DNA of 64,000 bases from Bacilli bacterium (lineage in GTDB: Bacteria; Bacillota_I; Bacilli_A; RFN20; CAG-288), in contig JALCRV010000001.1 of NCBI GenBank assembly GCA_022652945.1, forward strand, positions 62,001-126,000. Direction: 5' to 3'. Below, in pieces: positions 1-64,000 of this stretch. The translations under genes and the position numbers were made by a program. Position 1 is the stretch's first letter. Every line of letters starts with the position of its first letter. The notes under the pieces were generated by a model that did no database searches, had not been told where the DNA came from, and saw nothing but the letters and a program-made list of their open reading frames with translations.

Positions 1-611
1 TCATGTCTAAGTTGGATTCCGATGCCAGAGGTGGTTCGGCTCTTTCAATCAGAAAGATGACCGGAGTTCCTATTAAGTTTGCGGGCACCGGTGAAAAAGT
101 CGCCGACTTAGAGATCTTCCATCCTGATCGAATGGCGAATCGTATTCTTGGAATGGGCGATGTTGTCTCGCTTGTCGAGAACGTCGAAGAGAATATCGAT
201 AAAGAAAAAGCTGTTAAAACCACCCGCAAAATCATGTCCGGCAACTTCGGCCTGGATGATATGCTGGCGATGATTCATCAAATTAAGAAGATGGGCCCTT
301 TAGGTAAATTATTGAAAATGCTTCCGGGGATGCCGAAAGTCTCCGATGAGCAATTAGCTAAAGGTGAGGATAACGAAAAGATGATGGAAACCATCATCTT
401 CTCTATGACTTCCGAAGAAAGAAAGCATCCGGAAATCATCAAAAATTCCCGCAAAGTCAGAATCGCTGAAGGCTCAGGAACTACCGCTTACGATGTTAAC
501 CGAGTCTTAAAAGCCTTCGATCAGATGAAGCTTTCAGTTAAACAGATGTCTCCTTATATGAAAAAAGCCGCCGAACAATCGATGGCTGAAGAGGCGAAAA
601 AGAAGAATTAG
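1..611 (+). CDS. ffh: Signal recognition particle GTPase Ffh, C-terminal part (5' end outside window)
   Basis: Ffh binds signal sequences emerging from ribosomes and delivers them to FtsY at the membrane. The visible 202 residues start in the end of the GTPase domain (SKLDSDARGG, the TKxD-type guanine-specificity motif) and continue through the EKVADLEIFHPDRMANRILGMGD linker into the methionine-rich M domain. The M domain shows MIHQIKKMGPLGKLLKMLPGM and the SRP-RNA-binding segment with SMTSEERKHPEII and SGTTAYDVNRVL. The reading frame is open to the window edge, so the true start lies upstream and the first visible Met is internal. The stop codon overlaps the trmD stop region by 4 bp on the opposite strand, with no terminator visible between them. 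Confidence 0.96.
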   Translation, partial: MSKLDSDARGGSALSIRKMTGVPIKFAGTGEKVADLEIFHPDRMANRILGMGDVVSLVENVEENIDKEKAVKTTRKIMSGNFGLDDMLAMIHQIKKMGPLGKLLKMLPGMPKVSDEQLAKGEDNEKMMETIIFSMTSEERKHPEIIKNSRKVRIAEGSGTTAYDVNRVLKAFDQMKLSVKQMSPYMKKAAEQSMAEEAKKKN

Positions 612-1408
612 TTCTCTTCCTTCTTAATCTCCGCTTGGATGAAACGCTCGCCTTTCTCTAAGGCGAGTTTTTCAGTCTTGGAGATCTCTCCCGTCTCCAG
701 CTCATGAATACGCTTAAGATCTTTTTTGGATAACTTCAGTTTTTGATATAAATCAGGGCGGTATTCCTTAGTCAGCTTTAAAGCTTCCCGCCGATGGAAA
801 ATTTCGATGGCTTCATGATTGCCGGAGAAAAGAATATCAGGTATTTTTTCGCCTTCATAAGAATAAGGCAAAGTATATTGCGGGTATTCTAAAGTCCCAT
901 CGTTAAAACTTTCCTCCTGAGTCGACTCATCCGCAATGGCGCCTTTAAGCAAGCGAACGACCGAATCAGAAATCGCCATCGCTCCGATTTCTCCACCGGT
1001 GGTTATGTAATCACCGATAGAAATCATCTCATCAACCCGAGAGTTAAAGCGCGAATCAATTCCTTCATAATGACCGCAGATTAGAATTAGATCTTCTTTT
1101 AAAGACAGTTCTTTCGCCTTTTCCTGATTGTAGGTTTTACCTAAGGGAGAAAGCAAAACCACGTGGGATTCAGCAGTCCTATTGGCCTTTAAGCAGTCGC
1201 ATAAAGGTTGCATTCTCATAATAAGACCAGCACCGCCACCAGCCGGACGATCATCCACACGGTGATGCTTAAAGTCGGCGGTATAATCCCTGATATTCAC
1301 AATCTTAAAGCTTACCGCTCCCTTAGCGATCGCTCTAGCGATAATAGAGTTATTCAAAAAGGAAGTGAAGAAATCAGGGAACAAAGTCAGAATCGTGATG
1401 TTAAGCAT
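608..1408 (-). CDS. trmD: tRNA (guanine-N1-)-methyltransferase TrmD
   Basis: TrmD methylates G37 of tRNAs with a G at position 36, including proline tRNAs, preventing frameshifting. The 266-residue protein carries the SPOUT trefoil-knot motifs: DRPAGGGAGLIMRMQPL, LLSPLGKTYNQEKA, LICGHYEGIDSR and SIGDYITTGGEIGAM. The C-terminal extension is slightly longer and more charged than usual. It is the last gene of the rpsP-khpA-rimM-trmD operon and overlaps the 3' end of rimM by 8 bp, suggesting translational coupling. rplS, which follows trmD in Bacillus subtilis, is absent; instead trmD runs tail-to-tail into ffh. Both proline tRNAs in this window have G36 and G37 and are therefore likely substrates. 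Confidence 0.96.
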   Translation of the reverse strand: MLNITILTLFPDFFTSFLNNSIIARAIAKGAVSFKIVNIRDYTADFKHHRVDDRPAGGGAGLIMRMQPLCDCLKANRTAESHVVLLSPLGKTYNQEKAKELSLKEDLILICGHYEGIDSRFNSRVDEMISIGDYITTGGEIGAMAISDSVVRLLKGAIADESTQEESFNDGTLEYPQYTLPYSYEGEKIPDILFSGNHEAIEIFHRREALKLTKEYRPDLYQKLKLSKKDLKRIHELETGEISKTEKLALEKGERFIQAEIKKEEN

Positions 1409-1901
1409 TTTCCAGTATTTCCTGTCCTTGAGGAGTCAGATGCAGCTCTTTTTTCTCGTTTTCCGCATAAGCGATAAGAACATCTACGACATAAGGAAGA
1501 AGTTTATCTCCGACTTCAAGGTACAATTTGCCGCCCATATTCGTGAAACCGGTGACTTCACCTAACTTTGTTCCTTCCGGTCCGATGACCTGATAGGAAA
1601 CAAAATCAGAAAGATAGACTTTGCCTTGAAGTTCTTTTTTGGCGACATAGATATCTTTCTTTAAAAGGACCTGGGCTTTATCGATAGAATCAAAACCTTC
1701 GAGAATTAAAAGACCCAACCCTTTAGGTATCGTATAAAAAGAAGCGATCTTTGTCTTGATCTGTCCTTCTCCTAATCCGACAAAAACCTCCTGGCCTTTA
1801 AAGAAAAAATCCTCAATAGAATTAGCGATTATGAAGACTTTTACTTCCCCTTTTAAGCCGTGGGTAGACATAATGTGAGCGACTTTGGTTAATTCGGCCA
1901 T
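1401..1901 (-). CDS. rimM: Ribosome maturation factor RimM
   Basis: RimM assists assembly of the head of the 30S ribosomal subunit and binds ribosomal protein S19. The 166-residue protein has the N-terminal beta-barrel typical of the family (VAHIMSTHGLKGEVKVF, where family members show a THGxxGEv motif). A C-terminal PRC-barrel follows (YLSDFVSYQVIGPEGTKLGEVTGF and LLPYVVDVLIAY). Length is normal for the family. A Shine-Dalgarno-like AAGGAA lies just upstream of the ATG. It sits between khpA and trmD. A strong hairpin separates it from khpA, so it may be expressed at a lower level than the ribosomal protein gene or from its own promoter. Confidence 0.95.
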   Translation of the reverse strand: MAELTKVAHIMSTHGLKGEVKVFIIANSIEDFFFKGQEVFVGLGEGQIKTKIASFYTIPKGLGLLILEGFDSIDKAQVLLKKDIYVAKKELQGKVYLSDFVSYQVIGPEGTKLGEVTGFTNMGGKLYLEVGDKLLPYVVDVLIAYAENEKKELHLTPQGQEILENA

Positions 1902-1962
1902 ATTTAATATTCCTTCCTTTAAGATAGTCTATTTTAGATAGAGCATTTTTGCAAAATACAGA

Positions 1963-1997
1963 AAAGGCGCTCCAACGTTCAGGTGAGGGGCGCCTTT
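1963..1997 (-). terminator. Hairpin between khpA and rimM
   Basis: An 11-bp inverted repeat (AAAGGCGCtCC at 1963-1973 with its partner at 1987-1997; one G-U pair) is followed on the minus strand by a T-rich stretch. It sits in a 119-bp gap inside an otherwise same-strand gene series, so it probably acts as a partial terminator that lowers rimM-trmD expression relative to rpsP-khpA. Confidence 0.7.
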
Positions 1998-2020
1998 AGT
2001 TTGATAAACAGAAGATTCGA

Positions 2021-2317
2021 CTAATCTTTCTTATCAGTATCTTTTCCTTCATCTTCGAAGGATTCGAACTTGATATGAACGCGTTTATGGTCATCGCGGG
2101 CTTTGACATTGACGATCGTACGGATCGAATCAGCCACGCTGCCGTGACGGCCGATGAGCTTGCCTAACTCAGCATCCGGGCAGGCGATCAAGAAATGGAC
2201 ATCGCGGGTAGCCTCGATTTCCTCGGGGGCTTCCATGCAGCGAATGAGGATGGATTCGGGATTGTCGACCAGAGGCTCAACGGCACTCCGGATTATTTTT
2301 TCATAGTCCGCGGCCAT
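2021..2317 (-). CDS. khpA: KH-domain RNA-binding protein KhpA
   Basis: Small KH-domain protein of the YlqC/KhpA family, an RNA-binding partner of KhpB (Jag) that influences cell division and translation in Gram-positive bacteria. The 98-residue sequence contains the diagnostic KH loop in LGKLIGRHGSVADSIRTIVN (GRHG is the GxxG nucleic-acid-binding loop) and an N-terminal VEPLVDNPESI segment typical of the family. The C-terminus is an acidic/lysine tail. It follows rpsP by two bases, the classical rpsP-ylqC order, so the two are almost certainly cotranscribed. A hairpin follows the gene. Confidence 0.92.
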   Translation of the reverse strand: MAADYEKIIRSAVEPLVDNPESILIRCMEAPEEIEATRDVHFLIACPDAELGKLIGRHGSVADSIRTIVNVKARDDHKRVHIKFESFEDEGKDTDKKD

Positions 2318-2319
2318 AA

Positions 2320-2631
2320 CTATTTAGCCGCTTTCTTGGCTGCAGGAGCCTTTTTAGATGAAGCCGCTTTCTTGTTTTCGAGATACTTGCCGTAGATGCC
2401 TTTAGCAGCGAGCATAGCTCTCATCGTATCGGAAGGGGTAGCACCCTTAAGCAACCAATCGATGGCCTTGGCTTCATCGATGACAGCATCAGTGAAGGGC
2501 TTATTGGAATCATAATGTCCAATCTGCTCGATGCAATGCCCATCGCGAGCACGGCGAGAATCGGTGACGACGATACGATAATCGGAAGTCATATTTCTTC
2601 CGATTCTGGCTAATCTGATTTTGACTGACAT
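2320..2631 (-). CDS. rpsP: 30S ribosomal protein S16
   Basis: S16 binds 16S rRNA and stabilises the 30S body. The N-terminus MSVKIRLARIGRNMTSDYRIVVTDSRRARDG matches the family almost perfectly, except that MTS replaces the more common kkrPfY stretch. The body continues with IEQIGHYDSN and the WLLKGATPSDTMRAML motif. A lysine/alanine-rich tail extends the protein to 103 residues, longer than the usual 80-90. It is the first gene of the rpsP-khpA-rimM-trmD operon and lies directly behind a consensus-like promoter at 2665-2693. Confidence 0.96.
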   Translation of the reverse strand: MSVKIRLARIGRNMTSDYRIVVTDSRRARDGHCIEQIGHYDSNKPFTDAVIDEAKAIDWLLKGATPSDTMRAMLAAKGIYGKYLENKKAASSKKAPAAKKAAK

Positions 2632-2664
2632 AGTTTATTTGTTTCTCCTTTTCAGTACTTGATT

Positions 2665-2693
2665 AATATACCTTAAGACATATGTGCTGTCAA
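2665..2693 (-). promoter_or_regulatory. Promoter of the rpsP operon
   Basis: On the minus strand a perfect -35 TTGACA (2688-2693) is separated by 17 bp from -10 TATATT (2665-2670). A Shine-Dalgarno AAAGGAGAAA lies between it and the rpsP start codon. Confidence 0.8.
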
Positions 2694-2721
2694 GTCTTTT
2701 GACTTTACAGCATATTAAGAA

Positions 2722-3150
2722 TCAGACCTTCTGATTTCTGATTCCGTAATGGAAAATGATTCTGACAACAACGATCGCTAACGAATAACCAATAATCATC
2801 ATTCCAAACGGGAACATATTCGAAGCGATCGAAGCGAAAAGAAGCCCGAAAGCAAAAAAGGATAAGAAAGCAACGACCGAAGTGTATTCAACCGGAAAAG
2901 AAATGCGGTTAAGCCCGATTTCCACGGAATTCATCGCGATTCCTAATAAGGCGCTAAGAAGAGGAATACCAAGGAAGATGTTGCCGTAGATCGATAAGGT
3001 CCCCGAAGCAAAAATCCCTTGATAGTAATTAGTCCAGACAGGATTACCGTTCCCATCTGGCAGACAGATAACATTAAAAAGACCGGACAAAAGGAAAAGA
3101 ATCATGATGACAATATAGATAATTCTTTCAACTCTTAATGCTTTTCCCAT
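2722..3150 (-). CDS. Four-helix integral membrane protein, function unknown
   Basis: A 142-residue protein I do not recognise. It has four clear hydrophobic segments: about residues 9-30, 55-75, 88-108 and 112-132. A short polar loop (CLPDGNGNPVWTNYY) lies between the first two. The N-terminus (MGKALRVER) and C-terminus (HYGIRNQKV) are basic, placing both in the cytoplasm by the positive-inside rule. It starts 5 bp downstream of the flavodiiron gene and is therefore probably in that operon, possibly as a membrane accessory protein; this is inference from context only. Confidence 0.75.
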   Translation of the reverse strand: MGKALRVERIIYIVIMILFLLSGLFNVICLPDGNGNPVWTNYYQGIFASGTLSIYGNIFLGIPLLSALLGIAMNSVEIGLNRISFPVEYTSVVAFLSFFAFGLLFASIASNMFPFGMMIIGYSLAIVVVRIIFHYGIRNQKV

Positions 3151-3155
3151 ATTTC

Positions 3156-4439
3156 TTACTTAATGCTCTCTTTTATCTTATCGCAAAAAGCAGCTAATTC
3201 GGGTTGTTGATTATCCTGGTAAGCACCGTGGATAGTTAAAGTAGGTTCGATAACTGTCGTGTTCCTGACGAAAGATAGAATCGCTTTCATCCTGGCGCCA
3301 GCCACCGGGGCCCAAGTGCCGTTTTCAATCAATCCGAAAGTACGATTCTGAATACCGATATTTTTCACATCGGTCAGCAGCGTATTCATCGGAGGATATA
3401 ATTCTCCGGCGTAAGTAGCGGAGGCTAAAATCACCGTCTTGACTCTAAAGATTTCCGAAATCAGATAGGAAATATCAGTCTTCGTGATATCGAAATACTT
3501 TCCGCCTTTAACTAGCTCGTTAATCTTGGAAGCTGCATAAGCGGTATGACCATAAATGGAGCCGATTAAAACGATAAAATCATGCGGATCTTCCGGTTCA
3601 TAAGAAGCCCATTTACGATAGCGGCTGAGGATATCTGCAAAGTGATTACGCCAGATCGGTCCATGGAGTGGAAGAATCATTTTAATTGGCAAATCCTTGG
3701 CGGAATCCAGCACTTTTAAAACCTGGGGCCCGAATTTACCAACGATATTGGTATAATATCTCCTCATTTCGGAGAAGTACTTTTCATCGATATCCATCTC
3801 ATCGGAGAAGATGCTCTTTTTATTAGCACCGAAGGCTCCGAAAGCATCGGCGGAGAAAAGAATCTGCTCTTTCTCATCATAGGTCATAATGACTTCCGGC
3901 CAATGGACAAAAGGAGCGGGGACAAATCTCAGCAGATGGTTGCCGGTATCAAGTCGGTAGGAAGGGTCGATGATAATAATTCTTTCGGAACTAAGTCCAG
4001 GAACATATTCCGCGAGCATTTTGCTGCCCGCCAAGGAAATGATGATCTTAGCTTCCGGATATTTTTTGACAACACGGCAGATGGCGGCGGAATGATCCGG
4101 CTCCATATGCTGAACTACTAGATAATCAAGTTTACGTTGACCTAAAACGGAAGCAACCTCGTTTAAAAAAGCTTCGGAAACTTCCGGATCAGCTTTGTAG
4201 AACAAATTGCTGAAGGGGTTAAACGGAGAACCAAGATCTTTCTCTTTGGCATTTTCTTTGCAGCAATTGCCTGGAACAGGCATTTCAATCGTATCTAAAA
4301 GTACTGTTTTCTTATCCTTAATGACATAGGAGTTATACGCCATACCGTCGGGTATCGGGAAAAGATTTTCAAATCTTTCGGCAGCATAGTCATTGCCTCC
4401 GACATAAAACAAGTCTTTTAAGATAGAAATTGCTGGCAT
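3156..4439 (-). CDS. Flavodiiron protein (FprA-type A flavoprotein)
   Basis: Flavodiiron proteins reduce O2 to water and/or NO to N2O in the cytoplasm of anaerobes. The N-terminal metallo-beta-lactamase-like domain has the diiron ligands: QHMEPDHSA (HxExDH), the histidine in APFVHWPE, the aspartate in FSADAFGAFG and the histidine in LPLHGPIWR. The C-terminal flavodoxin domain begins at IVLIGSIYGHTAYAA, an FMN-phosphate loop. At 427 residues it is slightly longer than the typical 400, with an extra loop around CKENAKEKDLGSPFNP. It lies 20 bp behind a TetR regulator on the same strand, which probably controls it. Rubredoxin is not in the window. Confidence 0.92.
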   Translation of the reverse strand: MPAISILKDLFYVGGNDYAAERFENLFPIPDGMAYNSYVIKDKKTVLLDTIEMPVPGNCCKENAKEKDLGSPFNPFSNLFYKADPEVSEAFLNEVASVLGQRKLDYLVVQHMEPDHSAAICRVVKKYPEAKIIISLAGSKMLAEYVPGLSSERIIIIDPSYRLDTGNHLLRFVPAPFVHWPEVIMTYDEKEQILFSADAFGAFGANKKSIFSDEMDIDEKYFSEMRRYYTNIVGKFGPQVLKVLDSAKDLPIKMILPLHGPIWRNHFADILSRYRKWASYEPEDPHDFIVLIGSIYGHTAYAASKINELVKGGKYFDITKTDISYLISEIFRVKTVILASATYAGELYPPMNTLLTDVKNIGIQNRTFGLIENGTWAPVAGARMKAILSFVRNTTVIEPTLTIHGAYQDNQQPELAAFCDKIKESIK

Positions 4440-4459
4440 TGCTTAATCCTCCTTAATGC

Positions 4460-5038
4460 TCACTTTGTCTGACTCTCAGCGTAAGTCGCTTTGATGATAT
4501 TATCCAAACTCGCTGACATAAAGGTCAAAACCGTTTTGACCTTAAACGAAGGGTCTAAAACCATCCCGGATTTAAACCAGTTCAAGGCCTCACCGACGAT
4601 CGGGAACTTATAAAAATCCGCAATCGATTTTTCCTGTTCAGGAGTAAGGGTGATTCCCAACTGTTTTTCTTTGTCTTTAATCAAGGAAACCATCATATCA
4701 GCGATTTCCTGATAAAGATTATATTCAAGTATTTCCCGATCGACAGCGGAAATCGTATTTAAGATGGCATCTTTATTTGTTAAAGCATAGGCGAAGACTG
4801 TTGCGATTGAATCTTCAATATTCGAATTAGGTTTCTGATTAGCCATGATATAAGCGATATCTGACTTATACATATATTCAGCCAGATAATAGACATCTTT
4901 AAAATGGTAGTAAAAAGATTGTCTGTTCATATTGCAGGCGGCGGCGATCTCAGTAACCGTAATACGATTGAGCGGCTTTTGCTTTAAGCAATTCCTTAAG
5001 GCTTCCGCTAATTCGTGGTCTTTATTTTCTTCTGCCAT
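4460..5038 (-). CDS. TetR-family transcriptional regulator
   Basis: A 192-residue TetR/AcrR-type repressor. The N-terminal helix-turn-helix is seen in LNRITVTEIAAACNMNRQSFYYHFKDVYYLAEYMY, with the family YYHF recognition-helix signature. The C-terminal half is helical and variable, as expected for ligand binding and dimerisation. It is the first gene of a minus-strand set with the flavodiiron protein and a membrane protein. An oxidative or nitrosative stress signal is plausible, but the ligand cannot be read from sequence. Confidence 0.88.
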   Translation of the reverse strand: MAEENKDHELAEALRNCLKQKPLNRITVTEIAAACNMNRQSFYYHFKDVYYLAEYMYKSDIAYIMANQKPNSNIEDSIATVFAYALTNKDAILNTISAVDREILEYNLYQEIADMMVSLIKDKEKQLGITLTPEQEKSIADFYKFPIVGEALNWFKSGMVLDPSFKVKTVLTFMSASLDNIIKATYAESQTK

Positions 5039-5100
5039 TATTAAACTCCTCTACCGTGTAACTGATATTATACACCAGACGACTTTTTCAAATCTTGGCT

Positions 5101-5742
5101 TTATAAGCCCAAGTCCTCACCAACTAAAATCACTTTGATTCTTTCCGGAACCATCGAGAGACGGATAACCGCCTTTACGGCGCAGATACAGTCTGGAGAA
5201 ATACATTCACTGCAGTTGCCATTTAAAGCGCAAGGAGTGTTCTTTTTCAAGCGTATCGCATTTAAAGGACCGGCGATATTCTGAGCCCTGGCTTCCGCCT
5301 CCTCTAAGGAAGGGCAGACTTTATTCATCCCGGCGATGATTATCACCTCTCCGGCCCCGAAAATAATGGAACTGATCCGGTTAGCGGCACCATCGATTTC
5401 AAAGATTTCACCCTCAATTGAAATGGCATTAGCGGAAGCGATGAAATAATCAGCTGTCAAAGCTTCCTTCATGATCTTCCTTGCTTCTTCTTTATCTTTC
5501 GCTTTCGCCCGGTCAATCAGACGATAATTTCGTTTTCTGATTTCTTCATCTAAGCCGATTTCTTTCATCGTCAAGCTTCCTCCCCAGCTTACTGAGGAGC
5601 CTTCTTTCATAAAACCTAAAGCAGCTTCCTTGGCTTCTTCTTTCGTCTGCACATAGATTGCTTTAAATCTCCGTGCGGTTAGATTCTTCACTAACTTAGC
5701 TCCCATCAGATCATAACGTTGCTGTTGAAGTGTTTTTTCCAT
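5101..5742 (-). CDS. LUD-domain (LutC/YkgG-type) protein
   Basis: A 213-residue member of the LUD (DUF162) family, related to LutC/YkgG of lactate-utilisation complexes. Family features seen are LVKNLTARRFKAIYVQTKEEAKE, SVSWGGSLTMKEIGL, ADYFIASANAISIEGEIFEIDG and GAGEVIIIAGMNKV. A C-terminal cysteine cluster (CALNGNCSECISPDCICAV) is typical of stand-alone members and may bind an Fe-S centre or metal. LutA and LutB are not adjacent, so a role in lactate oxidation is not supported. It follows the flavodoxin-like reductase by 13 bp, forming a two-gene redox unit. Confidence 0.85.
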   Translation of the reverse strand: MEKTLQQQRYDLMGAKLVKNLTARRFKAIYVQTKEEAKEAALGFMKEGSSVSWGGSLTMKEIGLDEEIRKRNYRLIDRAKAKDKEEARKIMKEALTADYFIASANAISIEGEIFEIDGAANRISSIIFGAGEVIIIAGMNKVCPSLEEAEARAQNIAGPLNAIRLKKNTPCALNGNCSECISPDCICAVKAVIRLSMVPERIKVILVGEDLGL

Positions 5743-5755
5743 ACTTGTTATTCCT

Positions 5756-6373
5756 CTATTTTATAAAGTTGGTTGAGATATGCTTTTCTTCTTGCGGCAT
5801 CTTTACACCCTTTTCTTTACCAGCCTGAAGAGAAGAAAGAAGCCAAGCCATATTTCTTGCTAAAACCCTCATGGTTTGCAGTCCTTCTTCATCCTTTTCC
5901 ACATCGGAAGGGGTAAAGCCATGGACCATGTTCCAGTATTGAGAAGAGACAATCGGCATCATATTAATAGAAAAATACATGTTCAATTCATCGAAGGTCA
6001 AGCTTGCTCCGCCTCTTCGACAGGAAACGACACCGGCAGCCGGCTTATATCTAAGGAAACGGCTTCCAGCAAAAAATACGCGATCCATGAAGCATTTCAT
6101 TCCACCCGCCATCGAGGAATAATAAACGGGGCTTCCGAAAATGAAACCATCCGCTTGAGAAGCCAAAGCTAGGAATTCATTAACCTTATCTTCAAAGATA
6201 CATTTACCCAAGGTTTTACATTTCCCACAGGCCATGCACGGATGGACTTGGTTACCGATCCAGAAGATATCTGATTCGACACCTTCTTCTTTTAATGTCT
6301 TCCCGATTTCTTCTAAAGCACGGTTGACGCAGCCATTTTTCTCAGGGCTGCCATTTACCAAAATAACTTTCAT
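5756..6373 (-). CDS. Flavodoxin-like NAD(P)H-dependent FMN oxidoreductase
   Basis: A 205-residue flavoprotein of the NADPH-dependent FMN reductase superfamily. MKVILVNGSPEKNGCVNRAL forms the FMN phosphate-binding start and GFIFGSPVYYSSMAGGMKCFMDRVFF the isoalloxazine-binding loop. The four-cysteine insertion CMACGKCKTLGKC is common in the iron-sulfur flavoprotein-like subgroup. The electron acceptor cannot be deduced. It is the first gene of a two-gene operon with the LUD-domain protein, with a GAGGGATATATT spacer ahead of the ATG. Confidence 0.86.
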   Translation of the reverse strand: MKVILVNGSPEKNGCVNRALEEIGKTLKEEGVESDIFWIGNQVHPCMACGKCKTLGKCIFEDKVNEFLALASQADGFIFGSPVYYSSMAGGMKCFMDRVFFAGSRFLRYKPAAGVVSCRRGGASLTFDELNMYFSINMMPIVSSQYWNMVHGFTPSDVEKDEEGLQTMRVLARNMAWLLSSLQAGKEKGVKMPQEEKHISTNFIK

Positions 6374-6440
6374 AATATATCCCTCACCTTCATTATTTTA
6401 AACTAAATATAAATGAATAGAGTAATAAGAAAAACAGGTC

Positions 6441-6446
6441 TATAAT
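6441..6446 (+). promoter_or_regulatory. -10 box of the 6471 gene
   Basis: A perfect TATAAT lies 24 bp upstream of the ATG at 6471. No convincing -35 is seen at the right distance. Confidence 0.5.
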
Positions 6447-6470
6447 GTTGGCATTAGGAAGAGTAAAAAA

Positions 6471-7136
6471 ATGCAATTGAAAAAGACGATGTTGGTTTCT
6501 TTAATCTTAAATTCCATCACTGCGATTTTTGAGATTGCCGCTTTGATTATTATGTTCATTGGTTTTGGAGATGAGCAACATGCGGCCTCTTCTTTTCATA
6601 TGTTCCAATTTTTCACTAACGATTCAAATATCCTTTTGCTTTTAGCCGCTCTTTTCCTTATCTATTTTGAAGTGAAGTCGCTGATAACTAAGACCGATTC
6701 AATACCTAACTGGGTTTATGTTTTTAAGCTTTTAGCCTCGGTCGGTACCACTTTGACTTTTCTGACCGTGATGTTCTATTTGTTGCCTGTTGTCGGAGTT
6801 GGAATGATAGGCACCTTCGGAATGGCCTCTTTACATATCGTCTGTCCTTTAGCGGCTATGATTTCCTTTATCTTTTTTGAAAATGGAGAAAAAATAGTCT
6901 TTAAATCTGTATTCCTTGGTATCGTCCCTGCTGCCATTTACGCCCTTATAATTGTTCCTTTAGTAGCAGCTAAGCTTATTGAATCCCCTTATCCTTTCAC
7001 CGATGTAATCAATAATCCCGCTTATATTTCAGTGATTGCCGCTTTCGCAATCATTATCGTTACTTTTCTTTGTTCACTCGGCCTTTGGAAATTGAATCAG
7101 TTGTTTTATAAAAAAGTTACTTTAAAACTCGATTAA
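6471..7136 (+). CDS. Pr6Pr/FAR-17a-like integral membrane protein
   Basis: A 221-residue membrane protein with six hydrophobic segments. The FQFFTNDSNILLLLAA stretch (an FTxxSN motif after helix 1) and the conserved histidine and proline in LHIVCPLAAMISFIFFE resemble the Pr6Pr/AIG1-FAR-17a family, which includes some lipid hydrolases and many proteins of unknown function. The catalytic threonine/histidine pair of AIG1/ADTRP hydrolases can be suggested (T in FTNDSN, H in LHIV) but not proven. It is a single-gene unit ending at a bidirectional terminator shared with the aquaporin gene. Confidence 0.7.
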   Translation: MQLKKTMLVSLILNSITAIFEIAALIIMFIGFGDEQHAASSFHMFQFFTNDSNILLLLAALFLIYFEVKSLITKTDSIPNWVYVFKLLASVGTTLTFLTVMFYLLPVVGVGMIGTFGMASLHIVCPLAAMISFIFFENGEKIVFKSVFLGIVPAAIYALIIVPLVAAKLIESPYPFTDVINNPAYISVIAAFAIIIVTFLCSLGLWKLNQLFYKKVTLKLD

Positions 7137-7141
7137 AAAAA

Positions 7142-7163
7142 GGAACCCGGAAACCCGGGTTCC
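7142..7163. terminator. Bidirectional terminator between the Pr6Pr-like gene and aquaporin
   Basis: Perfect 9-bp stem GGAACCCGG (7142-7150) / CCGGGTTCC (7155-7163) with an AAAC loop. The A-run at 7135-7141 gives a U-tract for minus-strand transcripts coming from the aquaporin gene. Confidence 0.85.
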
Positions 7164-7183
7164 AATCGATTGAAGCTTAATTA

Positions 7184-7918
7184 TTACTTAACTTCAGCGG
7201 CGTTCTTCTGAGCTTCTTTTTCAGCAGCCAGCCAGTTGTAGCAGAAGGCAGCGATGGCAGCACCGATAAGCGGAGCAATCAAGAAGATCCAAATCTCTTT
7301 AATCGGGTCAGTCTGACCGTTCATAAGAGCGATAAGAGCAGGTCCGAAAGAACGAGCGGGGTTAACGGAAGTCCCAGTCAGTCCGATGCCTAAAAGGTGG
7401 ACGAGAGTAAGAACCAAGCCGATAACGATGCCAGCAACAGAGGAATTCTCAGGTTTAGAAGTAACACCGAGAATAGCGATAACGAAGATGAAGGTAAGAA
7501 CAACTTCAGCTAAGAAGCCTAATAACTGACCGCCGATGCCAGTGCCTAAAGCGGCAGTGTTAACAACGTTGGAGCCTAAGTTCAGATCGGGGATTCCGGC
7601 GTTCATGAAGATCAGTTCAAGGAGCAAAGCGCCTAAGATAGCGCCGACGAATTGAGAAGCGACATAAACTCCGAATTCCTTCCACGACATACGGTGAGAA
7701 AGAACCATACCGAGGGAAACAGCCGGATTGATGTGGCAGCCGGAGATATTTCCGATCGAATAAGCCATAGCGACGATTGAAAGACCGAAAGCTAAGGCCG
7801 TAGCAACTAAGAATCCATTATCGAAGAAATGAGAAGAAGCAACCGCGACACCGCAACCAACGACAACTAAGACGAACGTCCCGATACATTCAGCAACAGC
7901 TTTTTTAATTAAAGACAT
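7184..7918 (-). CDS. Aquaporin / MIP family channel
   Basis: A six-helix MIP-family channel of 244 residues. Both pore motifs are intact: SGCHINPAVSLG in the first half and TGTSVNPARSFGPAL in the second. The residue after the second NPA-type motif is Arg, as in all functional channels. The small residues and histidine of the AqpZ-type selectivity filter suggest a water channel rather than a glycerol facilitator, but this is inference. The C-terminus is lysine/glutamate rich. It is a single gene with a TATAAT at 7947-7952 and a strong AAGGAGG Shine-Dalgarno. No glycerol kinase or dehydrogenase is adjacent. Confidence 0.93.
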   Translation of the reverse strand: MSLIKKAVAECIGTFVLVVVGCGVAVASSHFFDNGFLVATALAFGLSIVAMAYSIGNISGCHINPAVSLGMVLSHRMSWKEFGVYVASQFVGAILGALLLELIFMNAGIPDLNLGSNVVNTAALGTGIGGQLLGFLAEVVLTFIFVIAILGVTSKPENSSVAGIVIGLVLTLVHLLGIGLTGTSVNPARSFGPALIALMNGQTDPIKEIWIFLIAPLIGAAIAAFCYNWLAAEKEAQKNAAEVK

Positions 7919-7946
7919 TAGGTCAAAACCTCCTTTGACGATATAT

Positions 7947-7952
7947 ATTATA
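7947..7952 (-). promoter_or_regulatory. -10 box of the aquaporin gene
   Basis: Perfect TATAAT on the minus strand, 29 bp upstream of the start codon. The -35 is weak (TTTAAA around 7969-7974). The remaining 7953-8145 stretch is AT-rich and shows no gene. Confidence 0.55.
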
Positions 7953-8145
7953 GCGAATAAAAAGCAGATTTAAAGCCATACAAATAACTGAAAAAGTCCA
8001 AGAAAAAAATCAGAAGTCAAAAGTTAGAGCAAAAGCGGCCCCTTTTATTCAAAACAAGATAAATAGCAGCGAGAAAAATTGTTTTTTGCGCAGAAAAAAT
8101 CAACGATTTATTTATAAATAAATTATTTTATTAAAATAAATAAAA

Positions 8146-8164
8146 AGCGCCTTATTCAGGCACT
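8146..8164 (-). terminator. Terminator of tRNA-Pro(CGG)
   Basis: Seven-base stem 8146-8152 with 8158-8164 (one G-U pair), followed on the minus strand by TTTTTATTTATTTT. Located 27 bp past the tRNA 3' end. Confidence 0.75.
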
Positions 8165-8190
8165 TATTCCAATTTTCACTTAACTAAAAA

Positions 8191-8267
8191 TGGTCGGAAC
8201 GGCGAGAATCGAACTCGCGACCTCTTGGTCCCGAACCAAGCGCACTACCAACTGTGCTACGTCCCGA
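8191..8267 (-). tRNA. tRNA-Pro (anticodon CGG)
   Basis: The reverse complement folds into a full cloverleaf. The acceptor is TCGGGAC/GTTCCGA with encoded CCA. The anticodon stem is CTTGG/CCAAG around loop TTCGGGA, giving anticodon CGG with G37. The T-arm GCGAG-TTCGATT-CTCGC is standard. It reads CCG codons, which are frequent in the surrounding genes. The IS30 element begins 90 bp upstream of its 5' end. Confidence 0.96.
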
Positions 8268-8341
8268 CGATTGGTGCATTGTCTCTTCGACAAGCATAGT
8301 TATTCTATTAGTTTGTTTCCAAAAAATCAATTGAAAAATAG

Positions 8342-8357
8342 GGGTTAAGACCGAAAT
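8342..8357. repeat. Left direct repeat flanking the IS30-type element
   Basis: GGGTTAAGACCGAAAT here is identical to 9948-9963 on the other side of the insertion sequence, consistent with a 16-bp target-site duplication. Confidence 0.85.
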
Positions 8358-9947
8358 TGATGAATGACATAGTAAGTTCCGTTTTGTGACAGGAATTCTG
8401 ATTTTTGGGATTCCCGCCCGTTTCTGGTACCATGAAAAGTACCGCGCGCTCCATGCAGGCAATGACGATGAGACCCGAAAGAAAGGGAGATAGAACTGCT
8501 ATGGAAAACGAACACGACGGGAAGCACATGACTTCCCAGATGAGAGAGACGATCCTCAGGATGATCAAGGCCGGCGCAAAGCTCGAGGACATCGCGGCCG
8601 CCATCGGCAAGGACCCGAGGACGGTGTCGAAGGAAGTGAAGGCCAGGAGGCAGACGGCATTCAACGAGCGCAGTCGCTTCCACGAGCCGGGGTACGAGGA
8701 GTCGAAGTTGGAGCCTTGCAAGAGGCTCGTCAGATTCCCCTACGTCTGCGACGGATGCCCCGACCGCAGATACTGCAGCCGCGAGAAGAAGGTGAACTAC
8801 GTTCCTTCCGACGCCCAGTCATCGTACGAGGCGACGCTCGTCGGATCAAGGCGCGGGGTTGACATGACCGAGGGCCAGTTCAGGGCGCTCGACGAAGCCG
8901 TCTCGAAAGGCACGAAGGCCGGGCTCTCGATCTGCGCCATCGCTCTGACCGACCCAAGGGCCGCGATCAGAAGCCAGCGCGAGCTCTACCGCATGGTCGA
9001 GAACGGATGGCTCTCGGTGAAGAAACACGACCTCAGGATGGCAGTCTCGTACAAGCCGAGGAAGAAGGAATACGCCTACAAGTCGGCGATCAAGGATCCT
9101 GCGACCATGGAAGGCAGGAGGATCGAGGACTACTGGAGGATGCTGTCGACTGATCCTTCCGCGCTTCCGGCGCAGATGGACACGGTCATAGGGTCACGGG
9201 CCTCGAGGAAGTGCATACTGACGCTCCATTTCCCGGCCTTCCACCTCATGCTTCTCAGGCTCCTCAGGGAAAAGACGGCAGAGGAAACCGTAAGGGCGCT
9301 AGACGGAATCAAGGAGGCCGCCGGGCCGGAGCTGTTCAGAAGGCTGTTCCCGGCCATCCTCTCAGACCGGGGTCCTGAGTTCTACGACGCCTCCGGAATC
9401 GAGGGGTTCCCCGGGACCGGCGAGGCGGTGACGTCGCTGTTCTACTGCGATGCCTACTGCTCGAACCAGAAGGGCGCCATCGAATCGAACCACAGGATGC
9501 TTCGCTACTGCTGCCCGAAGGGGACCGACTTCGACCTCCTGACAGATGACTACGTCGCGAAGTGCGAGTCGGCGATCGCCTCGTACCCGAGGAGGGAGCT
9601 GGGCGGCAGGACGCCCTATGATGTCTTCGAGGCCTATTACGGCGAGGAGGCGCTAAAGAAGCTGGGCATCGAAAAAGCCGATCCCAGGAAGATCGGCTTG
9701 CTGATGTCCGGCAAGAAGGGCAAGAAGTAAACAAACACACAATTTGTTTATCAGAGCGCGCGGCAAGAGGAACTTAGTCCGACAAGCGGAAGTAAGCCCT
9801 GTCTTTTTGCGTGCGCGGATTTCTTCTCGGACACCCCAATATAGCACAAAAGCGGAAGTAAGGCATCATCAAGGCCCCTCCTAGGCCATTTATCACGCCT
9901 TGTTTTTTCTTGGCCGTACAAAACGGATACTTACTATGTCATTCATC
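8358..9947 (+). mobile_element. Complete IS30-family insertion sequence, about 1.59 kb
   Basis: The element is bounded by inverted repeats. The left end at about 8358-8388 reads GATGAATGACATAGTAAGT then TCCGTTTTGT. The right end at about 9917-9947, reverse-complemented, gives the same with one extra base. It is flanked by 16-bp direct repeats and carries a single transposase gene of much higher GC and different codon use (GAG, CTC, GGC rich) than the host, indicating recent transfer. Downstream of the transposase, 9731-9914 is non-coding and contains AAGCGGAAGTAAG twice (about 9784 and 9852). The element appears intact. Confidence 0.92.
8501..9730 (+). CDS. IS30-family transposase
   Basis: A 409-residue DDE transposase. 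The N-terminal helix-turn-helix region is MRETILRMIKAGAKLEDIAAAIGKDPRTVSKEVKARR. A cysteine motif follows (CDGCPDRRYCSREKK), characteristic of this subgroup. The catalytic triad is visible as D in QMDTVIGSR, D in ILSDRGPEFYD and E in KGAIESNHRMLRY. The ATG at 8501 is chosen because AAAGGGAGA lies just upstream and the family N-terminus starts here; earlier in-frame ATGs from 8405 lack a ribosome site. GC content is far above that of neighbouring genes. Confidence 0.95.
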   Translation: MENEHDGKHMTSQMRETILRMIKAGAKLEDIAAAIGKDPRTVSKEVKARRQTAFNERSRFHEPGYEESKLEPCKRLVRFPYVCDGCPDRRYCSREKKVNYVPSDAQSSYEATLVGSRRGVDMTEGQFRALDEAVSKGTKAGLSICAIALTDPRAAIRSQRELYRMVENGWLSVKKHDLRMAVSYKPRKKEYAYKSAIKDPATMEGRRIEDYWRMLSTDPSALPAQMDTVIGSRASRKCILTLHFPAFHLMLLRLLREKTAEETVRALDGIKEAAGPELFRRLFPAILSDRGPEFYDASGIEGFPGTGEAVTSLFYCDAYCSNQKGAIESNHRMLRYCCPKGTDFDLLTDDYVAKCESAIASYPRRELGGRTPYDVFEAYYGEEALKKLGIEKADPRKIGLLMSGKKGKK

Positions 9948-9963
9948 GGGTTAAGACCGAAAT
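9948..9963. repeat. Right direct repeat flanking the IS30-type element
   Basis: Same 16 bases as 8342-8357. Its last base is part of the stop codon of the uracil-DNA glycosylase gene, so the target site was the extreme 3' end of that gene. Confidence 0.85.
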
Positions 9964-10532
9964 CAGCCCCTAAGTCCCTTTTCTTCGATAACCTTTTTGA
10001 TGGTCTTCCAGTCTTCATATGCTAAAGGCTTCTTTTCGGGGTCTCTTAGTAAGGCTGCCGGATGAAAGGTCGGAACGAAGAGGATTCCCTTCTTTTCTTG
10101 AATCTGTCCATGCTGGCGCATAATCGAAAATTCCTGATTGATCATCGCCTTAGAAGCGACTGCTCCCAGGCAGATAATTAATTGTGGATGCTGAAGCAAA
10201 TACTGCATTCGGAGAAAATCCAAGCAGGCTTTGACTTCGGCCGGCCTTGGAGTTCGATTCTCCGGAGGGAAGCATTTAACGACATTAGTTAAAAATGCGT
10301 TTGTCCTATCAATTCCTGCATATTTCATCATTTTATCTAGAAGCTGGCCAGCCGGTCCGATAAAGGCTTCTCCGCTCATATCCTCATGTGCTCCTGGGCC
10401 TTCTCCGACAATCATGATTTTAGAATGAATATTCCCACCCCCGACCACAGGGTGAGAACGGGACTCACTCAAAGGGCATTTATGGCAGTTAATGATTAAA
10501 GAGGACAATTCCGCTAATGAAGGTGCTTGCAT
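9963..10532 (-). CDS. Family 4 uracil-DNA glycosylase
   Basis: Removes uracil from DNA (cytosine deamination repair). The 189-residue protein has the four cysteines of the 4Fe-4S cluster at residues 16, 19, 87 and 103 (CHKCPL, KCFPPENRTPRPAEVKAC). The active-site motif GEGPGAHEDMSGEAFIGPAGQLLD (family GExPGxxED) and the C-terminal HPAALLRD motif with the catalytic histidine are present. The gene is intact although an insertion sequence lies immediately at its stop codon. The start codon is only about 8 bp from a -10 box and lacks a Shine-Dalgarno, suggesting a leaderless mRNA. Confidence 0.94.
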   Translation of the reverse strand: MQAPSLAELSSLIINCHKCPLSESRSHPVVGGGNIHSKIMIVGEGPGAHEDMSGEAFIGPAGQLLDKMMKYAGIDRTNAFLTNVVKCFPPENRTPRPAEVKACLDFLRMQYLLQHPQLIICLGAVASKAMINQEFSIMRQHGQIQEKKGILFVPTFHPAALLRDPEKKPLAYEDWKTIKKVIEEKGLRG

Positions 10533-10540
10533 TTGATTTA

Positions 10541-10569
10541 ATTATAGTACAACTCGGTTAATGTATAAT
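10541..10569. promoter_or_regulatory. Compact divergent promoter pair
   Basis: Two perfect -10 boxes face away from each other: TATAAT on the minus strand (10541-10546) for the glycosylase and TATAAT on the plus strand (10564-10569) for the 10577 gene. They are exactly 17 bp apart, so each occupies the -35 position of the other. The gap between the two start codons is only 44 bp. Confidence 0.6.
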
Positions 10570-10576
10570 ATTCAGT

Positions 10577-11683
10577 ATGAAATACACACTTAGCATTGAA
10601 GATAAGAAGAAATTAAGCCGCTTGTTTCAGACCAAAGACGACAATATCAATGTCGCGGATATTTACAATGAATTCTTAGATAATAATCCTTCTTATATTT
10701 CACAAAATGACATCGTCAGTTTACTAAAAGAAGGTAAGAGCGAGGAAGAAGCTTACTGGCTTTCCTTCTGCGATGCCATCGATATGGATCCGGAAGATGA
10801 AATGGTCTCTCTGATTGCTTCTAAGTACCATATGAATGAGATGAAACGTCTAAATCCGGAGAAGTATCTAAATAATCCATATTTGAAAAATATGCGGCTT
10901 CTGCATGGAAAATCTAATAGATGGGAACTGACAGAAGACTATTTTGCTCCTTATGAAGGTTTCATTTATCAAGACACCATAACGGAGGAGGATACCTTCC
11001 GCGAGATAACTTCTTTCGGCTATTTCCCAACGACCTTCCAGTACTTTGAAATCCTCCAAGACAATAAAGTCTGGATGTCGATTACCCCGCACGAAATCGA
11101 GACGATGGAAAAACCCATCGAAGAAGCTAAAGGAAGGGTTGTCGCTTTTGGTTTAGGCCTCGGCTATTTTCCGTATATGGCCTCTTTAAAAGATGAGGTC
11201 AAAGAAATCTACATCGTTGAAAAAGACCTTAACGCCATCAATCTCTTTAATAAAGAGATTTTCCCAAAGTTCCATTTCAAGGATAAGTTTAAAATCATTT
11301 ACGAAGATGCCTTTGAATATCTGGAAAACGACATGGAAAAAGAACATTTTGATTTTGCTTTCGTGGATATCTGGCATACGCCTGATGATGGCCTGGAGCT
11401 TTATCTAAAAGCAAAAAAATATGCCTCGGCAATCTCCAAGACTGTTTTTTCATACTGGATTGAGGAATCGATGATTGCCATGTTAAGAAGAGCCTTAATA
11501 ACCTTGATTCAGGAAGAAAACGAAGGATCCACCGATGATAATTATCAAAAAGAGGAAAACTTTTCTGATCATCTAATTAATAGACTGCATTTTATCTTTA
11601 AAGATGTTCTTGTTACTTCTTATCAGCAAATTCATTCCATGCTCAGCGATGAAGAGTTGAAAAAGACCGCCTGCTTAATATAA
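10577..11683 (+). CDS. Rossmann-fold protein resembling SAM-dependent methyltransferases, function unknown
   Basis: A 368-residue cytoplasmic protein. The first 170 residues are helical and charged, with no recognised domain. From about residue 185 a class-I methyltransferase-like fold is suggested: RVVAFGLGLGYFPYMAS (glycine loop), EIYIVEKDLNAINLF (acidic residue after strand 2), KIIYEDAFEYL and FDFAFVDIWHTPDDGL, somewhat like spermidine-synthase-type proteins. Substrate is unknown. The start lies about 8 bp from the -10 box and lacks a Shine-Dalgarno, so it is probably translated from a leaderless transcript. A terminator follows. Confidence 0.7.
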   Translation: MKYTLSIEDKKKLSRLFQTKDDNINVADIYNEFLDNNPSYISQNDIVSLLKEGKSEEEAYWLSFCDAIDMDPEDEMVSLIASKYHMNEMKRLNPEKYLNNPYLKNMRLLHGKSNRWELTEDYFAPYEGFIYQDTITEEDTFREITSFGYFPTTFQYFEILQDNKVWMSITPHEIETMEKPIEEAKGRVVAFGLGLGYFPYMASLKDEVKEIYIVEKDLNAINLFNKEIFPKFHFKDKFKIIYEDAFEYLENDMEKEHFDFAFVDIWHTPDDGLELYLKAKKYASAISKTVFSYWIEESMIAMLRRALITLIQEENEGSTDDNYQKEENFSDHLINRLHFIFKDVLVTSYQQIHSMLSDEELKKTACLI

Positions 11684-11718
11684 AAAGAAGCGTCTTCAAC
11701 GTTAAAAATAAAGACTAA

Positions 11719-11742
11719 AAAAGCCCGATTTCTCAGGCTTTT
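11719..11742. terminator. Terminator between the methyltransferase-like gene and tRNA-Pro(AGG)
   Basis: Stem AAAAGCC (11719-11725) / GGCTTTT (11736-11742) with A-rich and T-rich flanks on both sides, so it can serve both converging transcripts. Confidence 0.65.
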
Positions 11743-11751
11743 ATTTCTAAA

Positions 11752-11830
11752 TGGTCGGAGCGACGAGATTCGAACTCGTGATCTCTCGGTCCCTAACCGA
11801 GCGCACTAAACCAAACTGTGCTACACCCCG
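11752..11830 (-). tRNA. tRNA-Pro (anticodon AGG)
   Basis: The reverse complement forms a full cloverleaf. The acceptor CGGGGTG pairs with CGCTCCG, followed by A and encoded CCA. The D-arm is GCAC/GTGC with an 11-base loop. The anticodon stem CTCGG/CCGAG encloses TTAGGGA, giving anticodon AGG with G37. The T-arm is ACGAG-TTCGAAT-CTCGT. An adenosine at the wobble position is unusual for a bacterial proline tRNA; conversion to inosine by TadA would allow it to read CCU, CCC and CCA. Confidence 0.93.
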
Positions 11831-11877
11831 TGCAACGATTATTCTATTAGTTTGAATTGGAAATTGCAACGGAAAAA

Positions 11878-12711
11878 CTAGGCAAAACGGGAAGAGGAAT
11901 CTTCTTGGCAATCAGAAACTTCTGGATTCCTCCGCCCTGAAGGGTCAGTTGGCCCTTGCGGCTTGTTTTTTAAGTCTTCAAAGTGGTTTTCTTCAATAAG
12001 TTTATCGATTTCTGGTTTTATGTATTCTCTCATCCATTTCAGTTCGCCTTCGTGGTTAAGGTGAATCAGGTCTTTTCTAAAGAGGCTCTCGAAATATACC
12101 CGCCCGTCAAAAGTCATTTTTTCAGCTTGAACAAACCGCATATAAGAGTGAGACTGGCAGTAAGCTTTCAATTCTTCGTTGATTTGTTGAGTTAAGCCGG
12201 TGAATTCTTTTCTTCCCGGCAAGAGAAGCCCAGACATCACGACGAGGATGGAATTAGGAAGGCGCTGATGAAAAGAAGTGAACATCTGGTCTTTGTATTC
12301 CATGCATTTTTTGATTTTTTCTTCCGATGTTCCCTTTAAACTGACATAGTCGTTCGAACCAGTTTGAAAAAAGACCATCCTCGGGTTATAAGGAAACAAC
12401 AGGCGGTCAGCAAATTCTACTAAGGTCGCATCAGTCGCTCCGCCAAAGCCGCAGTTAATGACTTTGTACTCCTTTAAGTCAGTCTCCATGTCTGTCCAGA
12501 GGCGAAAGTTCGAAGCTCCATAAAAGACAATCTGGCTCTGGAAGTCTTGATATGGGTGCTTTTTAATGATTTTCTTGATGTAAGACGACCTAAAGGGGCC
12601 CTTTACCATCCCATCCCCGAGAAGTTTCAGGACTGGCAAGCAAGTGAGAGGATTGATTATCGATAAAATCAGGAAAAACTTCACGAACCTCATATTTGGC
12701 TTTTTTGTCAT
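11878..12711 (-). CDS. SGNH/GDSL-family esterase-like protein, membrane-anchored or secreted
   Basis: A 277-residue protein with an N-terminal hydrophobic segment (about residues 9-30) that is either a signal peptide or membrane anchor. The SGNH blocks follow: block I IVFYGASNFRLW (serine 67; GAS instead of GDS), block II NCGFGGATD, block III TGSNDYVSL and block V KDLIHLNHEGE (D and H). This is a typical layout for esterases acting on glycan acetyl groups or lipids, but the substrate cannot be assigned. The C-terminal 35 residues are polar and low complexity. It is a single-gene unit between tRNA-Pro(AGG) and upp. Confidence 0.82.
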   Translation of the reverse strand: MTKKPNMRFVKFFLILSIINPLTCLPVLKLLGDGMVKGPFRSSYIKKIIKKHPYQDFQSQIVFYGASNFRLWTDMETDLKEYKVINCGFGGATDATLVEFADRLLFPYNPRMVFFQTGSNDYVSLKGTSEEKIKKCMEYKDQMFTSFHQRLPNSILVVMSGLLLPGRKEFTGLTQQINEELKAYCQSHSYMRFVQAEKMTFDGRVYFESLFRKDLIHLNHEGELKWMREYIKPEIDKLIEENHFEDLKNKPQGPTDPSGRRNPEVSDCQEDSSSRFA

Positions 12712-12814
12712 AACTAAACCTCTTATCTTTTATTTTATTCTTCTGTCAGTCGCTTTTATTGTACAAAAAAAGGAAACCATTATAAAAAGCATAACTATAG
12801 TTGCTTAAAAAAAG

Positions 12815-12837
12815 GCCTTCCGGCTTGGCCGGAAGGC
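12815..12837 (-). terminator. Terminator of upp
   Basis: Perfect 10-bp stem GCCTTCCGGC (12815-12824) / GCCGGAAGGC (12828-12837) with a 3-base loop. The A-run at 12807-12813 gives a U-tract on the minus strand. Confidence 0.9.
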
Positions 12838-12845
12838 TAAGAAAA

Positions 12846-13472
12846 CTACTTCGTTCCGAAGATACGGTCGCCGGCATCACCTAAGCCCGGGACAATGTAT
12901 CCGTTCTTATTTAAATGATCATCCAAAGCGGCTAAATAGATATGGACATCCGGGAAGGCTTTTTCTACGGCATCCACCCCTTCTTGAACACCGACTAAGC
13001 ACATTAACCGAATATCGGTGAAGCCTCTTTTCTTGATGGCAGCGATAGCAGCGGTAGCAGAACCACCGGTCGCCAACATCGGATCGATAACAACAACCAG
13101 CGGATCTTTCACCTCAGGAAGTTTGAAATAGTATTCATGAGGCAGAAGCGTCTTTTCATCTCTGAAGATTCCGATATGTCCAGTCCGTGCGGTAGGAATC
13201 ATATTCCTCACACCATCGACCATACCGATTCCGGCGCGAAGAATCGGAGCTAAGACAATCTTTTTCTTCAGCTTGGTCTTATGGAGAGCGGCTCCGGTGG
13301 GAGTAGTGATAATCTCATCTGAATCATAGACTTCGAGATCCTTAAAGACTTCGTAAGACATAATAGACGCGATCTCTTCCAAGGCTTCGCGAAATTCCTT
13401 GGACTTCGTATTCTCATCACGAAGAATATCGAGTTTGACCTCGATAAGAGGATGTTTGACAATTGTCAGCAT
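12846..13472 (-). CDS. upp: Uracil phosphoribosyltransferase
   Basis: Converts uracil and PRPP to UMP in pyrimidine salvage. The 208-residue protein has the family hallmarks: [25 protein letters not shown] at the start, the [14 protein letters not shown] loop, the PRPP-binding [18 protein letters not shown] and the uracil-binding C-terminal [17 protein letters not shown]. Length matches the family. It is a single-gene unit with its own promoter (TATAAT at 13497-13502) and terminator, divergent from pcrA. Confidence 0.97.
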
Positions 13473-13496
13473 TAGTTTTGCCCCTTTCTGTCATTG

Positions 13497-13502
13497 ATTA
13501 TA
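13497..13502 (-). promoter_or_regulatory. -10 box of upp
   Basis: Perfect TATAAT on the minus strand 25 bp ahead of the upp start. A weak TTTAAT lies 17 bp further upstream as a possible -35. Confidence 0.55.
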
Positions 13503-13564
13503 CTCATTTAGGAAAATATATTAAACGTTAAATTGGTTTTTTTCTAAAAAAGACCCCCTTGAGA

Positions 13565-13573
13565 TGGTATAAT
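13565..13573 (+). promoter_or_regulatory. Extended -10 promoter of pcrA operon
   Basis: TGGTATAAT (TGn followed by a perfect -10 at 13568-13573) lies 25 bp upstream of the chosen pcrA start. No good -35 is seen, as usual for extended -10 promoters. Confidence 0.65.
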
Positions 13574-13597
13574 CACATAGGAAATAAAGAGGTCAAG

Positions 13598-18044
<4,447 letters not shown>

Positions 18045-18045
<1 letters not shown>

Positions 18046-18341
18046 TGATTAAAGTCACGAAGGAAGTTATCGACGTTTGCGCCAATAACTTATTGTTTGA
18101 GATTTCACCTGAAGAAAGGGATACAACCCTTTCAGAATTCGATGCGATTGCTACCCAGATGTCCTTCCTTGGCAAAATCAAGGATATCGATAAGGCCGAG
18201 CCTTTGACTTTCCCCGTCCCCGATGCCCAGTACATCATGCGCGAGGATATCCCGGTTAAGCCGATGGATGCCAATGAAGAGTTGAAGATGGTCCCTTCCC
18301 GCTTAGGGAATCAAGTCCGTCTTCCGAAGGTGGTCGGGTAA
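18045..18341 (+). CDS. gatC: Aspartyl/glutamyl-tRNA amidotransferase subunit C
   Basis: The 98-residue GatC subunit wraps around the GatA-GatB interface of the GatCAB complex, which converts Glu-tRNA-Gln (and Asp-tRNA-Asn) to the correct amidated form. The sequence shows the family pattern: a short helix, FEISPEERDTTLSEFDAIATQMSFLGKI, then a proline-rich linker and a C-terminal extended tail with MREDIPVKP. Its start codon overlaps the ligA stop (TAATG), indicating translational coupling, and gatA begins three bases later. Confidence 0.93.
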
Positions 18342-18343
18342 AT

Positions 18344-19810
18344 ATGAGCTACTTAGATTTAACGATTTCTCAAATGCATCTCGCCTTAGTCGAGGGCATG
18401 GTCACGCCGGCTGATTTAGTTAAGGAAGCTATCGCAGTAAGCAAAGGCAATAAATGCAATATTTTTGAAGCCACCGATTTTGAGAATGCTCTAAAACAAG
18501 CAGAAAGCATTACCAAAGTCGATGAAAAAGACACGCTATTAGGTATTCCGTTCCTCGTTAAAGACAACTATTCGACTGCGGGGGTGGAGACCACCGCTTC
18601 TTCAAATATCCTTAACGGTTATGTTCCGACCTTCGATGCGGAAGTGGTAGCTAGATTAAAGAGCAAAGGCGCCATCATGCTAGCGAAGACCACCATGGAT
18701 GAGTTGGCTATGGGTGGCACCGGAACTTCCGGACATAAAGGGGCGACTTTAAATCCTTTTGATCAGACGAGGATTATCGGCGGCTCTTCTTCCGGCTCCT
18801 GCGCTGGAGTAGCTGAGGGCATCGCTCCGTTCGCTTTAGGCTCCGATACCGGCGATTCGGTCAGAAAGCCTGCCGGCTACGGTGGCGTTTATGGATTTAA
18901 ACCCACTTGGTCACGTATTTCACGTTTCGGTCTTTTCCCCTTCGCTCCGTCTTTAGATGCGGTTGGGTATTTTGCTCGCTCTGTTGAAGATATCGCCTTA
19001 CTTACAGAAATTCTCGCTGGCCACGATGAGAAAGATATGTCTTCTTCCTATCGTCCAGTTGAAGATTATTTAGGCATGCTGAAAAATGACTCTCATGCTA
19101 AAAAGGTCGGCTATTTCCCCTCGGTTATCAAGGCGATTCCCGATAAAAAGATTATTGCCTCTTTCGATAAATGCCTAGCTGGCTTAAAAGAAAAAGGATA
19201 TGAGATTGTCTCTTACGATTTCCCTGAAGATTTGCTTAATGCTTTATATCCGACTTATATGATCATCTCCTGCTCAGAAGCTACTTCTAACGATGCTAAC
19301 CTCGATGGTGTTAAGTTCGGACTTAAACCCGATCAGAACGCCAAGACCTGGGAAGCCTATATGTCCGATGCTAGAACCCGCGGATTCTCTTCGCTCATTA
19401 AGAGAAGATTCATCATTGGTTCTTTCTCCTTGCTAGCTGAAAACCAGGCGGAGCTTTTCCGTCGTGCGCAGAAAGCCAGGAGACTAATATATGAAGCGAT
19501 GGAGAAATTCTTTGCTTCCTGCGATTATCTGCTTCTGCCTTGTGCGAAAGGCAAACCTCCTTTTATCAAAGACATCTCAGATCGTTGGGATCCGAATCCC
19601 AACTTTGTCGATAACCATCTGGGCTTAGCTAACTTAGGCGGCTATCCTTCGCTTACCTGTCCATTAGGTTATGAAGATGGTCTGCCTTACGGTATTAACA
19701 TTACCGGCAGGCAGTTTGAAGAAGGAAAGGTCTTCCAAATCGGCAAAGATATCGAAAATCTGACGGGGTTAGTTAACGCCACCGTCTCTAAGCATGGGGA
19801 GGGCATCTAA
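18344..19810 (+). CDS. gatA: Aspartyl/glutamyl-tRNA amidotransferase subunit A
   Basis: Glutaminase subunit of GatCAB. The 488-residue protein has the amidase-signature Ser-cisSer-Lys triad with exact family spacing: K73 (FLVKDNY), S148 (GGSSSGS) and S172 (SDTGDSVRKPA). The glutamine-binding region and SRFGLFPFAPSLD are also present. Residue 171, directly before the nucleophilic serine, is Asp, where well-studied enzymes (for example Staphylococcus aureus GatA) have Gly. All other active-site features are intact, so the enzyme is probably active; the change may be a lineage feature. It precedes gatB by one base. Confidence 0.96.
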   Translation: MSYLDLTISQMHLALVEGMVTPADLVKEAIAVSKGNKCNIFEATDFENALKQAESITKVDEKDTLLGIPFLVKDNYSTAGVETTASSNILNGYVPTFDAEVVARLKSKGAIMLAKTTMDELAMGGTGTSGHKGATLNPFDQTRIIGGSSSGSCAGVAEGIAPFALGSDTGDSVRKPAGYGGVYGFKPTWSRISRFGLFPFAPSLDAVGYFARSVEDIALLTEILAGHDEKDMSSSYRPVEDYLGMLKNDSHAKKVGYFPSVIKAIPDKKIIASFDKCLAGLKEKGYEIVSYDFPEDLLNALYPTYMIISCSEATSNDANLDGVKFGLKPDQNAKTWEAYMSDARTRGFSSLIKRRFIIGSFSLLAENQAELFRRAQKARRLIYEAMEKFFASCDYLLLPCAKGKPPFIKDISDRWDPNPNFVDNHLGLANLGGYPSLTCPLGYEDGLPYGINITGRQFEEGKVFQIGKDIENLTGLVNATVSKHGEGI

Positions 19811-19811
19811 A

Positions 19812-21239
19812 ATGAACTTTGAACCTGTCATCGGCATTGAAATCCATGTCGAATTAAAAACTGATTCTAAGATGTTTTCTGCTGCTCCCTGTTCCTTTGG
19901 TAAGTTGCCAAATTCTCAGACCGTTCCTTATGATTTAGGTTGCCCGGGAACGATGCCGGTAGTCAATAAAGGCGCGATTGTCGATGGGGTCAGAATCGCT
20001 CATGCTCTGCATATGCAGATTGAAAAACTCGTGCAGTTCGACCGTAAAAACTACTTTTATACCGATCTTCCGAAAGGCTACCAAATCACCCAGCAGGAAC
20101 ATCCGATCGGCAGAGATGGCTATCTGGATGTAGAAACTGCCGATGGGACTGTCCATCACGTCAGAATCGAAAGAGCTCATTTGGAAGAGGATACCGCTAA
20201 GCAACTTCATTTAGGCGATATGACCTTGGTCGATTATAACCGTTGCGGCACTCCGTTGGTGGAAATCGTTTCCATGCCGGATATCCGCTCGGCGGAAGTT
20301 GCGATGAAATATGTGGAAGCGATCAGAGAAATCGTCACCTTCCTCGATGTTTCCGATGGAAAGATGGAAGAAGGTTCCTTGCGTTGCGATGTCAATATTT
20401 CCATCCGTCCTTACGGCAGTGAAGTCTTTGGCACCAAGTGTGAAATCAAGAATCTGAACTCGATTGCTAACGTCCGTTCCGCTCTGGAATACGAAATCAA
20501 GCGCCAGTCGGAAATCATCCTTGCTGGGGGCAAAGTCCAGCAGGAAACCAGACGTTATGATGAATCGAAAAAGCAGACTTCTTTAATGAGAGTAAAATCC
20601 AACGCGATCGATTACAAATATTTCAGGGAACCTAATATCGTCCCGATTCAGCTTTCCGATGGTTTTGTTGAACAGGCGATTAAGACCATGCATAAACTTC
20701 CTTCTGTTTATAAGGAAGAGTTGATGCAAAAAGGGCTGACTTCTAAGGAAGCTGAAGTCCTTTTAGCTTCCCGTGAGATGGTCGATTATTTCGACGATGT
20801 CTCCGCCTTAGGCTTGAAGGATATTAAGACCCTCTGGAATTATCTGATGGGCGAGATCGCCGCGTATATGAATAAGGAAATGATTACGCTTAACGATTTG
20901 AAATTCACCAAAGCCAACTTAAAAGATTTCTGCAACCTGGTCAGCGAAGGCAAGATCAACTCTAAGCAAGCCAAGGATGTTATCTCTTTGATGTTAGAAA
21001 AAGGCGAAGATCCTTTAAAGATCGTTAAAGAATTAGGTCTTGAGCAGGTTTCCGATGAAGGCGCCATCGAGAAGATCGTCGATGAAGTCTTAAAAGAAAA
21101 CCAGCAATCTGTCGCGGATTTTAAGGCTGGACATGATCGGGCCCTTGGTTATATCGTCGGCCAGGTGATGAAAGCCTCAAAAGGAAAAGCTAATCCTTCG
21201 ATGGCCAAGGAAATGATCCTTAAGAAAATCGGCCAATAG
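19812..21239 (+). CDS. gatB: Aspartyl/glutamyl-tRNA amidotransferase subunit B
   Basis: Kinase/transamidase subunit of GatCAB. The 475-residue protein begins MNFEPVIGIEIHVELKTDSKMFS, the classical GatB start. It continues with DLGCPGTMPVVNKGA, NYFYTDLPKGYQITQ, the phosphorylation-site motif DYNRCGTPLVEIV and GSLRCDVNISI. A C-terminal YqeY-like helical tail contacts tRNA (AKDVISLMLEKGEDP and GYIVGQVMKASKGKANP). The ATG at 19812 is chosen over 19794 because it gives the family N-terminus and has GGGGAGG upstream. With gatC and gatA it completes the complex needed when no glutaminyl-tRNA synthetase exists. Confidence 0.96.
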   Translation: MNFEPVIGIEIHVELKTDSKMFSAAPCSFGKLPNSQTVPYDLGCPGTMPVVNKGAIVDGVRIAHALHMQIEKLVQFDRKNYFYTDLPKGYQITQQEHPIGRDGYLDVETADGTVHHVRIERAHLEEDTAKQLHLGDMTLVDYNRCGTPLVEIVSMPDIRSAEVAMKYVEAIREIVTFLDVSDGKMEEGSLRCDVNISIRPYGSEVFGTKCEIKNLNSIANVRSALEYEIKRQSEIILAGGKVQQETRRYDESKKQTSLMRVKSNAIDYKYFREPNIVPIQLSDGFVEQAIKTMHKLPSVYKEELMQKGLTSKEAEVLLASREMVDYFDDVSALGLKDIKTLWNYLMGEIAAYMNKEMITLNDLKFTKANLKDFCNLVSEGKINSKQAKDVISLMLEKGEDPLKIVKELGLEQVSDEGAIEKIVDEVLKENQQSVADFKAGHDRALGYIVGQVMKASKGKANPSMAKEMILKKIGQ

Positions 21240-21257
21240 AAAGCGCATAGACATTCG

Positions 21258-22055
21258 ATGGATTATATAGGTTGGACTAGTTTATCGATAATGATTATTC
21301 TGGCCGGGACGACTCTCGGCTCAGCCTTCGTCTTCTTCTTCCGTAAAAAGCCTTCCGATCGTTCCTTCGTTATTTCTCTTGGCTTTGCCTCGGGAATCAT
21401 GGTGGCGGCGGCTTTTTTCGGCTTAATTAACCCTTCAGTAATTCAATCAAAAGCTAACTATCCCATTAATCTGGCCTGGCTTCCTCCGCTCGCTGGTTTT
21501 ATTTTAGGAGGCCTGCTTCTTTACGGGATTGATAAACTGGTTCCGCATATACATAAAGATGCAGCGAAACCTGAAGGCTTAGCGGCTCCGGAATTATCGA
21601 AGAATTTTAAGTTCTTCCTCGCAGTCACGATTCATAATATTCCGGAAGGTCTCGTCACCGGCTTCGCCTGTGGCTTGGCCTTAGCTAATCAAACTCAGAT
21701 GTCATACTGCTATTCAGCTTTTGCCTTAGCTTTAGGCATCGCTATTCAAAACATCCCTGAAGGCTTCGCCATTTCAGTACCGATGTACAGCAGTGGAATG
21801 TCAAAGTGGAAGTCTTTCTTTTACGGGATGGCTTCAGGCTTAATCGAGCCTATTATGGCTGTCGGTGGTATGTTTATCGCTGCCAATTCCGCTATGGCGA
21901 TGCCGTGGCTCTTATCATTTGGAGCGGGGGCAATGCTTTATGTTACCGTCGATGAATTGCTTCCTGATGCCCATAAGCCTGGATATGAACATAACGGCCT
22001 CTGGGCGTTCATGATCGGCTTCGGTGTTATGATGGTTCTGGAGACAATCCTTTAA
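21258..22055 (+). CDS. ZIP-family divalent metal transporter
   Basis: A 265-residue ZupT-like ZIP transporter that imports zinc or other divalent metals. It has eight predicted helices. The metal-binding motifs of helices 4 and 5 are clear: HNIPEGLVTGFACG and NIPEGFAISVPMY. The cytoplasmic loop between helices 3 and 4 (DKLVPHIHKDAAKPEG) has a short histidine stretch, as in many ZIP proteins. It starts 18 bp after gatB on the same strand and may be an operon end gene. The gap 22056-22181 shows no gene. Confidence 0.92.
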   Translation: MDYIGWTSLSIMIILAGTTLGSAFVFFFRKKPSDRSFVISLGFASGIMVAAAFFGLINPSVIQSKANYPINLAWLPPLAGFILGGLLLYGIDKLVPHIHKDAAKPEGLAAPELSKNFKFFLAVTIHNIPEGLVTGFACGLALANQTQMSYCYSAFALALGIAIQNIPEGFAISVPMYSSGMSKWKSFFYGMASGLIEPIMAVGGMFIAANSAMAMPWLLSFGAGAMLYVTVDELLPDAHKPGYEHNGLWAFMIGFGVMMVLETIL

Positions 22056-22181
22056 CGATTTGGTTTTCAGTTTGAAAAGGCTTGGGGTGGATTTAATGGA
22101 GTTTTAGTGGTAATTTATACATGCGGGTCAATTAACTAAGCTTTCTAAAAAAAGCTTTTAATTAATAAAAAGGGGGCAATA

Positions 22182-23669
22182 ATGGATTACCAAATCAAAT
22201 ACCGCTGCCACGGTAAAGAATTCGTCAACAATTCAATCTATGCGGAAGTTAAACTGGTTTCTGAAAGCGATCGGCTGCGGCTTACTATTATCCCTAAAGA
22301 AGAAATCCAGATGGAATCTGCCGTGATTTCTCTTGATGATAAGTTAAATGAAGGCGAAAAATTCTTCTCTGAAGGTTTCCAGTCCTGGACCGATACGATG
22401 GAAATGTCATATGAACAGTCCACGAGAAAAATGGGCTTCTTAGGCCGCATGAAATTCTTGGATAAGAAATATGGTTTCACCGCTTACGGCGATTACAATT
22501 TTGTTCCTTATAGAAATCATTACTCTTTTGATTTCACTTATTTACGTCATTTGGATGCCTGCCGTTTCTACGGTTCGATCACCGAGAGAAACGGATACAC
22601 GATCTTTTTCCTAGATGGAAGAAACCTTAAAGCTACGAAAGATATCGCTGGGATTTTCATCTCTTCCGCCTATGAATTGTTCAATCTTTTGATTGTTAAA
22701 GGCACCAAAGATGAAGTCTTTAATCAATACGCAACCGCTATCGGCGGACAGTTAAGAACCAAGAAGAAGATTAAAGGCTTCACCACCTGGTATCGTTACT
22801 ATGACAAGATTACCGCTCAAGACTTAATCGAAGATGTCGAGAAAATCAAAAAGAGAAACCTTGATATCGAATTCATCCAACTCGATGATGGCTTTGAAAC
22901 TCAAGCTGGTGATTGGACTTCCTTAATCAAAGAAAAATTCCCCGATGGTTTAGAGCCATTAGTCAAAAAGATCAAAGAAGAAGGGTATAAACCTGGACTC
23001 TGGCTGGCACCGTTTGCCGCCGGCAAGGATTCAGAATTAGCCGCTAAACACCCTGATTGGTTAGTTAAAGATTCTGCGGGTCAGCCGATTCTAGCTGGCT
23101 CAAACTGGGGCACTTTCTACGCTCTGGATATCGAGAAAGACGAAGTCAAAGAATATATCCATTCCTTCCTTGATTTCTATAAGAAGATGGGCTTTATGCT
23201 CTTTAAGTTGGATTTCCTTTATGCCGCTGCCTTAATCCCGACAAGAACAAAGACTCGCGGGCAGTTAATGACTGAAGCTATGGAGTTCATCCGTAAAGAA
23301 CTGGATGATGTCTTGATCTTAGGCTGCGGAGTACCGATGTTCCAAGCCTTCTTCAATGTCGATTACTGCCGTATCGGCATGGATGTCACACCGGAATTCA
23401 ACAGCAAGTTCCTTTTCCGTCATCTCCACCGCGAGACTCCGAGCACGAAATATGCCATCGGCAATATCGTCGCCCGCGCTCCTTTCGATGGACGCTTCTT
23501 TATGAATGATCCGGATGTCATTTTCTTCGCGGATGATAAGATGACTCCTGAACAGATGGATATGCTTTATCAGGCTGACCAAAAGTACGGGAGCTTGTTC
23601 TTTACTTCCGATGATGTCTCTAAATGGACGGCAAGCGACATCACAAAATGGAACGGGCTAGGAAAATAA
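22182..23669 (+). CDS. Alpha-galactosidase (glycoside hydrolase family 36-like)
   Basis: A 495-residue cytoplasmic glycosidase (no signal peptide). The N-terminal beta-sandwich (residues 1-190) precedes a TIM barrel with FTTWYRYYDKIT, DIEFIQLDDGFETQAGDW, GYKPGLWLAPF, MGFMLFKLDFLYAA (nucleophile aspartate of KxDF) and YCRIGMDVTPEF (probable acid/base aspartate). It is shorter than typical 730-residue GH36 enzymes because the C-terminal domain is missing. The substrate is probably an alpha-galactoside taken up as a small oligosaccharide; no transporter is adjacent. A strong ribosome site (AAGGGGG) precedes the ATG and a strong terminator follows. Confidence 0.87.
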   Translation: MDYQIKYRCHGKEFVNNSIYAEVKLVSESDRLRLTIIPKEEIQMESAVISLDDKLNEGEKFFSEGFQSWTDTMEMSYEQSTRKMGFLGRMKFLDKKYGFTAYGDYNFVPYRNHYSFDFTYLRHLDACRFYGSITERNGYTIFFLDGRNLKATKDIAGIFISSAYELFNLLIVKGTKDEVFNQYATAIGGQLRTKKKIKGFTTWYRYYDKITAQDLIEDVEKIKKRNLDIEFIQLDDGFETQAGDWTSLIKEKFPDGLEPLVKKIKEEGYKPGLWLAPFAAGKDSELAAKHPDWLVKDSAGQPILAGSNWGTFYALDIEKDEVKEYIHSFLDFYKKMGFMLFKLDFLYAAALIPTRTKTRGQLMTEAMEFIRKELDDVLILGCGVPMFQAFFNVDYCRIGMDVTPEFNSKFLFRHLHRETPSTKYAIGNIVARAPFDGRFFMNDPDVIFFADDKMTPEQMDMLYQADQKYGSLFFTSDDVSKWTASDITKWNGLGK

Positions 23670-23700
23670 AGCCTTAGTCTACATTAGATATCGTTGATTT

Positions 23701-23722
23701 CGGGGGATTATCCTATCCCCCG
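23701..23722 (+). terminator. Terminator of the alpha-galactosidase gene
   Basis: Perfect 8-bp stem CGGGGGAT / ATCCCCCG with a 6-base loop, followed by eight T residues (23723-23730). Confidence 0.92.
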
Positions 23723-23744
23723 TTTTTTTTATTGATTATGAGAT

Positions 23745-24092
23745 TTACTGATCACGACGACTACGCTCATCGAGTCTTTTCTGTTTTTCCATTAAAAGGC
23801 GTTCATATTCTTTTCCGGCTTCCAGATCAGTCATCAAAAGAACTCTTTTCGCTTCTTTCCAGACGGTGAATAAATAAAAGGACTGCAGAAGGAAGGCAAA
23901 AAGGAGGACTAACCCGATAAGGAGAATTTTATCCTTAAATCCTTCAAGAAAAAAACAAATGATAAAAATCGTTATTTCCAAAACCGTTTCAATAGAGGTG
24001 ACAGTCAAGACAGAATTCCTTCTGAGTCTTTTCGAGGACTTATAATCTATTCCATCTTCCTCGATTGTCTTTTGATGATTAGTTTCTTCCAT
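23745..24092 (-). CDS. Small two-helix membrane protein, function unknown
   Basis: A 115-residue protein I do not recognise. It has a charged N-terminal region (about 25 residues), two transmembrane helices (roughly residues 31-50 and 54-76) and a long charged C-terminal helix rich in Arg, Lys and Glu that should be cytoplasmic. It is a single gene, divergent from the hybrid kinase, with a possible functional link only by position. Confidence 0.65.
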   Translation of the reverse strand: MEETNHQKTIEEDGIDYKSSKRLRRNSVLTVTSIETVLEITIFIICFFLEGFKDKILLIGLVLLFAFLLQSFYLFTVWKEAKRVLLMTDLEAGKEYERLLMEKQKRLDERSRRDQ

Positions 24093-24278
24093 ATATCCGT
24101 TCTTCCTGCCTCTAACTAATTATATTATAAGAGTCGCTATTAAAATCGGGTTTCTAGAAAAAATTAAAAAAAGCCGATAATTAAAGACATTTCCACCTTA
24201 TTTTAAAAAACGGGCAACAAAGTTTGCAAAATGATATATTTATAGTGTTAAGTCACTTGACCTAAACTCTCTAGTTTT

Positions 24279-27200
24279 ATGGAAATAACGAATGAAGTAA
24301 TAGACAATATCGCGCAATTCTTCCCCGGGAGTTTTGCTATTCTTTCATTTAAAGACGGGGAATGGAGAATGCTAAAGCATTCTGCTGACCGGCCTTATGT
24401 CTATAAAATACCAGCTGAGCAATATCAGAAGTTCTCCATCGAGGAATTTCTGAAGCATGTCATGCCTTCTGATCAGGAGCAGATTTTAAAAAATGTCGAT
24501 CGTTGCGTAAAAAAGCATGAAAACGCCGAAGCAACCTATCGCTTAATAAATAAAGCTACCGGTTTTACTTGGATGCATTCCGAGATGAGATATATCGGGG
24601 ATATGTTAACGACTCCCTGCTTTATTGTCTATTTTGCGGCGAATCCAGTTTTAACTGATTTAATCGATAAAGTCATTGAGAACACTACCACCTTGGTTTT
24701 GATTGTCGATACAAAGACTCACGAGGTGCTTTTCGCAAATAAAGCAGCCAGGAGTTTCAGCGGGCAGAACTCTTCCTCCTCAGGTTCTCTTTGTTATTCT
24801 TTCCTTCATAAGAAAAGCTCCCTATGTGAAAATTGTTATTTAAATAAGTTAAAAGAAGAAGATAACTATGCCACCGAGATTTTTGATAAAGAATCCGGAA
24901 AGTATTTCCATCTCACTTTCAGCAAGATAGATTGGTATGGCCGAAACGCTGCCGTTGTCTATCTCGATGATGAAACTCCAAATAAAACACTGCAGCTTAA
25001 GTTGGAGGAAGAAAAAGACTCTTTCGCAAAGACTATCGATTCCATTCCATGCGGGATTGCGGTCTTTGAAAAAAAGAACGGGGTTATACGAAGAATTCTT
25101 GTCAATAAATACACCGAAGAGATAAAAGGCGTCTCGAAAGAAAGGCTGGAATCAGAAGACTTCAATTCCTTATTTAATCGAGTCTGGCCTTCGGAAAAAG
25201 AGATGGTTATCCAGAACACCAAAGATGTCTTCACCAAGGGGGAAGTCTCTTTGACCTACCGAACTTTAAATCCCAAGACCAATGAATTTGTCTGGATGAG
25301 CAGACGTGGAATCTCTTTAACTAAAGCTGATGGCTCCATGCTAGGTTTCTTCTCCTATTTTGAGATTACAAACCGCATCAAGATGGAAGAAATCATCAAG
25401 GAGCAAAAAGAGCGTTATCAGCTAGCGATCAGCTCGGCGAATATGGATGTCTGGGAATACGATGTCCTTAGCCATAAGATCATCACTAACCGCGGTGGAA
25501 AAGAATACGCAAGAAGCGTGGATGAATTCGAGCACTTTATTTCGCACTTAAATTCAGCTTCTGGAGAAAAAGCACAGGAAAACACCGCTTTTAAGAAAGT
25601 CTTCAAGGCCATTGAGGAAGGCGATACATCCTTTAACTCAGCTGAATATGTCATGTATCTGCCTCAAAGCGGAGAAACCAGACACGTCAAATCATTCTGG
25701 ACAATCGTCTTCGATGACAATCACAAGCCCTTAAAAGGGTACGGCATCAATGTCGATAAGACTGTCGAATATATGGAAAAAGAGTCTTATGAACGAGAAA
25801 TGCAGGATCTTTTGACTACAAATCCCAATGCCTTATGCGCCTTCAGATTAAACCTGACTAAGGATAGTTGCATCCATGCTAATGAGTCATCGATCTATAT
25901 TTCTCGCGTTCTATCATCCAATACCGCGGAAGGCTTTTTAGGTAAGCTGAAAAATCAGATTATCGATGAAAATGGCAGGGCGGAGATGGAAAAACACACC
26001 CGCCTGAAAATGATTGAGGACTTTGATCAAGGCCATAAACGTTTCAATATCACTTATCAAAGATATCTAGAGGACGGCTTGATTCATTGGGTCACGACTT
26101 TCTTCTCCTTGATAAAAAATCCTTTAAGCCAAGATATTGAGGCCGCCATCTTTTCAGTGGATTCGGATGAAGTCCATAAAGAACAAGCCGTCATTCAAAA
26201 AGTCGATGCGGATTACTATGATTTCATCGCCATTGTTAATATCAAAACCAATAAAATCCAATTCCATTCTATAAATGAAAACGCTAAAGATATTCAGGCA
26301 ATTTGCAACGCTTTGACTTCCTATCAAGAGATGATGAGCAATTATTTCTCTTTAACTATGGAAAAAGACAAAGCGGAAGCCACCATCGCTCAGTTTGAAG
26401 TCCCTTCTTTAATCAAGAGAATCGATACTGATGGCATTTTCTCTTCATCCATCAGCGTTAAGGATGAAAAGGGACTGACGAAAATCAAGCAGTTCAAAGC
26501 AACATACCTTGATTCTTCAAAAAGCGATCTTTTGATTACCAGAGCTGATATCACTAAGGCGGTTGAAGAAGAGCAAGCAAAATCCCTGCAGCTGCAAAAG
26601 GCTTTAGATTCCGCCAAGAAGGCTAATCAACTAAAGACGGACTTCTTAGCTAATGTCTCCCATGATATGAGAACCCCTTTAAACGGCGTCATCGGATATA
26701 CTCAATTAGCCTTGCAATCCAACGATGATAAAGTTCGTCAGGATTATCTGCTGAAGATCAAAGAATCCAGTTTGTTGCTTCTCTCCTTGATTAACGACAC
26801 CTTGGATCTATCTAAAATCGAGACTGGTGAAACCAAGATTAATCTGTCGATAATCGCCCCTGAAGAAATCGTCAATGAAGTCATTACTTCTGTCCGCCCG
26901 ACAATCGATTATAAAAAGATCAAATTTACTGTTAAAACCTCAAGCAAATTAGATCCTTGGGTTTATATGGACACTCAGAAAGTCCAAGAAATCTTTAACA
27001 ATATCATCTCCAACGCAGTGAAGTTCACTCCGGTCGAAGGAGAAATCAAAGTAGATATCTCTTGTGTAAAAACGGAAGAAGACTACTCGACTTACCGCAT
27101 TATCGTCCAAGATAACGGCGTCGGGATGAGCCAAAGCTTCCTTAACAAGGCTTTCGAACCTTTCTCCCAGGAAAGAAACCAGAATACCAGAAACATCCCC

Positions 27201-27773
27201 GGTTCCGGTCTTGGTCTTTCGATTGTTAAAAAACTTGTAACTCTCTTAAAGGGCACGATCCATTTGGAGTCCAAAGAAGGACAGGGGACCAAAGTCACTG
27301 TCGAATTGCCGTTTAAGAAATCAAACGATTCGGGTCAGACCAAACAAAATAACATCAAAGATTATTCTTTAGATGGCATTTCGATTCTCCTAGTAGATGA
27401 TAATCAGATGAATACGGAAATCGCCAAAACCATCCTTGAGCAAAAAGGAAGCAAGGTTATTGCCGCTCAGGATGGAGAAGAAGCTATCAAAGTATTCGAA
27501 GGAAGCAAAGAAGGCTCTTTCGATGTTATTCTCATGGATATCAGAATGCCTGGGATGAACGGGTTTGAGGCCTCTAAAGCCATCAGATCTTTAATGAGAA
27601 AAGATGCCAAGTCAGTCCCTATCATCGCTATGTCTGCCGATGCTTATTCCGATGATATCAAACGCGCCTTAGCAGCGGGAATGGATTCATATATCACTAA
27701 ACCTGTGGATGTTAAGAAGATGTGCGAGGAGATCGCTCGCCTGGCGATAAAGACTGCTCCGGACAACAAATAA
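24279..27773 (+). CDS. PAS-domain hybrid histidine kinase with C-terminal receiver
   Basis: A 1164-residue cytoplasmic signalling protein without transmembrane segments. Several PAS-like sensor domains occupy residues 1-770 (for example VLIVDTKTHEVLFANKAA and GIAVFEKKNGVIRRILVNKYTEEIKGV). The kinase core follows: H box DFLANVSHDMRTPLNGVIGY (His795), N box NNIISNAVKFTP, G1 DNGVGM and G2 GSGLGLSIV. A receiver domain ends the protein (DVILMDIRMPGMNG, Asp1087; conserved lysine in YITKP). There is no HPt domain, so phosphotransfer to a separate HPt or response regulator is needed. Its partner is not adjacent; an orphan LuxR-type regulator lies at 43518. Confidence 0.93.
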   Translation: MEITNEVIDNIAQFFPGSFAILSFKDGEWRMLKHSADRPYVYKIPAEQYQKFSIEEFLKHVMPSDQEQILKNVDRCVKKHENAEATYRLINKATGFTWMHSEMRYIGDMLTTPCFIVYFAANPVLTDLIDKVIENTTTLVLIVDTKTHEVLFANKAARSFSGQNSSSSGSLCYSFLHKKSSLCENCYLNKLKEEDNYATEIFDKESGKYFHLTFSKIDWYGRNAAVVYLDDETPNKTLQLKLEEEKDSFAKTIDSIPCGIAVFEKKNGVIRRILVNKYTEEIKGVSKERLESEDFNSLFNRVWPSEKEMVIQNTKDVFTKGEVSLTYRTLNPKTNEFVWMSRRGISLTKADGSMLGFFSYFEITNRIKMEEIIKEQKERYQLAISSANMDVWEYDVLSHKIITNRGGKEYARSVDEFEHFISHLNSASGEKAQENTAFKKVFKAIEEGDTSFNSAEYVMYLPQSGETRHVKSFWTIVFDDNHKPLKGYGINVDKTVEYMEKESYEREMQDLLTTNPNALCAFRLNLTKDSCIHANESSIYISRVLSSNTAEGFLGKLKNQIIDENGRAEMEKHTRLKMIEDFDQGHKRFNITYQRYLEDGLIHWVTTFFSLIKNPLSQDIEAAIFSVDSDEVHKEQAVIQKVDADYYDFIAIVNIKTNKIQFHSINENAKDIQAICNALTSYQEMMSNYFSLTMEKDKAEATIAQFEVPSLIKRIDTDGIFSSSISVKDEKGLTKIKQFKATYLDSSKSDLLITRADITKAVEEEQAKSLQLQKALDSAKKANQLKTDFLANVSHDMRTPLNGVIGYTQLALQSNDDKVRQDYLLKIKESSLLLLSLINDTLDLSKIETGETKINLSIIAPEEIVNEVITSVRPTIDYKKIKFTVKTSSKLDPWVYMDTQKVQEIFNNIISNAVKFTPVEGEIKVDISCVKTEEDYSTYRIIVQDNGVGMSQSFLNKAFEPFSQERNQNTRNIPGSGLGLSIVKKLVTLLKGTIHLESKEGQGTKVTVELPFKKSNDSGQTKQNNIKDYSLDGISILLVDDNQMNTEIAKTILEQKGSKVIAAQDGEEAIKVFEGSKEGSFDVILMDIRMPGMNGFEASKAIRSLMRKDAKSVPIIAMSADAYSDDIKRALAAGMDSYITKPVDVKKMCEEIARLAIKTAPDNK

Positions 27774-27796
27774 GCTCACAAGAAGCGATTTTTTTC

Positions 27797-27870
27797 TTTC
27801 AAACTAATGCCTTAGTGATATGATAGATAGGGCACCCCCAAAAGGAAAATTCTTATCCAAGAGGAGGTTT
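27797..27870 (+). promoter_or_regulatory. pyrG promoter and GGGC-type leader
   Basis: Possible -35 TTTCAA (27797-27802), 16-bp spacer and extended -10 TGATATGAT (-10 at 27819-27824). The expected start region is GGGCACCCCC (about 27829-27838). The short leader then contains a C-rich strand (ACCCCC) that can pair imperfectly with GGAGGT at 27863-27868 just before a T-run. This arrangement resembles CTP-sensing reiterative-transcription control of Bacillus pyrG. Confidence 0.55.
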
Positions 27871-27879
27871 TTTTATTTT

Positions 27880-29502
27880 ATGAACACAAAGTTCATCTTC
27901 GTTACAGGAGGCGTTGTTTCTTCCTTAGGCAAGGGTATTTCTGCCGCTTGCCTCGGCCGCATGCTAAAAAAGCGCGGGCTGAAAGTATTCATGCAGAAAT
28001 TCGATCCGTATCTCAATGTCGATCCCGGCACGATGTCTCCTTACCAGCACGGTGAGGTCTTCGTGACTGATGATGGAGCGGAAACCGATCTCGATTTAGG
28101 TCACTACGAAAGATTCACCGATCTCTCTTTGACCAAGGAATCCTCGGTCACTTCCGGAAAGATCTATCAGACCATCATCGAAAAAGAAAGAAGAGGAGAT
28201 TACCTGGGCTCTACCGTCCAAGTTATCCCTCACGTCACCAACGAAATAAAACAAAGGCTTTTAGATGCGGCTAAAGCTTCAGGAGCTGATATTGTCATCA
28301 CCGAAATCGGCGGGACTGTTGGCGATATCGAATCTCTGCCTTTCTTAGAAGCTATAAGACAGGCCAGAGCTGATTTCGGATTCGACAATACCTTATATAT
28401 CCATAACACCTTGGTCCCTTATCTGAAGACTACCGAAGAAACCAAGACCAAACCGACTCAGCACTCCGTAAAGGAACTGGCTGCTTTAGGTATTCAACCT
28501 GATATCATCATTCTCCGCTGCGAAGTAGGAGTCGGAATCAAAGAAAGGGAAAAGATCTCTCTCTTCTGCAACGTACCCGTTCGCAACGTCCTCGTTGCCA
28601 AAGATGTCAAAGTCATCTATCAGGTCGCTTTGGATTTACATGATCAGGGCCTGGATGATATCGTCCTCGAACATTTCCATCTGGGCGCTCCGGAAGCGGA
28701 TATGTCCGATTGGAAAGGATTGGTTCAGAAGATTTCAGCCTTGAAGGACAGCGTGGATATCGCTTTAGTCGGTAAATATGTTGAACTTCACGATGCCTAT
28801 ATCTCCGTCAATGAGTCCTTAAAATTCGCAGGCTACGCTTACGATAAAAAAGTTAACATCCACTGGATCAACGCCGTGGATGTGACCCCGGAAAACGCTG
28901 AAGAGACCTTTAAAGGCATCGATGGTATTTTAGTCCCCGGCGGCTTTGGCGAAAGAGGCACCGCTGGGAAAAAGACTGCGATCAGATGGGCTCGTGAGCA
29001 TAATATCCCTTATTTAGGTCTGTGCTTAGGCCTGCAGTTAGCCTTAATCGAATACGCCGAGGATGTTCTAGGTATGAAAGGTGCTAACTCCACCGAGCTC
29101 GATCCAACCACTCCTTATCCAGTTGTGGATTATCTTCCGGACCAATATAAAGGCATCCATTTAGGCGGAACGATGAGACTGGGGGCTTACGATTGCCAAG
29201 TCAAAGAAGGAACGAAAGCCTTCGAAGCTTATAAGACCACCAAGATATCTGAACGCCATCGGCATCGTTATGAAGTAAATCCGAAATTCCTGCCGCAATT
29301 CAACGATGGAAACCTCACTATCTCCGGTGTGAACCCCCAGACCGGCTTAACCGAAATCATCGAGTTAAAGAACCATCCGTGGTTTGTCGCTTCTCAGTTC
29401 CATCCAGAATTCAAATCGCGGCCTTTAAATCCGCATCCTTTGTTCCGTGAGTTTGTCCATCACGCCATCGAGTACAAAGAAAAGCAGGAAAAGAAAGCCT
29501 AA
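27880..29502 (+). CDS. pyrG: CTP synthase
   Basis: Converts UTP to CTP using glutamine and ATP. The 540-residue enzyme starts [23 protein letters not shown] (synthetase P-loop). It has the CTP-feedback/UTP region [20 protein letters not shown] and [17 protein letters not shown], and a C-terminal glutamine amidotransferase with nucleophile in [11 protein letters not shown] and histidine in [11 protein letters not shown]. The ATG at 27880 is used because GAGGAGG precedes it; an upstream in-frame ATG at 27820 lies within the promoter. It is a single-gene unit bounded by a regulated leader and a strong terminator. Confidence 0.97.
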
Positions 29503-29506
29503 AAAG

Positions 29507-29539
29507 AAAAGTTGCCGGATCTTAAGGCCGGCAACTTTT
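29507..29539. terminator. Terminator of pyrG (bidirectional)
   Basis: Perfect 12-bp stem AAAAGTTGCCGG (29507-29518) / CCGGCAACTTTT (29528-29539) with a T-run on the plus side and an A-run on the other side. Confidence 0.92.
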
Positions 29540-29572
29540 TAATTGAATCAATAATCTACAAGGCAGAGAAAA

Positions 29573-30376
29573 TTACTTCTTTTCGTCTTCCTTTTTATTT
29601 TCGTCTTTTTTCTCAGATGTATCTTTGTTGATCTGCTTATCGTTATAAGGAGTCTGATCAGGCTCTTTTTCTTCTGCTTTCGGTTCTTCATGCGGCTTGC
29701 TTTCCGCATCGACTGTCTTGGATTCAGTTCCTTCTTTGTTCGTATCGACTTTCTCAGCTTTTACCGGTTTAGGTTTCTGGCGACGGAAAGGAAGGAAGGC
29801 AGTTACTAAGTCATAAATACCAGCAGCTACTAATAATAACCCACAGATAATCAGAACAATCTGACTGATGGTGTCTTTAGCTTGGTCCTTATATACAAAT
29901 AAGAGGACTCCACCAGCAATAAATAAGGCGGCAAAGAAGTATTCAGTCACAGCAATCCACATCTTCCTCTGTTTCTTTAGGATGCCAATCGTCGCACCGA
30001 TAATGAAAGTCAGGGCGAAACATAGACAGATAACCGCAATCAAATGAACAACTAACTTCTGAACCAAATCGACAATCTCTGTCGAATCCAACCAGAAAAG
30101 AACGCCGATAGAAATCTCAAAAACACCGGAAATAAATTCTTGCGTAATGGCGGCAGCCTCTATCGGTTCGAAATAATACTTAATTATGCAGATAATGCCA
30201 TCGATAACTAAAAAGATACCAAGGATAATCAGAATCCACTTCTGAAAATCCGGGTTATTAGAATAAACGATAGCTAAAACGCCGACCGTCATCAGGATCA
30301 TCGCTTCGATAACTCTGATAATTGCCCAGATTTTCTCAGCTTTTTTGATTTGCTCGTCTTTTACTACATCTGACAT
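29573..30376 (-). CDS. DUF308/HdeD-like membrane protein with charged C-terminal tail
   Basis: A 267-residue protein with six hydrophobic segments arranged as two three-helix bundles (residues about 15-190), including GVLAIVYSNNPDFQKWILIILGIFLVIDGIICI and AGGVLLFVYKDQAKDTISQIVLIICGLLLVAAGIYDLV, as in the HdeD/DUF308 family. The last 65 residues are a low-complexity Lys/Glu/Asp tail. The start at 30376 is chosen because AAGGAGG lies 4-10 bp upstream; a longer frame to 30436 has no ribosome site. HdeD proteins are linked to acid resistance in enterobacteria, but the function here is unknown. Confidence 0.8.
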   Translation of the reverse strand: MSDVVKDEQIKKAEKIWAIIRVIEAMILMTVGVLAIVYSNNPDFQKWILIILGIFLVIDGIICIIKYYFEPIEAAAITQEFISGVFEISIGVLFWLDSTEIVDLVQKLVVHLIAVICLCFALTFIIGATIGILKKQRKMWIAVTEYFFAALFIAGGVLLFVYKDQAKDTISQIVLIICGLLLVAAGIYDLVTAFLPFRRQKPKPVKAEKVDTNKEGTESKTVDAESKPHEEPKAEEKEPDQTPYNDKQINKDTSEKKDENKKEDEKK

Positions 30377-30550
30377 AATAATCCTCCTTCTCAGCGACTT
30401 AACCAATCGCTTCAATACTTTATTATTGTAAACCATCTAAAACAATGTTAAGTGTTTTCTTATCAGGAAAAGCAGAAAAATGGGAGTAAAGAAACCACAC
30501 CCTTTTTCGGCTTGTAAATAAGCCGTCTTTGTGGTAGTTTATTAACGCTT

Positions 30551-30626
30551 GGGGCTGTAGCTCATCTGGGAGAGCGCATCGTTCGCAACGATGAGGTAGC
30601 GGGTTCGATCCCCGTCAGCTCCACCA
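30551..30626 (+). tRNA. tRNA-Ala (anticodon CGC)
   Basis: Full cloverleaf: acceptor GGGGCTG/CAGCTCC with A and encoded CCA, D-arm GCTC/GAGC, anticodon stem CATCG/CGATG around TTCGCAA giving CGC, and T-arm GCGGG-TTCGATC-CCCGT. Reads GCG. Its 3' end marks the left edge of the accessory region and short copies of this end recur near 32403 and 36290. Confidence 0.97.
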
Positions 30627-30752
30627 AACGAAACACCAGACGGACCGCCCGTTGGGGTTCAAGTTCCTTGACGGCGCATTCGTCTTAAGGTTCTACCTCG
30701 GTAAGACAAGTTAGGACTATAAGCAAGAAAGAGGGTTCAGAAGCCCTCTTTT
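30627..30752 (+). ncRNA. Repeated structured element downstream of tRNA-Ala, copy 1, with terminator
   Basis: About 100 bp after the tRNA closely match 36295-36404. Potential helices are ACGG/CCGT around 30639-30651 and GTCTTA...TAAGAC around 30684-30709, separated by the shared TCTACCTCGG loop region. The element ends in a terminator with stem AAAGAGGG (30728-30735) / CCCTCTTT (30744-30751) and a T-run. It may be the tRNA 3' trailer, an attachment region, or a small RNA of unknown family. No open reading frame explains the conservation. Confidence 0.55.
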
Positions 30753-30879
30753 TTCGTTGGTTTTGCTGAAACAGGATAAGGGGGGTGGCGCAATCTGCGT
30801 CATCCCATTGACAGGAAGTCGTTGTTTGATACAATAAAAACGAGAGGCAGGGATAATTTAATTCATAAGCCATTCTGTA

Positions 30880-30915
30880 TAGTACTTTAATTAAGATTTA
30901 TTCTAAAAAGTACTA
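30880..30915. repeat. Inverted repeat TAGTACTTT / AAAGTACTA upstream of the first ATPase
   Basis: Nine-base arms at 30880-30888 and 30907-30915, just upstream of the gene at 30961. AAAAAGTACTAT recurs as a direct copy after the gene at 32255-32266. A likely operator or element boundary. Confidence 0.55.
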
Positions 30916-30960
30916 TTCAGAGACGAATTGGTGTAAAATAGTATTAGGAGGAAAACAGGC

Positions 30961-32220
30961 ATGACAAAGGCAAGATATCCGAGGGAAAAATATCTGAAGC
31001 GACTACGGCCATTTTATTCTGACACCGGAATGATAAAGGTTATCTCCGGAGTAAGAAGATGCGGTAAGTCTTGCCTTCTTGAGTGCGTTGAAAAAGAGTT
31101 GCTTAATCAAGGCGTTTCAAAAAGCAGTATTATTTTTATCAATCTTGATAAGAGGCCCTTCAAGTCAATCAAGAATGCAAAGAAACTTGAGGAAGCTATT
31201 GATAAAAGAACTAAGGGAATATCCGGGATAAAGTATCTTCTTTTGGACGAAATCCAAAACGCCAAAGATTTTGAGGAGAGCCTAAATGCCTATCGTGAGG
31301 AAGATGATTTTTCCATTTTCATTACGGGCAGCAATTCATACCTTCTTTCGGGAGAACTATCCACAAAATTAACCGGGCGTTATATTGAAATAAAAATGAC
31401 AACGCTGACATTTGACGAGTATCTCGGCATGAAGCGGTTTCTTCAAAAACCTATCAATCCGAACCTTGATGTCGAATTCAATTCTTACCTCATTGAAGGC
31501 GGATTCCCAAAAGCGCTGGAGTACGATGATCTGACAGCAAAGAAAATGTACGTTCAAAGTGTTGTTGACGAAATCTTTGAAAAAGACATTAAACACAATA
31601 AAAAGATTCGAAAGAAACGTCTTTTTGATGAGATCATGCGGTATATCATCAATAATTTTGGCTCGACAACCTCGATTGATAAGCTAACCGATTATTTAAA
31701 CTGCACCAAAGGCATGAAGGTTCATAAGGAAATTGTCTACCGCTACGTTGAACAGCTCATTGCCATGCGTATTGTTGACAAATGCACCAGAATCGATCAA
31801 AAAAGCAAAGAATCCCTTTTCGGAAGGGAAAAATATTATCTTTCGGATCTAAGCTTCTATTTCATCCGGAACACCGATAACAGAATCAATTACGGTCCTG
31901 TTCTCGAAAACGTCGTCTACAATTACGCCAAAAGCTTAAACTACGAAATAAGCATTGGAAAACTGAAGGACTTTGAAATTGATTTCATTCTTCGGGACAT
32001 TAATCAGGACTATTCCTATGTTCAGGTAGCTAAGACCATCGATAATGGAGGCGATGACGATAACCAAAATTCGACGGAAGAAAGGGAATACCGTCCTCTT
32101 GAGTCAATCCGAGATAATTATCCAAAGTATCTTTTGACGATGGACCATCTTTTTCAAAGAAGAAACGGAATCAAGCACGAGAATTTAGTGGATTTCATTG
32201 CAAGCGAAAATCTATTTTAA
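30961..32220 (+). CDS. AAA-type ATPase with DUF4143 domain, copy 1
   Basis: A 419-residue protein of the prokaryotic ATP-binding/DUF4143 family. The P-loop is SGVRRCGKSCLLECVE, Walker B is KYLLLDEIQNAKDF, and the sensor region is FITGSNSYLLSGELSTKLTGRYIEIKM. The DUF4143 C-terminal half ends in a nuclease-like LKDFEIDFIL and YVQVAKTI region, where the family shows a degenerate PD-(D/E)xK fold. These genes are common, mobile and often toxin- or defence-associated, but their function is unresolved. The ribosome site is AGGAGGAAAA. The gene lies between the tRNA-Ala and its first degraded copy. Confidence 0.88.
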   Translation: MTKARYPREKYLKRLRPFYSDTGMIKVISGVRRCGKSCLLECVEKELLNQGVSKSSIIFINLDKRPFKSIKNAKKLEEAIDKRTKGISGIKYLLLDEIQNAKDFEESLNAYREEDDFSIFITGSNSYLLSGELSTKLTGRYIEIKMTTLTFDEYLGMKRFLQKPINPNLDVEFNSYLIEGGFPKALEYDDLTAKKMYVQSVVDEIFEKDIKHNKKIRKKRLFDEIMRYIINNFGSTTSIDKLTDYLNCTKGMKVHKEIVYRYVEQLIAMRIVDKCTRIDQKSKESLFGREKYYLSDLSFYFIRNTDNRINYGPVLENVVYNYAKSLNYEISIGKLKDFEIDFILRDINQDYSYVQVAKTIDNGGDDDNQNSTEEREYRPLESIRDNYPKYLLTMDHLFQRRNGIKHENLVDFIASENLF

Positions 32221-32676
32221 CCAATCCTATAATATCTTTTAGAATAATTCACATAAAAAGTACTATAGAACATAGCGTTTAAGATAGTTTTTCTTGATAC
32301 TGTTAATGTAAACAGGATCAATCGTTCTCTAAATCGGGCAACTTTTGCAAATGGATTGGAAGACTATTACGGTATGACATCAGTCCGTCTGGCGTCGCAT
32401 TCGCTCCACCAAACGGTCTATATCCGAACTCAATCTACCTCGTAGGGGATTGTGTTGGGATTAAAGTCATGTTTGATGAATACCGAAGAGGTAATCACCT
32501 AACTTGACGATAGAGGGCGGTCTTAAAGGCCACCTTTTTCTTATGTTCGGTTTATTTGTCGGTTTTTGAAAATTGTCTTAGGCAAACTTAGTTAATAGGA
32601 ATCATTGCACAAATGAAAATAAAACCAATATCAAAGACGTCTTTCCAATAGACCTTTATAATCTTTGATACGCTTC
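32221..32676. other. Gene-free stretch with tRNA-Ala 3'-end remnant
   Basis: No coding region is seen. The stretch contains AAAAAGTACTAT (32255-32266), a 13-base copy of the tRNA-Ala 3' end and first downstream bases (GCTCCACCAAACG at 32403-32415), the shared ATCTACCTCG block (32432-32441) and a terminator-like hairpin near 32517-32535 followed by TTTTT. The order repeats that found after tRNA-Ala, in degraded form. Confidence 0.55.
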
Positions 32677-32925
32677 TTATTTATAAGCTTTAGAAGACAA
32701 TTCTGTTATAACGCACGAGGCAGAATTCAAGAGTTTCTTTGAACTAGCAGAAAGATGTTTTTCCTGACTGAGAGGATTTTCATAATTATCAGCAATGAAT
32801 TCAATAACATCCTCTATGTTTTCATCATTGATTTCATGAATGTTAATTTTAGGCTCAACATATTTATCGATAAAAGACTTAACATTATCTGAAGGTATAT
32901 ACATATTACTAAGTTGATATTTCAT
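32677..32925 (-). CDS. Small protein paired with DUF4258-like gene, possible antitoxin
   Basis: An 82-residue acidic protein (MKYQLSNMYIPSDNVKSFIDKY...) with no recognised domain. It begins inside the stop codon of the preceding gene (ATGA overlap), so the two are translationally coupled. The start at 32925 is chosen for this overlap and for GAGGAAAC just upstream; a longer frame to 32976 would overlap the neighbour by 55 bases. By position and charge it may be the antitoxin or partner of the DUF4258-like protein; this is inference. Confidence 0.6.
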   Translation of the reverse strand: MKYQLSNMYIPSDNVKSFIDKYVEPKINIHEINDENIEDVIEFIADNYENPLSQEKHLSASSKKLLNSASCVITELSSKAYK

Positions 32926-33218
32926 TTGTGTTTCCTCTTTAATAGTTTTAGCAATAATTTTGATGGGAAGAACCATGTATTAATTACAAAATTATCCTGT
33001 GGATTAATACATGAAAGCACTCTGTTGTCTGATAATCTGCGATAAGAAGGTCTTCCTTCAGCATCGATTCTTACATCTGTTATTTGAAGAGGCTTCTTAC
33101 GTAGATTATATCCCAATTCTCCTTTGCTAATGCACCTCAATTTCATTCTTTCAATAGCATGCTTTCCAACCTTATACCCGTTAACCTTATATGGCCTTGT
33201 AGGATAATATCTTTTCAC
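32922..33218 (-). CDS. DUF4258-like protein, possible RelE-fold toxin
   Basis: A 98-residue basic protein starting with GTG. The core matches the DUF4258 pattern: KHAIERMKLRCISKGELGYNL, then DAEGRPSYRRLSDNRVLSCINPQDNFVINTWF, a short RelE/BrnT-like alpha/beta arrangement with the typical HAxxRMxxR motif and a terminal strand ending in TWF. Members occur in toxin-antitoxin-like pairs and mobile elements. It is the first gene of a two-gene minus-strand unit, divergent from the WYL-like regulator. Confidence 0.65.
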   Translation of the reverse strand: MKRYYPTRPYKVNGYKVGKHAIERMKLRCISKGELGYNLRKKPLQITDVRIDAEGRPSYRRLSDNRVLSCINPQDNFVINTWFFPSKLLLKLLKRKHK

Positions 33219-33310
33219 ATTGTTTGACCTTCATAAAATCCTTTCATAACACGATTATAAAGGCCATAATAATATAAAGAAATGTAACGCCGCAATCAAT
33301 AAAAGGTAGA

Positions 33311-33355
33311 TATATTAATGTTTAAATAAATGTAATAAGCATTAATGTTAATATA
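33311..33355. promoter_or_regulatory. Inverted and direct repeats in the divergent control region
   Basis: TATATTAA (33311-33318) and TTAATATA (33348-33355) form an inverted repeat, and ATTAATGTT occurs twice (33314 and 33341). They sit between the divergent DUF4258 pair and the WYL-like gene and may be the operator of the latter. Confidence 0.45.
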
Positions 33356-33364
33356 TTTTGGTAG

Positions 33365-34204
33365 ATGAATGATATACTATTAACGCTTTTGAAACACGAA
33401 TATTCAGAAAAGTTCAAAGTGAGGATATCCCGTTACTGCTTTTTGGTTCTTTTAAATGACTGCCAGGCTTTCGGCTCAGTAAACAAAAAGGAAGCACCGA
33501 ACATCTGCGGGCTTCTCAACAAGCTGATGCCGACCTTGGTAAAGCAGAGGGAAAAGAGGCAAACTTTGATTCACGCAAAGCTTGCAGAGTCCGAAATGCT
33601 TAAAAGCGAAAGCAATTCATACGAAGAAAAGACAAGAGAATATTTAGACACTATCTATGACCAAGTGTACTTCGGAGATTATCTTTCAGAGACATTGAGC
33701 GAATCCGTTTGGATCAGGCCAAATCGCGAAACGTTGCTTTTCTTTGAGAGAATAACAGGGCAGGTAATAGAAAAAAGCCAGATGGATTTGAGTAAATACC
33801 TGAGAAGTCTTATTGTCGAGTACTGTTCTATTCCACAGTTTAAAAGAGAGCAGCTTTATTTTAAAAAAGAGATAGATTCAATTGAACTTGCGATATCACA
33901 TGGAAATGCGCTTGCGGTCAAAAGAAAGGGTGATAGAGAAGAAATAATACCAATTACGATTGCAGCCGAATTTACTTGGGAACAGAAGAATTACTTGATG
34001 GCGGTGGAAAACAAGGGACAAGGAAAGATTCTTTCGCTGCCTCTTGGAACATTCGTCCCTCTTTACGAAGACAAAATCGTTAACTCCCCAAATGAAGAGC
34101 AGCTTAATTTCATTGGGAAACTGATTGACGACGGCACTCTAGGAACGAAGGAAGAGTTCGATATTGAGGAGGAAACCAAAAATGTTTTGGAACAAAAAGG
34201 CTAG
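33365..34204 (+). CDS. WYL-like domain protein, probable transcriptional regulator
   Basis: A 279-residue protein. Residues about 15-60 (FKVRISRYCFLVLLNDCQAFGSVNKKEAPNI...) resemble the ribbon-helix-helix start of clostridial WYL regulators. The middle is helical with KYLRSLIVEYCSIPQFKREQLYFKKE. Residues about 178-240 (IELAISHGNALAVKRKGDREEIIPITI, YLMAVENKGQGKILSLPLG) match the pattern of a WYL ligand-binding domain, though the WYL tripeptide itself is NYL here. WYL regulators often control defence genes. No good Shine-Dalgarno precedes the ATG. The 3' end overlaps a 45-residue gene. Confidence 0.58.
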   Translation: MNDILLTLLKHEYSEKFKVRISRYCFLVLLNDCQAFGSVNKKEAPNICGLLNKLMPTLVKQREKRQTLIHAKLAESEMLKSESNSYEEKTREYLDTIYDQVYFGDYLSETLSESVWIRPNRETLLFFERITGQVIEKSQMDLSKYLRSLIVEYCSIPQFKREQLYFKKEIDSIELAISHGNALAVKRKGDREEIIPITIAAEFTWEQKNYLMAVENKGQGKILSLPLGTFVPLYEDKIVNSPNEEQLNFIGKLIDDGTLGTKEEFDIEEETKNVLEQKG

Positions 34205-34319
34205 AAAAGAAAAGCCATTGTCAAAGGAAAGCAAGAGAAAGCAGGAATGGGCAATCAGCAATTACTACAAAGAAAAACGAGAAAGGAACGCAGATGAAAG
34301 CCAAAGAAAAAATAAGTGA
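34182..34319 (+). CDS. 45-residue highly basic small protein
   Basis: A short reading frame starting MFWNKKARKEKPLSKESKR, rich in Lys, Arg and Glu. It is preceded by a perfect GAGGAGG (34166-34172) at 9-bp spacing, which lies inside the end of the WYL-like gene, and it overlaps that gene by 23 bases. The strong ribosome site and coupling support real translation. The function is unknown; the charge suggests nucleic-acid binding. Confidence 0.6.
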   Translation: MFWNKKARKEKPLSKESKRKQEWAISNYYKEKRERNADESQRKNK

Positions 34320-34607
34320 AAGAGCTTATTCAACATTTAAATATAAAACCTGTTTAGCTAAACCATCATTTATAAAACTGTAAAGGCCATAACGTTAATG
34401 CGTTTGGCATATACTTAGGAAGATCTAGCAATCAAGGAAAAGATTCTCTTCGACTCAAATCGACTCTTCCAAAATGAAACACATCCAGACCTTGAAAGAG
34501 GCTCAGATTTGTCTTTAAAAAGGGAAAAAATATTGCCTCGTTTATTTTCCCATTTTAACCCATAATGTATATTCAAATCACATAAAGATTTCGCGAGAGG
34601 TGCCGTC

Positions 34608-34692
34608 TATTCCAACTAAAAATGTGAAGAACATATAGTTTATTCGCTTGAAAAATGTGATGTTTAAAGTATTTATTCGCTTGAAAAATGTG
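34608..34692 (+). repeat. Three 33-bp-spaced repeats at the promoter of the second ATPase
   Basis: TATTCnnnnnAAAAATGTG occurs at 34608-34626, 34641-34659 and 34674-34692, with exactly 33 bp (about three helical turns) between copies. Copies 2 and 3 are identical over 21 bases. The last copy contains the -35 element. Probable operator array. The rest of 34320-34746 shows no gene. Confidence 0.75.
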
Positions 34693-34709
34693 CTATCGCT
34701 TGTTATAAC
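34681..34709 (+). promoter_or_regulatory. Promoter of the second DUF4143 ATPase
   Basis: -35 TTGAAA (34681-34686), 17-bp spacer, extended -10 TGTTATAAC (-10 hexamer 34704-34709). AAAGGAGC precedes the ATG at 34747. Confidence 0.75.
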
Positions 34710-34746
34710 ATACTTGTAGAAAATTAAAAAACAAAGGAGCACCCGT

Positions 34747-36096
34747 ATGTTTAAAAGAAAAATAACTGAAGAAATGTTGACTTGGAAGCAATCGCTTTCT
34801 TTTAAACGCAAGGGATTGATCATCCAAGGGCTCCGACAAGTTGGCAAAACCACCATCGTTAAGGACTTCGCCGCCAGAGAATATAGCAACGTCGTTTATA
34901 TAAATTTTAAAACGAACCGCTCAATCCGCTCAGTCTTTGATGGGGATCTTGACGTCGATCGGCTTATCATCGGCCTTTCAGCGGCCTTACCGAAAGAGCG
35001 TCTTGTTCCCTGGAAAACTGTTCTAATATTTGATGAAGTCCAAGAATGCGGCAACGCCCGATCTTCCATTAAGCCATTTATGGAAGACCCTCAGAAACGT
35101 TTTGATATCATCGCTACCGGATCTTTATTGGGATTAAGAGGATATAACCGAAAGCCCTCAGGAGGACCCGCGACTGGCTTTGAAACTTTCTTGGAGATGA
35201 AGCCAATGGACTTCGAAGAATTCCTTTGGGCAATCGGCTTAGATCCGAAGCCCATTGATTATGTGAAAGAGACTTTTAAGAATCGGCAGAAAGTTGACCC
35301 GGCAGTGAATGAAAGCTTTCATCGTTACTTTCTTGATTACCTCTGTGTGGGTGGCATGCCCGAAGCCGTCGCGGCTTTTGTCCAAAGCAAAGACATGAGC
35401 CGGGTCGGACAAATCCAACGGGACATCCTTAAGAGCTATCAAGACGATTTTGGTAAACATCTCGATGTGAACGAGAACGAAATCATCGATCGCGACGAAC
35501 TAGGTCGAATCAAGGCAGTCTATGATTCAATTCCTTCGCAACTCGGCAAAGAAAATAAGAAATTCCAGTATGCGCAAATCGGGGAACACGCCCGAGCTCG
35601 CAACTATCGTTCCGCCATCCAGTGGCTCGTTGATTTTGGCCTCATCAGTCTTTGCCATAACCTCAGCGCGCTCGAGTTGCCTCTAAAAGGGAATGCGATT
35701 GACGATTGTTTTAAAATCTATGTCAATGACACCGGGCTTTTTGTGGCGATGCTCGAAGAAGGAACGACCTTCTCAATCCTCCAAGGCAATCTCGGAATCT
35801 ACAAGGGCGCCCTTTACGAAAACTTGGTCGCTGATGCCTTTACTAAGAATTCCTTGCCGTTGTTCTATTATGCGAAGAGCAGTGGACTCGAAATCGATTT
35901 TGTGACACGCCATCAAAATGAGTTAACTCTAATTGAGGTCAAAGCAAGAAACGGCAAAAGCAAATCACTTAAAACCATCCTTAATGATGTCTCCGCTTAC
36001 CACGTTAAAGCCAATTACAAGCTCACTGACGGGAACATCGGAAGCGATGGACTCATCAATACGATTCCTCAATATATGGCCTTCCTCATCGACTAA
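34747..36096 (+). CDS. AAA-type ATPase with DUF4143 domain, copy 2
   Basis: A 449-residue member of the same family as the 30961 gene but only distantly similar. The P-loop is IIQGLRQVGKTTIVKDFA, Walker B is VLIFDEVQECGNAR, and the sensor segment is DIIATGSLLGLRG and TFLEMKPMDFEEFLWAIGL. The DUF4143 half has YLCVGGMPEAVAAFV. A nuclease-like ending is seen in GLEIDFVTRHQNELTLIEVKARNGKSKSL (D, ExK pattern), better preserved than in copy 1. It is controlled by a repeat-containing promoter and followed by the second copy of the tRNA-Ala downstream element. Confidence 0.9.
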   Translation: MFKRKITEEMLTWKQSLSFKRKGLIIQGLRQVGKTTIVKDFAAREYSNVVYINFKTNRSIRSVFDGDLDVDRLIIGLSAALPKERLVPWKTVLIFDEVQECGNARSSIKPFMEDPQKRFDIIATGSLLGLRGYNRKPSGGPATGFETFLEMKPMDFEEFLWAIGLDPKPIDYVKETFKNRQKVDPAVNESFHRYFLDYLCVGGMPEAVAAFVQSKDMSRVGQIQRDILKSYQDDFGKHLDVNENEIIDRDELGRIKAVYDSIPSQLGKENKKFQYAQIGEHARARNYRSAIQWLVDFGLISLCHNLSALELPLKGNAIDDCFKIYVNDTGLFVAMLEEGTTFSILQGNLGIYKGALYENLVADAFTKNSLPLFYYAKSSGLEIDFVTRHQNELTLIEVKARNGKSKSLKTILNDVSAYHVKANYKLTDGNIGSDGLINTIPQYMAFLID

Positions 36097-36287
36097 AGAA
36101 AAGGCTCAAGAGTTTCCAGACTACCGACGTTAAGCGGATAAAAGACAAGATAGCCCTCATTTGGGCTTTCATCAACTCTTTCTATCTCTATGACGACGAA
36201 GGCAGATATGCGCTCATAAATTTCAATTACAAAGGGTATTAAAAGAAGGTAATACCAGGCAAAATGGGTTCGGATATGAAAAGGCTT

Positions 36288-36481
36288 ATCCAACCAAACG
36301 AAGCACCAGATGGACCGTCCGTCGAAATTCTAGTTACTTGACGGCGTCTTTGTCTTAAGGATCTACCTCGGTAAGAGAAATTTGAAACATAAGCAAAAAG
36401 AGGGCTTGATAATATGTGCCCTTCCTCTAGGACACCTTGCGGTGTCCAGGATTCAGGGTACGCATCAAAAGTCCTCTTTTT
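36288..36481 (+). ncRNA. Repeated element downstream of tRNA-Ala, copy 2, with expanded terminator
   Basis: From CAACCAAACGAAGCACCAG the sequence follows copy 1 at high identity for about 110 bp (shared blocks CTTGACGGCG, GTCTTAAGG, TCTACCTCGGTAAGA, CATAAGCAAAAAGAGGG). It is preceded by GGGTTCG about 20 bases upstream, a possible relic of a tRNA T-loop. The terminator arms AAAAAGAGGGCTT (36395-36407) and AAGTCCTCTTTTT (36469-36481) enclose an insert of about 60 bp with its own hairpin GGACACC/GGTGTCC (36430-36447). The terminator can also serve the giant gene on the minus strand. Confidence 0.55.
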
Positions 36482-36499
36482 TTATCTTCGTAAACCCGA

Positions 36500-39400
36500 T
36501 TAGCTGACAGTATAAGTGACAGTAATATCGCTTACCGAGGTAGCATTATCGATCGAGCCAATCGCCGTGATAGAGATGGTATGAACAGAGCCGGAAGTCC
36601 AACCAGCTAAGATTGCACTATCGATGGTGTAAGTCATATTCTTCCCGACGTTGACTTGGTCAAGTTCAACAGTGGTCCCGGTGACGATCTTAACAAGATA
36701 AGAAGTCACGCTGGAATTATCCTCGTTTGTCCAAGAAATCACACCGGTAGAATCTACCGTCGTATTAGTCAAGGTGGATTTCTTCAGTAAGACAAGAGTC
36801 TTAGAGACATTATCAGAAACGATGTAATTAGCTGCGGAGGCTCTTAAGGTCAACGCGGTCGTGCCGGTAGCAGAAACGTCCGGCAGACGGCAAGGCGAAG
36901 CGATAAAGGAATAATCAACACCGTTAATGCGAATCAGATACTTGCAGCCAGCAGGAGCGTTAGCCGGCAAATCGAAGGCGATGTCGCCATTCGCATCCAG
37001 GTGAACGTTAGATACCATTTCGATCTTCGTAGTGGTAATCATCTGGCAATACGGTGAAGACAGATGAGTCGAATCGCCGTTAGAGCGAATGAAGATCTGA
37101 TTCTGCCCAACCACACCGTAAAGGCTGATGGTAGTAACAGTGCCGTCAGTAGTCGTATGCGTTGTAGAGATTGATTGATTATCAATCTGGATATAAGTAT
37201 AACTGACCGCACCGGTAACCTGAACCCAACTGTAACTGCCACCGTTAGCATCATCGACAATAGTGATTACAGGGGTTTGAAGCAAAGTAAGCGTAGCGCT
37301 GGCGGCTGATAAAGAAGCGTTGATCTTGCCGGTAGCAGAACCATCGATCGCTTGAATCTCAATGGTCGTGTTCCCGTATTCAGGAATTTGGTAGCCGGCA
37401 TCTTTCATATCGAGCTTTCCGATATTTTCAGAGACATAGGATTTATATGTCTCTCCACCAACATGGATATAAATGAAATACCCAGTAGCACCGGTGACCG
37501 GCGTCCAAGTCAGGTTGCCTTCGCTATCGATAACAATCGAGGATCCAGCTACGCTGGTGAGCTTATCGAAGGAAGCGTAATCGCCGACCGTGAAGATAAC
37601 GTATGAACCTTGAACGGTGACTCTGACGACCATGACTTCATAAGTCCCGGCAGGGAGGCTACTTAAGGAAGCAAAGCCGTTGCTGGAGTAAATCGTGGAC
37701 TGGCCTTTGATGACAAAGATGTAATAAGTCGAGGTCAGACCCGAAGTATGAGCACCGACACCGTCATCAACCACGTAAGGAGTATCTTTTTCGAGAGTAT
37801 TAGTAATGCCCTCTAAGCTCAGGTAAGAGTAAGAAGAAACATAACCGGAGGCCGAAGCGATGATGAAGAGCGGACCGAATTGCCCAGCTGCACCAGTCGG
37901 AATCGTCCAAGTATTAACACTGACCGTATCGGAGATAGTCCCATCGACCGTAGAGACCGTGTAAGAAGTCCCGCTGACGCCGGTATCAACCCAAGTAAGC
38001 TTGCCATCGCCGGAATAACTGATTTCCGGAAGTGTCAGTTTATTGACGTTGATGCTAACCGCATTAGAATCGAAATAATTAACGCCGTCGCCGATGGCGG
38101 TCACAGAAATAGTAACAGCACCGGAAACCTGATCCATCATATCGAAGCTGTTGGTGGTGATCCCCGTGTAGATCTTGGAATAAGAAGTACCAGTGACAAC
38201 TACCTTATAACTGCTAGCATTGGTAACCGCCGTCCAAGTGAAGTGAATTCCACTGGCGAAATCAAGATCCGAGACCTTGTCGAGCTTATAGACGATGATG
38301 AAAGGATACCCACCGGAAATGAGGCTATTCGATCCAGCGGCATAACACGAAGAAGAAATGGAATACTTGCCAGGAGCGAAACTCTCATCAGCTAAGCTGA
38401 AAGTACCGCTGTTCCCAACATCGATTTCGTGGATAGAACCGCCATTAAACATATAGTGAATTAAGTAGCCGGCAGCTTCAGGATTGATATCCCAAGAGAC
38501 GATATTATCGCTAGCTACAATGTTACCAGTCTGTGCAAGTATCTTGCAGGTAATCTCCGAAGAATAATCGGAGTTCAGATAAGTAACGCTATCGCCGAGG
38601 ACTCTGATCTTCACGATATTATCTCCCGCCTTAGCACCGGTCAAAGCCGAGCCAAATTCAGACGGATTATAAGATGTGGTAGTCGAAGGGAAGGTCTTTT
38701 CAGTCCCGTTAATGGAGATTCCATAACCGGACGCACTAGGAACTGCTGTCCAAGTGAGAATATGGCTGGAGTTAACCGTCAGGTTAAGTCCGGAATAGTC
38801 GAGCTTTTCAGCGGTGATCGTAGCGGAGAAATTACCGGAGATGCTGCCACTAGCCGGAGTAGTGGTCAAAGAAGAATCCTGCGTGCCTTGGCCGACAGCC
38901 ATGACTTTGATGTCTTTTAAGGCACCGGTGATGAAGCTGACGGTATCGCAGTAATTGGTAGTGACAGTAATCGTATGGATACTGCCATCAGCCACGACAG
39001 TATAACTGACTAAGTAGCTTTCCGCATTGGTAACCGCCGTCCAAGTGAGGATGCCGTTGCTGATTTCCAAATCGGTGACAGTAATCAACTTATAGATGAT
39101 ATTGCTCTTAGGAGAATCCGTCAGATAATTGTTGGCGACATCGCCATCGTTAGGTCTGACGATAATGTAGATACTCCAGCCAGTCTCGCTGACGCCCGGA
39201 GCGAAAGTATAGCTCATAGTGCCACCAGTCTGTCTGGTAATCTTTAAGACATCGTTAACGTAGACATCGTAATAATAGCCGCAGGAGACTTCGTTCCAAC
39301 TGATTGTAGAGCCGTTCCACGAAATGACCGTAGCCGCTAGAGCATGGGCGGTAATCGTGATATCAGCGTGCATATCTTCTACCACATTGTAGTTTTCCGC

Positions 39401-42400
39401 ATCGACCAAAGTGAAGCGAGCCACAATGTGATAGACACCTACACCCTTCACTTGATCAAGAAGCAGATAAGAATCATCGAAAGCGGTCGGCTCACTGTTG
39501 CCGACATAGCAGTAATAGGTGACCTTGCTGATCGTCGAAGGCAAAGTGCCAGTAATAGCAATCGTATGAGAATTCTGATCGTAAGGTAAGGTCGTGCCAG
39601 CAAAGCCGATGCCGGACATATCGATGGTTGCCTTATTGATAACTAAATCGGCGGTCAGAGTGTCAACTCCGTTCTTGAAGCTGTGGTTAGCATCGACTGT
39701 GAAGGTCGCAGTGAAAGTATAAGTCCCAGCATTGACCTCGGTGGTGTTATTCCCAGCATCAAAGATAGAGACTAGGCTGACGCCTGTCGGCAGAGAAGTG
39801 AGATTAGAATCTGTCAGTCCATAAGCGGTCCCATCATAAGTAACAGTCTTGCCGCTGAAGGTGACGCTCGTAGTTAAGTCAACTTCAGCCTTTTCGATGA
39901 CCAAGTCAGCGGTCAGAGTGTTAACTCCGTTCTTGAAGCTGTGGTTATCATCGACTGTGAAGGTCGCGGTGAAAGTATAAGTCCCAGCATTAATTTCAGT
40001 GGTTTTATTATTGCCATCAATAATCGAGACAAAGCTGACACCTTTCGGCAGAGAAGTGAGATTAGAATCAGTAAGCCCATAAGCGGTCCCGTCGTAAGTG
40101 ACAGTCTTGCCGCTGAAGGTAACATCAGCAGCCAAATCAACTTCAGCCTTGTTGATAACTAAATCAGCCGTTAAAGTATTCGCTCCGCCATTGAAGGTAT
40201 GGTTATCATCGACGGCGAAAGTCACGGTGAAAGTATAAGTCCCAGCGTTAGTCTCTTTATCATGGCCATAAGCATCCAAGATTGAATCAACGCTGACACC
40301 ATCAGCGAAAGTCCCACCGGTAACAGGAGCATGGGAGTTCCCATCGTAAGTGACAGTCAACGGATTGAAAGTAATTCCATTCAGACTGACAGTCTTCTTA
40401 TTAATAGTAAGAGTCGCCGTTAATGTGAAAGTGTTCGTCCCATTGCTGAATTTATGATTAGCATCCGCCAGGAAGGTAACGGTAAAGGTATAAGTCCCAG
40501 CATTTATCTCAGAATTCTTGCCGTTTCCATCGACGATGGTATAGCTATCAATACCAGCAGGTAAGTTAGCCGCATCGTTAAGCGTAGGAGCATAGGCGGT
40601 TCCTTCATCCGCATAGGTATAATCTACATCGTTGAAAGTCACACCCGACATATCGATAGCCTTTTGAGAAATCGTCCAAGTAATCGTTACATCGCTGATG
40701 GCGTTGTAATTATCATTGACGGTGAATTTAGCAGTTGTCTTATAGGTTCCGACCGCACTCTGAGTTAAAGCGGAGCCGGAATAAGTAACGCTCACACCGT
40801 TAGGAAGCTTAGTCTCTAATTCCAAGGAGTGATTCGAGCCATCATAAACCGTGCTCGGATCATTGAAAGCAATCGTGACGGTCTGCTTATTAATGATGAG
40901 ATTAGCATTCAAGACTAAAGAGTTGCTGCCGTCAGCGAAGATATAGTTATCTTTAGCGGAGAAAGTAGCAGTAAAGGCATACGTTCCAGCATTAGTTTCT
41001 TTAGTGTTGCCCTTGCTATCGATGACAACAACCGTATTGACGCCTTCCGGAAGCGTTCCAGAGACGGTCATGCCATAAGTCGTATTATACAAATAAGTTT
41101 CCGTCTGATCAGCGAAAGCAACACCACTCATATCGATGACTTTCGGATTGATCTTCAAGGTAGCAGTCATCGAACTGACAGGGTTGTGGTTACTATCGAC
41201 ATTGAAGTAAACCACAGCGGTATAAGTCCCGATATTGGTCTCGGTCGCATTTTCGTAACTCTTAACCGTGACGCCATCAGGTAAATCGCCTTTGATTGCG
41301 ATCGTAATAGAGCTGCCAGTATAAGTGGTCTCAACATTTTCAAAGGTGATTCCGCTCATATCCGGAGTCGCTTTAGAAATGGTTAAAGTCGCAGTCTTAT
41401 CAGCCGGGACCACATAGTTGCCCAAGCTATCGGAGAAATGAGCCGTAACCGTATAAGTCCCGGCATTCGTCTGTCCGTTATTAGTGTAATTGACATTGAC
41501 GCTAGCCGGCTGGCCATTAGCGAAAGTAACGTAAATGCTATGCTGATTGCCATCGTAAGTGACCGTATCGTTATTGAAAGTCACTCCGTTTAAAGCCGCG
41601 GCCGAGATTGTGATCTTCCCGGTGATCGAGCTCTTAACGATATAGTTGCCGGTCGTATCGGTCAAAGTATAAGTGGTGGTATAAGTACCAGCATTGATAA
41701 ACTCATAGCTGGTCAAAGCCTCGGCCGTCACGCCTTCCGGCACGTTGGTCGGAGCGAGGGTATGAGTAGTCCCATCGTAAGTGAAGGTTCCTGTCCCACC
41801 CATAGTGATGATATTAGTCAGATCCTTCTTCGTGACTGTCAAAACGGCACTCATGGAAGGAATCGCATTATAGTTATTGGCATCGCCAGTAAAGGTAGCG
41901 GTCGCTGTGACAGAACCAGCATTAGTCAAAGTATTGCTGGTGTACTTGACGCTGACGCCAGTAGGAAGCGCACCGGTGATTTCGACTTTATTCTCAGCTC
42001 CGCTATAAACGAAACTAGTATCTTTAAAGGACACGCCGCTCATATCGTAGGTCGCCTTATTAATAGTCAAAGTGGCTTTCATATCATCCGGCATTTTATA
42101 GTTGGAACCAGCTTGAGCAACAAAATGAGCCGTGATTTCATATTCACCAGCCTCGGTCTTGTTATTGTTAGTGTACTGGACTTCAACTCCCTCAGGCAGA
42201 GTCCCGGTGATAGCGAGGGAATGCGGCTGGCCATCATAAGTGACTTCGATTCCTTCAAAGGTGATGCCCTTGATTTCCGACTGGGCAATCATCAGTTTCG
42301 CCGTCTTATCAGGAATCGCATTGTAGTTCTTGTTTGAATGGCTGAAGGAAGCAGTCGCCGTGACTTCTCCGACATTAGTCAGCTTATTATTCTTATAAGA

Positions 42401-43042
42401 TACGCTGACGCCATCAGGAAGCGTTCCAGTGATCTCCAAAGTCTTTTCCGTCCCATCGTAAACAAAAGTCGTATCAGCAAAGGAGACCGCTGACATATCG
42501 AAATCGGCTTTTGCAATCGTCATCTTAGCCGACAGATCAGGAAGCTTAGTATAGTTACCGGTCGTATCGGTAAAAGAAGCGACCACAGTGTATTCACCAG
42601 CATCGACTTTGGCGTTTTCCTTATATGTGACACTGACACCTTTTGGTAGCATCCCGCCTATTTCCAAGGAGTGCGGTTTGCCATCGTAAGTGAACGTCTT
42701 GCCAACTAAGGAAATCCCGGGGATCGAAGCCTGGGCGATAGTCATATTAGCGGTAAGGCTATCGATCGGGGTGTACTTACTTGTCGCATCACCAGTAAAG
42801 TTGGCGGTTACTTTATATGTTCCGGCATTTACCTTCTCATTGCCATCATAGCTAACGCTTACTCCGCTAGGAAGCGTACCTGAGATGGTGATTGAATGGG
42901 GGTTGCCATCGTAGGTAAACGAGGAATCGTTGAACGTCACCCCGCTCATATCGTAGGTGATAACTGTATCACCGCAGGAAGCGATTAAAAACACCGGAAC
43001 CAGCAGTGTCAACCCTAGTAAAACCTTGCCGAATTTACTCAT
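36500..43042 (-). CDS. Giant repeat-containing surface lipoprotein (MBG/YDG-type and fibronectin-like repeats)
   Basis: A 2180-residue exported protein. The N-terminus is a lipoprotein signal with lipobox LIASC (Cys23). Residues about 28-1200 hold fifteen tandem repeats of 72-95 residues with the pattern DMSGVTF..., TYDGNPHSI, GTLPxGVSVxY, NAGTYTVTAxF, TATLTIxK, as in MBG/YDG-type domains of Gram-positive adhesins. The rest is about ten fibronectin-III-like repeats marked by LTWTAVTNASSY. No LPxTG or C-terminal membrane anchor exists, so membrane attachment is through lipid. Repeats 13 and 14 are nearly identical in DNA (258-bp offset). Likely role: adhesion or glycan binding. Confidence 0.9.
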   Translation of the reverse strand: MSKFGKVLLGLTLLVPVFLIASCGDTVITYDMSGVTFNDSSFTYDGNPHSITISGTLPSGVSVSYDGNEKVNAGTYKVTANFTGDATSKYTPIDSLTANMTIAQASIPGISLVGKTFTYDGKPHSLEIGGMLPKGVSVTYKENAKVDAGEYTVVASFTDTTGNYTKLPDLSAKMTIAKADFDMSAVSFADTTFVYDGTEKTLEITGTLPDGVSVSYKNNKLTNVGEVTATASFSHSNKNYNAIPDKTAKLMIAQSEIKGITFEGIEVTYDGQPHSLAITGTLPEGVEVQYTNNNKTEAGEYEITAHFVAQAGSNYKMPDDMKATLTINKATYDMSGVSFKDTSFVYSGAENKVEITGALPTGVSVKYTSNTLTNAGSVTATATFTGDANNYNAIPSMSAVLTVTKKDLTNIITMGGTGTFTYDGTTHTLAPTNVPEGVTAEALTSYEFINAGTYTTTYTLTDTTGNYIVKSSITGKITISAAALNGVTFNNDTVTYDGNQHSIYVTFANGQPASVNVNYTNNGQTNAGTYTVTAHFSDSLGNYVVPADKTATLTISKATPDMSGITFENVETTYTGSSITIAIKGDLPDGVTVKSYENATETNIGTYTAVVYFNVDSNHNPVSSMTATLKINPKVIDMSGVAFADQTETYLYNTTYGMTVSGTLPEGVNTVVVIDSKGNTKETNAGTYAFTATFSAKDNYIFADGSNSLVLNANLIINKQTVTIAFNDPSTVYDGSNHSLELETKLPNGVSVTYSGSALTQSAVGTYKTTAKFTVNDNYNAISDVTITWTISQKAIDMSGVTFNDVDYTYADEGTAYAPTLNDAANLPAGIDSYTIVDGNGKNSEINAGTYTFTVTFLADANHKFSNGTNTFTLTATLTINKKTVSLNGITFNPLTVTYDGNSHAPVTGGTFADGVSVDSILDAYGHDKETNAGTYTFTVTFAVDDNHTFNGGANTLTADLVINKAEVDLAADVTFSGKTVTYDGTAYGLTDSNLTSLPKGVSFVSIIDGNNKTTEINAGTYTFTATFTVDDNHSFKNGVNTLTADLVIEKAEVDLTTSVTFSGKTVTYDGTAYGLTDSNLTSLPTGVSLVSIFDAGNNTTEVNAGTYTFTATFTVDANHSFKNGVDTLTADLVINKATIDMSGIGFAGTTLPYDQNSHTIAITGTLPSTISKVTYYCYVGNSEPTAFDDSYLLLDQVKGVGVYHIVARFTLVDAENYNVVEDMHADITITAHALAATVISWNGSTISWNEVSCGYYYDVYVNDVLKITRQTGGTMSYTFAPGVSETGWSIYIIVRPNDGDVANNYLTDSPKSNIIYKLITVTDLEISNGILTWTAVTNAESYLVSYTVVADGSIHTITVTTNYCDTVSFITGALKDIKVMAVGQGTQDSSLTTTPASGSISGNFSATITAEKLDYSGLNLTVNSSHILTWTAVPSASGYGISINGTEKTFPSTTTSYNPSEFGSALTGAKAGDNIVKIRVLGDSVTYLNSDYSSEITCKILAQTGNIVASDNIVSWDINPEAAGYLIHYMFNGGSIHEIDVGNSGTFSLADESFAPGKYSISSSCYAAGSNSLISGGYPFIIVYKLDKVSDLDFASGIHFTWTAVTNASSYKVVVTGTSYSKIYTGITTNSFDMMDQVSGAVTISVTAIGDGVNYFDSNAVSINVNKLTLPEISYSGDGKLTWVDTGVSGTSYTVSTVDGTISDTVSVNTWTIPTGAAGQFGPLFIIASASGYVSSYSYLSLEGITNTLEKDTPYVVDDGVGAHTSGLTSTYYIFVIKGQSTIYSSNGFASLSSLPAGTYEVMVVRVTVQGSYVIFTVGDYASFDKLTSVAGSSIVIDSEGNLTWTPVTGATGYFIYIHVGGETYKSYVSENIGKLDMKDAGYQIPEYGNTTIEIQAIDGSATGKINASLSAASATLTLLQTPVITIVDDANGGSYSWVQVTGAVSYTYIQIDNQSISTTHTTTDGTVTTISLYGVVGQNQIFIRSNGDSTHLSSPYCQMITTTKIEMVSNVHLDANGDIAFDLPANAPAGCKYLIRINGVDYSFIASPCRLPDVSATGTTALTLRASAANYIVSDNVSKTLVLLKKSTLTNTTVDSTGVISWTNEDNSSVTSYLVKIVTGTTVELDQVNVGKNMTYTIDSAILAGWTSGSVHTISITAIGSIDNATSVSDITVTYTVS

Positions 43043-43517
43043 ATTTTTTCCTCCGATTTATAAAAAAAGATAGTATCTCGTTTTTATTTTGAGTTAAAAG
43101 GAAAGCATAAACAATATAGGCAACGGACAGAAAAGGACGGGCAGAATTGTCCAAAAGGACAACGGACGCAAAAATAAAAAGTGAAATAAAAAAAGAGCGG
43201 AAAGCCATCGAAAAGCCGTTGGTAAGTCAACATGTTAAAAGAAGGCTGACATACTAGCTATTTTTATAAACTTAAATTATGAAATTTTCTGAAAGAAGGC
43301 AGAATATTTTCAATTTGACATTAACCCTTTTGGGTGTAACGGGAAACGAGGAGGCGGGGGTAAAATCAGGCTGTATGAGATTTCGTCAGCCAATTAAATC
43401 TAAGTCATTTTTTTAGTATGTAAGAGAAATATTCTTCCCATTAAATAACATAATCAAGACTCCAATCTTCTAAGTCTGAAGATCATAAAATCAGCCGTTA
43501 AGTTAAAGGAGGGCGTT
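43043..43517. promoter_or_regulatory. Divergent control region of the giant lipoprotein and response regulator
   Basis: A 475-bp gene-free stretch. A perfect inverted repeat TTGTCC-AAAA-GGACAA occupies 43147-43162 within a GGAC-rich section upstream of the giant gene. Strong Shine-Dalgarno sequences flank the stretch (AGGAGG-type for both genes). No convincing -35/-10 pair was identified. Confidence 0.45.
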
Positions 43518-44135
43518 ATGATAAAACTGCTTCTCGTCGAAGATCAAAAACTCCTCCTAGATGGCCTAGCTATCTCTTTAAGCCAAGAGTTCTCGGTATG
43601 CGGAAAACTCACCTCCGCCAAAGATGTCATGACTTTTTTAAAAAAGCCGGGAAATGAAGTCGATATCCTTCTAGCGGATATCTGCACCGGTGAAGCTAAT
43701 AGTCTGGATGTCATCAAACCCGCCAAAGCTCTGATGCCTAAGCTCAAAGTAATTCTTATGACTGGAATCCCCGAGATCTCTTTTATCAAAAAAGCCAAGG
43801 AAGTCGGAGTGGACTCTTTTATCTATAAGAACATTTCCTTCGAGGAAATGTCATTAGTCATCAAAGCGACCAATAACAATTACCATATATTTCCCGATAG
43901 CAAAACTACAAGTTCGGTTCAGAATATTAAAGATCTCGATGATAGGGAATTAGAGATTCTCCGCATGTACTGCGGAGGAATGGATAAAAAGGAAATCGCT
44001 CAAAAACTCGCCTACTCCGAATCGACAATTAAACAATGCATCCGTTCAATGCTGGATAAAACAGGATTTGACACGATTAATCATCTAGCGATCTTTGCTG
44101 TCTCCAACCGCTATGTCGTCCCCGAGATGAAATAA
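43518..44135 (+). CDS. Orphan NarL/LuxR-type response regulator
   Basis: A 205-residue response regulator. The receiver domain has acidic pocket VEDQ, phospho-acceptor Asp54 (ILLADICTG), the T/S position MTG and conserved Lys in FIYKN. The C-terminal LuxR-type helix-turn-helix is LDDRELEILRMYCGGMDKKEIAQKLAYSESTIKQCIRSMLDKTG. No kinase gene is next to it, so its kinase lies elsewhere, for example the hybrid kinase at 24279 via an HPt protein. It is divergent from the giant lipoprotein and may control it. AAGGAGGG precedes the ATG. Confidence 0.9.
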   Translation: MIKLLLVEDQKLLLDGLAISLSQEFSVCGKLTSAKDVMTFLKKPGNEVDILLADICTGEANSLDVIKPAKALMPKLKVILMTGIPEISFIKKAKEVGVDSFIYKNISFEEMSLVIKATNNNYHIFPDSKTTSSVQNIKDLDDRELEILRMYCGGMDKKEIAQKLAYSESTIKQCIRSMLDKTGFDTINHLAIFAVSNRYVVPEMK

Positions 44136-44177
44136 AAAGAAACTGAAATATCAATTCGATTTAAGAGCAAGAAAAAA

Positions 44178-44205
44178 CCACTGCGGAGGAATAAACATGC
44201 AGTGG
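44178..44205. terminator. Terminator between response regulator and xylA
   Basis: Stem CCACTGC (44178-44184) / GCAGTGG (44199-44205), with six A residues before and TTTTTT after, thus bidirectional for the two converging genes. Confidence 0.85.
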
Positions 44206-44217
44206 CTTTTTTCGACC

Positions 44218-45531
44218 TTATTTGTCTTCGAAGAGAATCTGATTCAGGACGCTTTCTAAGTATTCCTGATGACCCGAATCGACTTTGATCTCATCGGTCT
44301 TCAAAGCGTGAGCAGCTAGTTCTTCAAAGGAAATCTTTCCATCGACGATTTCCTTGCCGAATCCGGAAGCGTAACTCTGATAACGCTCTTTCACAAATTC
44401 CGGCAGACGTCCATCATCGATAATCTGCTGAGCCTTTCTTAAACCTAAAGCGAAAGTATCCATACCGGCGATATAGGCGAGGAGAATATCCTCGAAAGTA
44501 TTGGATTGTCTTCTAGCCTTCGCATCGAAGTTCAGACCGCCGGTTGTAAATCCACCCGCCATCAGGATTTCATACATAGCTAAGGTTGTATCATAAGCGT
44601 TAGTCGGGAACTGATCGGTATCCCAGCCAAGGAATAAATCGCCCTGGTTCGAATCGATGGAACCGAAGACGCCGTTGGTAGCTGCCACTCTGATCTCGTG
44701 CTGGAAAGTATGCCCGGCTAAAGTAGCGTGGTTAGCTTCGATATTCATCTTGAATTCTTTTTCAAGACCGTATTTTCTTAAGAAATTGCAGCAGGTAGCG
44801 ACATCGAAATCATATTGATGCTTGGTCGGTTCCTTGGGTTTAGGCTCGATATACAGAGCGCCTTTAAAACCGATTTTCTTCTTATAATCAGCCGCCATTT
44901 GCATAAAGCGGCCAAGATTATCGACCTCTAAGCCCATGTCGGTATTCAAGAGGGTATCATAACCTTCTCTCCCGCCCCAGAAAACATAACCTTCCGCTCC
45001 GAGCTTCTTAGCGGCATCAAGACCGTTCTTGACCTTTAAGCAAGAGCGAGCAAAGACTTCCGCATTCGGGGAAGTCGCGGCACCCGCCATGAAGACCTTA
45101 TCGGAGAACATATTGACCGTGACCCACAGAGGATGGATATCGGTGCCCTTTTGTTTCATGAGCAAGTAATCGACCATCTCGTGAAAATTCTTAACTGTCT
45201 CTTCCATCGTCTTGCCGACCGGAGCGACATCGACATCGTGGAAGCAGTAGAACTTAATACCGAGTTTCTTCATCAGCTCGAAGGCAAAATCAGCCTTCTT
45301 TTTATACATCTCCATCCCGCTCAGACCGAAAGTCTTATCCATGGTATCCCCGCCGAACATATCGGTGCCGGAAGCGTTGATGGTATGCCAATAAGAGAGA
45401 GCGAAACGAAGCTGATCCTTCATCTTCTTCCCGTGGATTACTTCTTCAGGATTATAGTATTTGAAAGCGAAGGGTTCTTTGCTTTTAGGACCTTCATAAT
45501 TAATCTGCTTGACATCTGCATAGTTCTTCAT
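44218..45531 (-). CDS. xylA: Xylose isomerase
   Basis: Interconverts D-xylose and D-xylulose. The 437-residue enzyme is of the class II length. It has the start KEPFAFKYYNPEEVIHGKKM, active-site YCFHDVDVAPVG (catalytic His and Asp), VFWGGREGYDTLLNTD, the metal-binding glutamate in LYIEPKPKEPTKHQYDFD, NIEANHATLAGHTFQHE and SIDSNQGD. It is the last gene of the sugar operon, 42 bp behind the permease. Xylulokinase is missing from the window, so xylulose phosphorylation must be encoded elsewhere. Confidence 0.97.
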   Translation of the reverse strand: MKNYADVKQINYEGPKSKEPFAFKYYNPEEVIHGKKMKDQLRFALSYWHTINASGTDMFGGDTMDKTFGLSGMEMYKKKADFAFELMKKLGIKFYCFHDVDVAPVGKTMEETVKNFHEMVDYLLMKQKGTDIHPLWVTVNMFSDKVFMAGAATSPNAEVFARSCLKVKNGLDAAKKLGAEGYVFWGGREGYDTLLNTDMGLEVDNLGRFMQMAADYKKKIGFKGALYIEPKPKEPTKHQYDFDVATCCNFLRKYGLEKEFKMNIEANHATLAGHTFQHEIRVAATNGVFGSIDSNQGDLFLGWDTDQFPTNAYDTTLAMYEILMAGGFTTGGLNFDAKARRQSNTFEDILLAYIAGMDTFALGLRKAQQIIDDGRLPEFVKERYQSYASGFGKEIVDGKISFEELAAHALKTDEIKVDSGHQEYLESVLNQILFEDK

Positions 45532-45572
45532 AAGTTTTCCTCCTTTGAAAATAAGCGGCGAATCACGTCTAT

Positions 45573-46805
45573 TTATTTCTTGGGGTTATTAGGATCGACA
45601 GGCTTTTCTGCTCCAGGTTTAGGCTGGGCAGGTTTAGCAAAAGTGGAAGGGACTTTTTGTCTATTCTGGAACATCTTGATCCAATTCTTGACAAATCCAC
45701 CTTGGATGAGCTGCAGAACGACCGCGATCAAGAGAATCATGCCCTTGATGGTATCGTTGATCAGAGGGTTGAGCTGCAAAGCGGAAATAATCTTATCGAT
45801 GATTTGGAAGGACATGGTACCGAAGAGGATACCGACCGTGTTGCCTTTACCACCCGACATAGCAATACCGCCGATAATACACGAAGCAATGGCGTATAGT
45901 TCATAGCTTTGGCCAGCTGTCGAGCTATCCATAGAGCCGTAAATCGAAGTATGAAGGAAGGCGGAAAGGCCAACTAAGACACCAGCGATTGTGAAGACAG
46001 CTATACGGGTCCAGGGGACGTTGATGCCAGCTAAGGAAGCGCCTCTGGCATTGGAGCCGATAGCGTAGATCTTACGGCCGGGTTTGGTATACGTGACGAG
46101 GTAGAAAACAATACCGACCATCAAGAAAAGCAGGAAACCGGTGATCGGAAGAATAATGTTGGAGTTTCTCCCTAAGAGGTCGTTATTTCCTAAAGAATAG
46201 AACGGAGAATGAGAATAATCGTAAATCTGATAAGTCTGCTGTTGTTGACCGTTCGAGGTCGGAATTGACTTTAAGATGAATTTGCAGAGACTGCGGAAAA
46301 TCAGCATCGTGCCTAAGGTAGCGATGAAAGACGGCATCTTCAGTTTGCCGACTAATAAGCCGTTAAGGAAACCGATAACCGCCCCAACACCTAAACAAAT
46401 AAGGAAAGCGACCAACATCGCGAGCCCTTTTTTATCGGGGGAAGCAGTCGCAATCTGGTTATAAGCAAGAATGGCTAGACCACCTGTAAAAGCAAAGTTA
46501 GAGCCGACAGAAAGATCGATATCACCAGTGATGATAATGATACCCATACCCAACGCCATCACGCCGAGAACGGAAGACTGAGAGAAAAGATTCGCGACAG
46601 AACCCCAACGGAAATAAGGAGTGACAATCACGAAGGCGATGAACATCGCCGCAAAGATATAAAGGTAAGTGGCTTTCTTCCAGCTGGTGGCTAAAAAGCC
46701 TGTAGTTTTTCTCATCCCGACACTAAGTGAACTGCTCCTTGCCACTTTTTGAGCGTTGCTCTGCGGGATCTTTGTCTCGGTTTGATTCGGTTTCTTTTCT
46801 TCCAT
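45573..46805 (-). CDS. Sugar ABC transporter permease (XylH/RbsC-type)
   Basis: A 410-residue BPD_transp_2-family permease for pentose/hexose import. About ten hydrophobic segments follow a 60-residue polar N-terminal extension. Family signatures are GMGIIIITGDIDLSVGSN, GFLNGLLVGKLKMPSFIATLGTMLIFRSL, GRKIYAIGSNARGASLAGI and ASCIIGGIAMSGGKGNTVGILFGT. The C-terminus is a charged, proline-rich tail (PKPGAEKPVDPNNPKK). Lies between the ATPase and xylA genes, with the presence of xylA making xylose the best substrate guess. Confidence 0.93.
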   Translation of the reverse strand: MEEKKPNQTETKIPQSNAQKVARSSSLSVGMRKTTGFLATSWKKATYLYIFAAMFIAFVIVTPYFRWGSVANLFSQSSVLGVMALGMGIIIITGDIDLSVGSNFAFTGGLAILAYNQIATASPDKKGLAMLVAFLICLGVGAVIGFLNGLLVGKLKMPSFIATLGTMLIFRSLCKFILKSIPTSNGQQQQTYQIYDYSHSPFYSLGNNDLLGRNSNIILPITGFLLFLMVGIVFYLVTYTKPGRKIYAIGSNARGASLAGINVPWTRIAVFTIAGVLVGLSAFLHTSIYGSMDSSTAGQSYELYAIASCIIGGIAMSGGKGNTVGILFGTMSFQIIDKIISALQLNPLINDTIKGMILLIAVVLQLIQGGFVKNWIKMFQNRQKVPSTFAKPAQPKPGAEKPVDPNNPKK

Positions 46806-46838
46806 AAAGTTATCTCCTTTTTCCTCTTAAGTGGATTC

Positions 46839-48341
46839 CTATTTAGCCATCTCGACCTTATGAGCATTAGTCGCGTAAGTCATGACTCTCTCTTCAGTAA
46901 TCTCAGCGTTAGGAATATCAGCTTCGATATGTCCACGATAGAAAACGCAGCAACGATCTGCCACCTTCTTGATTTCGGAAACTTCCAAGGTGTTGAAAAG
47001 AATCGTCTTCCCTTGCTGAGCTAACCTCTCAATCAAGTGGTAAATTTCATCCTTAGCACCGACATCGATACCTTGGGTCGGATTATCCAGAAGCAAAATA
47101 TCCGCATTAGTCCCCAGCCATCTTGCTAGGATGACTTTCTGCTGATTGCCACCTGATAAGGAAACAATCAAGTCTTCAGAAGACGTGCATTTAATCGAAA
47201 GATCTTTTTGATAAGACTTAAATTTCAGATTCTCTTTTCTGCGTTTGATTATCGGATGTTTCAAAGTGGAAATCTGATGTTCAGCAATATAGGAATTCTC
47301 CAGTAAAGACATATCAGGAATAATCGAATTTTCCTTACGGTTTGCTGGGATCATTCCGATTGAAGACTTCATCGCTGAACGGATGGAGCCTAAAGGCAAC
47401 ATCTTGCCTTCGACGTAAACCTCTCCGCTTTCAGCCGGCATCGCTCCGAAAATCATTTGTAGCAACTCGCTTGAGCCAGCTCCTTCCAATCCTGTCAAAC
47501 CGATGACTTCGCCTTTTTTAACATCCAAGGAGACATCATCAATCAGGTTGCCTTTCAAATGGCGGACAGAAAGAACGACCTTGCCTAAAGGACGAGGTTC
47601 ATAAATCTTCGAAGTAGCTAAAGCCTTGCCGACGATTTCTTTCGTTAGTTCATCAGGAACGACATCTTTAATCAGTCCTGAAGAAATCAAGGAACCGTTG
47701 CGGAAGACAGTATAACTATCAGCAATCTTGAAAATCTCCGGCATCTTGTGGGAGATGAAAATAAAGGTCTCGCCTTCTTTTTGCAGACGTCTGATAATTC
47801 CAAACAGATTATCGATTTCTTCGTTGGACAAAGCGGTAGTCGGCTCATCAAGAATGATGAGCTTAGCGTGCTTTCTCAACGCACGGGAGATCTCAATCAA
47901 CTGTTTTTCAGCGGTCGATAGTTCAGATACTTCCTCCGTGGCGCTAAGACGAATACCCAGATCTTTAAAGAGGGCATTAGTCTTACCGATCATTTCATGG
48001 ATCTTAAGGCGACCGAATTTATCGATCAATTCATCGCCGATGAAAATATTCTCATAAACCTTTAATGTATTGAAGATGTTCAGTTCCTGGTGGACAAAGG
48101 CGATACCGGCCATTTCCGCTAAGCGGACTGTCATTTCCGGATAATCTTTGCCATCGAATAAAACCGTCCCACCATCTTTGGTATAAACGCCAGCCAAGAT
48201 GTTCATCAAAGTGCTCTTGCCAGCACCATTTTCTCCTAACAGAGCATGGACGCTGCCTTTTTCAACAGAAAAATCGACGCTGTGGAGCACTTCCACACCG
48301 TAGAACGATTTACGAATACCCTTCATTTCGAGAAGTTTCAT
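46839..48341 (-). CDS. Sugar ABC transporter ATP-binding protein (XylG/MglA-type)
   Basis: A 500-residue tandem ATPase of the carbohydrate-importer class. The first domain has Walker A LLGENGAGKSTLMNIL, signature VSELSTAEKQLIEISRAL and Walker B LIILDEPTTALS. The second has a degenerate P-loop, LTGLEGAGSSELLQMIFG, as usual in this family, with LSGGNQQKVILARWL and ILLLDNPTQGIDVGAKDEIY. The start is preceded by GAAAGGC. A hairpin separates it from the upstream binding-protein gene. Confidence 0.94.
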   Translation of the reverse strand: MKLLEMKGIRKSFYGVEVLHSVDFSVEKGSVHALLGENGAGKSTLMNILAGVYTKDGGTVLFDGKDYPEMTVRLAEMAGIAFVHQELNIFNTLKVYENIFIGDELIDKFGRLKIHEMIGKTNALFKDLGIRLSATEEVSELSTAEKQLIEISRALRKHAKLIILDEPTTALSNEEIDNLFGIIRRLQKEGETFIFISHKMPEIFKIADSYTVFRNGSLISSGLIKDVVPDELTKEIVGKALATSKIYEPRPLGKVVLSVRHLKGNLIDDVSLDVKKGEVIGLTGLEGAGSSELLQMIFGAMPAESGEVYVEGKMLPLGSIRSAMKSSIGMIPANRKENSIIPDMSLLENSYIAEHQISTLKHPIIKRRKENLKFKSYQKDLSIKCTSSEDLIVSLSGGNQQKVILARWLGTNADILLLDNPTQGIDVGAKDEIYHLIERLAQQGKTILFNTLEVSEIKKVADRCCVFYRGHIEADIPNAEITEERVMTYATNAHKVEMAK

Positions 48342-48371
48342 GACGTGAAGCCTTTCTCTTTAAAAAACCTC

Positions 48372-48400
48372 CCCTGGGCAAGAAGACGCATTGCCCAGGG
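48372..48400 (-). terminator. Intra-operon hairpin after the sugar-binding protein gene
   Basis: Perfect 10-bp stem CCCTGGGCAA (48372-48381) / TTGCCCAGGG (48391-48400), followed on the minus strand by GAGGTTTTTTA. Such hairpins stabilise or terminate after the binding-protein gene so that it is made in excess over the transporter. Confidence 0.8.
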
Positions 48401-48428
48401 AAGATAACAGATTGAATCAGTTCAGATA

Positions 48429-49493
48429 TTAAGCGACACGATAGTTGCCGGAGCCGAAGCCCTTGAACTGGGAGACGTTATCAGCATCGACGGTGTTGAC
48501 GGCGATGACGTGATCCTTGGTGACAGTCTTGCCATCGAGGTGATCGATCATATCCTGAATAGCGGTCTGAATCATGGCCGGATCATAGGTGACATCGAAC
48601 AGATAACAATGCTGTAAGAACAAGCCTTTGTAATCGGTCGTATGTTTGCCTTCCATGACGGCGTAGATTTCATCCAAGCTGGAAGAAGAAGCGAGAGAAG
48701 TGACACTCTCCTTGAACCAAGTCTTGACATCATCAGTAACACGGGTGGAGTTAAGAGTCTCAAGAATACCCATGGCGATTTCATCATCGTGAGTGAAGAT
48801 CCACTTATAATCAGCATAAGTGCCAAGGTTGACCCAGTTGGTGAACAAATCGATGGACTTAGTACGGCTCCAGCCAGTGTAATCGGTGGTGTAGATAGCA
48901 TCCTTCAACTGTGCATCAGTCCAGCCACCTTCGCTCTTAAGAGTATCAGTGAAGCCAGAAGTACGGCTGACAGGGACGGAGGAGTTATCGCCCGGCATAA
49001 TGAGAATCTTTTCGCCAGGTTTAATGCCTTTTTGAATGAATCTCTTAGCGGTAGCGACACCGATGCCATAGTTATCACCTAAGACGTTGGAAACACGGCA
49101 GGCAGCGTTGGTGATGTTATCAGTCTTGACGACACGGTCGAACTGAACGAACGGAACATTAGCAGCGACGATCTTATCCAAAGAGCTGCTCATAGTATTG
49201 TCGATAGGAAGAAGGACGATCCCGTTAAGGGCATCTTTATTGACGAGAAGGTCAGCGACCTTGTTAGCCTCAACAGTAGCATCTTCGCAAGCAGTAAGAT
49301 TGACCTTATACTTGCCTTCCTTGTTGAGCGCGTCAACTTTTTCCTTGGCATAGCTCTGAACAGCACCAGTCCAGCCGTGATCAGCAGTCTGAACCAGAAC
49401 TTCGACGGTCTTGGCAGCACCATTGCCGCAAGAAGTCAAACAGCAACCAGCAACAACAGCAAGCGCAAGCAGAGACATAACTGATTTCTTCAT
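48429..49493 (-). CDS. Sugar-binding lipoprotein of ABC transporter
   Basis: A 354-residue periplasmic-binding-protein-like lipoprotein (Peripla_BP_4 fold). The signal peptide ends in lipobox LTSC (Cys22). The mature part shows EVLVQTADHGWTGAVQSYAKEKVDAL, GIVLLPIDNTMSSSLDKIVAANVPFVQFDRVV and WIFTHDDEIAMGIL, typical of galactose/ribose/xylose-binding proteins. The ligand is probably a pentose given xylA in the operon. AAAAGGAGGTT precedes the ATG and a small hairpin TAGGG/CCCTA (49527-49543) lies upstream. Confidence 0.93.
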   Translation of the reverse strand: MKKSVMSLLALAVVAGCCLTSCGNGAAKTVEVLVQTADHGWTGAVQSYAKEKVDALNKEGKYKVNLTACEDATVEANKVADLLVNKDALNGIVLLPIDNTMSSSLDKIVAANVPFVQFDRVVKTDNITNAACRVSNVLGDNYGIGVATAKRFIQKGIKPGEKILIMPGDNSSVPVSRTSGFTDTLKSEGGWTDAQLKDAIYTTDYTGWSRTKSIDLFTNWVNLGTYADYKWIFTHDDEIAMGILETLNSTRVTDDVKTWFKESVTSLASSSSLDEIYAVMEGKHTTDYKGLFLQHCYLFDVTYDPAMIQTAIQDMIDHLDGKTVTKDHVIAVNTVDADNVSQFKGFGSGNYRVA

Positions 49494-49601
49494 AGATTTA
49501 ACCTCCTTTTAAGTGAATCTATAAACTAGGGTCAGTGCCCCTAATTTCAATGGAAAGAGACTAGAAACGAAACAGAACTAATTGACAGCAACCGACGAGC
49601 T

Positions 49602-50750
49602 CTAATACTTAACCCAAGTGCCTTTTTCAGCCGATTCGATGGCTTTATGGATAAAGTGGACACCATCTAATCCGTTCTCCGCATTCTGGAAATCCAGATC
49701 AGCGGGTGTAAGCTTCTCGCCGTTTTTCTTCTTCAGGATAGTCGTAATGACATTCCTGTAGATGTTAGCGAAAGCGGTAGTAAGACCTTCCGGATGACCA
49801 ACCGGGAGTCTGGACAGATTCCCAGCTTCGTAGACCTTGGTATAAGAAGAGCCACGCTTCATCGTCTCCGTCGGCTCACCAACCGGTGTATAGAGCAGAT
49901 CATCAGGGTATTCCTGGCTCCACTCCAGAGCACCTTTATCGCCGAAGATTCTGGCGACCAAGCCGTTAAAGTGACCGCAGGCTACCTGGGAGCACCAGAA
50001 GCCAGCCCTGACTCCGTTCTCATATTCGAGGATCATATTGCTATTTAGATCCAAGGCCATACCGTACTTATCGGTTGTGGCGACGATCCGTTTGATGTTC
50101 AATCCGGTCAGATAGTGGAGCAAATTCTCCGCGTGGGTTCCGATATCGCCGATGCAGTTAGAAATACCGGAGTATTTCGGGTCGCTGCGCCAGACGGAAA
50201 GGGTAGTGGCTTTCTGATTAGCCGGATCAAGCGAACCGACCAGCCAGTCTTGGACATACTCGACATTCATCGAAACGATCTTGCCAATCTTACCTTTCGC
50301 AATCATTTCACGGGCTAATTTAACCATCGTGTAACCGGTGTAGGTATAAGTCATAGCGAAGACCAGATTCTTTTTAGCAGCTAATTCGACCAGTTCCTTA
50401 GCTTCTTCTTCAGTGAAGCAGAGCGGTTTCTCGCAGACGACATTGATGCCGTGTTCGAGGAATTCCTTCGCAATCTGATAGTGGAGGAAGTTAGGGGTGC
50501 AGATACTGACCCAATCAATGCCATCGGGACGTTGGCTTTCTTTCTCAGCCATCGTCTTATAGTCATCGTAACGACGATCAGCGTCGATATGATAAGCATC
50601 CGCGGTCTGGACATGAAGCTCAGGGACAATTGAGAAAGCCCCGGCGACTAACTTAGCTCTCGGATCCATCGCGATTGCCCGACGATGAACTCCGCCGATA
50701 AAGGCTTTGATATCACCGCCGACCATGCCGTAACGCAAGAACTTTTCCAT
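49602..50750 (-). CDS. Gfo/Idh/MocA-family oxidoreductase
   Basis: A 382-residue NAD(P)-dependent dehydrogenase. The Rossmann start MVGGDIKAFIGGVHRRAIA is a variant of the GxGxxG loop. The EKPLCFTEEEAKELVELA motif (catalytic lysine of EKP) and NCIGDIGTHAENLLHYLTG (GDxGxH) follow. It is likely to oxidise a sugar or polyol. The adjacent TIM-barrel epimerase is a common partner in inositol-like or keto-sugar pathways, including keto-glycoside cleavage. This suggests that the operon handles a modified pentose or polyol rather than free xylose only. Confidence 0.9.
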   Translation of the reverse strand: MEKFLRYGMVGGDIKAFIGGVHRRAIAMDPRAKLVAGAFSIVPELHVQTADAYHIDADRRYDDYKTMAEKESQRPDGIDWVSICTPNFLHYQIAKEFLEHGINVVCEKPLCFTEEEAKELVELAAKKNLVFAMTYTYTGYTMVKLAREMIAKGKIGKIVSMNVEYVQDWLVGSLDPANQKATTLSVWRSDPKYSGISNCIGDIGTHAENLLHYLTGLNIKRIVATTDKYGMALDLNSNMILEYENGVRAGFWCSQVACGHFNGLVARIFGDKGALEWSQEYPDDLLYTPVGEPTETMKRGSSYTKVYEAGNLSRLPVGHPEGLTTAFANIYRNVITTILKKKNGEKLTPADLDFQNAENGLDGVHFIHKAIESAEKGTWVKY

Positions 50751-50775
50751 GTTTGTTCCTCCTTCAGTCTTTCAG

Positions 50776-51771
50776 TTATTTATTGGAAATAGCGTCATCG
50801 AATTTGACGTTGGAAGGCTCGAAATCAACCTTGCGGACAAATTGGCAGGCCTCTTCGCCACCGCTGATTCTCTCCATGCCGGAATCTTCCCATTCCACGG
50901 CGAGCGGACGACGATTGCCGTAAGCGTTAAGGACTCTGATAATCTCTTCGAAATTGACCTGGCCATGTCCGAGTGAACGGAAATTCCAGCCGCGTTTTCC
51001 GCTGCCGAAATCGATATGGGAGCCTAATAAGCCTGTTCTCCCATTAAGAGTGACCGCCGCATCCTTCATATGGATGTTATAGACTCTGTCGATGAAATCT
51101 TCCAAGAAGAGCTCAGGTTTGATTCCTTGCCATAATAAGTGGGAAGGATCGAAGTTAAGCCCGAATTCCGGACGATCCTTAAATACTTCAAGAATACGTT
51201 TAGCGGTGTAGTAATCGAAGGCGATTTCACCCGGGTGGACTTCAAGGGCGAACTTAATGCCGTTGGCCTTAAAGACATCCAAGATCGGAAGCCAATCTTT
51301 TCTGACCTGCTGGAAACCAGCTTCGATCATATCTTCCGGAGTCTGAGGGAAGCTATAAAAATAAGCCCAGATCGGAGAACCGGTGAAGCCGCTGACAACT
51401 TCGACACCAAGTTTCTTGGCGACGACAGCGACTTTCTTCATGCTTTCGATAGCCCAAGCTTTGATCTCAGCCGGTTTATTAGCTAAGCGAGCCGGAGCAA
51501 AATTATTCAATCTAGGATCGGGTTTATCGGAAACGCACTGTCCGATAATGTGAGAAGCCAAGGCGCTTAAAACTAAGCCGTTCTTTTTCAAGGTCTGTTT
51601 GATAAAGGCGATATACGAATCATCGCTATAGGCCTTATCAAGGTCAAAAGCGTTGCCCCAGACAGCTAATTCCAAGCCATCATAGCCCATCTTCTTAGCC
51701 GTCTTGCACAGAGTCTCAAAATCCAGATCCGACCACTGACAGGTGACTAACGTAACTAATCTCTTTGCCAT
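50776..51771 (-). CDS. Sugar phosphate isomerase/epimerase-like TIM-barrel protein
   Basis: A 331-residue AP endonuclease 2-type TIM barrel. Visible metal-binding residues lie in FALEVHPGEIAFDYYTA (Glu, His), FGLNFDPSHLLWQGI (Asp, His), VYNIHMKDAAV (His, Asp) and PLAVEWEDSGM (Glu). Members include inosose isomerases, tagatose/psicose epimerases and keto-sugar lyases. It sits between the LacI regulator and the oxidoreductase, 25 bp from the latter, and likely acts on the same substrate. Confidence 0.9.
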   Translation of the reverse strand: MAKRLVTLVTCQWSDLDFETLCKTAKKMGYDGLELAVWGNAFDLDKAYSDDSYIAFIKQTLKKNGLVLSALASHIIGQCVSDKPDPRLNNFAPARLANKPAEIKAWAIESMKKVAVVAKKLGVEVVSGFTGSPIWAYFYSFPQTPEDMIEAGFQQVRKDWLPILDVFKANGIKFALEVHPGEIAFDYYTAKRILEVFKDRPEFGLNFDPSHLLWQGIKPELFLEDFIDRVYNIHMKDAAVTLNGRTGLLGSHIDFGSGKRGWNFRSLGHGQVNFEEIIRVLNAYGNRRPLAVEWEDSGMERISGGEEACQFVRKVDFEPSNVKFDDAISNK

Positions 51772-51788
51772 ATTTTGGCCTCCTTTTT

Positions 51789-52808
51789 TTATTTAGCGAG
51801 CTTGTGCGTAAGAATCGATTCTTTGAGGATTAAGACATTATCCATGATGATTTCTTTTGGAACTTTATTGCGGCAGACCAAGCTGTCGAAGATCAGATCA
51901 ACCGAGCGGACACCTTGCGTATAAGGATGCTGATTGATCGTTCCGGCCACCAATCCGTTTTGCAGTCCTTCAAGGACTCCTTCCGACTGGTCGACGGTGA
52001 TGACTTTAGGATGTTTCCCGCTTTCAGCGATAGCCTTCAGTCCTCCTTCTTCACCGGCGCCTAGGAAACAAATCAGACCGATAGAAGGATTTTGGAGCAT
52101 CGTCTTTACCAAGTTATATGAGCATTCGTTCTCATCTTGGTTTTCGATAATCTCAGTAAGATTAATCTTTGGCTCAATCGCTTCCTCGAAGCCTCGGCAA
52201 CGAAGAGACTGACCTGGGTGGGTAAGACTACCTACGACAATTCCACACCCAGTCGGTTCGTTAACAATAAGACTAGCGAAGTTTCCAGCTAAGCGACCCG
52301 AGTTAAGATAATTCGTCCCGACGAAGCACAATTTGTTCTTGGCCTCTAAGTTAAGGTTCACAGCGACCAGAGGCACGTGCAGGGAATTAAGAGCGGCTTG
52401 GATATCTTCATCACCGATTGCGGCGATCAGAACTGCATCCACACCTTCTTCTTTCAACTCAGCAATCGCCTTCAGGTTAGCTTCCTTATCGAAAAGGGAG
52501 ACATTTTTCAGGATGAGCGAGATCCCAGAAGAACGGTAATGCTCAACTTCATCCTTAATCCCCGCGATAACCAGATCGAAGAATGAATTCTTCAGGCCGC
52601 CGATGACAGCACCGATTTTCAATCCTCGATGAGACATATATAAGGAACGTGCAGCAGTATTCGGCCGGTAATTGGTTTCATCGATTACCTGCAGAACCCG
52701 TGCCTTAACTTTAGGAGAGACCCGGCCACGTTTATTGATGACGCGATCGACTGTGCCCCTTGAGGTCCCTGCCAAAGCGGCAATTTCTTTAATAGTTGTC
52801 TGTTTCAT
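51789..52808 (-). CDS. LacI-family transcriptional regulator of the sugar operon
   Basis: A 339-residue regulator. The N-terminal DNA-binding part is TTIKEIAALAGTSRGTVDRVINKRGRVSPKVKARV, with the hinge helix at NTAARSLYM. A periplasmic-binding-like ligand domain follows (IGAVIGGLKNSFFDLVIAGI, DAVLIAAIGDEDI, TVDQSEGVLEGLQNGLVAGTI). The ATG at 52808 is chosen for the family N-terminus and AAGGAA upstream; an upstream extension would overlap the promoter. It is the first gene of the seven-gene operon and presumably controls its own promoter. Confidence 0.93.
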   Translation of the reverse strand: MKQTTIKEIAALAGTSRGTVDRVINKRGRVSPKVKARVLQVIDETNYRPNTAARSLYMSHRGLKIGAVIGGLKNSFFDLVIAGIKDEVEHYRSSGISLILKNVSLFDKEANLKAIAELKEEGVDAVLIAAIGDEDIQAALNSLHVPLVAVNLNLEAKNKLCFVGTNYLNSGRLAGNFASLIVNEPTGCGIVVGSLTHPGQSLRCRGFEEAIEPKINLTEIIENQDENECSYNLVKTMLQNPSIGLICFLGAGEEGGLKAIAESGKHPKVITVDQSEGVLEGLQNGLVAGTINQHPYTQGVRSVDLIFDSLVCRNKVPKEIIMDNVLILKESILTHKLAK

Positions 52809-52825
52809 TTCCTTAATGGGTGTAA

Positions 52826-52886
52826 CACGCACGGTTTGCGTGCTAGAGCACACTATTAATTTAGAAAAATGTAAGCGCTTTGTCAA
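52826..52886 (-). promoter_or_regulatory. Promoter and operators of the sugar operon
   Basis: -35 TTGACA (52881-52886), 17-bp spacer and -10 TAAATT (52858-52863). The spacer and -35 carry TGTAAGCGCTTTGT (52870-52883, plus-strand reading), a cre/LacI-type palindrome with core AAGCGCTT. Just downstream of the expected start are two more inverted repeats: GTGCT-AG-AGCAC (52840-52851) and CACGCA-CGGTT-TGCGTG (52826-52842). These are probable binding sites for the LacI protein and/or CcpA. Confidence 0.75.
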
Positions 52887-53238
52887 TACTCGTAAGTGTA
52901 ACCACCCGAAGAATTTCGGTGAAGAAAAAGCATAGTTTTGTCAGGTTGAAATGTAAGCCCTTTTATTGTGTGCCTTTTAAATTAGGAGTATAAATAAAAA
53001 CAGCCTATCAGGCCAAAAATAAGGCAGTGTGTCAGCAGTTAAAACAAATACTTTTTTGACACATTCTTAAATTTTAAAATAAAATAGTTTATATAGTTAA
53101 AATAAATTATAATCGCCTAAAAAACATAGCGAAACTTTTTCTGTTTTTTAAGCTTTTTTATATAAAAATCATGGTTGAAATTATATCAGTGTCTATTTAC
53201 TGATGCAAGAATAATGCTCGAAGGTCGAAAAAGCACTC
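52887..53238. other. AT-rich intergenic stretch
   Basis: No coding region is seen. A second partial cre-like half (TGTAAGCCCTTTT near 52951) and a short GCCT-ATCA-GGC hairpin near 53004 are present. The remainder (53040-53180) is strongly AT-rich. Confidence 0.4.
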
Positions 53239-54168
53239 TTATCTTCTCTGAAAAACGAACAAACGATCTCCCGGCTGATCTTTGGCACGGGGATAGGTTC
53301 CCTGAGAAATCAGGTTGAACGAATCAGAAAATAAGGTAATCCAGTACTCGTTTGGTTTGTTGGAGGTCCTTAAGATCCCCTTAAGATAAATATTGCCGTC
53401 TTTATCTAAAGTCCCTCCCATCTTCTTTCTTTGGGCATCCTCAACTATAAAGTTAAGCTTAACGAGCAAGATGCCTCCGGGTTTAATAATCCTAGCTAAC
53501 TCAGCGATGAACTCTTTAGCCGTCAAAGAGGGAATCACATCGAGGAAATTACTTGTAATCCCGCCATCGAAATAATTATCAGGAATTTTTCTTAAAGCCA
53601 TCAAGTCCCCACAGATAAAATTTAGATTAGAGAGCCCTGATAACATAGCTGTCTCCTCCGCAGTCTTTAAAGCCGCCAAGGATTGATCTAAGCCGGTATA
53701 ATGATGCGTCTTTTCCCTATCGAGAAAAGCCATTTTCATCAGCATCTCTCCGCTTCCACAACCTACATCGATAATCGAGTTGCCCGCTTGGTTGACTTGG
53801 TTAAAATAAGGATCTAAAGGATCTAAGAATGCTAAGGATTCCTCATTGAGCTTTTCCGGAGTCGTCTCTTTAAAGACTCCATCCCAGAACTTCCTCAACG
53901 AAAAGTTAATCTTGCCTAGCTGATCATTCTTCGCTTTTAAAGTCAGATAGACAGTAAAAGCCAAAAGGAAAAGAACTATAAACCCAAAAGCAAAAGGAAG
54001 TGTCCAATTCATAATCGTTCTTCCCGCTACATCAAAATCATCCCCCTCAGAAGAGGCCTGAAGTAAAGCGGACCCAGTTAAAGCCCCGGCGGTCAAGACA
54101 AAGATCAAAGGAAGAGAAGCAATCCATATAACCTTAGCTGCCTTGATAACCTTTTCTCTTTTCAGCAT
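53239..54168 (-). CDS. Membrane-anchored SAM-dependent methyltransferase
   Basis: A 309-residue protein with two N-terminal transmembrane helices (about residues 13-36 and 52-76) that anchor a cytoplasmic class-I methyltransferase domain. The domain shows motif I NSIIDVGCGSGEMLMKMA, the acidic loop YTGLDQSLAAL, FICGDLMALRKIPDNYFDGGITSNFLDVIP and ARIIKPGGILLVKLNF. The substrate is unknown; a lipid is plausible given the membrane anchor. It follows the ABC-F gene by 57 bp on the same strand and might be cotranscribed with it. Confidence 0.85.
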   Translation of the reverse strand: MLKREKVIKAAKVIWIASLPLIFVLTAGALTGSALLQASSEGDDFDVAGRTIMNWTLPFAFGFIVLFLLAFTVYLTLKAKNDQLGKINFSLRKFWDGVFKETTPEKLNEESLAFLDPLDPYFNQVNQAGNSIIDVGCGSGEMLMKMAFLDREKTHHYTGLDQSLAALKTAEETAMLSGLSNLNFICGDLMALRKIPDNYFDGGITSNFLDVIPSLTAKEFIAELARIIKPGGILLVKLNFIVEDAQRKKMGGTLDKDGNIYLKGILRTSNKPNEYWITLFSDSFNLISQGTYPRAKDQPGDRLFVFQRR

Positions 54169-54225
54169 TTTAGTTCCTTTATTCCTCGCTTTAGTATAAA
54201 GCCATATTCTTGCTTCTTTCCATCC

Positions 54226-55797
54226 TTAAAGCTCATCGATATCTTCTTTTGCGCATTTCTTTAGGCCCTGCTTAGTAAGTAAATAGACATCTTTTCCGAG
54301 TGAAGAAATAAACATCCGATCATGGGAGATGGCGATAAATCCGCCTTTAAAGGAATTCAGGGCTTTTCTGATCATCGGATTAGAAAGAGGCGAAAAATTT
54401 CTGGTCGGTTCATCAAGAAGTAGAAAGTCATCCTCTTCCAGAATAAACTTTGCCAAGAACAATTTGCCTCTTTGTCCCGAAGAAAGATAGGAAAGCGGAG
54501 AGAGCATTTCTTCCGAAGAGAACCTTAAGGCCCCGAGGAATTCACCAGCCTTCAAACGGTCTTCTTTCTTCCTAGAAGGGCAGATAAAATCCAGAGGAAG
54601 CAGATGGTAATCCATCTTATCCTCATAATTTTGAGGCATATAGCCGACTTTAAGATCCTTCCTGTCTTTTAGTCTTTCATAAATAGTCTTTAATAAAGTA
54701 GTCTTGCCCACTCCGTTATCGCCGATGATAACAATCTTATCTCCCGTATAAGCTTTTAAGAAAATGTCATTAGAAAGAACCCGGTCTTGGACCTTTAATT
54801 CCTTTAAATCTAAAGAGGTAATCAAAGTCCCTTTTTTCAATTTAGTTTCTGTTGGAAACTTTAAGTTAATCGCTTCCTCTACATCCGCTTCTTTTGTCAG
54901 TTCTTCGCTTTCTTTCTCTAAGCGTGAACGCTGGGAAAGCAGAGCCTTCATTTTCTTCTTTAAAAGCCTTCCTGCGGAATCAGAGCCCGCTTTAGGGAGA
55001 TTAGCCTGCTGATAACGAACTGAGTCATAGACATGAAGGAAGCGTTCCTTCTTTTCTTCGTATTGTTTATTTTCTTCCTGAGCTACCTGATTCTGTTTCT
55101 CAATAAGGTGAAACCGTTTCTCGATATAAGAAAGATAATCTAAGGAACAAACAGTGATTTTCGCTTCCTGTTTTTTATTGACTTGTTCCAGATGGATAAT
55201 CCGATTCGCCGTTTTCGAAAGAAGCATTTCATCGTGAGAGACAAAAAGCAAAGGAAGCTGGCAAGAAAGGATAAACTCTTCCATCCACTTTAAAGAGGAG
55301 AGATCTAGATCGTTAGTCGGTTCATCTAAAAGCAGGATGTCCGGATTCAAATACAGCAGTTTAGCCATCCGCATCTTAACTTTCTCCCCGCCCGATAAAG
55401 AACTTAAAGGCTGATAGGAGAACAAAAGCTCAGGTGAAAGCTTCACCCGGCTCAGGCATTCCTGAATCCTTTTAAAGTCATTATAAATCGAAAGGTCCTT
55501 TTCACTTTGAAGATCCTTTTTTAGAAAATAGTCCTCCATCGTTAAAGAGGAAAAGCCCTCCTCGAGATTCTGACTTAAGTACCCGATTCTGCCTTGTTTA
55601 ATTACTTCACCTTGATAAGTGCAGTAACTATCGAGCAGCTTAGAGTCGTAAATGAACTTTAACAGGGTGGATTTACCGTCTCCTTCCTCTCCGATAACCG
55701 CTGCCTTATCTCCTTTTTCTAAAGTAAAAGAGAAATCTTTAATAAGCGGTCGTTCTCCATCTTTTTTAATAATCGTGACATTCTGAAGTCTCAACAT
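54226..55797 (-). CDS. ABC-F family ATPase, probable ribosome protection/antibiotic-response factor
   Basis: A 523-residue protein with two ABC domains and no membrane segment. Domain 1 has AVIGEEGDGKSTLLKFI, LSSLSGGEKVKMRMAKLL and ILLLDEPTNDLDLSSL. The interdomain linker (about residues 225-310) is charged and helical, as needed to reach the ribosomal exit site. Domain 2 has VIIGDNGVGKTTLLKTI, LSYLSSGQRGKLFLAKFIL and LLLDEPTRN. ATG 55797 is preferred over 55812 because GGAGG lies 8 bp before it. Its upstream attenuator supports antibiotic-inducible expression, as for vmlR- and msr-type genes. Confidence 0.88.
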   Translation of the reverse strand: MLRLQNVTIIKKDGERPLIKDFSFTLEKGDKAAVIGEEGDGKSTLLKFIYDSKLLDSYCTYQGEVIKQGRIGYLSQNLEEGFSSLTMEDYFLKKDLQSEKDLSIYNDFKRIQECLSRVKLSPELLFSYQPLSSLSGGEKVKMRMAKLLYLNPDILLLDEPTNDLDLSSLKWMEEFILSCQLPLLFVSHDEMLLSKTANRIIHLEQVNKKQEAKITVCSLDYLSYIEKRFHLIEKQNQVAQEENKQYEEKKERFLHVYDSVRYQQANLPKAGSDSAGRLLKKKMKALLSQRSRLEKESEELTKEADVEEAINLKFPTETKLKKGTLITSLDLKELKVQDRVLSNDIFLKAYTGDKIVIIGDNGVGKTTLLKTIYERLKDRKDLKVGYMPQNYEDKMDYHLLPLDFICPSRKKEDRLKAGEFLGALRFSSEEMLSPLSYLSSGQRGKLFLAKFILEEDDFLLLDEPTRNFSPLSNPMIRKALNSFKGGFIAISHDRMFISSLGKDVYLLTKQGLKKCAKEDIDEL

Positions 55798-55828
55798 ATT
55801 TTTATCCTCCATGATTAAAAGCCAAAGT

Positions 55829-55955
55829 AAAAAACCAAAGAGGACCTAAAAAAGAAAGAACGTCTTCTTCTCTAGATTCCTCTTTGGTCTTTATATTCTC
55901 ATTGGATGGATAAAACCTCTGCTCAAATTATAAATAAAGGATAGGCTTTTTTCAA
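55829..55955 (-). promoter_or_regulatory. Attenuator leader of the ABC-F gene with three-codon ORF
   Basis: Minus-strand promoter: -35 TTGAAA (55950-55955), exact 17-bp spacer, -10 TATAAT (55927-55932). About 20 bases after the expected start is the open frame ATG AGA ATA TAA (55891-55902; Met-Arg-Ile). Next comes a terminator with perfect 11-bp stem ACCAAAGAGGA / TCCTCTTTGGT (55878-55888 with 55834-55844) and TTTTTT, ahead of the gene's own Shine-Dalgarno. This is the layout of ribosome-mediated attenuation. Confidence 0.75.
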
Positions 55956-55976
55956 ATAGACAAGAAGGAATACGTT

Positions 55977-57437
55977 TTATTTTCCTTCCTTATGGAACTT
56001 CTTCTCGTTGTCTTCGCTTTCTTCCTCCGATACAAGCTTGTAGGCTTTGCCAAACTTAGCGAAATTATCGTAGAAGAGGATTATGAATAAAGGCCCGCCG
56101 ATCATGATGATTTTTCCAATAATTGACTGATTGAAGACAATCCAGGCTCCTAAAGGACGGGAAACATAAACTAACTTCCCGACGATTTCTTCCCTGGTCA
56201 AAGTATCCGACATATCAGTCCCGGAGACGGAATTAGTAACATCGACATTGTAATCGATTCCGTTATTGATATTGATGACTTTCACGACGGTCGGATAAGT
56301 TGATTTGCTTCCATCGGAAGCGGTGATTTCTTTCTGGTAATAAATGATATCGCCCTGCAGGACTTCTTCCTTTTTATCTAGAGTCCTGAAGGTCACAAAA
56401 TCGTTAGCGTAAATGGAAGGAGCCATCGTCGAAGAAGCGAAGATCATCGAAATATCAGTGCCGGCCTGATAATCGTTAGCGATATTCTTGCTCCCGATGG
56501 AAATAAGATAGAAATTGGTTGCTAAAGCCGATAAACAAAGCAAAGAGAAGATCGTGTAATTAAAGTACTTGAGCGCTTTTTTGATAAGAGAGGAGAAGTC
56601 TTTCTTCGGCTCGATGACTTTATTTGAGGAATAATCGATTACGACTAAATCCTTCCGTAAAGGCAAAGAAGTATGGTACAAGGCTGACTCCCTTTGGCAG
56701 GAGATAATAATCTCCCCCAGATCAAAAACCGAGAGCAGCAAGACCGCATAAATAAACCCATCGGTCATTTGAAAATCGAACAGATTCTTTAAATACATCA
56801 TCTTCGTTTCCGAAGACATCACCTTATCAAACGAGCTCAAGAAAGCGTAAAGGATAAACCCGATAAAGAAGGCGATAAATAAAAGGACTCCGTATTTTCT
56901 TTCTTTGATAAAAGTAGAGATCGATAAAACCGTAAAAGCGGAAGCTAAAGAAAGAATAAAGCCCAGGATAATCAAATTGAATTGATTACCTAACGATAAC
57001 TGATAATTAAGAATCAAACAGGTTCCTAAAGAAAGCACGAAGACAATCAAATATAAGGACAAAGTATAAAGGACAATCGACAATAGACGGGTATAGACTA
57101 CCCGGTTGGCTTTCTGTCCCATTTTGATCAGCATATACATCTTATTATTGTAAAGATCGTTAAAAGTCATCCGCCGATAGTCGCTATATAAATAGAAGGC
57201 GACAAAGCCGGGAATAATGATATTAATCAGGGAAATGATGGAGAAAAGCGTCTGGTCAGAGAACAGAGTCATCTTCTCTCCGACCACCGTATCTGCCAAG
57301 GTGGAAAAGACCGTGGAGCAGATAAAAGTCAGGACGACCACTAAAACAGCATCGACAAAAATCTTCCATTTGTGGTTTGCTTGACCCACAAAGGGCTTTT
57401 CTAGTTCATCCGATATTGCCGTGGAAGTGTATATCAT
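55977..57437 (-). CDS. ABC-2-like permease fused to a catalytically dead signal-peptidase domain
   Basis: A 486-residue membrane protein I know of no described equivalent for. Residues 1-260 have six transmembrane segments (about 28-48, 63-84, 118-144, 152-174, 182-201, 226-246), resembling an ABC-2 permease. Residues 290-460 look like a SipW/type-I signal peptidase: helix (291-314), ASSTMAPSIYANDFVTF where the catalytic GSMxP motif reads STMAP (Thr337 replaces the nucleophilic Ser), QGDIIYY, EEIVGKLVYVSRPLG and a final helix (438-456). The catalytic His region reads YPTVVKV, so His is also absent. Last gene of the operon, 6 bp after the ATPase-like gene. Confidence 0.72.
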   Translation of the reverse strand: MIYTSTAISDELEKPFVGQANHKWKIFVDAVLVVVLTFICSTVFSTLADTVVGEKMTLFSDQTLFSIISLINIIIPGFVAFYLYSDYRRMTFNDLYNNKMYMLIKMGQKANRVVYTRLLSIVLYTLSLYLIVFVLSLGTCLILNYQLSLGNQFNLIILGFILSLASAFTVLSISTFIKERKYGVLLFIAFFIGFILYAFLSSFDKVMSSETKMMYLKNLFDFQMTDGFIYAVLLLSVFDLGEIIISCQRESALYHTSLPLRKDLVVIDYSSNKVIEPKKDFSSLIKKALKYFNYTIFSLLCLSALATNFYLISIGSKNIANDYQAGTDISMIFASSTMAPSIYANDFVTFRTLDKKEEVLQGDIIYYQKEITASDGSKSTYPTVVKVININNGIDYNVDVTNSVSGTDMSDTLTREEIVGKLVYVSRPLGAWIVFNQSIIGKIIMIGGPLFIILFYDNFAKFGKAYKLVSEEESEDNEKKFHKEGK

Positions 57438-57443
57438 GACTTT

Positions 57444-58448
57444 CTATTCTCCGATTTCTTCGAAAGCATTAGCGACTCTGCCATGATTGATACGGATATC
57501 GCCGATAATAATGCCTCGGCTTTCACATAGCGTAAAGAATTCTTCATTTAAGAAGGCTGACGGTTCCAGATATTTAACGTAGACATAGCCATCCTGAGGC
57601 AAGCAGTCCAGTTCTTTTCCTTTAGCTAAAGAATGGATAATATCTATCAGTTCTTGGCTCTGTTCAGTCTTAATCGAGCAGGTGACCTTATCCCAGTTCT
57701 TATAAAGATCGTTGACCGAAGAGAAGGTCTTCAGTTTGCCTTTGCTTAAGTAAATCACCTGATCGCAGGACATGCCGATCAGTTTATTGTCCCCGGTCCC
57801 GATAATGATGGTCTTCTCTTTAAACATTTGGAATAAGGCCTGGATAACTGAGCATTCCTCATAAGAGAAAACATATTGAGAAGCATTGATAACAATCTTC
57901 TCGGAATCGGAAAGCAAAGCCACCATAATCGAAACGATAAACTTTATGGTTTCAGGCATCTTCTTAATCGGAGTCAGGACATAGGATGCCATCTTGGCTT
58001 CCTTTATATAGTCCAACATTCTTTTCTGTTCGACTCCCGGTTCAAACTCCAGCCCGTGAGACTGACAATAAATATTTCTGATCAGCATCAAATGTTTCAA
58101 TAAAGACATATCTTCATAAAGCATGCTGGAGGAATCGAGATAATAAATCTGCTCCACCACAGCTCTCTTTAAAGCCTTGGTCCCTAAAGAAGAAAGTTTA
58201 ACGTAGCCTTTGTAATAACTACGCATATTGCCGAGTATTTCAATTAAAGCCACCAGCTCTTCCTTGTTGGTAGAAGAGATTCCGACTTTCTGGCCTTTAA
58301 GGATTTCAAAAGAAAGCCCATCCAGAAGAGGAATGAGTTTTCCTTCTTCTTTATAATGCTCGGCGGAGATTAAATCCTTGACGATAATCGAGACGTTTTC
58401 TTTACCGCCTTCTTCGATCGGCTTTATCTCTTTATTATCAGTGCTCAT
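57444..58448 (-). CDS. Degenerate ABC-type ATPase (pseudo-ATPase)
   Basis: A 334-residue protein whose order of segments follows an ABC nucleotide-binding domain: LLDGLSFEILKGQKVGI, GNMRSYYKGYVKL, a signature region and a DQVIYLSKGKL end. Every catalytic motif is lost. The P-loop region (55-64) reads VGISSTNKEE, about three residues too short. The signature (164-172) is MPETIKFIV instead of LSGGQ. Walker B (184-190) is KIVINAS instead of LLLDEP. The H-loop is GTGDN. The reading frame is intact, so this is a selected pseudoenzyme rather than a pseudogene. It overlaps sipW by 4 bp and the permease follows 6 bp later. Confidence 0.75.
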   Translation of the reverse strand: MSTDNKEIKPIEEGGKENVSIIVKDLISAEHYKEEGKLIPLLDGLSFEILKGQKVGISSTNKEELVALIEILGNMRSYYKGYVKLSSLGTKALKRAVVEQIYYLDSSSMLYEDMSLLKHLMLIRNIYCQSHGLEFEPGVEQKRMLDYIKEAKMASYVLTPIKKMPETIKFIVSIMVALLSDSEKIVINASQYVFSYEECSVIQALFQMFKEKTIIIGTGDNKLIGMSCDQVIYLSKGKLKTFSSVNDLYKNWDKVTCSIKTEQSQELIDIIHSLAKGKELDCLPQDGYVYVKYLEPSAFLNEEFFTLCESRGIIIGDIRINHGRVANAFEEIGE

Positions 58449-58984
58449 ACTATCCTCCTGATAAAAAGAGAAATCACATCGCTACGAGGAATCGGGGTCG
58501 GATCTAAAGAGTTATTATTATCGCCTTTAGTCTTGTAATAGATAACTTGGCCTTCCGTATATGTTTCCACCGCTCGATGAGTGACAATCACATCATCAGC
58601 GTTGTAGAAAGTAATGATATCTCCTTCGGAAGCAGAATCTTTATACCCGACGGAAATCTCCGTTGAAGCATCGACCTTTTTAGAAAGGATCACCGAACCG
58701 ATCGGCAGGGTCGGATTCATCGACCCGGTCTGAATATATTCAATCGAGTAATTGAAAAGAAACGGGACACGGTTATTTTCCTTGGCTAAATTAACAACCA
58801 CGATAAAGAAGCAGAGAAGACTGATAATCAGGGCGAAGACGATATCTCCGATTTCCTGATAGATCTTTTTTCTCTTCCTTTTGGCCTTGCTTTCCGGAGA
58901 GTTATAATCTTCGACTTCCTTGTAAAGCTGGTCGAGAGTGGAAGGCTTATTAGCTTCCTGTTCTTTCTTTGCTTCCGTTACCAT
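58445..58984 (-). CDS. sipW: SipW-like (ER-type) signal peptidase I
   Basis: A 179-residue signal peptidase of the archaeal/ER type: one N-terminal transmembrane helix (about 48-66), catalytic Ser88 in IQTGSMNPTLPIGSVI, catalytic His136 in VTHRAVE (where ordinary bacterial enzymes have Lys) and acidic residues in KTKGDNNNSLDP. The second, C-terminal membrane helix of Bacillus SipW is absent, since the protein stops at SLFIRRIV. A polar, charged N-terminal 40 residues is in the cytoplasm. It follows the gene of its likely substrate by 66 bp. Confidence 0.88.
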   Translation of the reverse strand: MVTEAKKEQEANKPSTLDQLYKEVEDYNSPESKAKRKRKKIYQEIGDIVFALIISLLCFFIVVVNLAKENNRVPFLFNYSIEYIQTGSMNPTLPIGSVILSKKVDASTEISVGYKDSASEGDIITFYNADDVIVTHRAVETYTEGQVIYYKTKGDNNNSLDPTPIPRSDVISLFIRRIV

Positions 58985-59050
58985 TTTTTAAAAAAGCGGG
59001 CTTATCGCTAAGCCCACTTATTATACCTTAACTTATCAGGTTATGTCTTG

Positions 59051-59512
59051 TTAGGCTTGGACGCCGGAGCAAGAAATAGCTAAAGTGGCAGTTTTGCCGA
59101 TGTAATTGTTGTTATCAGCGGCATCCGGGAAGGAAACCTTGAAGGAGAAAGTGCCAGTAGACTTAACGTCTTTAGCTAAGACGCAGGTGTAATTAGCATT
59201 ATCGATCGTCAAGGCATTAGCGAGATCGCCGGAAAGGGCAACCGCGAAAGTCACATTGATATCAACTTCGGAAATATTGGCGGCATCATAGTTAACGACC
59301 GAATAAGAATAGGATTGTTCCTCACCAGGAGCGAGCGAGACGGTCGCATATTTGGCAGCGGTCGAATCATCGGCCTCAACCATCACAAACTGCTTAGCAT
59401 TGATATCACCGGATTTTCCATCGGTCGAAGCATTGTACTTAGCGAAGACGGAAGCTCCGATACCAGAAGCGAGAAGAACAGCGGCGCCAGCAATTAACAG
59501 TACTCTTTTCAT
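59051..59512 (-). CDS. Secreted TasA/camelysin-like protein, probable SipW substrate
   Basis: A 153-residue exported protein. The signal peptide MKRVLLIAGAAVLLASGIGASVFAKYN has the features of SipW-dependent signals (short basic start, glycine-rich core, VFAKYNAS cleavage region). The mature 125 residues are beta-rich and alanine/aspartate-rich (APGEEQSYSYSVVNYDAANISEVDINVTF), with two cysteines (YTC, ISC) that may form a disulfide. This is like fibre-forming TasA/CalY-type proteins. It is the first gene of the riboswitch-controlled operon, with AAAGGA before the ATG. The ligand or polymer state is not known. Confidence 0.75.
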   Translation of the reverse strand: MKRVLLIAGAAVLLASGIGASVFAKYNASTDGKSGDINAKQFVMVEADDSTAAKYATVSLAPGEEQSYSYSVVNYDAANISEVDINVTFAVALSGDLANALTIDNANYTCVLAKDVKSTGTFSFKVSFPDAADNNNYIGKTATLAISCSGVQA

Positions 59513-59541
59513 AATGTTTATTCCTTTCTTGACTGGGGTTT

Positions 59542-59577
59542 AAAAAAGCCAGTCGCATTATGTATCTGCAACTGGCT
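59542..59577 (-). terminator. Riboswitch 1 expression-platform terminator
   Basis: Stem GCCAGT (59548-59553) / ACTGGC (59571-59576), followed on the minus strand by TTTTTT (59542-59547). Its 5' arm overlaps the 3' end of the aptamer (AGCCAGTTGC), so aptamer folding and terminator formation compete. Confidence 0.8.
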
Positions 59578-59645
59578 ATCTTGATTTCTGTTCAAGACCC
59601 TTTAGCTTTGCGTCGCACCATCGCTGATGCTTTGCTCGTCAATAA
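59566..59645 (-). promoter_or_regulatory. Class-I (GEMM) cyclic-di-GMP riboswitch 1
   Basis: The minus-strand RNA has the GEMM order: GAGCAAAGC, helix GCATCA-GCGA-TGGTGC with a GNRA tetraloop, GACGCAAAGCTA, AGGGTCTTG...CAAGATAGCC and CAGTTGC. This matches the Vc2-type aptamer (tetraloop hairpin, then GACGCAAAGC, then the second hairpin). It lies between the promoter and the 153-residue secreted protein gene. Since the terminator 5' arm is part of the aptamer, ligand binding should favour read-through (ON switch); this is inference. Confidence 0.82.
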
Positions 59646-59672
59646 TGTAGCACATGCACGATATTGGTGCAA
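59644..59672 (-). promoter_or_regulatory. Promoter of the SipW operon
   Basis: -35 TTGCAC (59667-59672), exact 17-bp spacer and -10 TACATT (59644-59649) with an upstream TG (extended -10). The expected start, near 59637, falls at the 5' edge of the riboswitch aptamer. Confidence 0.72.
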
Positions 59673-60084
59673 AGACATAAGTAAAAAGCTTAGCTCATAA
59701 AAGACCATATCAAATAAATATGGCTATATATAGGCGTTTTTATATAGTACAATTTGTTTAAAAGACCTAAAATGTCAAATTGTGAAAATGATAACTTTTT
59801 AATACTTGCTCAAAAAAGCCCGAAGCTTAGGCATTTAAAGAATCGGAAAAAAATCAGATAAAATCTGGCTTTTCTGAAAAGGATAAAAAATTGTTGAAGG
59901 AAGTAAGATAAAAGGGCCAAAAGGACTGCTAAAACCCCTTCCAAAACGTTTTTAAGCCTCTTTAGACGCTCGTTGAAGCCTTCTAAGAAGCCCAAGTATT
60001 GTTTTGTTATGCTTTTCCAAAGGTTTATAGCGTGACTTTTTCCTTAATTAATTTATCAAGGCTGCCTTTATTACGTTTAAAAAA
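59673..60084. other. Gene-free stretch between the two riboswitch-controlled units
   Basis: AT-rich DNA with no supported gene. A hydrophobic frame (59810-59995) starts only with TTG and lacks a ribosome site. Confidence 0.5.
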
Positions 60085-60102
60085 GAGGCGGTCCCCCGCC
60101 TC
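60085..60102 (-). terminator. Terminator of the 354-residue exported protein gene
   Basis: Perfect 7-bp stem GAGGCGG (60085-60091) / CCGCCTC (60096-60102) with a T-run on the minus strand. Confidence 0.88.
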
Positions 60103-60129
60103 AAGAGAAATATCTAGATGAAGATTTAT

Positions 60130-61194
60130 CTAATACGCCTGAGTCAGAACTTGGATGGAGGTTAAAGAGTTAAGATTTAACTCACCGTCAGCATAGTATC
60201 CAGAAGCGAAGCATTCGACCGGGCTTAAGGCTGTGCCGTTCATTCCTCTTCGATAGATGAAGGATGTATAGTTATCCGCTTCACCGTTATTGGTGTACTT
60301 GGCGAAATAGAAGTCATAGATTCTGTTCCCGCTTTGGTCCTCACCTTCGTAAACGATGGTGTAGCTGTAATTCAAAGGATCAATCGTCGCTCCTTCAGCC
60401 GCTAAGGAATTATAGTAATTCCATTTATTGTTGCTGTCGATTACCAGTTTCTCATTCGTCTTCAAAGCGAAAAGATCAGTGTAGAAAGCACTGCTCTTTT
60501 TAGAAAGTAACGCCAGGGAAGCATCGTAGAAACTACGAGCGGAAGAGATCTGGCTCGCATAAGTGTTCGAAAGATCTTTAGTAGAGAAGGAAGTGCTATC
60601 TAAATAATAGACATAGCTCCAAGTAGGTAAACTGACTACCCAGTATTGGACATAATACTTAACAGACTTGGCAGCTAATTTGGCTTCACCGACAATCGGA
60701 GAGGAGCTAACGCCGTTAGCATCCACCGAATACTTATAGACCGGCCACACCAAGGAATCGCCGGAAGCCGAATAAATGCGGCTAGTATCAATCGGGGTGA
60801 CATAGATATCGTAAGTATTCTTGCCCGTCAGATAGACGGTATAGCTGTAATTAGCAACCTCGCTAGCTTTCGCACCTAAAGCAGAGTTAATATCCGCAGC
60901 CATATCCGAATAGAAGGAACTATCACGGCCGGAACCTTCGTGGTAGCTTTCCACGATTGCACCTTTTTTCTGAATGGTGAAAAAGTCGCTAAAAGAATTA
61001 TCCTGGCCGAAAATCAAAGAGGAGATCGCGCCTTCTAAAGACTCGACATTTTCAGCGACCGTATCAGTCTTGGCATCATTAACGATGCTGTATTCTTGAG
61101 AAATGGTTTTATTGTAAAGCGAAAAAGTCGGAAGCAAAAAAGAGGCCAACAATAAAGAGGAAGCGACAGCGGTAATAGCAATTTTTGTTTTCAT
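60130..61194 (-). CDS. Exported protein of unknown function under riboswitch control
   Basis: A 354-residue protein with signal peptide MKTKIAITAVASSLLLASF followed by LLPTFSLYNKTI, whose SLYN segment resembles the cleavage region of SipW-dependent signals in the neighbouring secreted protein (VFAKYN). The mature part shows no known domain. It contains two similar segments, NYSYTVYLTGKNTYDIYVTPIDTS and NYSYTIVYEGEDQSGNRIYDFYFAKYTN, suggesting an internal duplication of a beta-rich domain. Tyrosine and serine are abundant. The ATG at 61194 has AAGGAGG upstream; a longer frame to 61233 overlaps the riboswitch terminator. Single-gene unit with a terminator. Confidence 0.75.
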   Translation of the reverse strand: MKTKIAITAVASSLLLASFLLPTFSLYNKTISQEYSIVNDAKTDTVAENVESLEGAISSLIFGQDNSFSDFFTIQKKGAIVESYHEGSGRDSSFYSDMAADINSALGAKASEVANYSYTVYLTGKNTYDIYVTPIDTSRIYSASGDSLVWPVYKYSVDANGVSSSPIVGEAKLAAKSVKYYVQYWVVSLPTWSYVYYLDSTSFSTKDLSNTYASQISSARSFYDASLALLSKKSSAFYTDLFALKTNEKLVIDSNNKWNYYNSLAAEGATIDPLNYSYTIVYEGEDQSGNRIYDFYFAKYTNNGEADNYTSFIYRRGMNGTALSPVECFASGYYADGELNLNSLTSIQVLTQAY

Positions 61195-61213
61195 ATCGCG
61201 CCCTCCTTTGGTT

Positions 61214-61245
61214 AAAAAAAGCCAGCTACACAATGTGCAGCTGGC
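61214..61245 (-). terminator. Riboswitch 2 expression-platform terminator
   Basis: Stem GCCAGCT (61221-61227) / AGCTGGC (61239-61245), followed on the minus strand by seven T residues (61214-61220). Layout identical to riboswitch 1. Confidence 0.82.
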
Positions 61246-61308
61246 TATCTTGATGATTTCAAGACCCTGTAGTTTTCCGTCGCACCATTGCTGGTGTTTT
61301 GGCGTTAT
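61236..61308 (-). promoter_or_regulatory. Diverged class-I (GEMM-like) cyclic-di-GMP riboswitch 2
   Basis: Same order as riboswitch 1: CGCCAAAACACCA-GCAA-TGGTG hairpin with GNRA loop, GACGGAAAACTA, AGGGTCTTGA...TCAAGATAGCCAGCTGC and the overlapping terminator. Two core positions differ: GACGCAAAGC became GACGGAAAAC, and the G before CAAA is C. Overall similarity to copy 1 is clear across about 75 bases, so the two arose by duplication. Ligand specificity or affinity may differ. Confidence 0.7.
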
Positions 61309-61309
61309 T

Positions 61310-61338
61310 AGTATTAATTATTTATATGGAGAAGTCAA
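61310..61338 (-). promoter_or_regulatory. Promoter of the 354-residue exported protein
   Basis: -35 TTGACT (61333-61338), 17-bp spacer and weak -10 AATACT (61310-61315). A 9-bp tandem repeat ATCAGGGCT lies directly upstream (61342-61359). Confidence 0.55.
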
Positions 61339-61563
61339 ATTATCAGGGCTATCAGGGCTTCTCTATTAATATATTATTCAAAGAAAACGGACTTCTCTAA
61401 TGCTCAAAGGGCTCTAGTTTAAAATTTGTCTTCTTTTTAAAAGAATGCTTTGAATAAATATAGGTTATTAAAGCCTCCAAAGGAATTCCTTAAAAACCCT
61501 TTAGGCTTAATGGATATAGAGGGGCGTTCATGCTAAAATATATAAAATAAAAAACGGGTAATC

Positions 61564-63420
61564 ATGGCATATATTAAGAATCGATTGTCAAAAAGAAAGT
61601 TAATAAATGATTTGTTTTTAAGTTCTGTTTGCCTTACTTTATTGTTTCCGGTTTTAAATGCCTGCCAGCAAATCGATAACTATATAGCCTCCGATGGCAG
61701 AGTGCAGATCAGAGTCTCCATGTTTAATTCCTCTTCTTTTATTCCGTGGAGAGATTATATTGAGACTCAGTGTCCTGATATCTCAATCATCTGGGAAGAT
61801 AACAGAAACGCACCTTTGAATATCCTTTATAAGGCTAAACATAATGAGGAGCCGGATATCGTCTCAATAAGACGCTTTGAAAACGATACGGCTAAAACAT
61901 TAGTTCCTTATCTTTATGATTTATCCTCCTTGGATATCGCTAACAATTTCGGTAAAGAATATCTAGATTATTATCGGATGGACGATAAGTTATGTTGGTT
62001 GCCTGAGCCGGGTTTGTTTGATGGCTTCGTTGCCAATAAGAACCTATTTACAGCTAAGGGCTTAAAACTGCCCACCGACTATCAGTCATTTATCGATTCC
62101 GCTGAAAAACTAGACGATGGTAAAATCACCGTCTTAGGCGCTGATTGTAAGGATAACTGGACCGCTACAACCGTTCTTGAAGGCTTGGGCTTACAGGACT
62201 TTTTTACTACTCCTGAAGGTGTTTCCTGGCTGACTAAGTTTAAAAACGGGGAAGCCAAGTCTGTCGATGAAGCAGGCTTTAAGAAAATCTTCGCTAAAGT
62301 AAGGGAATTAAAGGAAAAGAAGTTCTTGACCCAGGAGGATATCGAAGCTGATTACGGTTCCTTAGCGGCGGGGATTGTTGCAGGTAACGTTGCAATGGCC
62401 AGGCTTTCTTTGGATGGAACGATATCCACTTCCGCTAGCGCTGGGACTTACGTAGCTCTTCCTTTCTTTGGCTCGGACTCTTCATCCAACTGGATTTATA
62501 CTTATCCGGTCTTTTCCTTAGCCATGACTAAGAAGGCTGCAGTTGATTCCAGAAAGCTCAAGGCCGCTACCAAAGTCATGGAAACGATGTTCTCCTCGGA
62601 GGCGGAAGAGTTGTTGAATAAATCAGGAGAAGGCCTTATTTCTTATAACGGAGTCTCTCTTTCTCATACAGCGACGATGGATAATATCCAAAAAGAAATT
62701 GCAGAAGGCCGCTGCTTTATCCGTACGATGAACTCCAACACATTTGTTACCTTCAAGGAAACGTTAAGAAAGATCATTATCGATGGCGCTGATGATGATG
62801 CTTTGATTTCTTATTTAAACAGCAATTTATTTACTGCATTAAATGACGATATTATCGCTCAATCCTCAATCTATGCTCCTTACGAACTAAATAAGGATAT
62901 GTGTTCTCCCTTCGGCTCAATCGTAGCTAAGACCATCTGTAATCCTTTTGATGCTGAGTACTCGATGATCGATTATAAAGAAATCGCCGCCAGTCTTTAT
63001 ATAGGTGAATACACGAAGGCTGATGTTAATGCGATGGTTATTAGTGACAGCCTTTATGTAGGTGATTTAACCAGGGCCGAGATTCAACGTGTAGTTGAAG
63101 CCGGTTTAGTCGGCTCCACCACTTATCGTTACGGGGGTGTAGAGCCTTTAATGATCTATCCGATTTTAGGAAACTTAAAAGCCAAGCTGAGCAATGATGC
63201 TTCCTTGCTTAATTTACAAGACAAGGACGGGCTAGCTATCGATGATTATAAAACTCATACGATGGTCATTTCCTCCCAAGCCTACAAAGCGGTTAGATAT
63301 ATTTATCCTTTCGCAGGGGCTAAGTTTACTCTAGCTAAGACAAATCTGATGGATACTTTCCTTAGCGCTTGGTTAAAGCAAACCGCCCTTGATAATTACG
63401 ATACTTACTTTACTTATTGA
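61564..63420 (+). CDS. Extracellular solute-binding lipoprotein, probable sensor partner
   Basis: A 618-residue lipoprotein: the N-terminal signal ends in lipobox LNAC (Cys34). Residues about 45-400 follow the family-1 sugar-binding-protein pattern (VSMFNSSSFIPWRDYIETQCPDISIIWEDNR, EEPDIVSIRR, LPEPGLFDGFVANKNLF, VALPFFGSDSSSNWIYTYPVFSLAMTKKA). A C-terminal extension of about 200 residues is unusual for a transport binding protein and may contact a receptor. No permease or ATPase follows; instead a membrane sensor starts 8 bp downstream, so it probably delivers a ligand signal rather than a nutrient. Confidence 0.82.
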   Translation: MAYIKNRLSKRKLINDLFLSSVCLTLLFPVLNACQQIDNYIASDGRVQIRVSMFNSSSFIPWRDYIETQCPDISIIWEDNRNAPLNILYKAKHNEEPDIVSIRRFENDTAKTLVPYLYDLSSLDIANNFGKEYLDYYRMDDKLCWLPEPGLFDGFVANKNLFTAKGLKLPTDYQSFIDSAEKLDDGKITVLGADCKDNWTATTVLEGLGLQDFFTTPEGVSWLTKFKNGEAKSVDEAGFKKIFAKVRELKEKKFLTQEDIEADYGSLAAGIVAGNVAMARLSLDGTISTSASAGTYVALPFFGSDSSSNWIYTYPVFSLAMTKKAAVDSRKLKAATKVMETMFSSEAEELLNKSGEGLISYNGVSLSHTATMDNIQKEIAEGRCFIRTMNSNTFVTFKETLRKIIIDGADDDALISYLNSNLFTALNDDIIAQSSIYAPYELNKDMCSPFGSIVAKTICNPFDAEYSMIDYKEIAASLYIGEYTKADVNAMVISDSLYVGDLTRAEIQRVVEAGLVGSTTYRYGGVEPLMIYPILGNLKAKLSNDASLLNLQDKDGLAIDDYKTHTMVISSQAYKAVRYIYPFAGAKFTLAKTNLMDTFLSAWLKQTALDNYDTYFTY

Positions 63421-63427
63421 GGCAAAA

Positions 63428-64000
63428 ATGGAACAGGAAAAAAAGAATAAAGGAAAAGGCGGAAAAAACAGATTGATGGTCTTTTCCTATATCATCATTA
63501 TCCTAAGCGTTATAGCTACGGGTGCCATCGCCGCTATGACCTCTGTTTCATATTCGACAAACTTACAAATCACAGCCAAAGAGGAGAAGTTCCTTAAGTC
63601 TAAAGAGGCGATCACTTCTTTTATCTCCGGTTCCGATTTGCTGACTAACGATATCTGGAGCTTTGCGAACACTAAAGATCGCACATATATGGAAGCTTAT
63701 TGGACCGAAGTCCAAGTAACTCGTTCCCGCGATAAAGCCGTCCAGACTTTAATCCGTCTGAATATCTCTCCTGTGGAAGCCTCTTATATTCAATCCGCCA
63801 AAGCTTCTTCCGATTACTTAATCGAAAGCGAAACCTGGGCCATGAGGATGATTTGTGAAAGCGAAGGGATGGCAACTAGCGAGATGCCTGAAAGGGTAGC
63901 TTCTTATCAGTTATCAGCTGCTGATTCCGCTCTCACCAACGAGCAAAAAGAGAATAATGCTAAACAGTTCCTCTTCGGCTATGACTATTCGACCACGAAG
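63428..64000 (+). CDS. Membrane sensor protein, N-terminal part (gene continues past the window)
   Basis: The frame is open to the last base (191 residues visible). A basic start is followed by one transmembrane helix (about residues 16-38). The extracytoplasmic region contains TSFISGSDLLTNDIWSFA, YMEAYWTEVQVTRSRDKAVQTLIRLNISPVEASYI and ASSDYLIESETWAMRMI. This pattern (W/YxxVxxTRxRDxA followed by SxxLxxxExxAMR) is frequent in the sensor halves of Bacillota hybrid kinases and diguanylate cyclases. GAGG precedes the ATG, overlapping the end of the preceding gene. The output domain is outside the window. Confidence 0.75.
   Translation, partial: MEQEKKNKGKGGKNRLMVFSYIIIILSVIATGAIAAMTSVSYSTNLQITAKEEKFLKSKEAITSFISGSDLLTNDIWSFANTKDRTYMEAYWTEVQVTRSRDKAVQTLIRLNISPVEASYIQSAKASSDYLIESETWAMRMICESEGMATSEMPERVASYQLSAADSALTNEQKENNAKQFLFGYDYSTTK

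Follow-up and report, generated by a model that had tools for sequence, protein, structure and literature searches.

We identified a putative SipW-type surface-fibre operon in which a candidate fibre subunit and an intact signal peptidase are encoded, behind a c-di-GMP-I riboswitch, together with two pseudoenzymes: an ABC-type ATPase devoid of catalytic motifs (pABC) and a protein in which an ABC-2-like permease is joined to a dead signal-peptidase domain. The operon lies in the window, i.e., the whole stretch of 64,000 nucleotides analyzed here, and its four genes are arranged on the minus strand in the order 153, 179, 334 and 486 amino acids. In our judgment the chances are about even that this is a c-di-GMP-induced fibre operon of the SipW kind whose pABC-permease pair serves, without enzyme activity of its own, as a platform on which SipW-type fibre precursors dock and are assembled. 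The anatomy given in a preliminary description of this DNA (two pseudoenzymes, an active SipW, a candidate fibre protein and c-di-GMP control) holds up at the level of sequence prediction.

The leader of the operon, previously described as a GEMM-type riboswitch, was confirmed as a c-di-GMP-I (GEMM-I) aptamer (59564..59646, minus strand; cmscan RF01051), which spans the full model (1-87) and scores 54.4 bits against a curated cut-off of 35 bits. Its expression platform forms an intrinsic terminator hairpin (59547..59577, minus strand; RNA fold -17.8 kcal/mol, 11 pairs followed by UUUUUU), and the 5' arm of this hairpin doubles as the 3' strand of the aptamer (overlap AGCC-AGUUGC). A second c-di-GMP-I riboswitch of like architecture, absent from the preliminary description, was detected at 61233..61313 on the same strand (52.5 bits, model 1-87; terminator at 61246-61220, -20.5 kcal/mol), where it heads the gene of a neighbouring secreted protein. 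Because in both riboswitches the aptamer 3' strand is also the terminator 5' arm, c-di-GMP is predicted to prevent termination, and given this mutually exclusive arrangement both leaders should be ON-type switches. Within the operon, a single promoter ahead of four closely packed genes had been proposed. The four minus-strand genes were recovered, and this arrangement holds in part, as gene 1 is set apart. Genes 1 and 2 (59051-59512 and 58445-58984) are separated by 66 bp, and between gene 1 and the remaining three genes there is a terminator-like hairpin with a T-run (58994..59019, minus strand; 11 pairs, -16.8 kcal/mol). A possible promoter, AAGACA-18-TATAAT, is also present in this gap; promoter-like matches in the region showed no excess over chance (13 observed versus 12.6 expected).

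Gene 1 (59051..59512, minus strand; Shine-Dalgarno AAAGGA) encodes the small secreted beta-rich protein with a SipW-type signal that had been noted before. This 153-residue protein has a SipW/camelysin-type N-terminus and is a candidate fibre subunit. In a Pfam search the protein itself had no match to the TasA/camelysin profile (PF12389) and no firm family match. Relatives were detected in the genome G035; apart from the window genome, no genome of the order but G035 had a good one (E 1e-6), and G035 also carries the pABC-permease pair. One of these relatives weakly matched camelysin PF12389 (E 0.0044, under the cut-off).

Gene 3 (57444..58448, minus strand) encodes pABC, a pseudo-ABC ATPase of the DrrA/GldA/Pmt type with 334 residues and a conserved C-terminal domain. 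In agreement with the ABC-ATPase fold without catalytic motifs claimed earlier, it matched the profiles of GldA (E 6e-9) and PDB 1vpl (E 7e-10), and motif alignment revealed that the P-loop Lys, the signature, the Walker B Asp/Glu and the H-loop His are all missing. A low-confidence model of the protein also matched PmtCD in Foldseek (E 3.5e-8). The G035 pABC, which is visible as a whole protein, has likewise lost every catalytic motif; a relative in a further genome, G023, keeps the H-loop His, and its P-loop region and other motifs lie off the contig. The best-conserved stretch of pABC is the C-terminal tail, positioned where DrrA has the LDEVFL motif that serves complex assembly.

Gene 4 (55977..57437, minus strand) encodes a 486-residue protein, in which residues 286-455 (approximately) constitute the dead SipW-type signal-peptidase domain. 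This domain had significant matches to SipW profiles in all three members (TIGR02228, E 1.6e-5, in the window; E 3.3e-9 and 4.1e-7 in its relatives), with scores below the curated cut-offs. In all three members, the alignment places Thr at the position of the catalytic Ser and Val or Glu at that of the His, and the Asp is lost. A Pfam match of the same domain to S24 peptidases (E 0.001) was set aside and read as a shared fold. Six helices are predicted in the N-terminal half, and in a low-confidence helical model (pLDDT 50) they could be superposed on exporters of the ABC-2 type (Z 12.7 against NosY and 12.1 against PmtCD); no ABC-2 membrane protein profile in Pfam or NCBIfam matched the protein. 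Of the permease-dead peptidase fusion originally described, the dead domain is borne out by profiles and by the lost triad; the other half may be an ABC-2-like permease, going by superposition of a low-confidence model. Both AlphaFold models (pABC and permease) were derived from three sequences each and have a pLDDT of about 50; fold matches that go beyond the sequence profiles are weak for this reason. The signal-peptidase and ABC folds, whose absence would have counted against the description, are both backed by sequence profiles.

The best profile or fold matches of pABC and the permease are type V exporters (DrrAB, GldA-FG, PmtABCD and NosFY), in which the ATPase motifs are intact and which are not known to carry a signal-peptidase domain. 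By fold, both proteins most resemble PmtCD and NosFY, in line with the platform reading below. PmtCD is a peptide exporter, and these matches would also suit a transporter that still works on a non-canonical source of energy, the permease exporting, for example, a peptide, a lipid or the cleaved signal peptide, the fused domain selecting cargo, and the drive coming from another ATPase or from none. The H-loop His retained in G023 agrees with such a transporter, as does HlyB, a live ABC exporter in which a dead C39-like domain (CLD) tethers cargo (PMC8277102). HlyB and other CLD exporters resemble gene 4 in that a dead peptidase domain is joined to an ABC transporter membrane protein; however, the HlyB domain belongs to another peptidase family and lies on the cytoplasmic side, and its ATPase is live. 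We consider continued transport unlikely, as each of the two members in which these motifs can be read lacks the P-loop Lys, the signature and the Walker B Asp/Glu, and the operon has no second ATPase gene.

Gene 2 (58445..58984, minus strand) encodes a SipW-type signal peptidase of 179 residues (NF046067, E 5e-24; TIGR02228, E 6e-18, above the cut-off). The catalytic Ser, His and Asp are all kept (motifs GSMNP, THRA and GDNN in the alignment), and together with the significant profile matches they support the prediction of an active SipW-like peptidase. No Shine-Dalgarno sequence was visible upstream of its start (58984). The protein keeps the N-terminal hydrophobic helix and lacks the C-terminal membrane helix found in aligned relatives, a helix that is not essential to the definition of the SipW (S26B) family. 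The dead domain of gene 4, in contrast, retains this helix. The dead domain might pair with the truncated SipW, supply the helix that SipW misses, and control when and where SipW cuts, leaving the fibre protein untouched. A second, biofilm-controlling role reported for Bacillus subtilis SipW (Terra et al. 2012, as cited in PMC4292775) would fit a regulator or inhibitor of this kind. Against it, no SipW turned up in the 81%-complete genome of G035 in spite of its pABC-permease pair, the sole signal-peptidase-like match there being the dead fused domain; we regard this role as quite unlikely. In G023, SipW is located in an unrelated gene cluster (contig C32).

Adjacent genes for pABC and the permease-dead peptidase fusion were detected in two other Bacilli genomes (G035 and G023) at 24-30% identity. 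The pair is thus present in 3 of the 279 genomes of the order, the window genome included, with a patchy distribution across two families; samples of the class and phylum yielded no new pair. The two genes are separated by a 6-bp gap or overlap in each of the three genomes, frames are open (334-340 residues for pABC and 486-671 for the fusion), and conserved non-catalytic positions persist in spite of the low identity. The finding that relatives with intact frames at this level of identity have motif losses in common suggests long-standing retention rather than recent decay. It is very unlikely that pABC and the permease are functionless relics of an ordinary type V exporter whose former cargo was processed by SipW: the patchy spread and the loss of every catalytic motif are in line with decay, but relics would be expected to show stops and frameshifts, not open frames, tightly overlapping genes and non-catalytic conservation in two families.

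Homologues in the form of intact ABC exporters, which would have spoken against the description, were not what we found, as the relatives have lost motifs or triad. A single-protein search of genome contigs with the permease gave no match, and an alignment-based contig search recovered only two Sandtown MAG contigs (JAQUTO010000026 and JAQUUH010000016). Weak matches to the permease profile elsewhere (E 1e-4 to 1e-15) cover the signal-peptidase part only; the frames inspected among them encode no fusions but ordinary SipW peptidases that keep the catalytic Ser and His. Of the four genes, the pABC-permease pair is conserved together and recurs in two further genomes; the full set was seen in the window genome only, because both other contigs end upstream of or inside the ATPase gene. 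The upstream end of the G023 pABC gene was looked for in G023 and was not found. In G035, the gene next downstream of the pair, 19 bp away, encodes a PAS-GGDEF protein.

Under the platform reading, binding of c-di-GMP to the leader would avert termination and allow expression of the small secreted protein, and the terminator after gene 1 would permit partial read-through into the machinery genes. By limiting read-through, this terminator is proposed to cause the subunit to be made in excess. SipW, with its active-site residues intact, would remove the signal peptide of the subunit. Like its live relatives, pABC probably still docks onto the ABC-2-like permease from the cytoplasm; as it would hydrolyse no ATP, the two proteins would pump nothing. 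The dead domain, on the outer face of the permease, presumably keeps the fold with which SipW holds the precursor close to the signal-peptide junction, so that the pair is most likely a platform capturing SipW-type precursors or the truncated SipW. It would then present captured precursors for cleavage and ordered polymerisation. Such a role has been proposed for the dead signal peptidase SipA of streptococcal pili, and cargo tethering by the dead C39 domain of HlyB is similar. The fuller scenario, a type V ABC exporter turned into a c-di-GMP-switched, ATP-free fibre-assembly platform with the motor-dead ATPase as a clamp on the permease, the dead SipW domain as precursor receptor and a truncated live SipW, is plausible, with odds somewhat short of even.

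A scaffold of this type gains a precedent, not cited earlier, from SipA of Streptococcus pyogenes, a catalytically dead signal peptidase without which pili do not polymerise (PMC4049620) and on which the fused domain superposes (PDB 4n31; Z 8.2, 3.7 A over 95 residues, low-confidence model). Both have a signal-peptidase fold with replaced catalytic residues, and both are encoded within a surface-fibre gene cluster (FCT pili for SipA, a candidate cluster here). However, SipA is a stand-alone protein of the type I Ser/Lys lineage that works with sortase, whereas the fused domain belongs to the SipW (Ser/His) lineage, is joined to an ABC-2-like permease and has a pseudo-ATPase partner; no sortase gene is present in the operon. 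Counting against a platform on this model, pull-downs of SipA with pilin failed, and a cleft-blocking mutation was without effect.

A small beta-rich secreted protein beside SipW is also found in TapA-SipW-TasA of B. subtilis, SipW-TasA/CalY of B. cereus and SipW-BsaA of Clostridium perfringens. In the C. perfringens sipW-bsaA operon the fibre gene is followed by a terminator, and the remaining genes are reached by read-through (PMC7395162), an arrangement shared by the present operon, where read-through is predicted. By contrast, the TasA, CalY and BsaA operons as described include no ABC-like proteins and no dead peptidase, and they differ from this one in its c-di-GMP riboswitch control and its SipW without a C-terminal helix. 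A search of the open-access literature for the whole composition returned nothing relevant, in keeping with the earlier statement that no such system had been described; that statement needs qualification in that the idea of dead signal peptidases taking part in the assembly of fibres was already known. If our reading is true, this is, as far as literature searching showed, the first case of a pseudo-signal-peptidase joined to a membrane domain of the ABC type. The locus would represent an independent lineage with a dead peptidase in one polypeptide with a membrane complex, accompanied by a live SipW and a candidate subunit. Its well-delimited components make it suitable for studying the function of dead signal peptidases, and it would tie SipW-type fibres to c-di-GMP via a riboswitch.

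The gene under the second riboswitch (60130..61194, minus strand; ATG start at 61194 with AAAGGAGG) encodes a secreted protein of 367 residues. Homology to the 153-residue protein was rejected, as profile comparison was not significant. In the alignment its N-terminus (..TFSLYNKTIS..) is similar to those of candidate substrates, suggesting that it is possibly a second SipW-type substrate. The source genome has 12 GGDEF matches and six c-di-GMP-I riboswitches.

The four genes, all read from the minus strand, constitute a real and unusual system, for whose overall composition our search returned no matching described system. A c-di-GMP-I riboswitch (59646-59564; 54.4 bits against a cut-off of 35) precedes open reading frames for a 153-aa secreted protein (gene 1, 59512-59051), a SipW-type peptidase of 179 aa (58984-58445), an ABC-ATPase-like protein of 334 aa, designated pABC (58448-57444), and a 486-aa fused membrane protein (57437-55977). 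Successive genes are separated by 66, -4 and 6 bp, and a Shine-Dalgarno sequence is visible at all except the SipW gene. The operon probably ends at 55977, since the next gene downstream, which encodes a product with two ordinary ABC ATPase domains, is preceded by its own promoter-like sequence (TTGAAA-17-TATAAT, a good match). Within the gap between gene 1 and SipW, the stop codon is followed by an 11-pair hairpin and T-run (-16.8 kcal/mol). A documented terminator stands behind the fibre gene in the sipW-bsaA operon of C. perfringens, with read-through to the remaining genes (PMC7395162); the terminator-like hairpin after gene 1 may be the same device, which would yield the subunit in excess. 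A TATAAT with a weak -35 also occurs in this gap, promoter-like matches in the scan being not above chance.

A strong hairpin and T-run lie directly 3' of both c-di-GMP-I aptamers in the window, and in each the 5' arm of the hairpin (AGCCAGUUGC.. and AGCCAGCUGC..) coincides with the aptamer's own 3' strand. Aptamer and terminator are thus mutually exclusive, so ligand should block termination and both riboswitches, judging from this anatomy, should be ON switches, with the operon induced by c-di-GMP. Its source genome contains six c-di-GMP-I riboswitches and 12 GGDEF matches, and c-di-GMP is therefore very likely produced. Where the genes downstream of these riboswitches were read, secreted proteins with similar N-terminal signals were found. 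The second riboswitch of the window (61233-61313, minus strand), which has the same terminator arrangement, lies upstream of a gene (60130-61194, minus strand) whose 354-aa product is secreted, of unknown family, and similar at its N-terminus (TFSLYNKTIS) to the candidate substrates.

The SipW-type peptidase matched NF046067 (E 5e-24) and TIGR02228 (E 6e-18, above the cut-off of that profile), and alignment showed the catalytic Ser, His and Asp in place; the protein ends where its relatives continue into a C-terminal membrane helix. GldA-type profiles matched residues 41-332 of pABC, almost its full length (E 6e-9), and a three-sequence pABC profile found PDB 1vpl (E 7e-10). Alignment with intact ATPases, taken from this genome and from related ones, shows STNKEELVA (window) and SFNDEEVKV (relative G035) where the P-loop would read GxxGxGKST; the signature position reads MPETIK or LTDTEK, and Walker B LLLDEP has become IVINAS or VVANIA. 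Both proteins also lack the H-loop His, which is retained in the other relative, G023, whose front half is off the contig. On these motifs, ATP hydrolysis by pABC is not possible via any known scheme. Its best-conserved stretch is the C-terminal tail, IxINxGRVxNxFEE, which would sit at the site equivalent to the LDEVFL motif of DrrA, a motif with a reported role in DrrA-DrrB assembly.

The C-terminal domain of the fused protein matched SipW/signal-peptidase profiles (E 1.6e-5 in the window for the domain alone, 3.3e-9 in G035 and 4.1e-7 in G023), with Thr in place of the catalytic Ser, Val or Glu in place of the His, and loss of the Asp in all three members. The AlphaFold models of the two proteins were poor (pLDDT about 50, three sequences), and fold matches alone weigh little. 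They do agree with the sequence evidence: the low-quality pABC model best matched PmtCD, including the C-terminal basket domain (Foldseek E 3.5e-8); the N-terminal half of the poor fused-protein model best matched NosY (Z 12.7) and PmtCD (Z 12.1), although chance alone can give helical bundles high scores; and its C-terminal domain superposed on SipA 4n31 (Z 8.2, 3.7 A, 95 residues).

Full-length fusions were present in 3 of the 279 genomes of the order, with no further ones in class-wide (395 genomes) and phylum-wide (392 genomes) samples. The two relatives occur in 'Bacilli bacterium' MAGs STD2_121 and STD2_139. In both, an ATPase-like gene is directly upstream of the fusion gene, and the contig ends upstream of or inside this ATPase gene, so that the region where SipW and a secreted-protein gene would be expected is not on either contig. 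The reading frames are open at 24-30% identity among pair members, which argues for function over decay of the pABC-permease pair. Of 272 other genomes of the order, only G035 contained a good relative of the gene 1 product (E 1e-6); its relatives there are secreted proteins of 673-686 aa, one with a weak camelysin match. If the two are independent, the probability of this coincidence with the pair, a single event, is about 2 in 272. In G035, which is 81% complete, no SipW was found besides the dead domain, and a PAS-GGDEF protein gene lies 19 bp downstream of the pair. The single c-di-GMP-I riboswitch of G035 (L141, contig C96, 3615-6140) is ahead of a GGDEF-EAL protein gene, which suggests feedback on c-di-GMP itself.

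Because the ATPase motifs are gone and the fused domain is without all three catalytic residues, neither pumping nor cutting is expected. We propose that the pair is a non-enzymatic platform, a mechanism to which we give roughly an even chance. Both dead proteins would have kept binding: pABC would dock on the permease, and the dead peptidase fold would capture the signal-peptide junction of SipW-type precursors, or SipW, and so serve fibre formation. For every element a relative is already known, and there is precedent for a dead signal peptidase in fibre assembly. SipA of S. pyogenes is dead, yet essential for pilus polymerisation, and its peptide cleft is conserved (PMC4049620). It is the closest tested precedent, although pull-downs and a cleft mutation did not support a mechanism of simple binding to the pilin. 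In HlyB, a dead peptidase domain holds cargo on an ABC transporter (PMC8277102), a likeness to the dead SipW-type domain on the ABC-2-like permease.

Other SipW-type clusters were observed. A c-di-GMP-I riboswitch heads a conserved cluster in the source genome (L027, contig C8, 8347-17000), with genes for secreted SipW-type proteins, a McrB-like AAA+ ATPase, an unknown 520-aa protein, a SipW-like peptidase and an EAL protein; this gene order, with its own riboswitch, recurs in another genome (L105/L143, G003 contig C41). Three more c-di-GMP-I riboswitches of the source genome (L028, C10, 8147-20000; L029, C14, 8228-16001) lie ahead of genes for large secreted proteins that carry SipW-like signals, followed by genes for BspA-like leucine-rich-repeat-type proteins. 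A third SipW-type cluster of the source genome (L033, C2, 8274-15042, minus strand) encodes two TasA-like proteins that are secreted and a peptidase in which SGSMSEKN replaces SMxP, along with an AAA+ ATPase and an ABC exporter that is intact. One genome of the same class has a degenerate SipW-like frame, free-standing and flanked by active SipW genes (L068, 2116-2700, plus strand), a hint at more than one origin of dead SipW copies.
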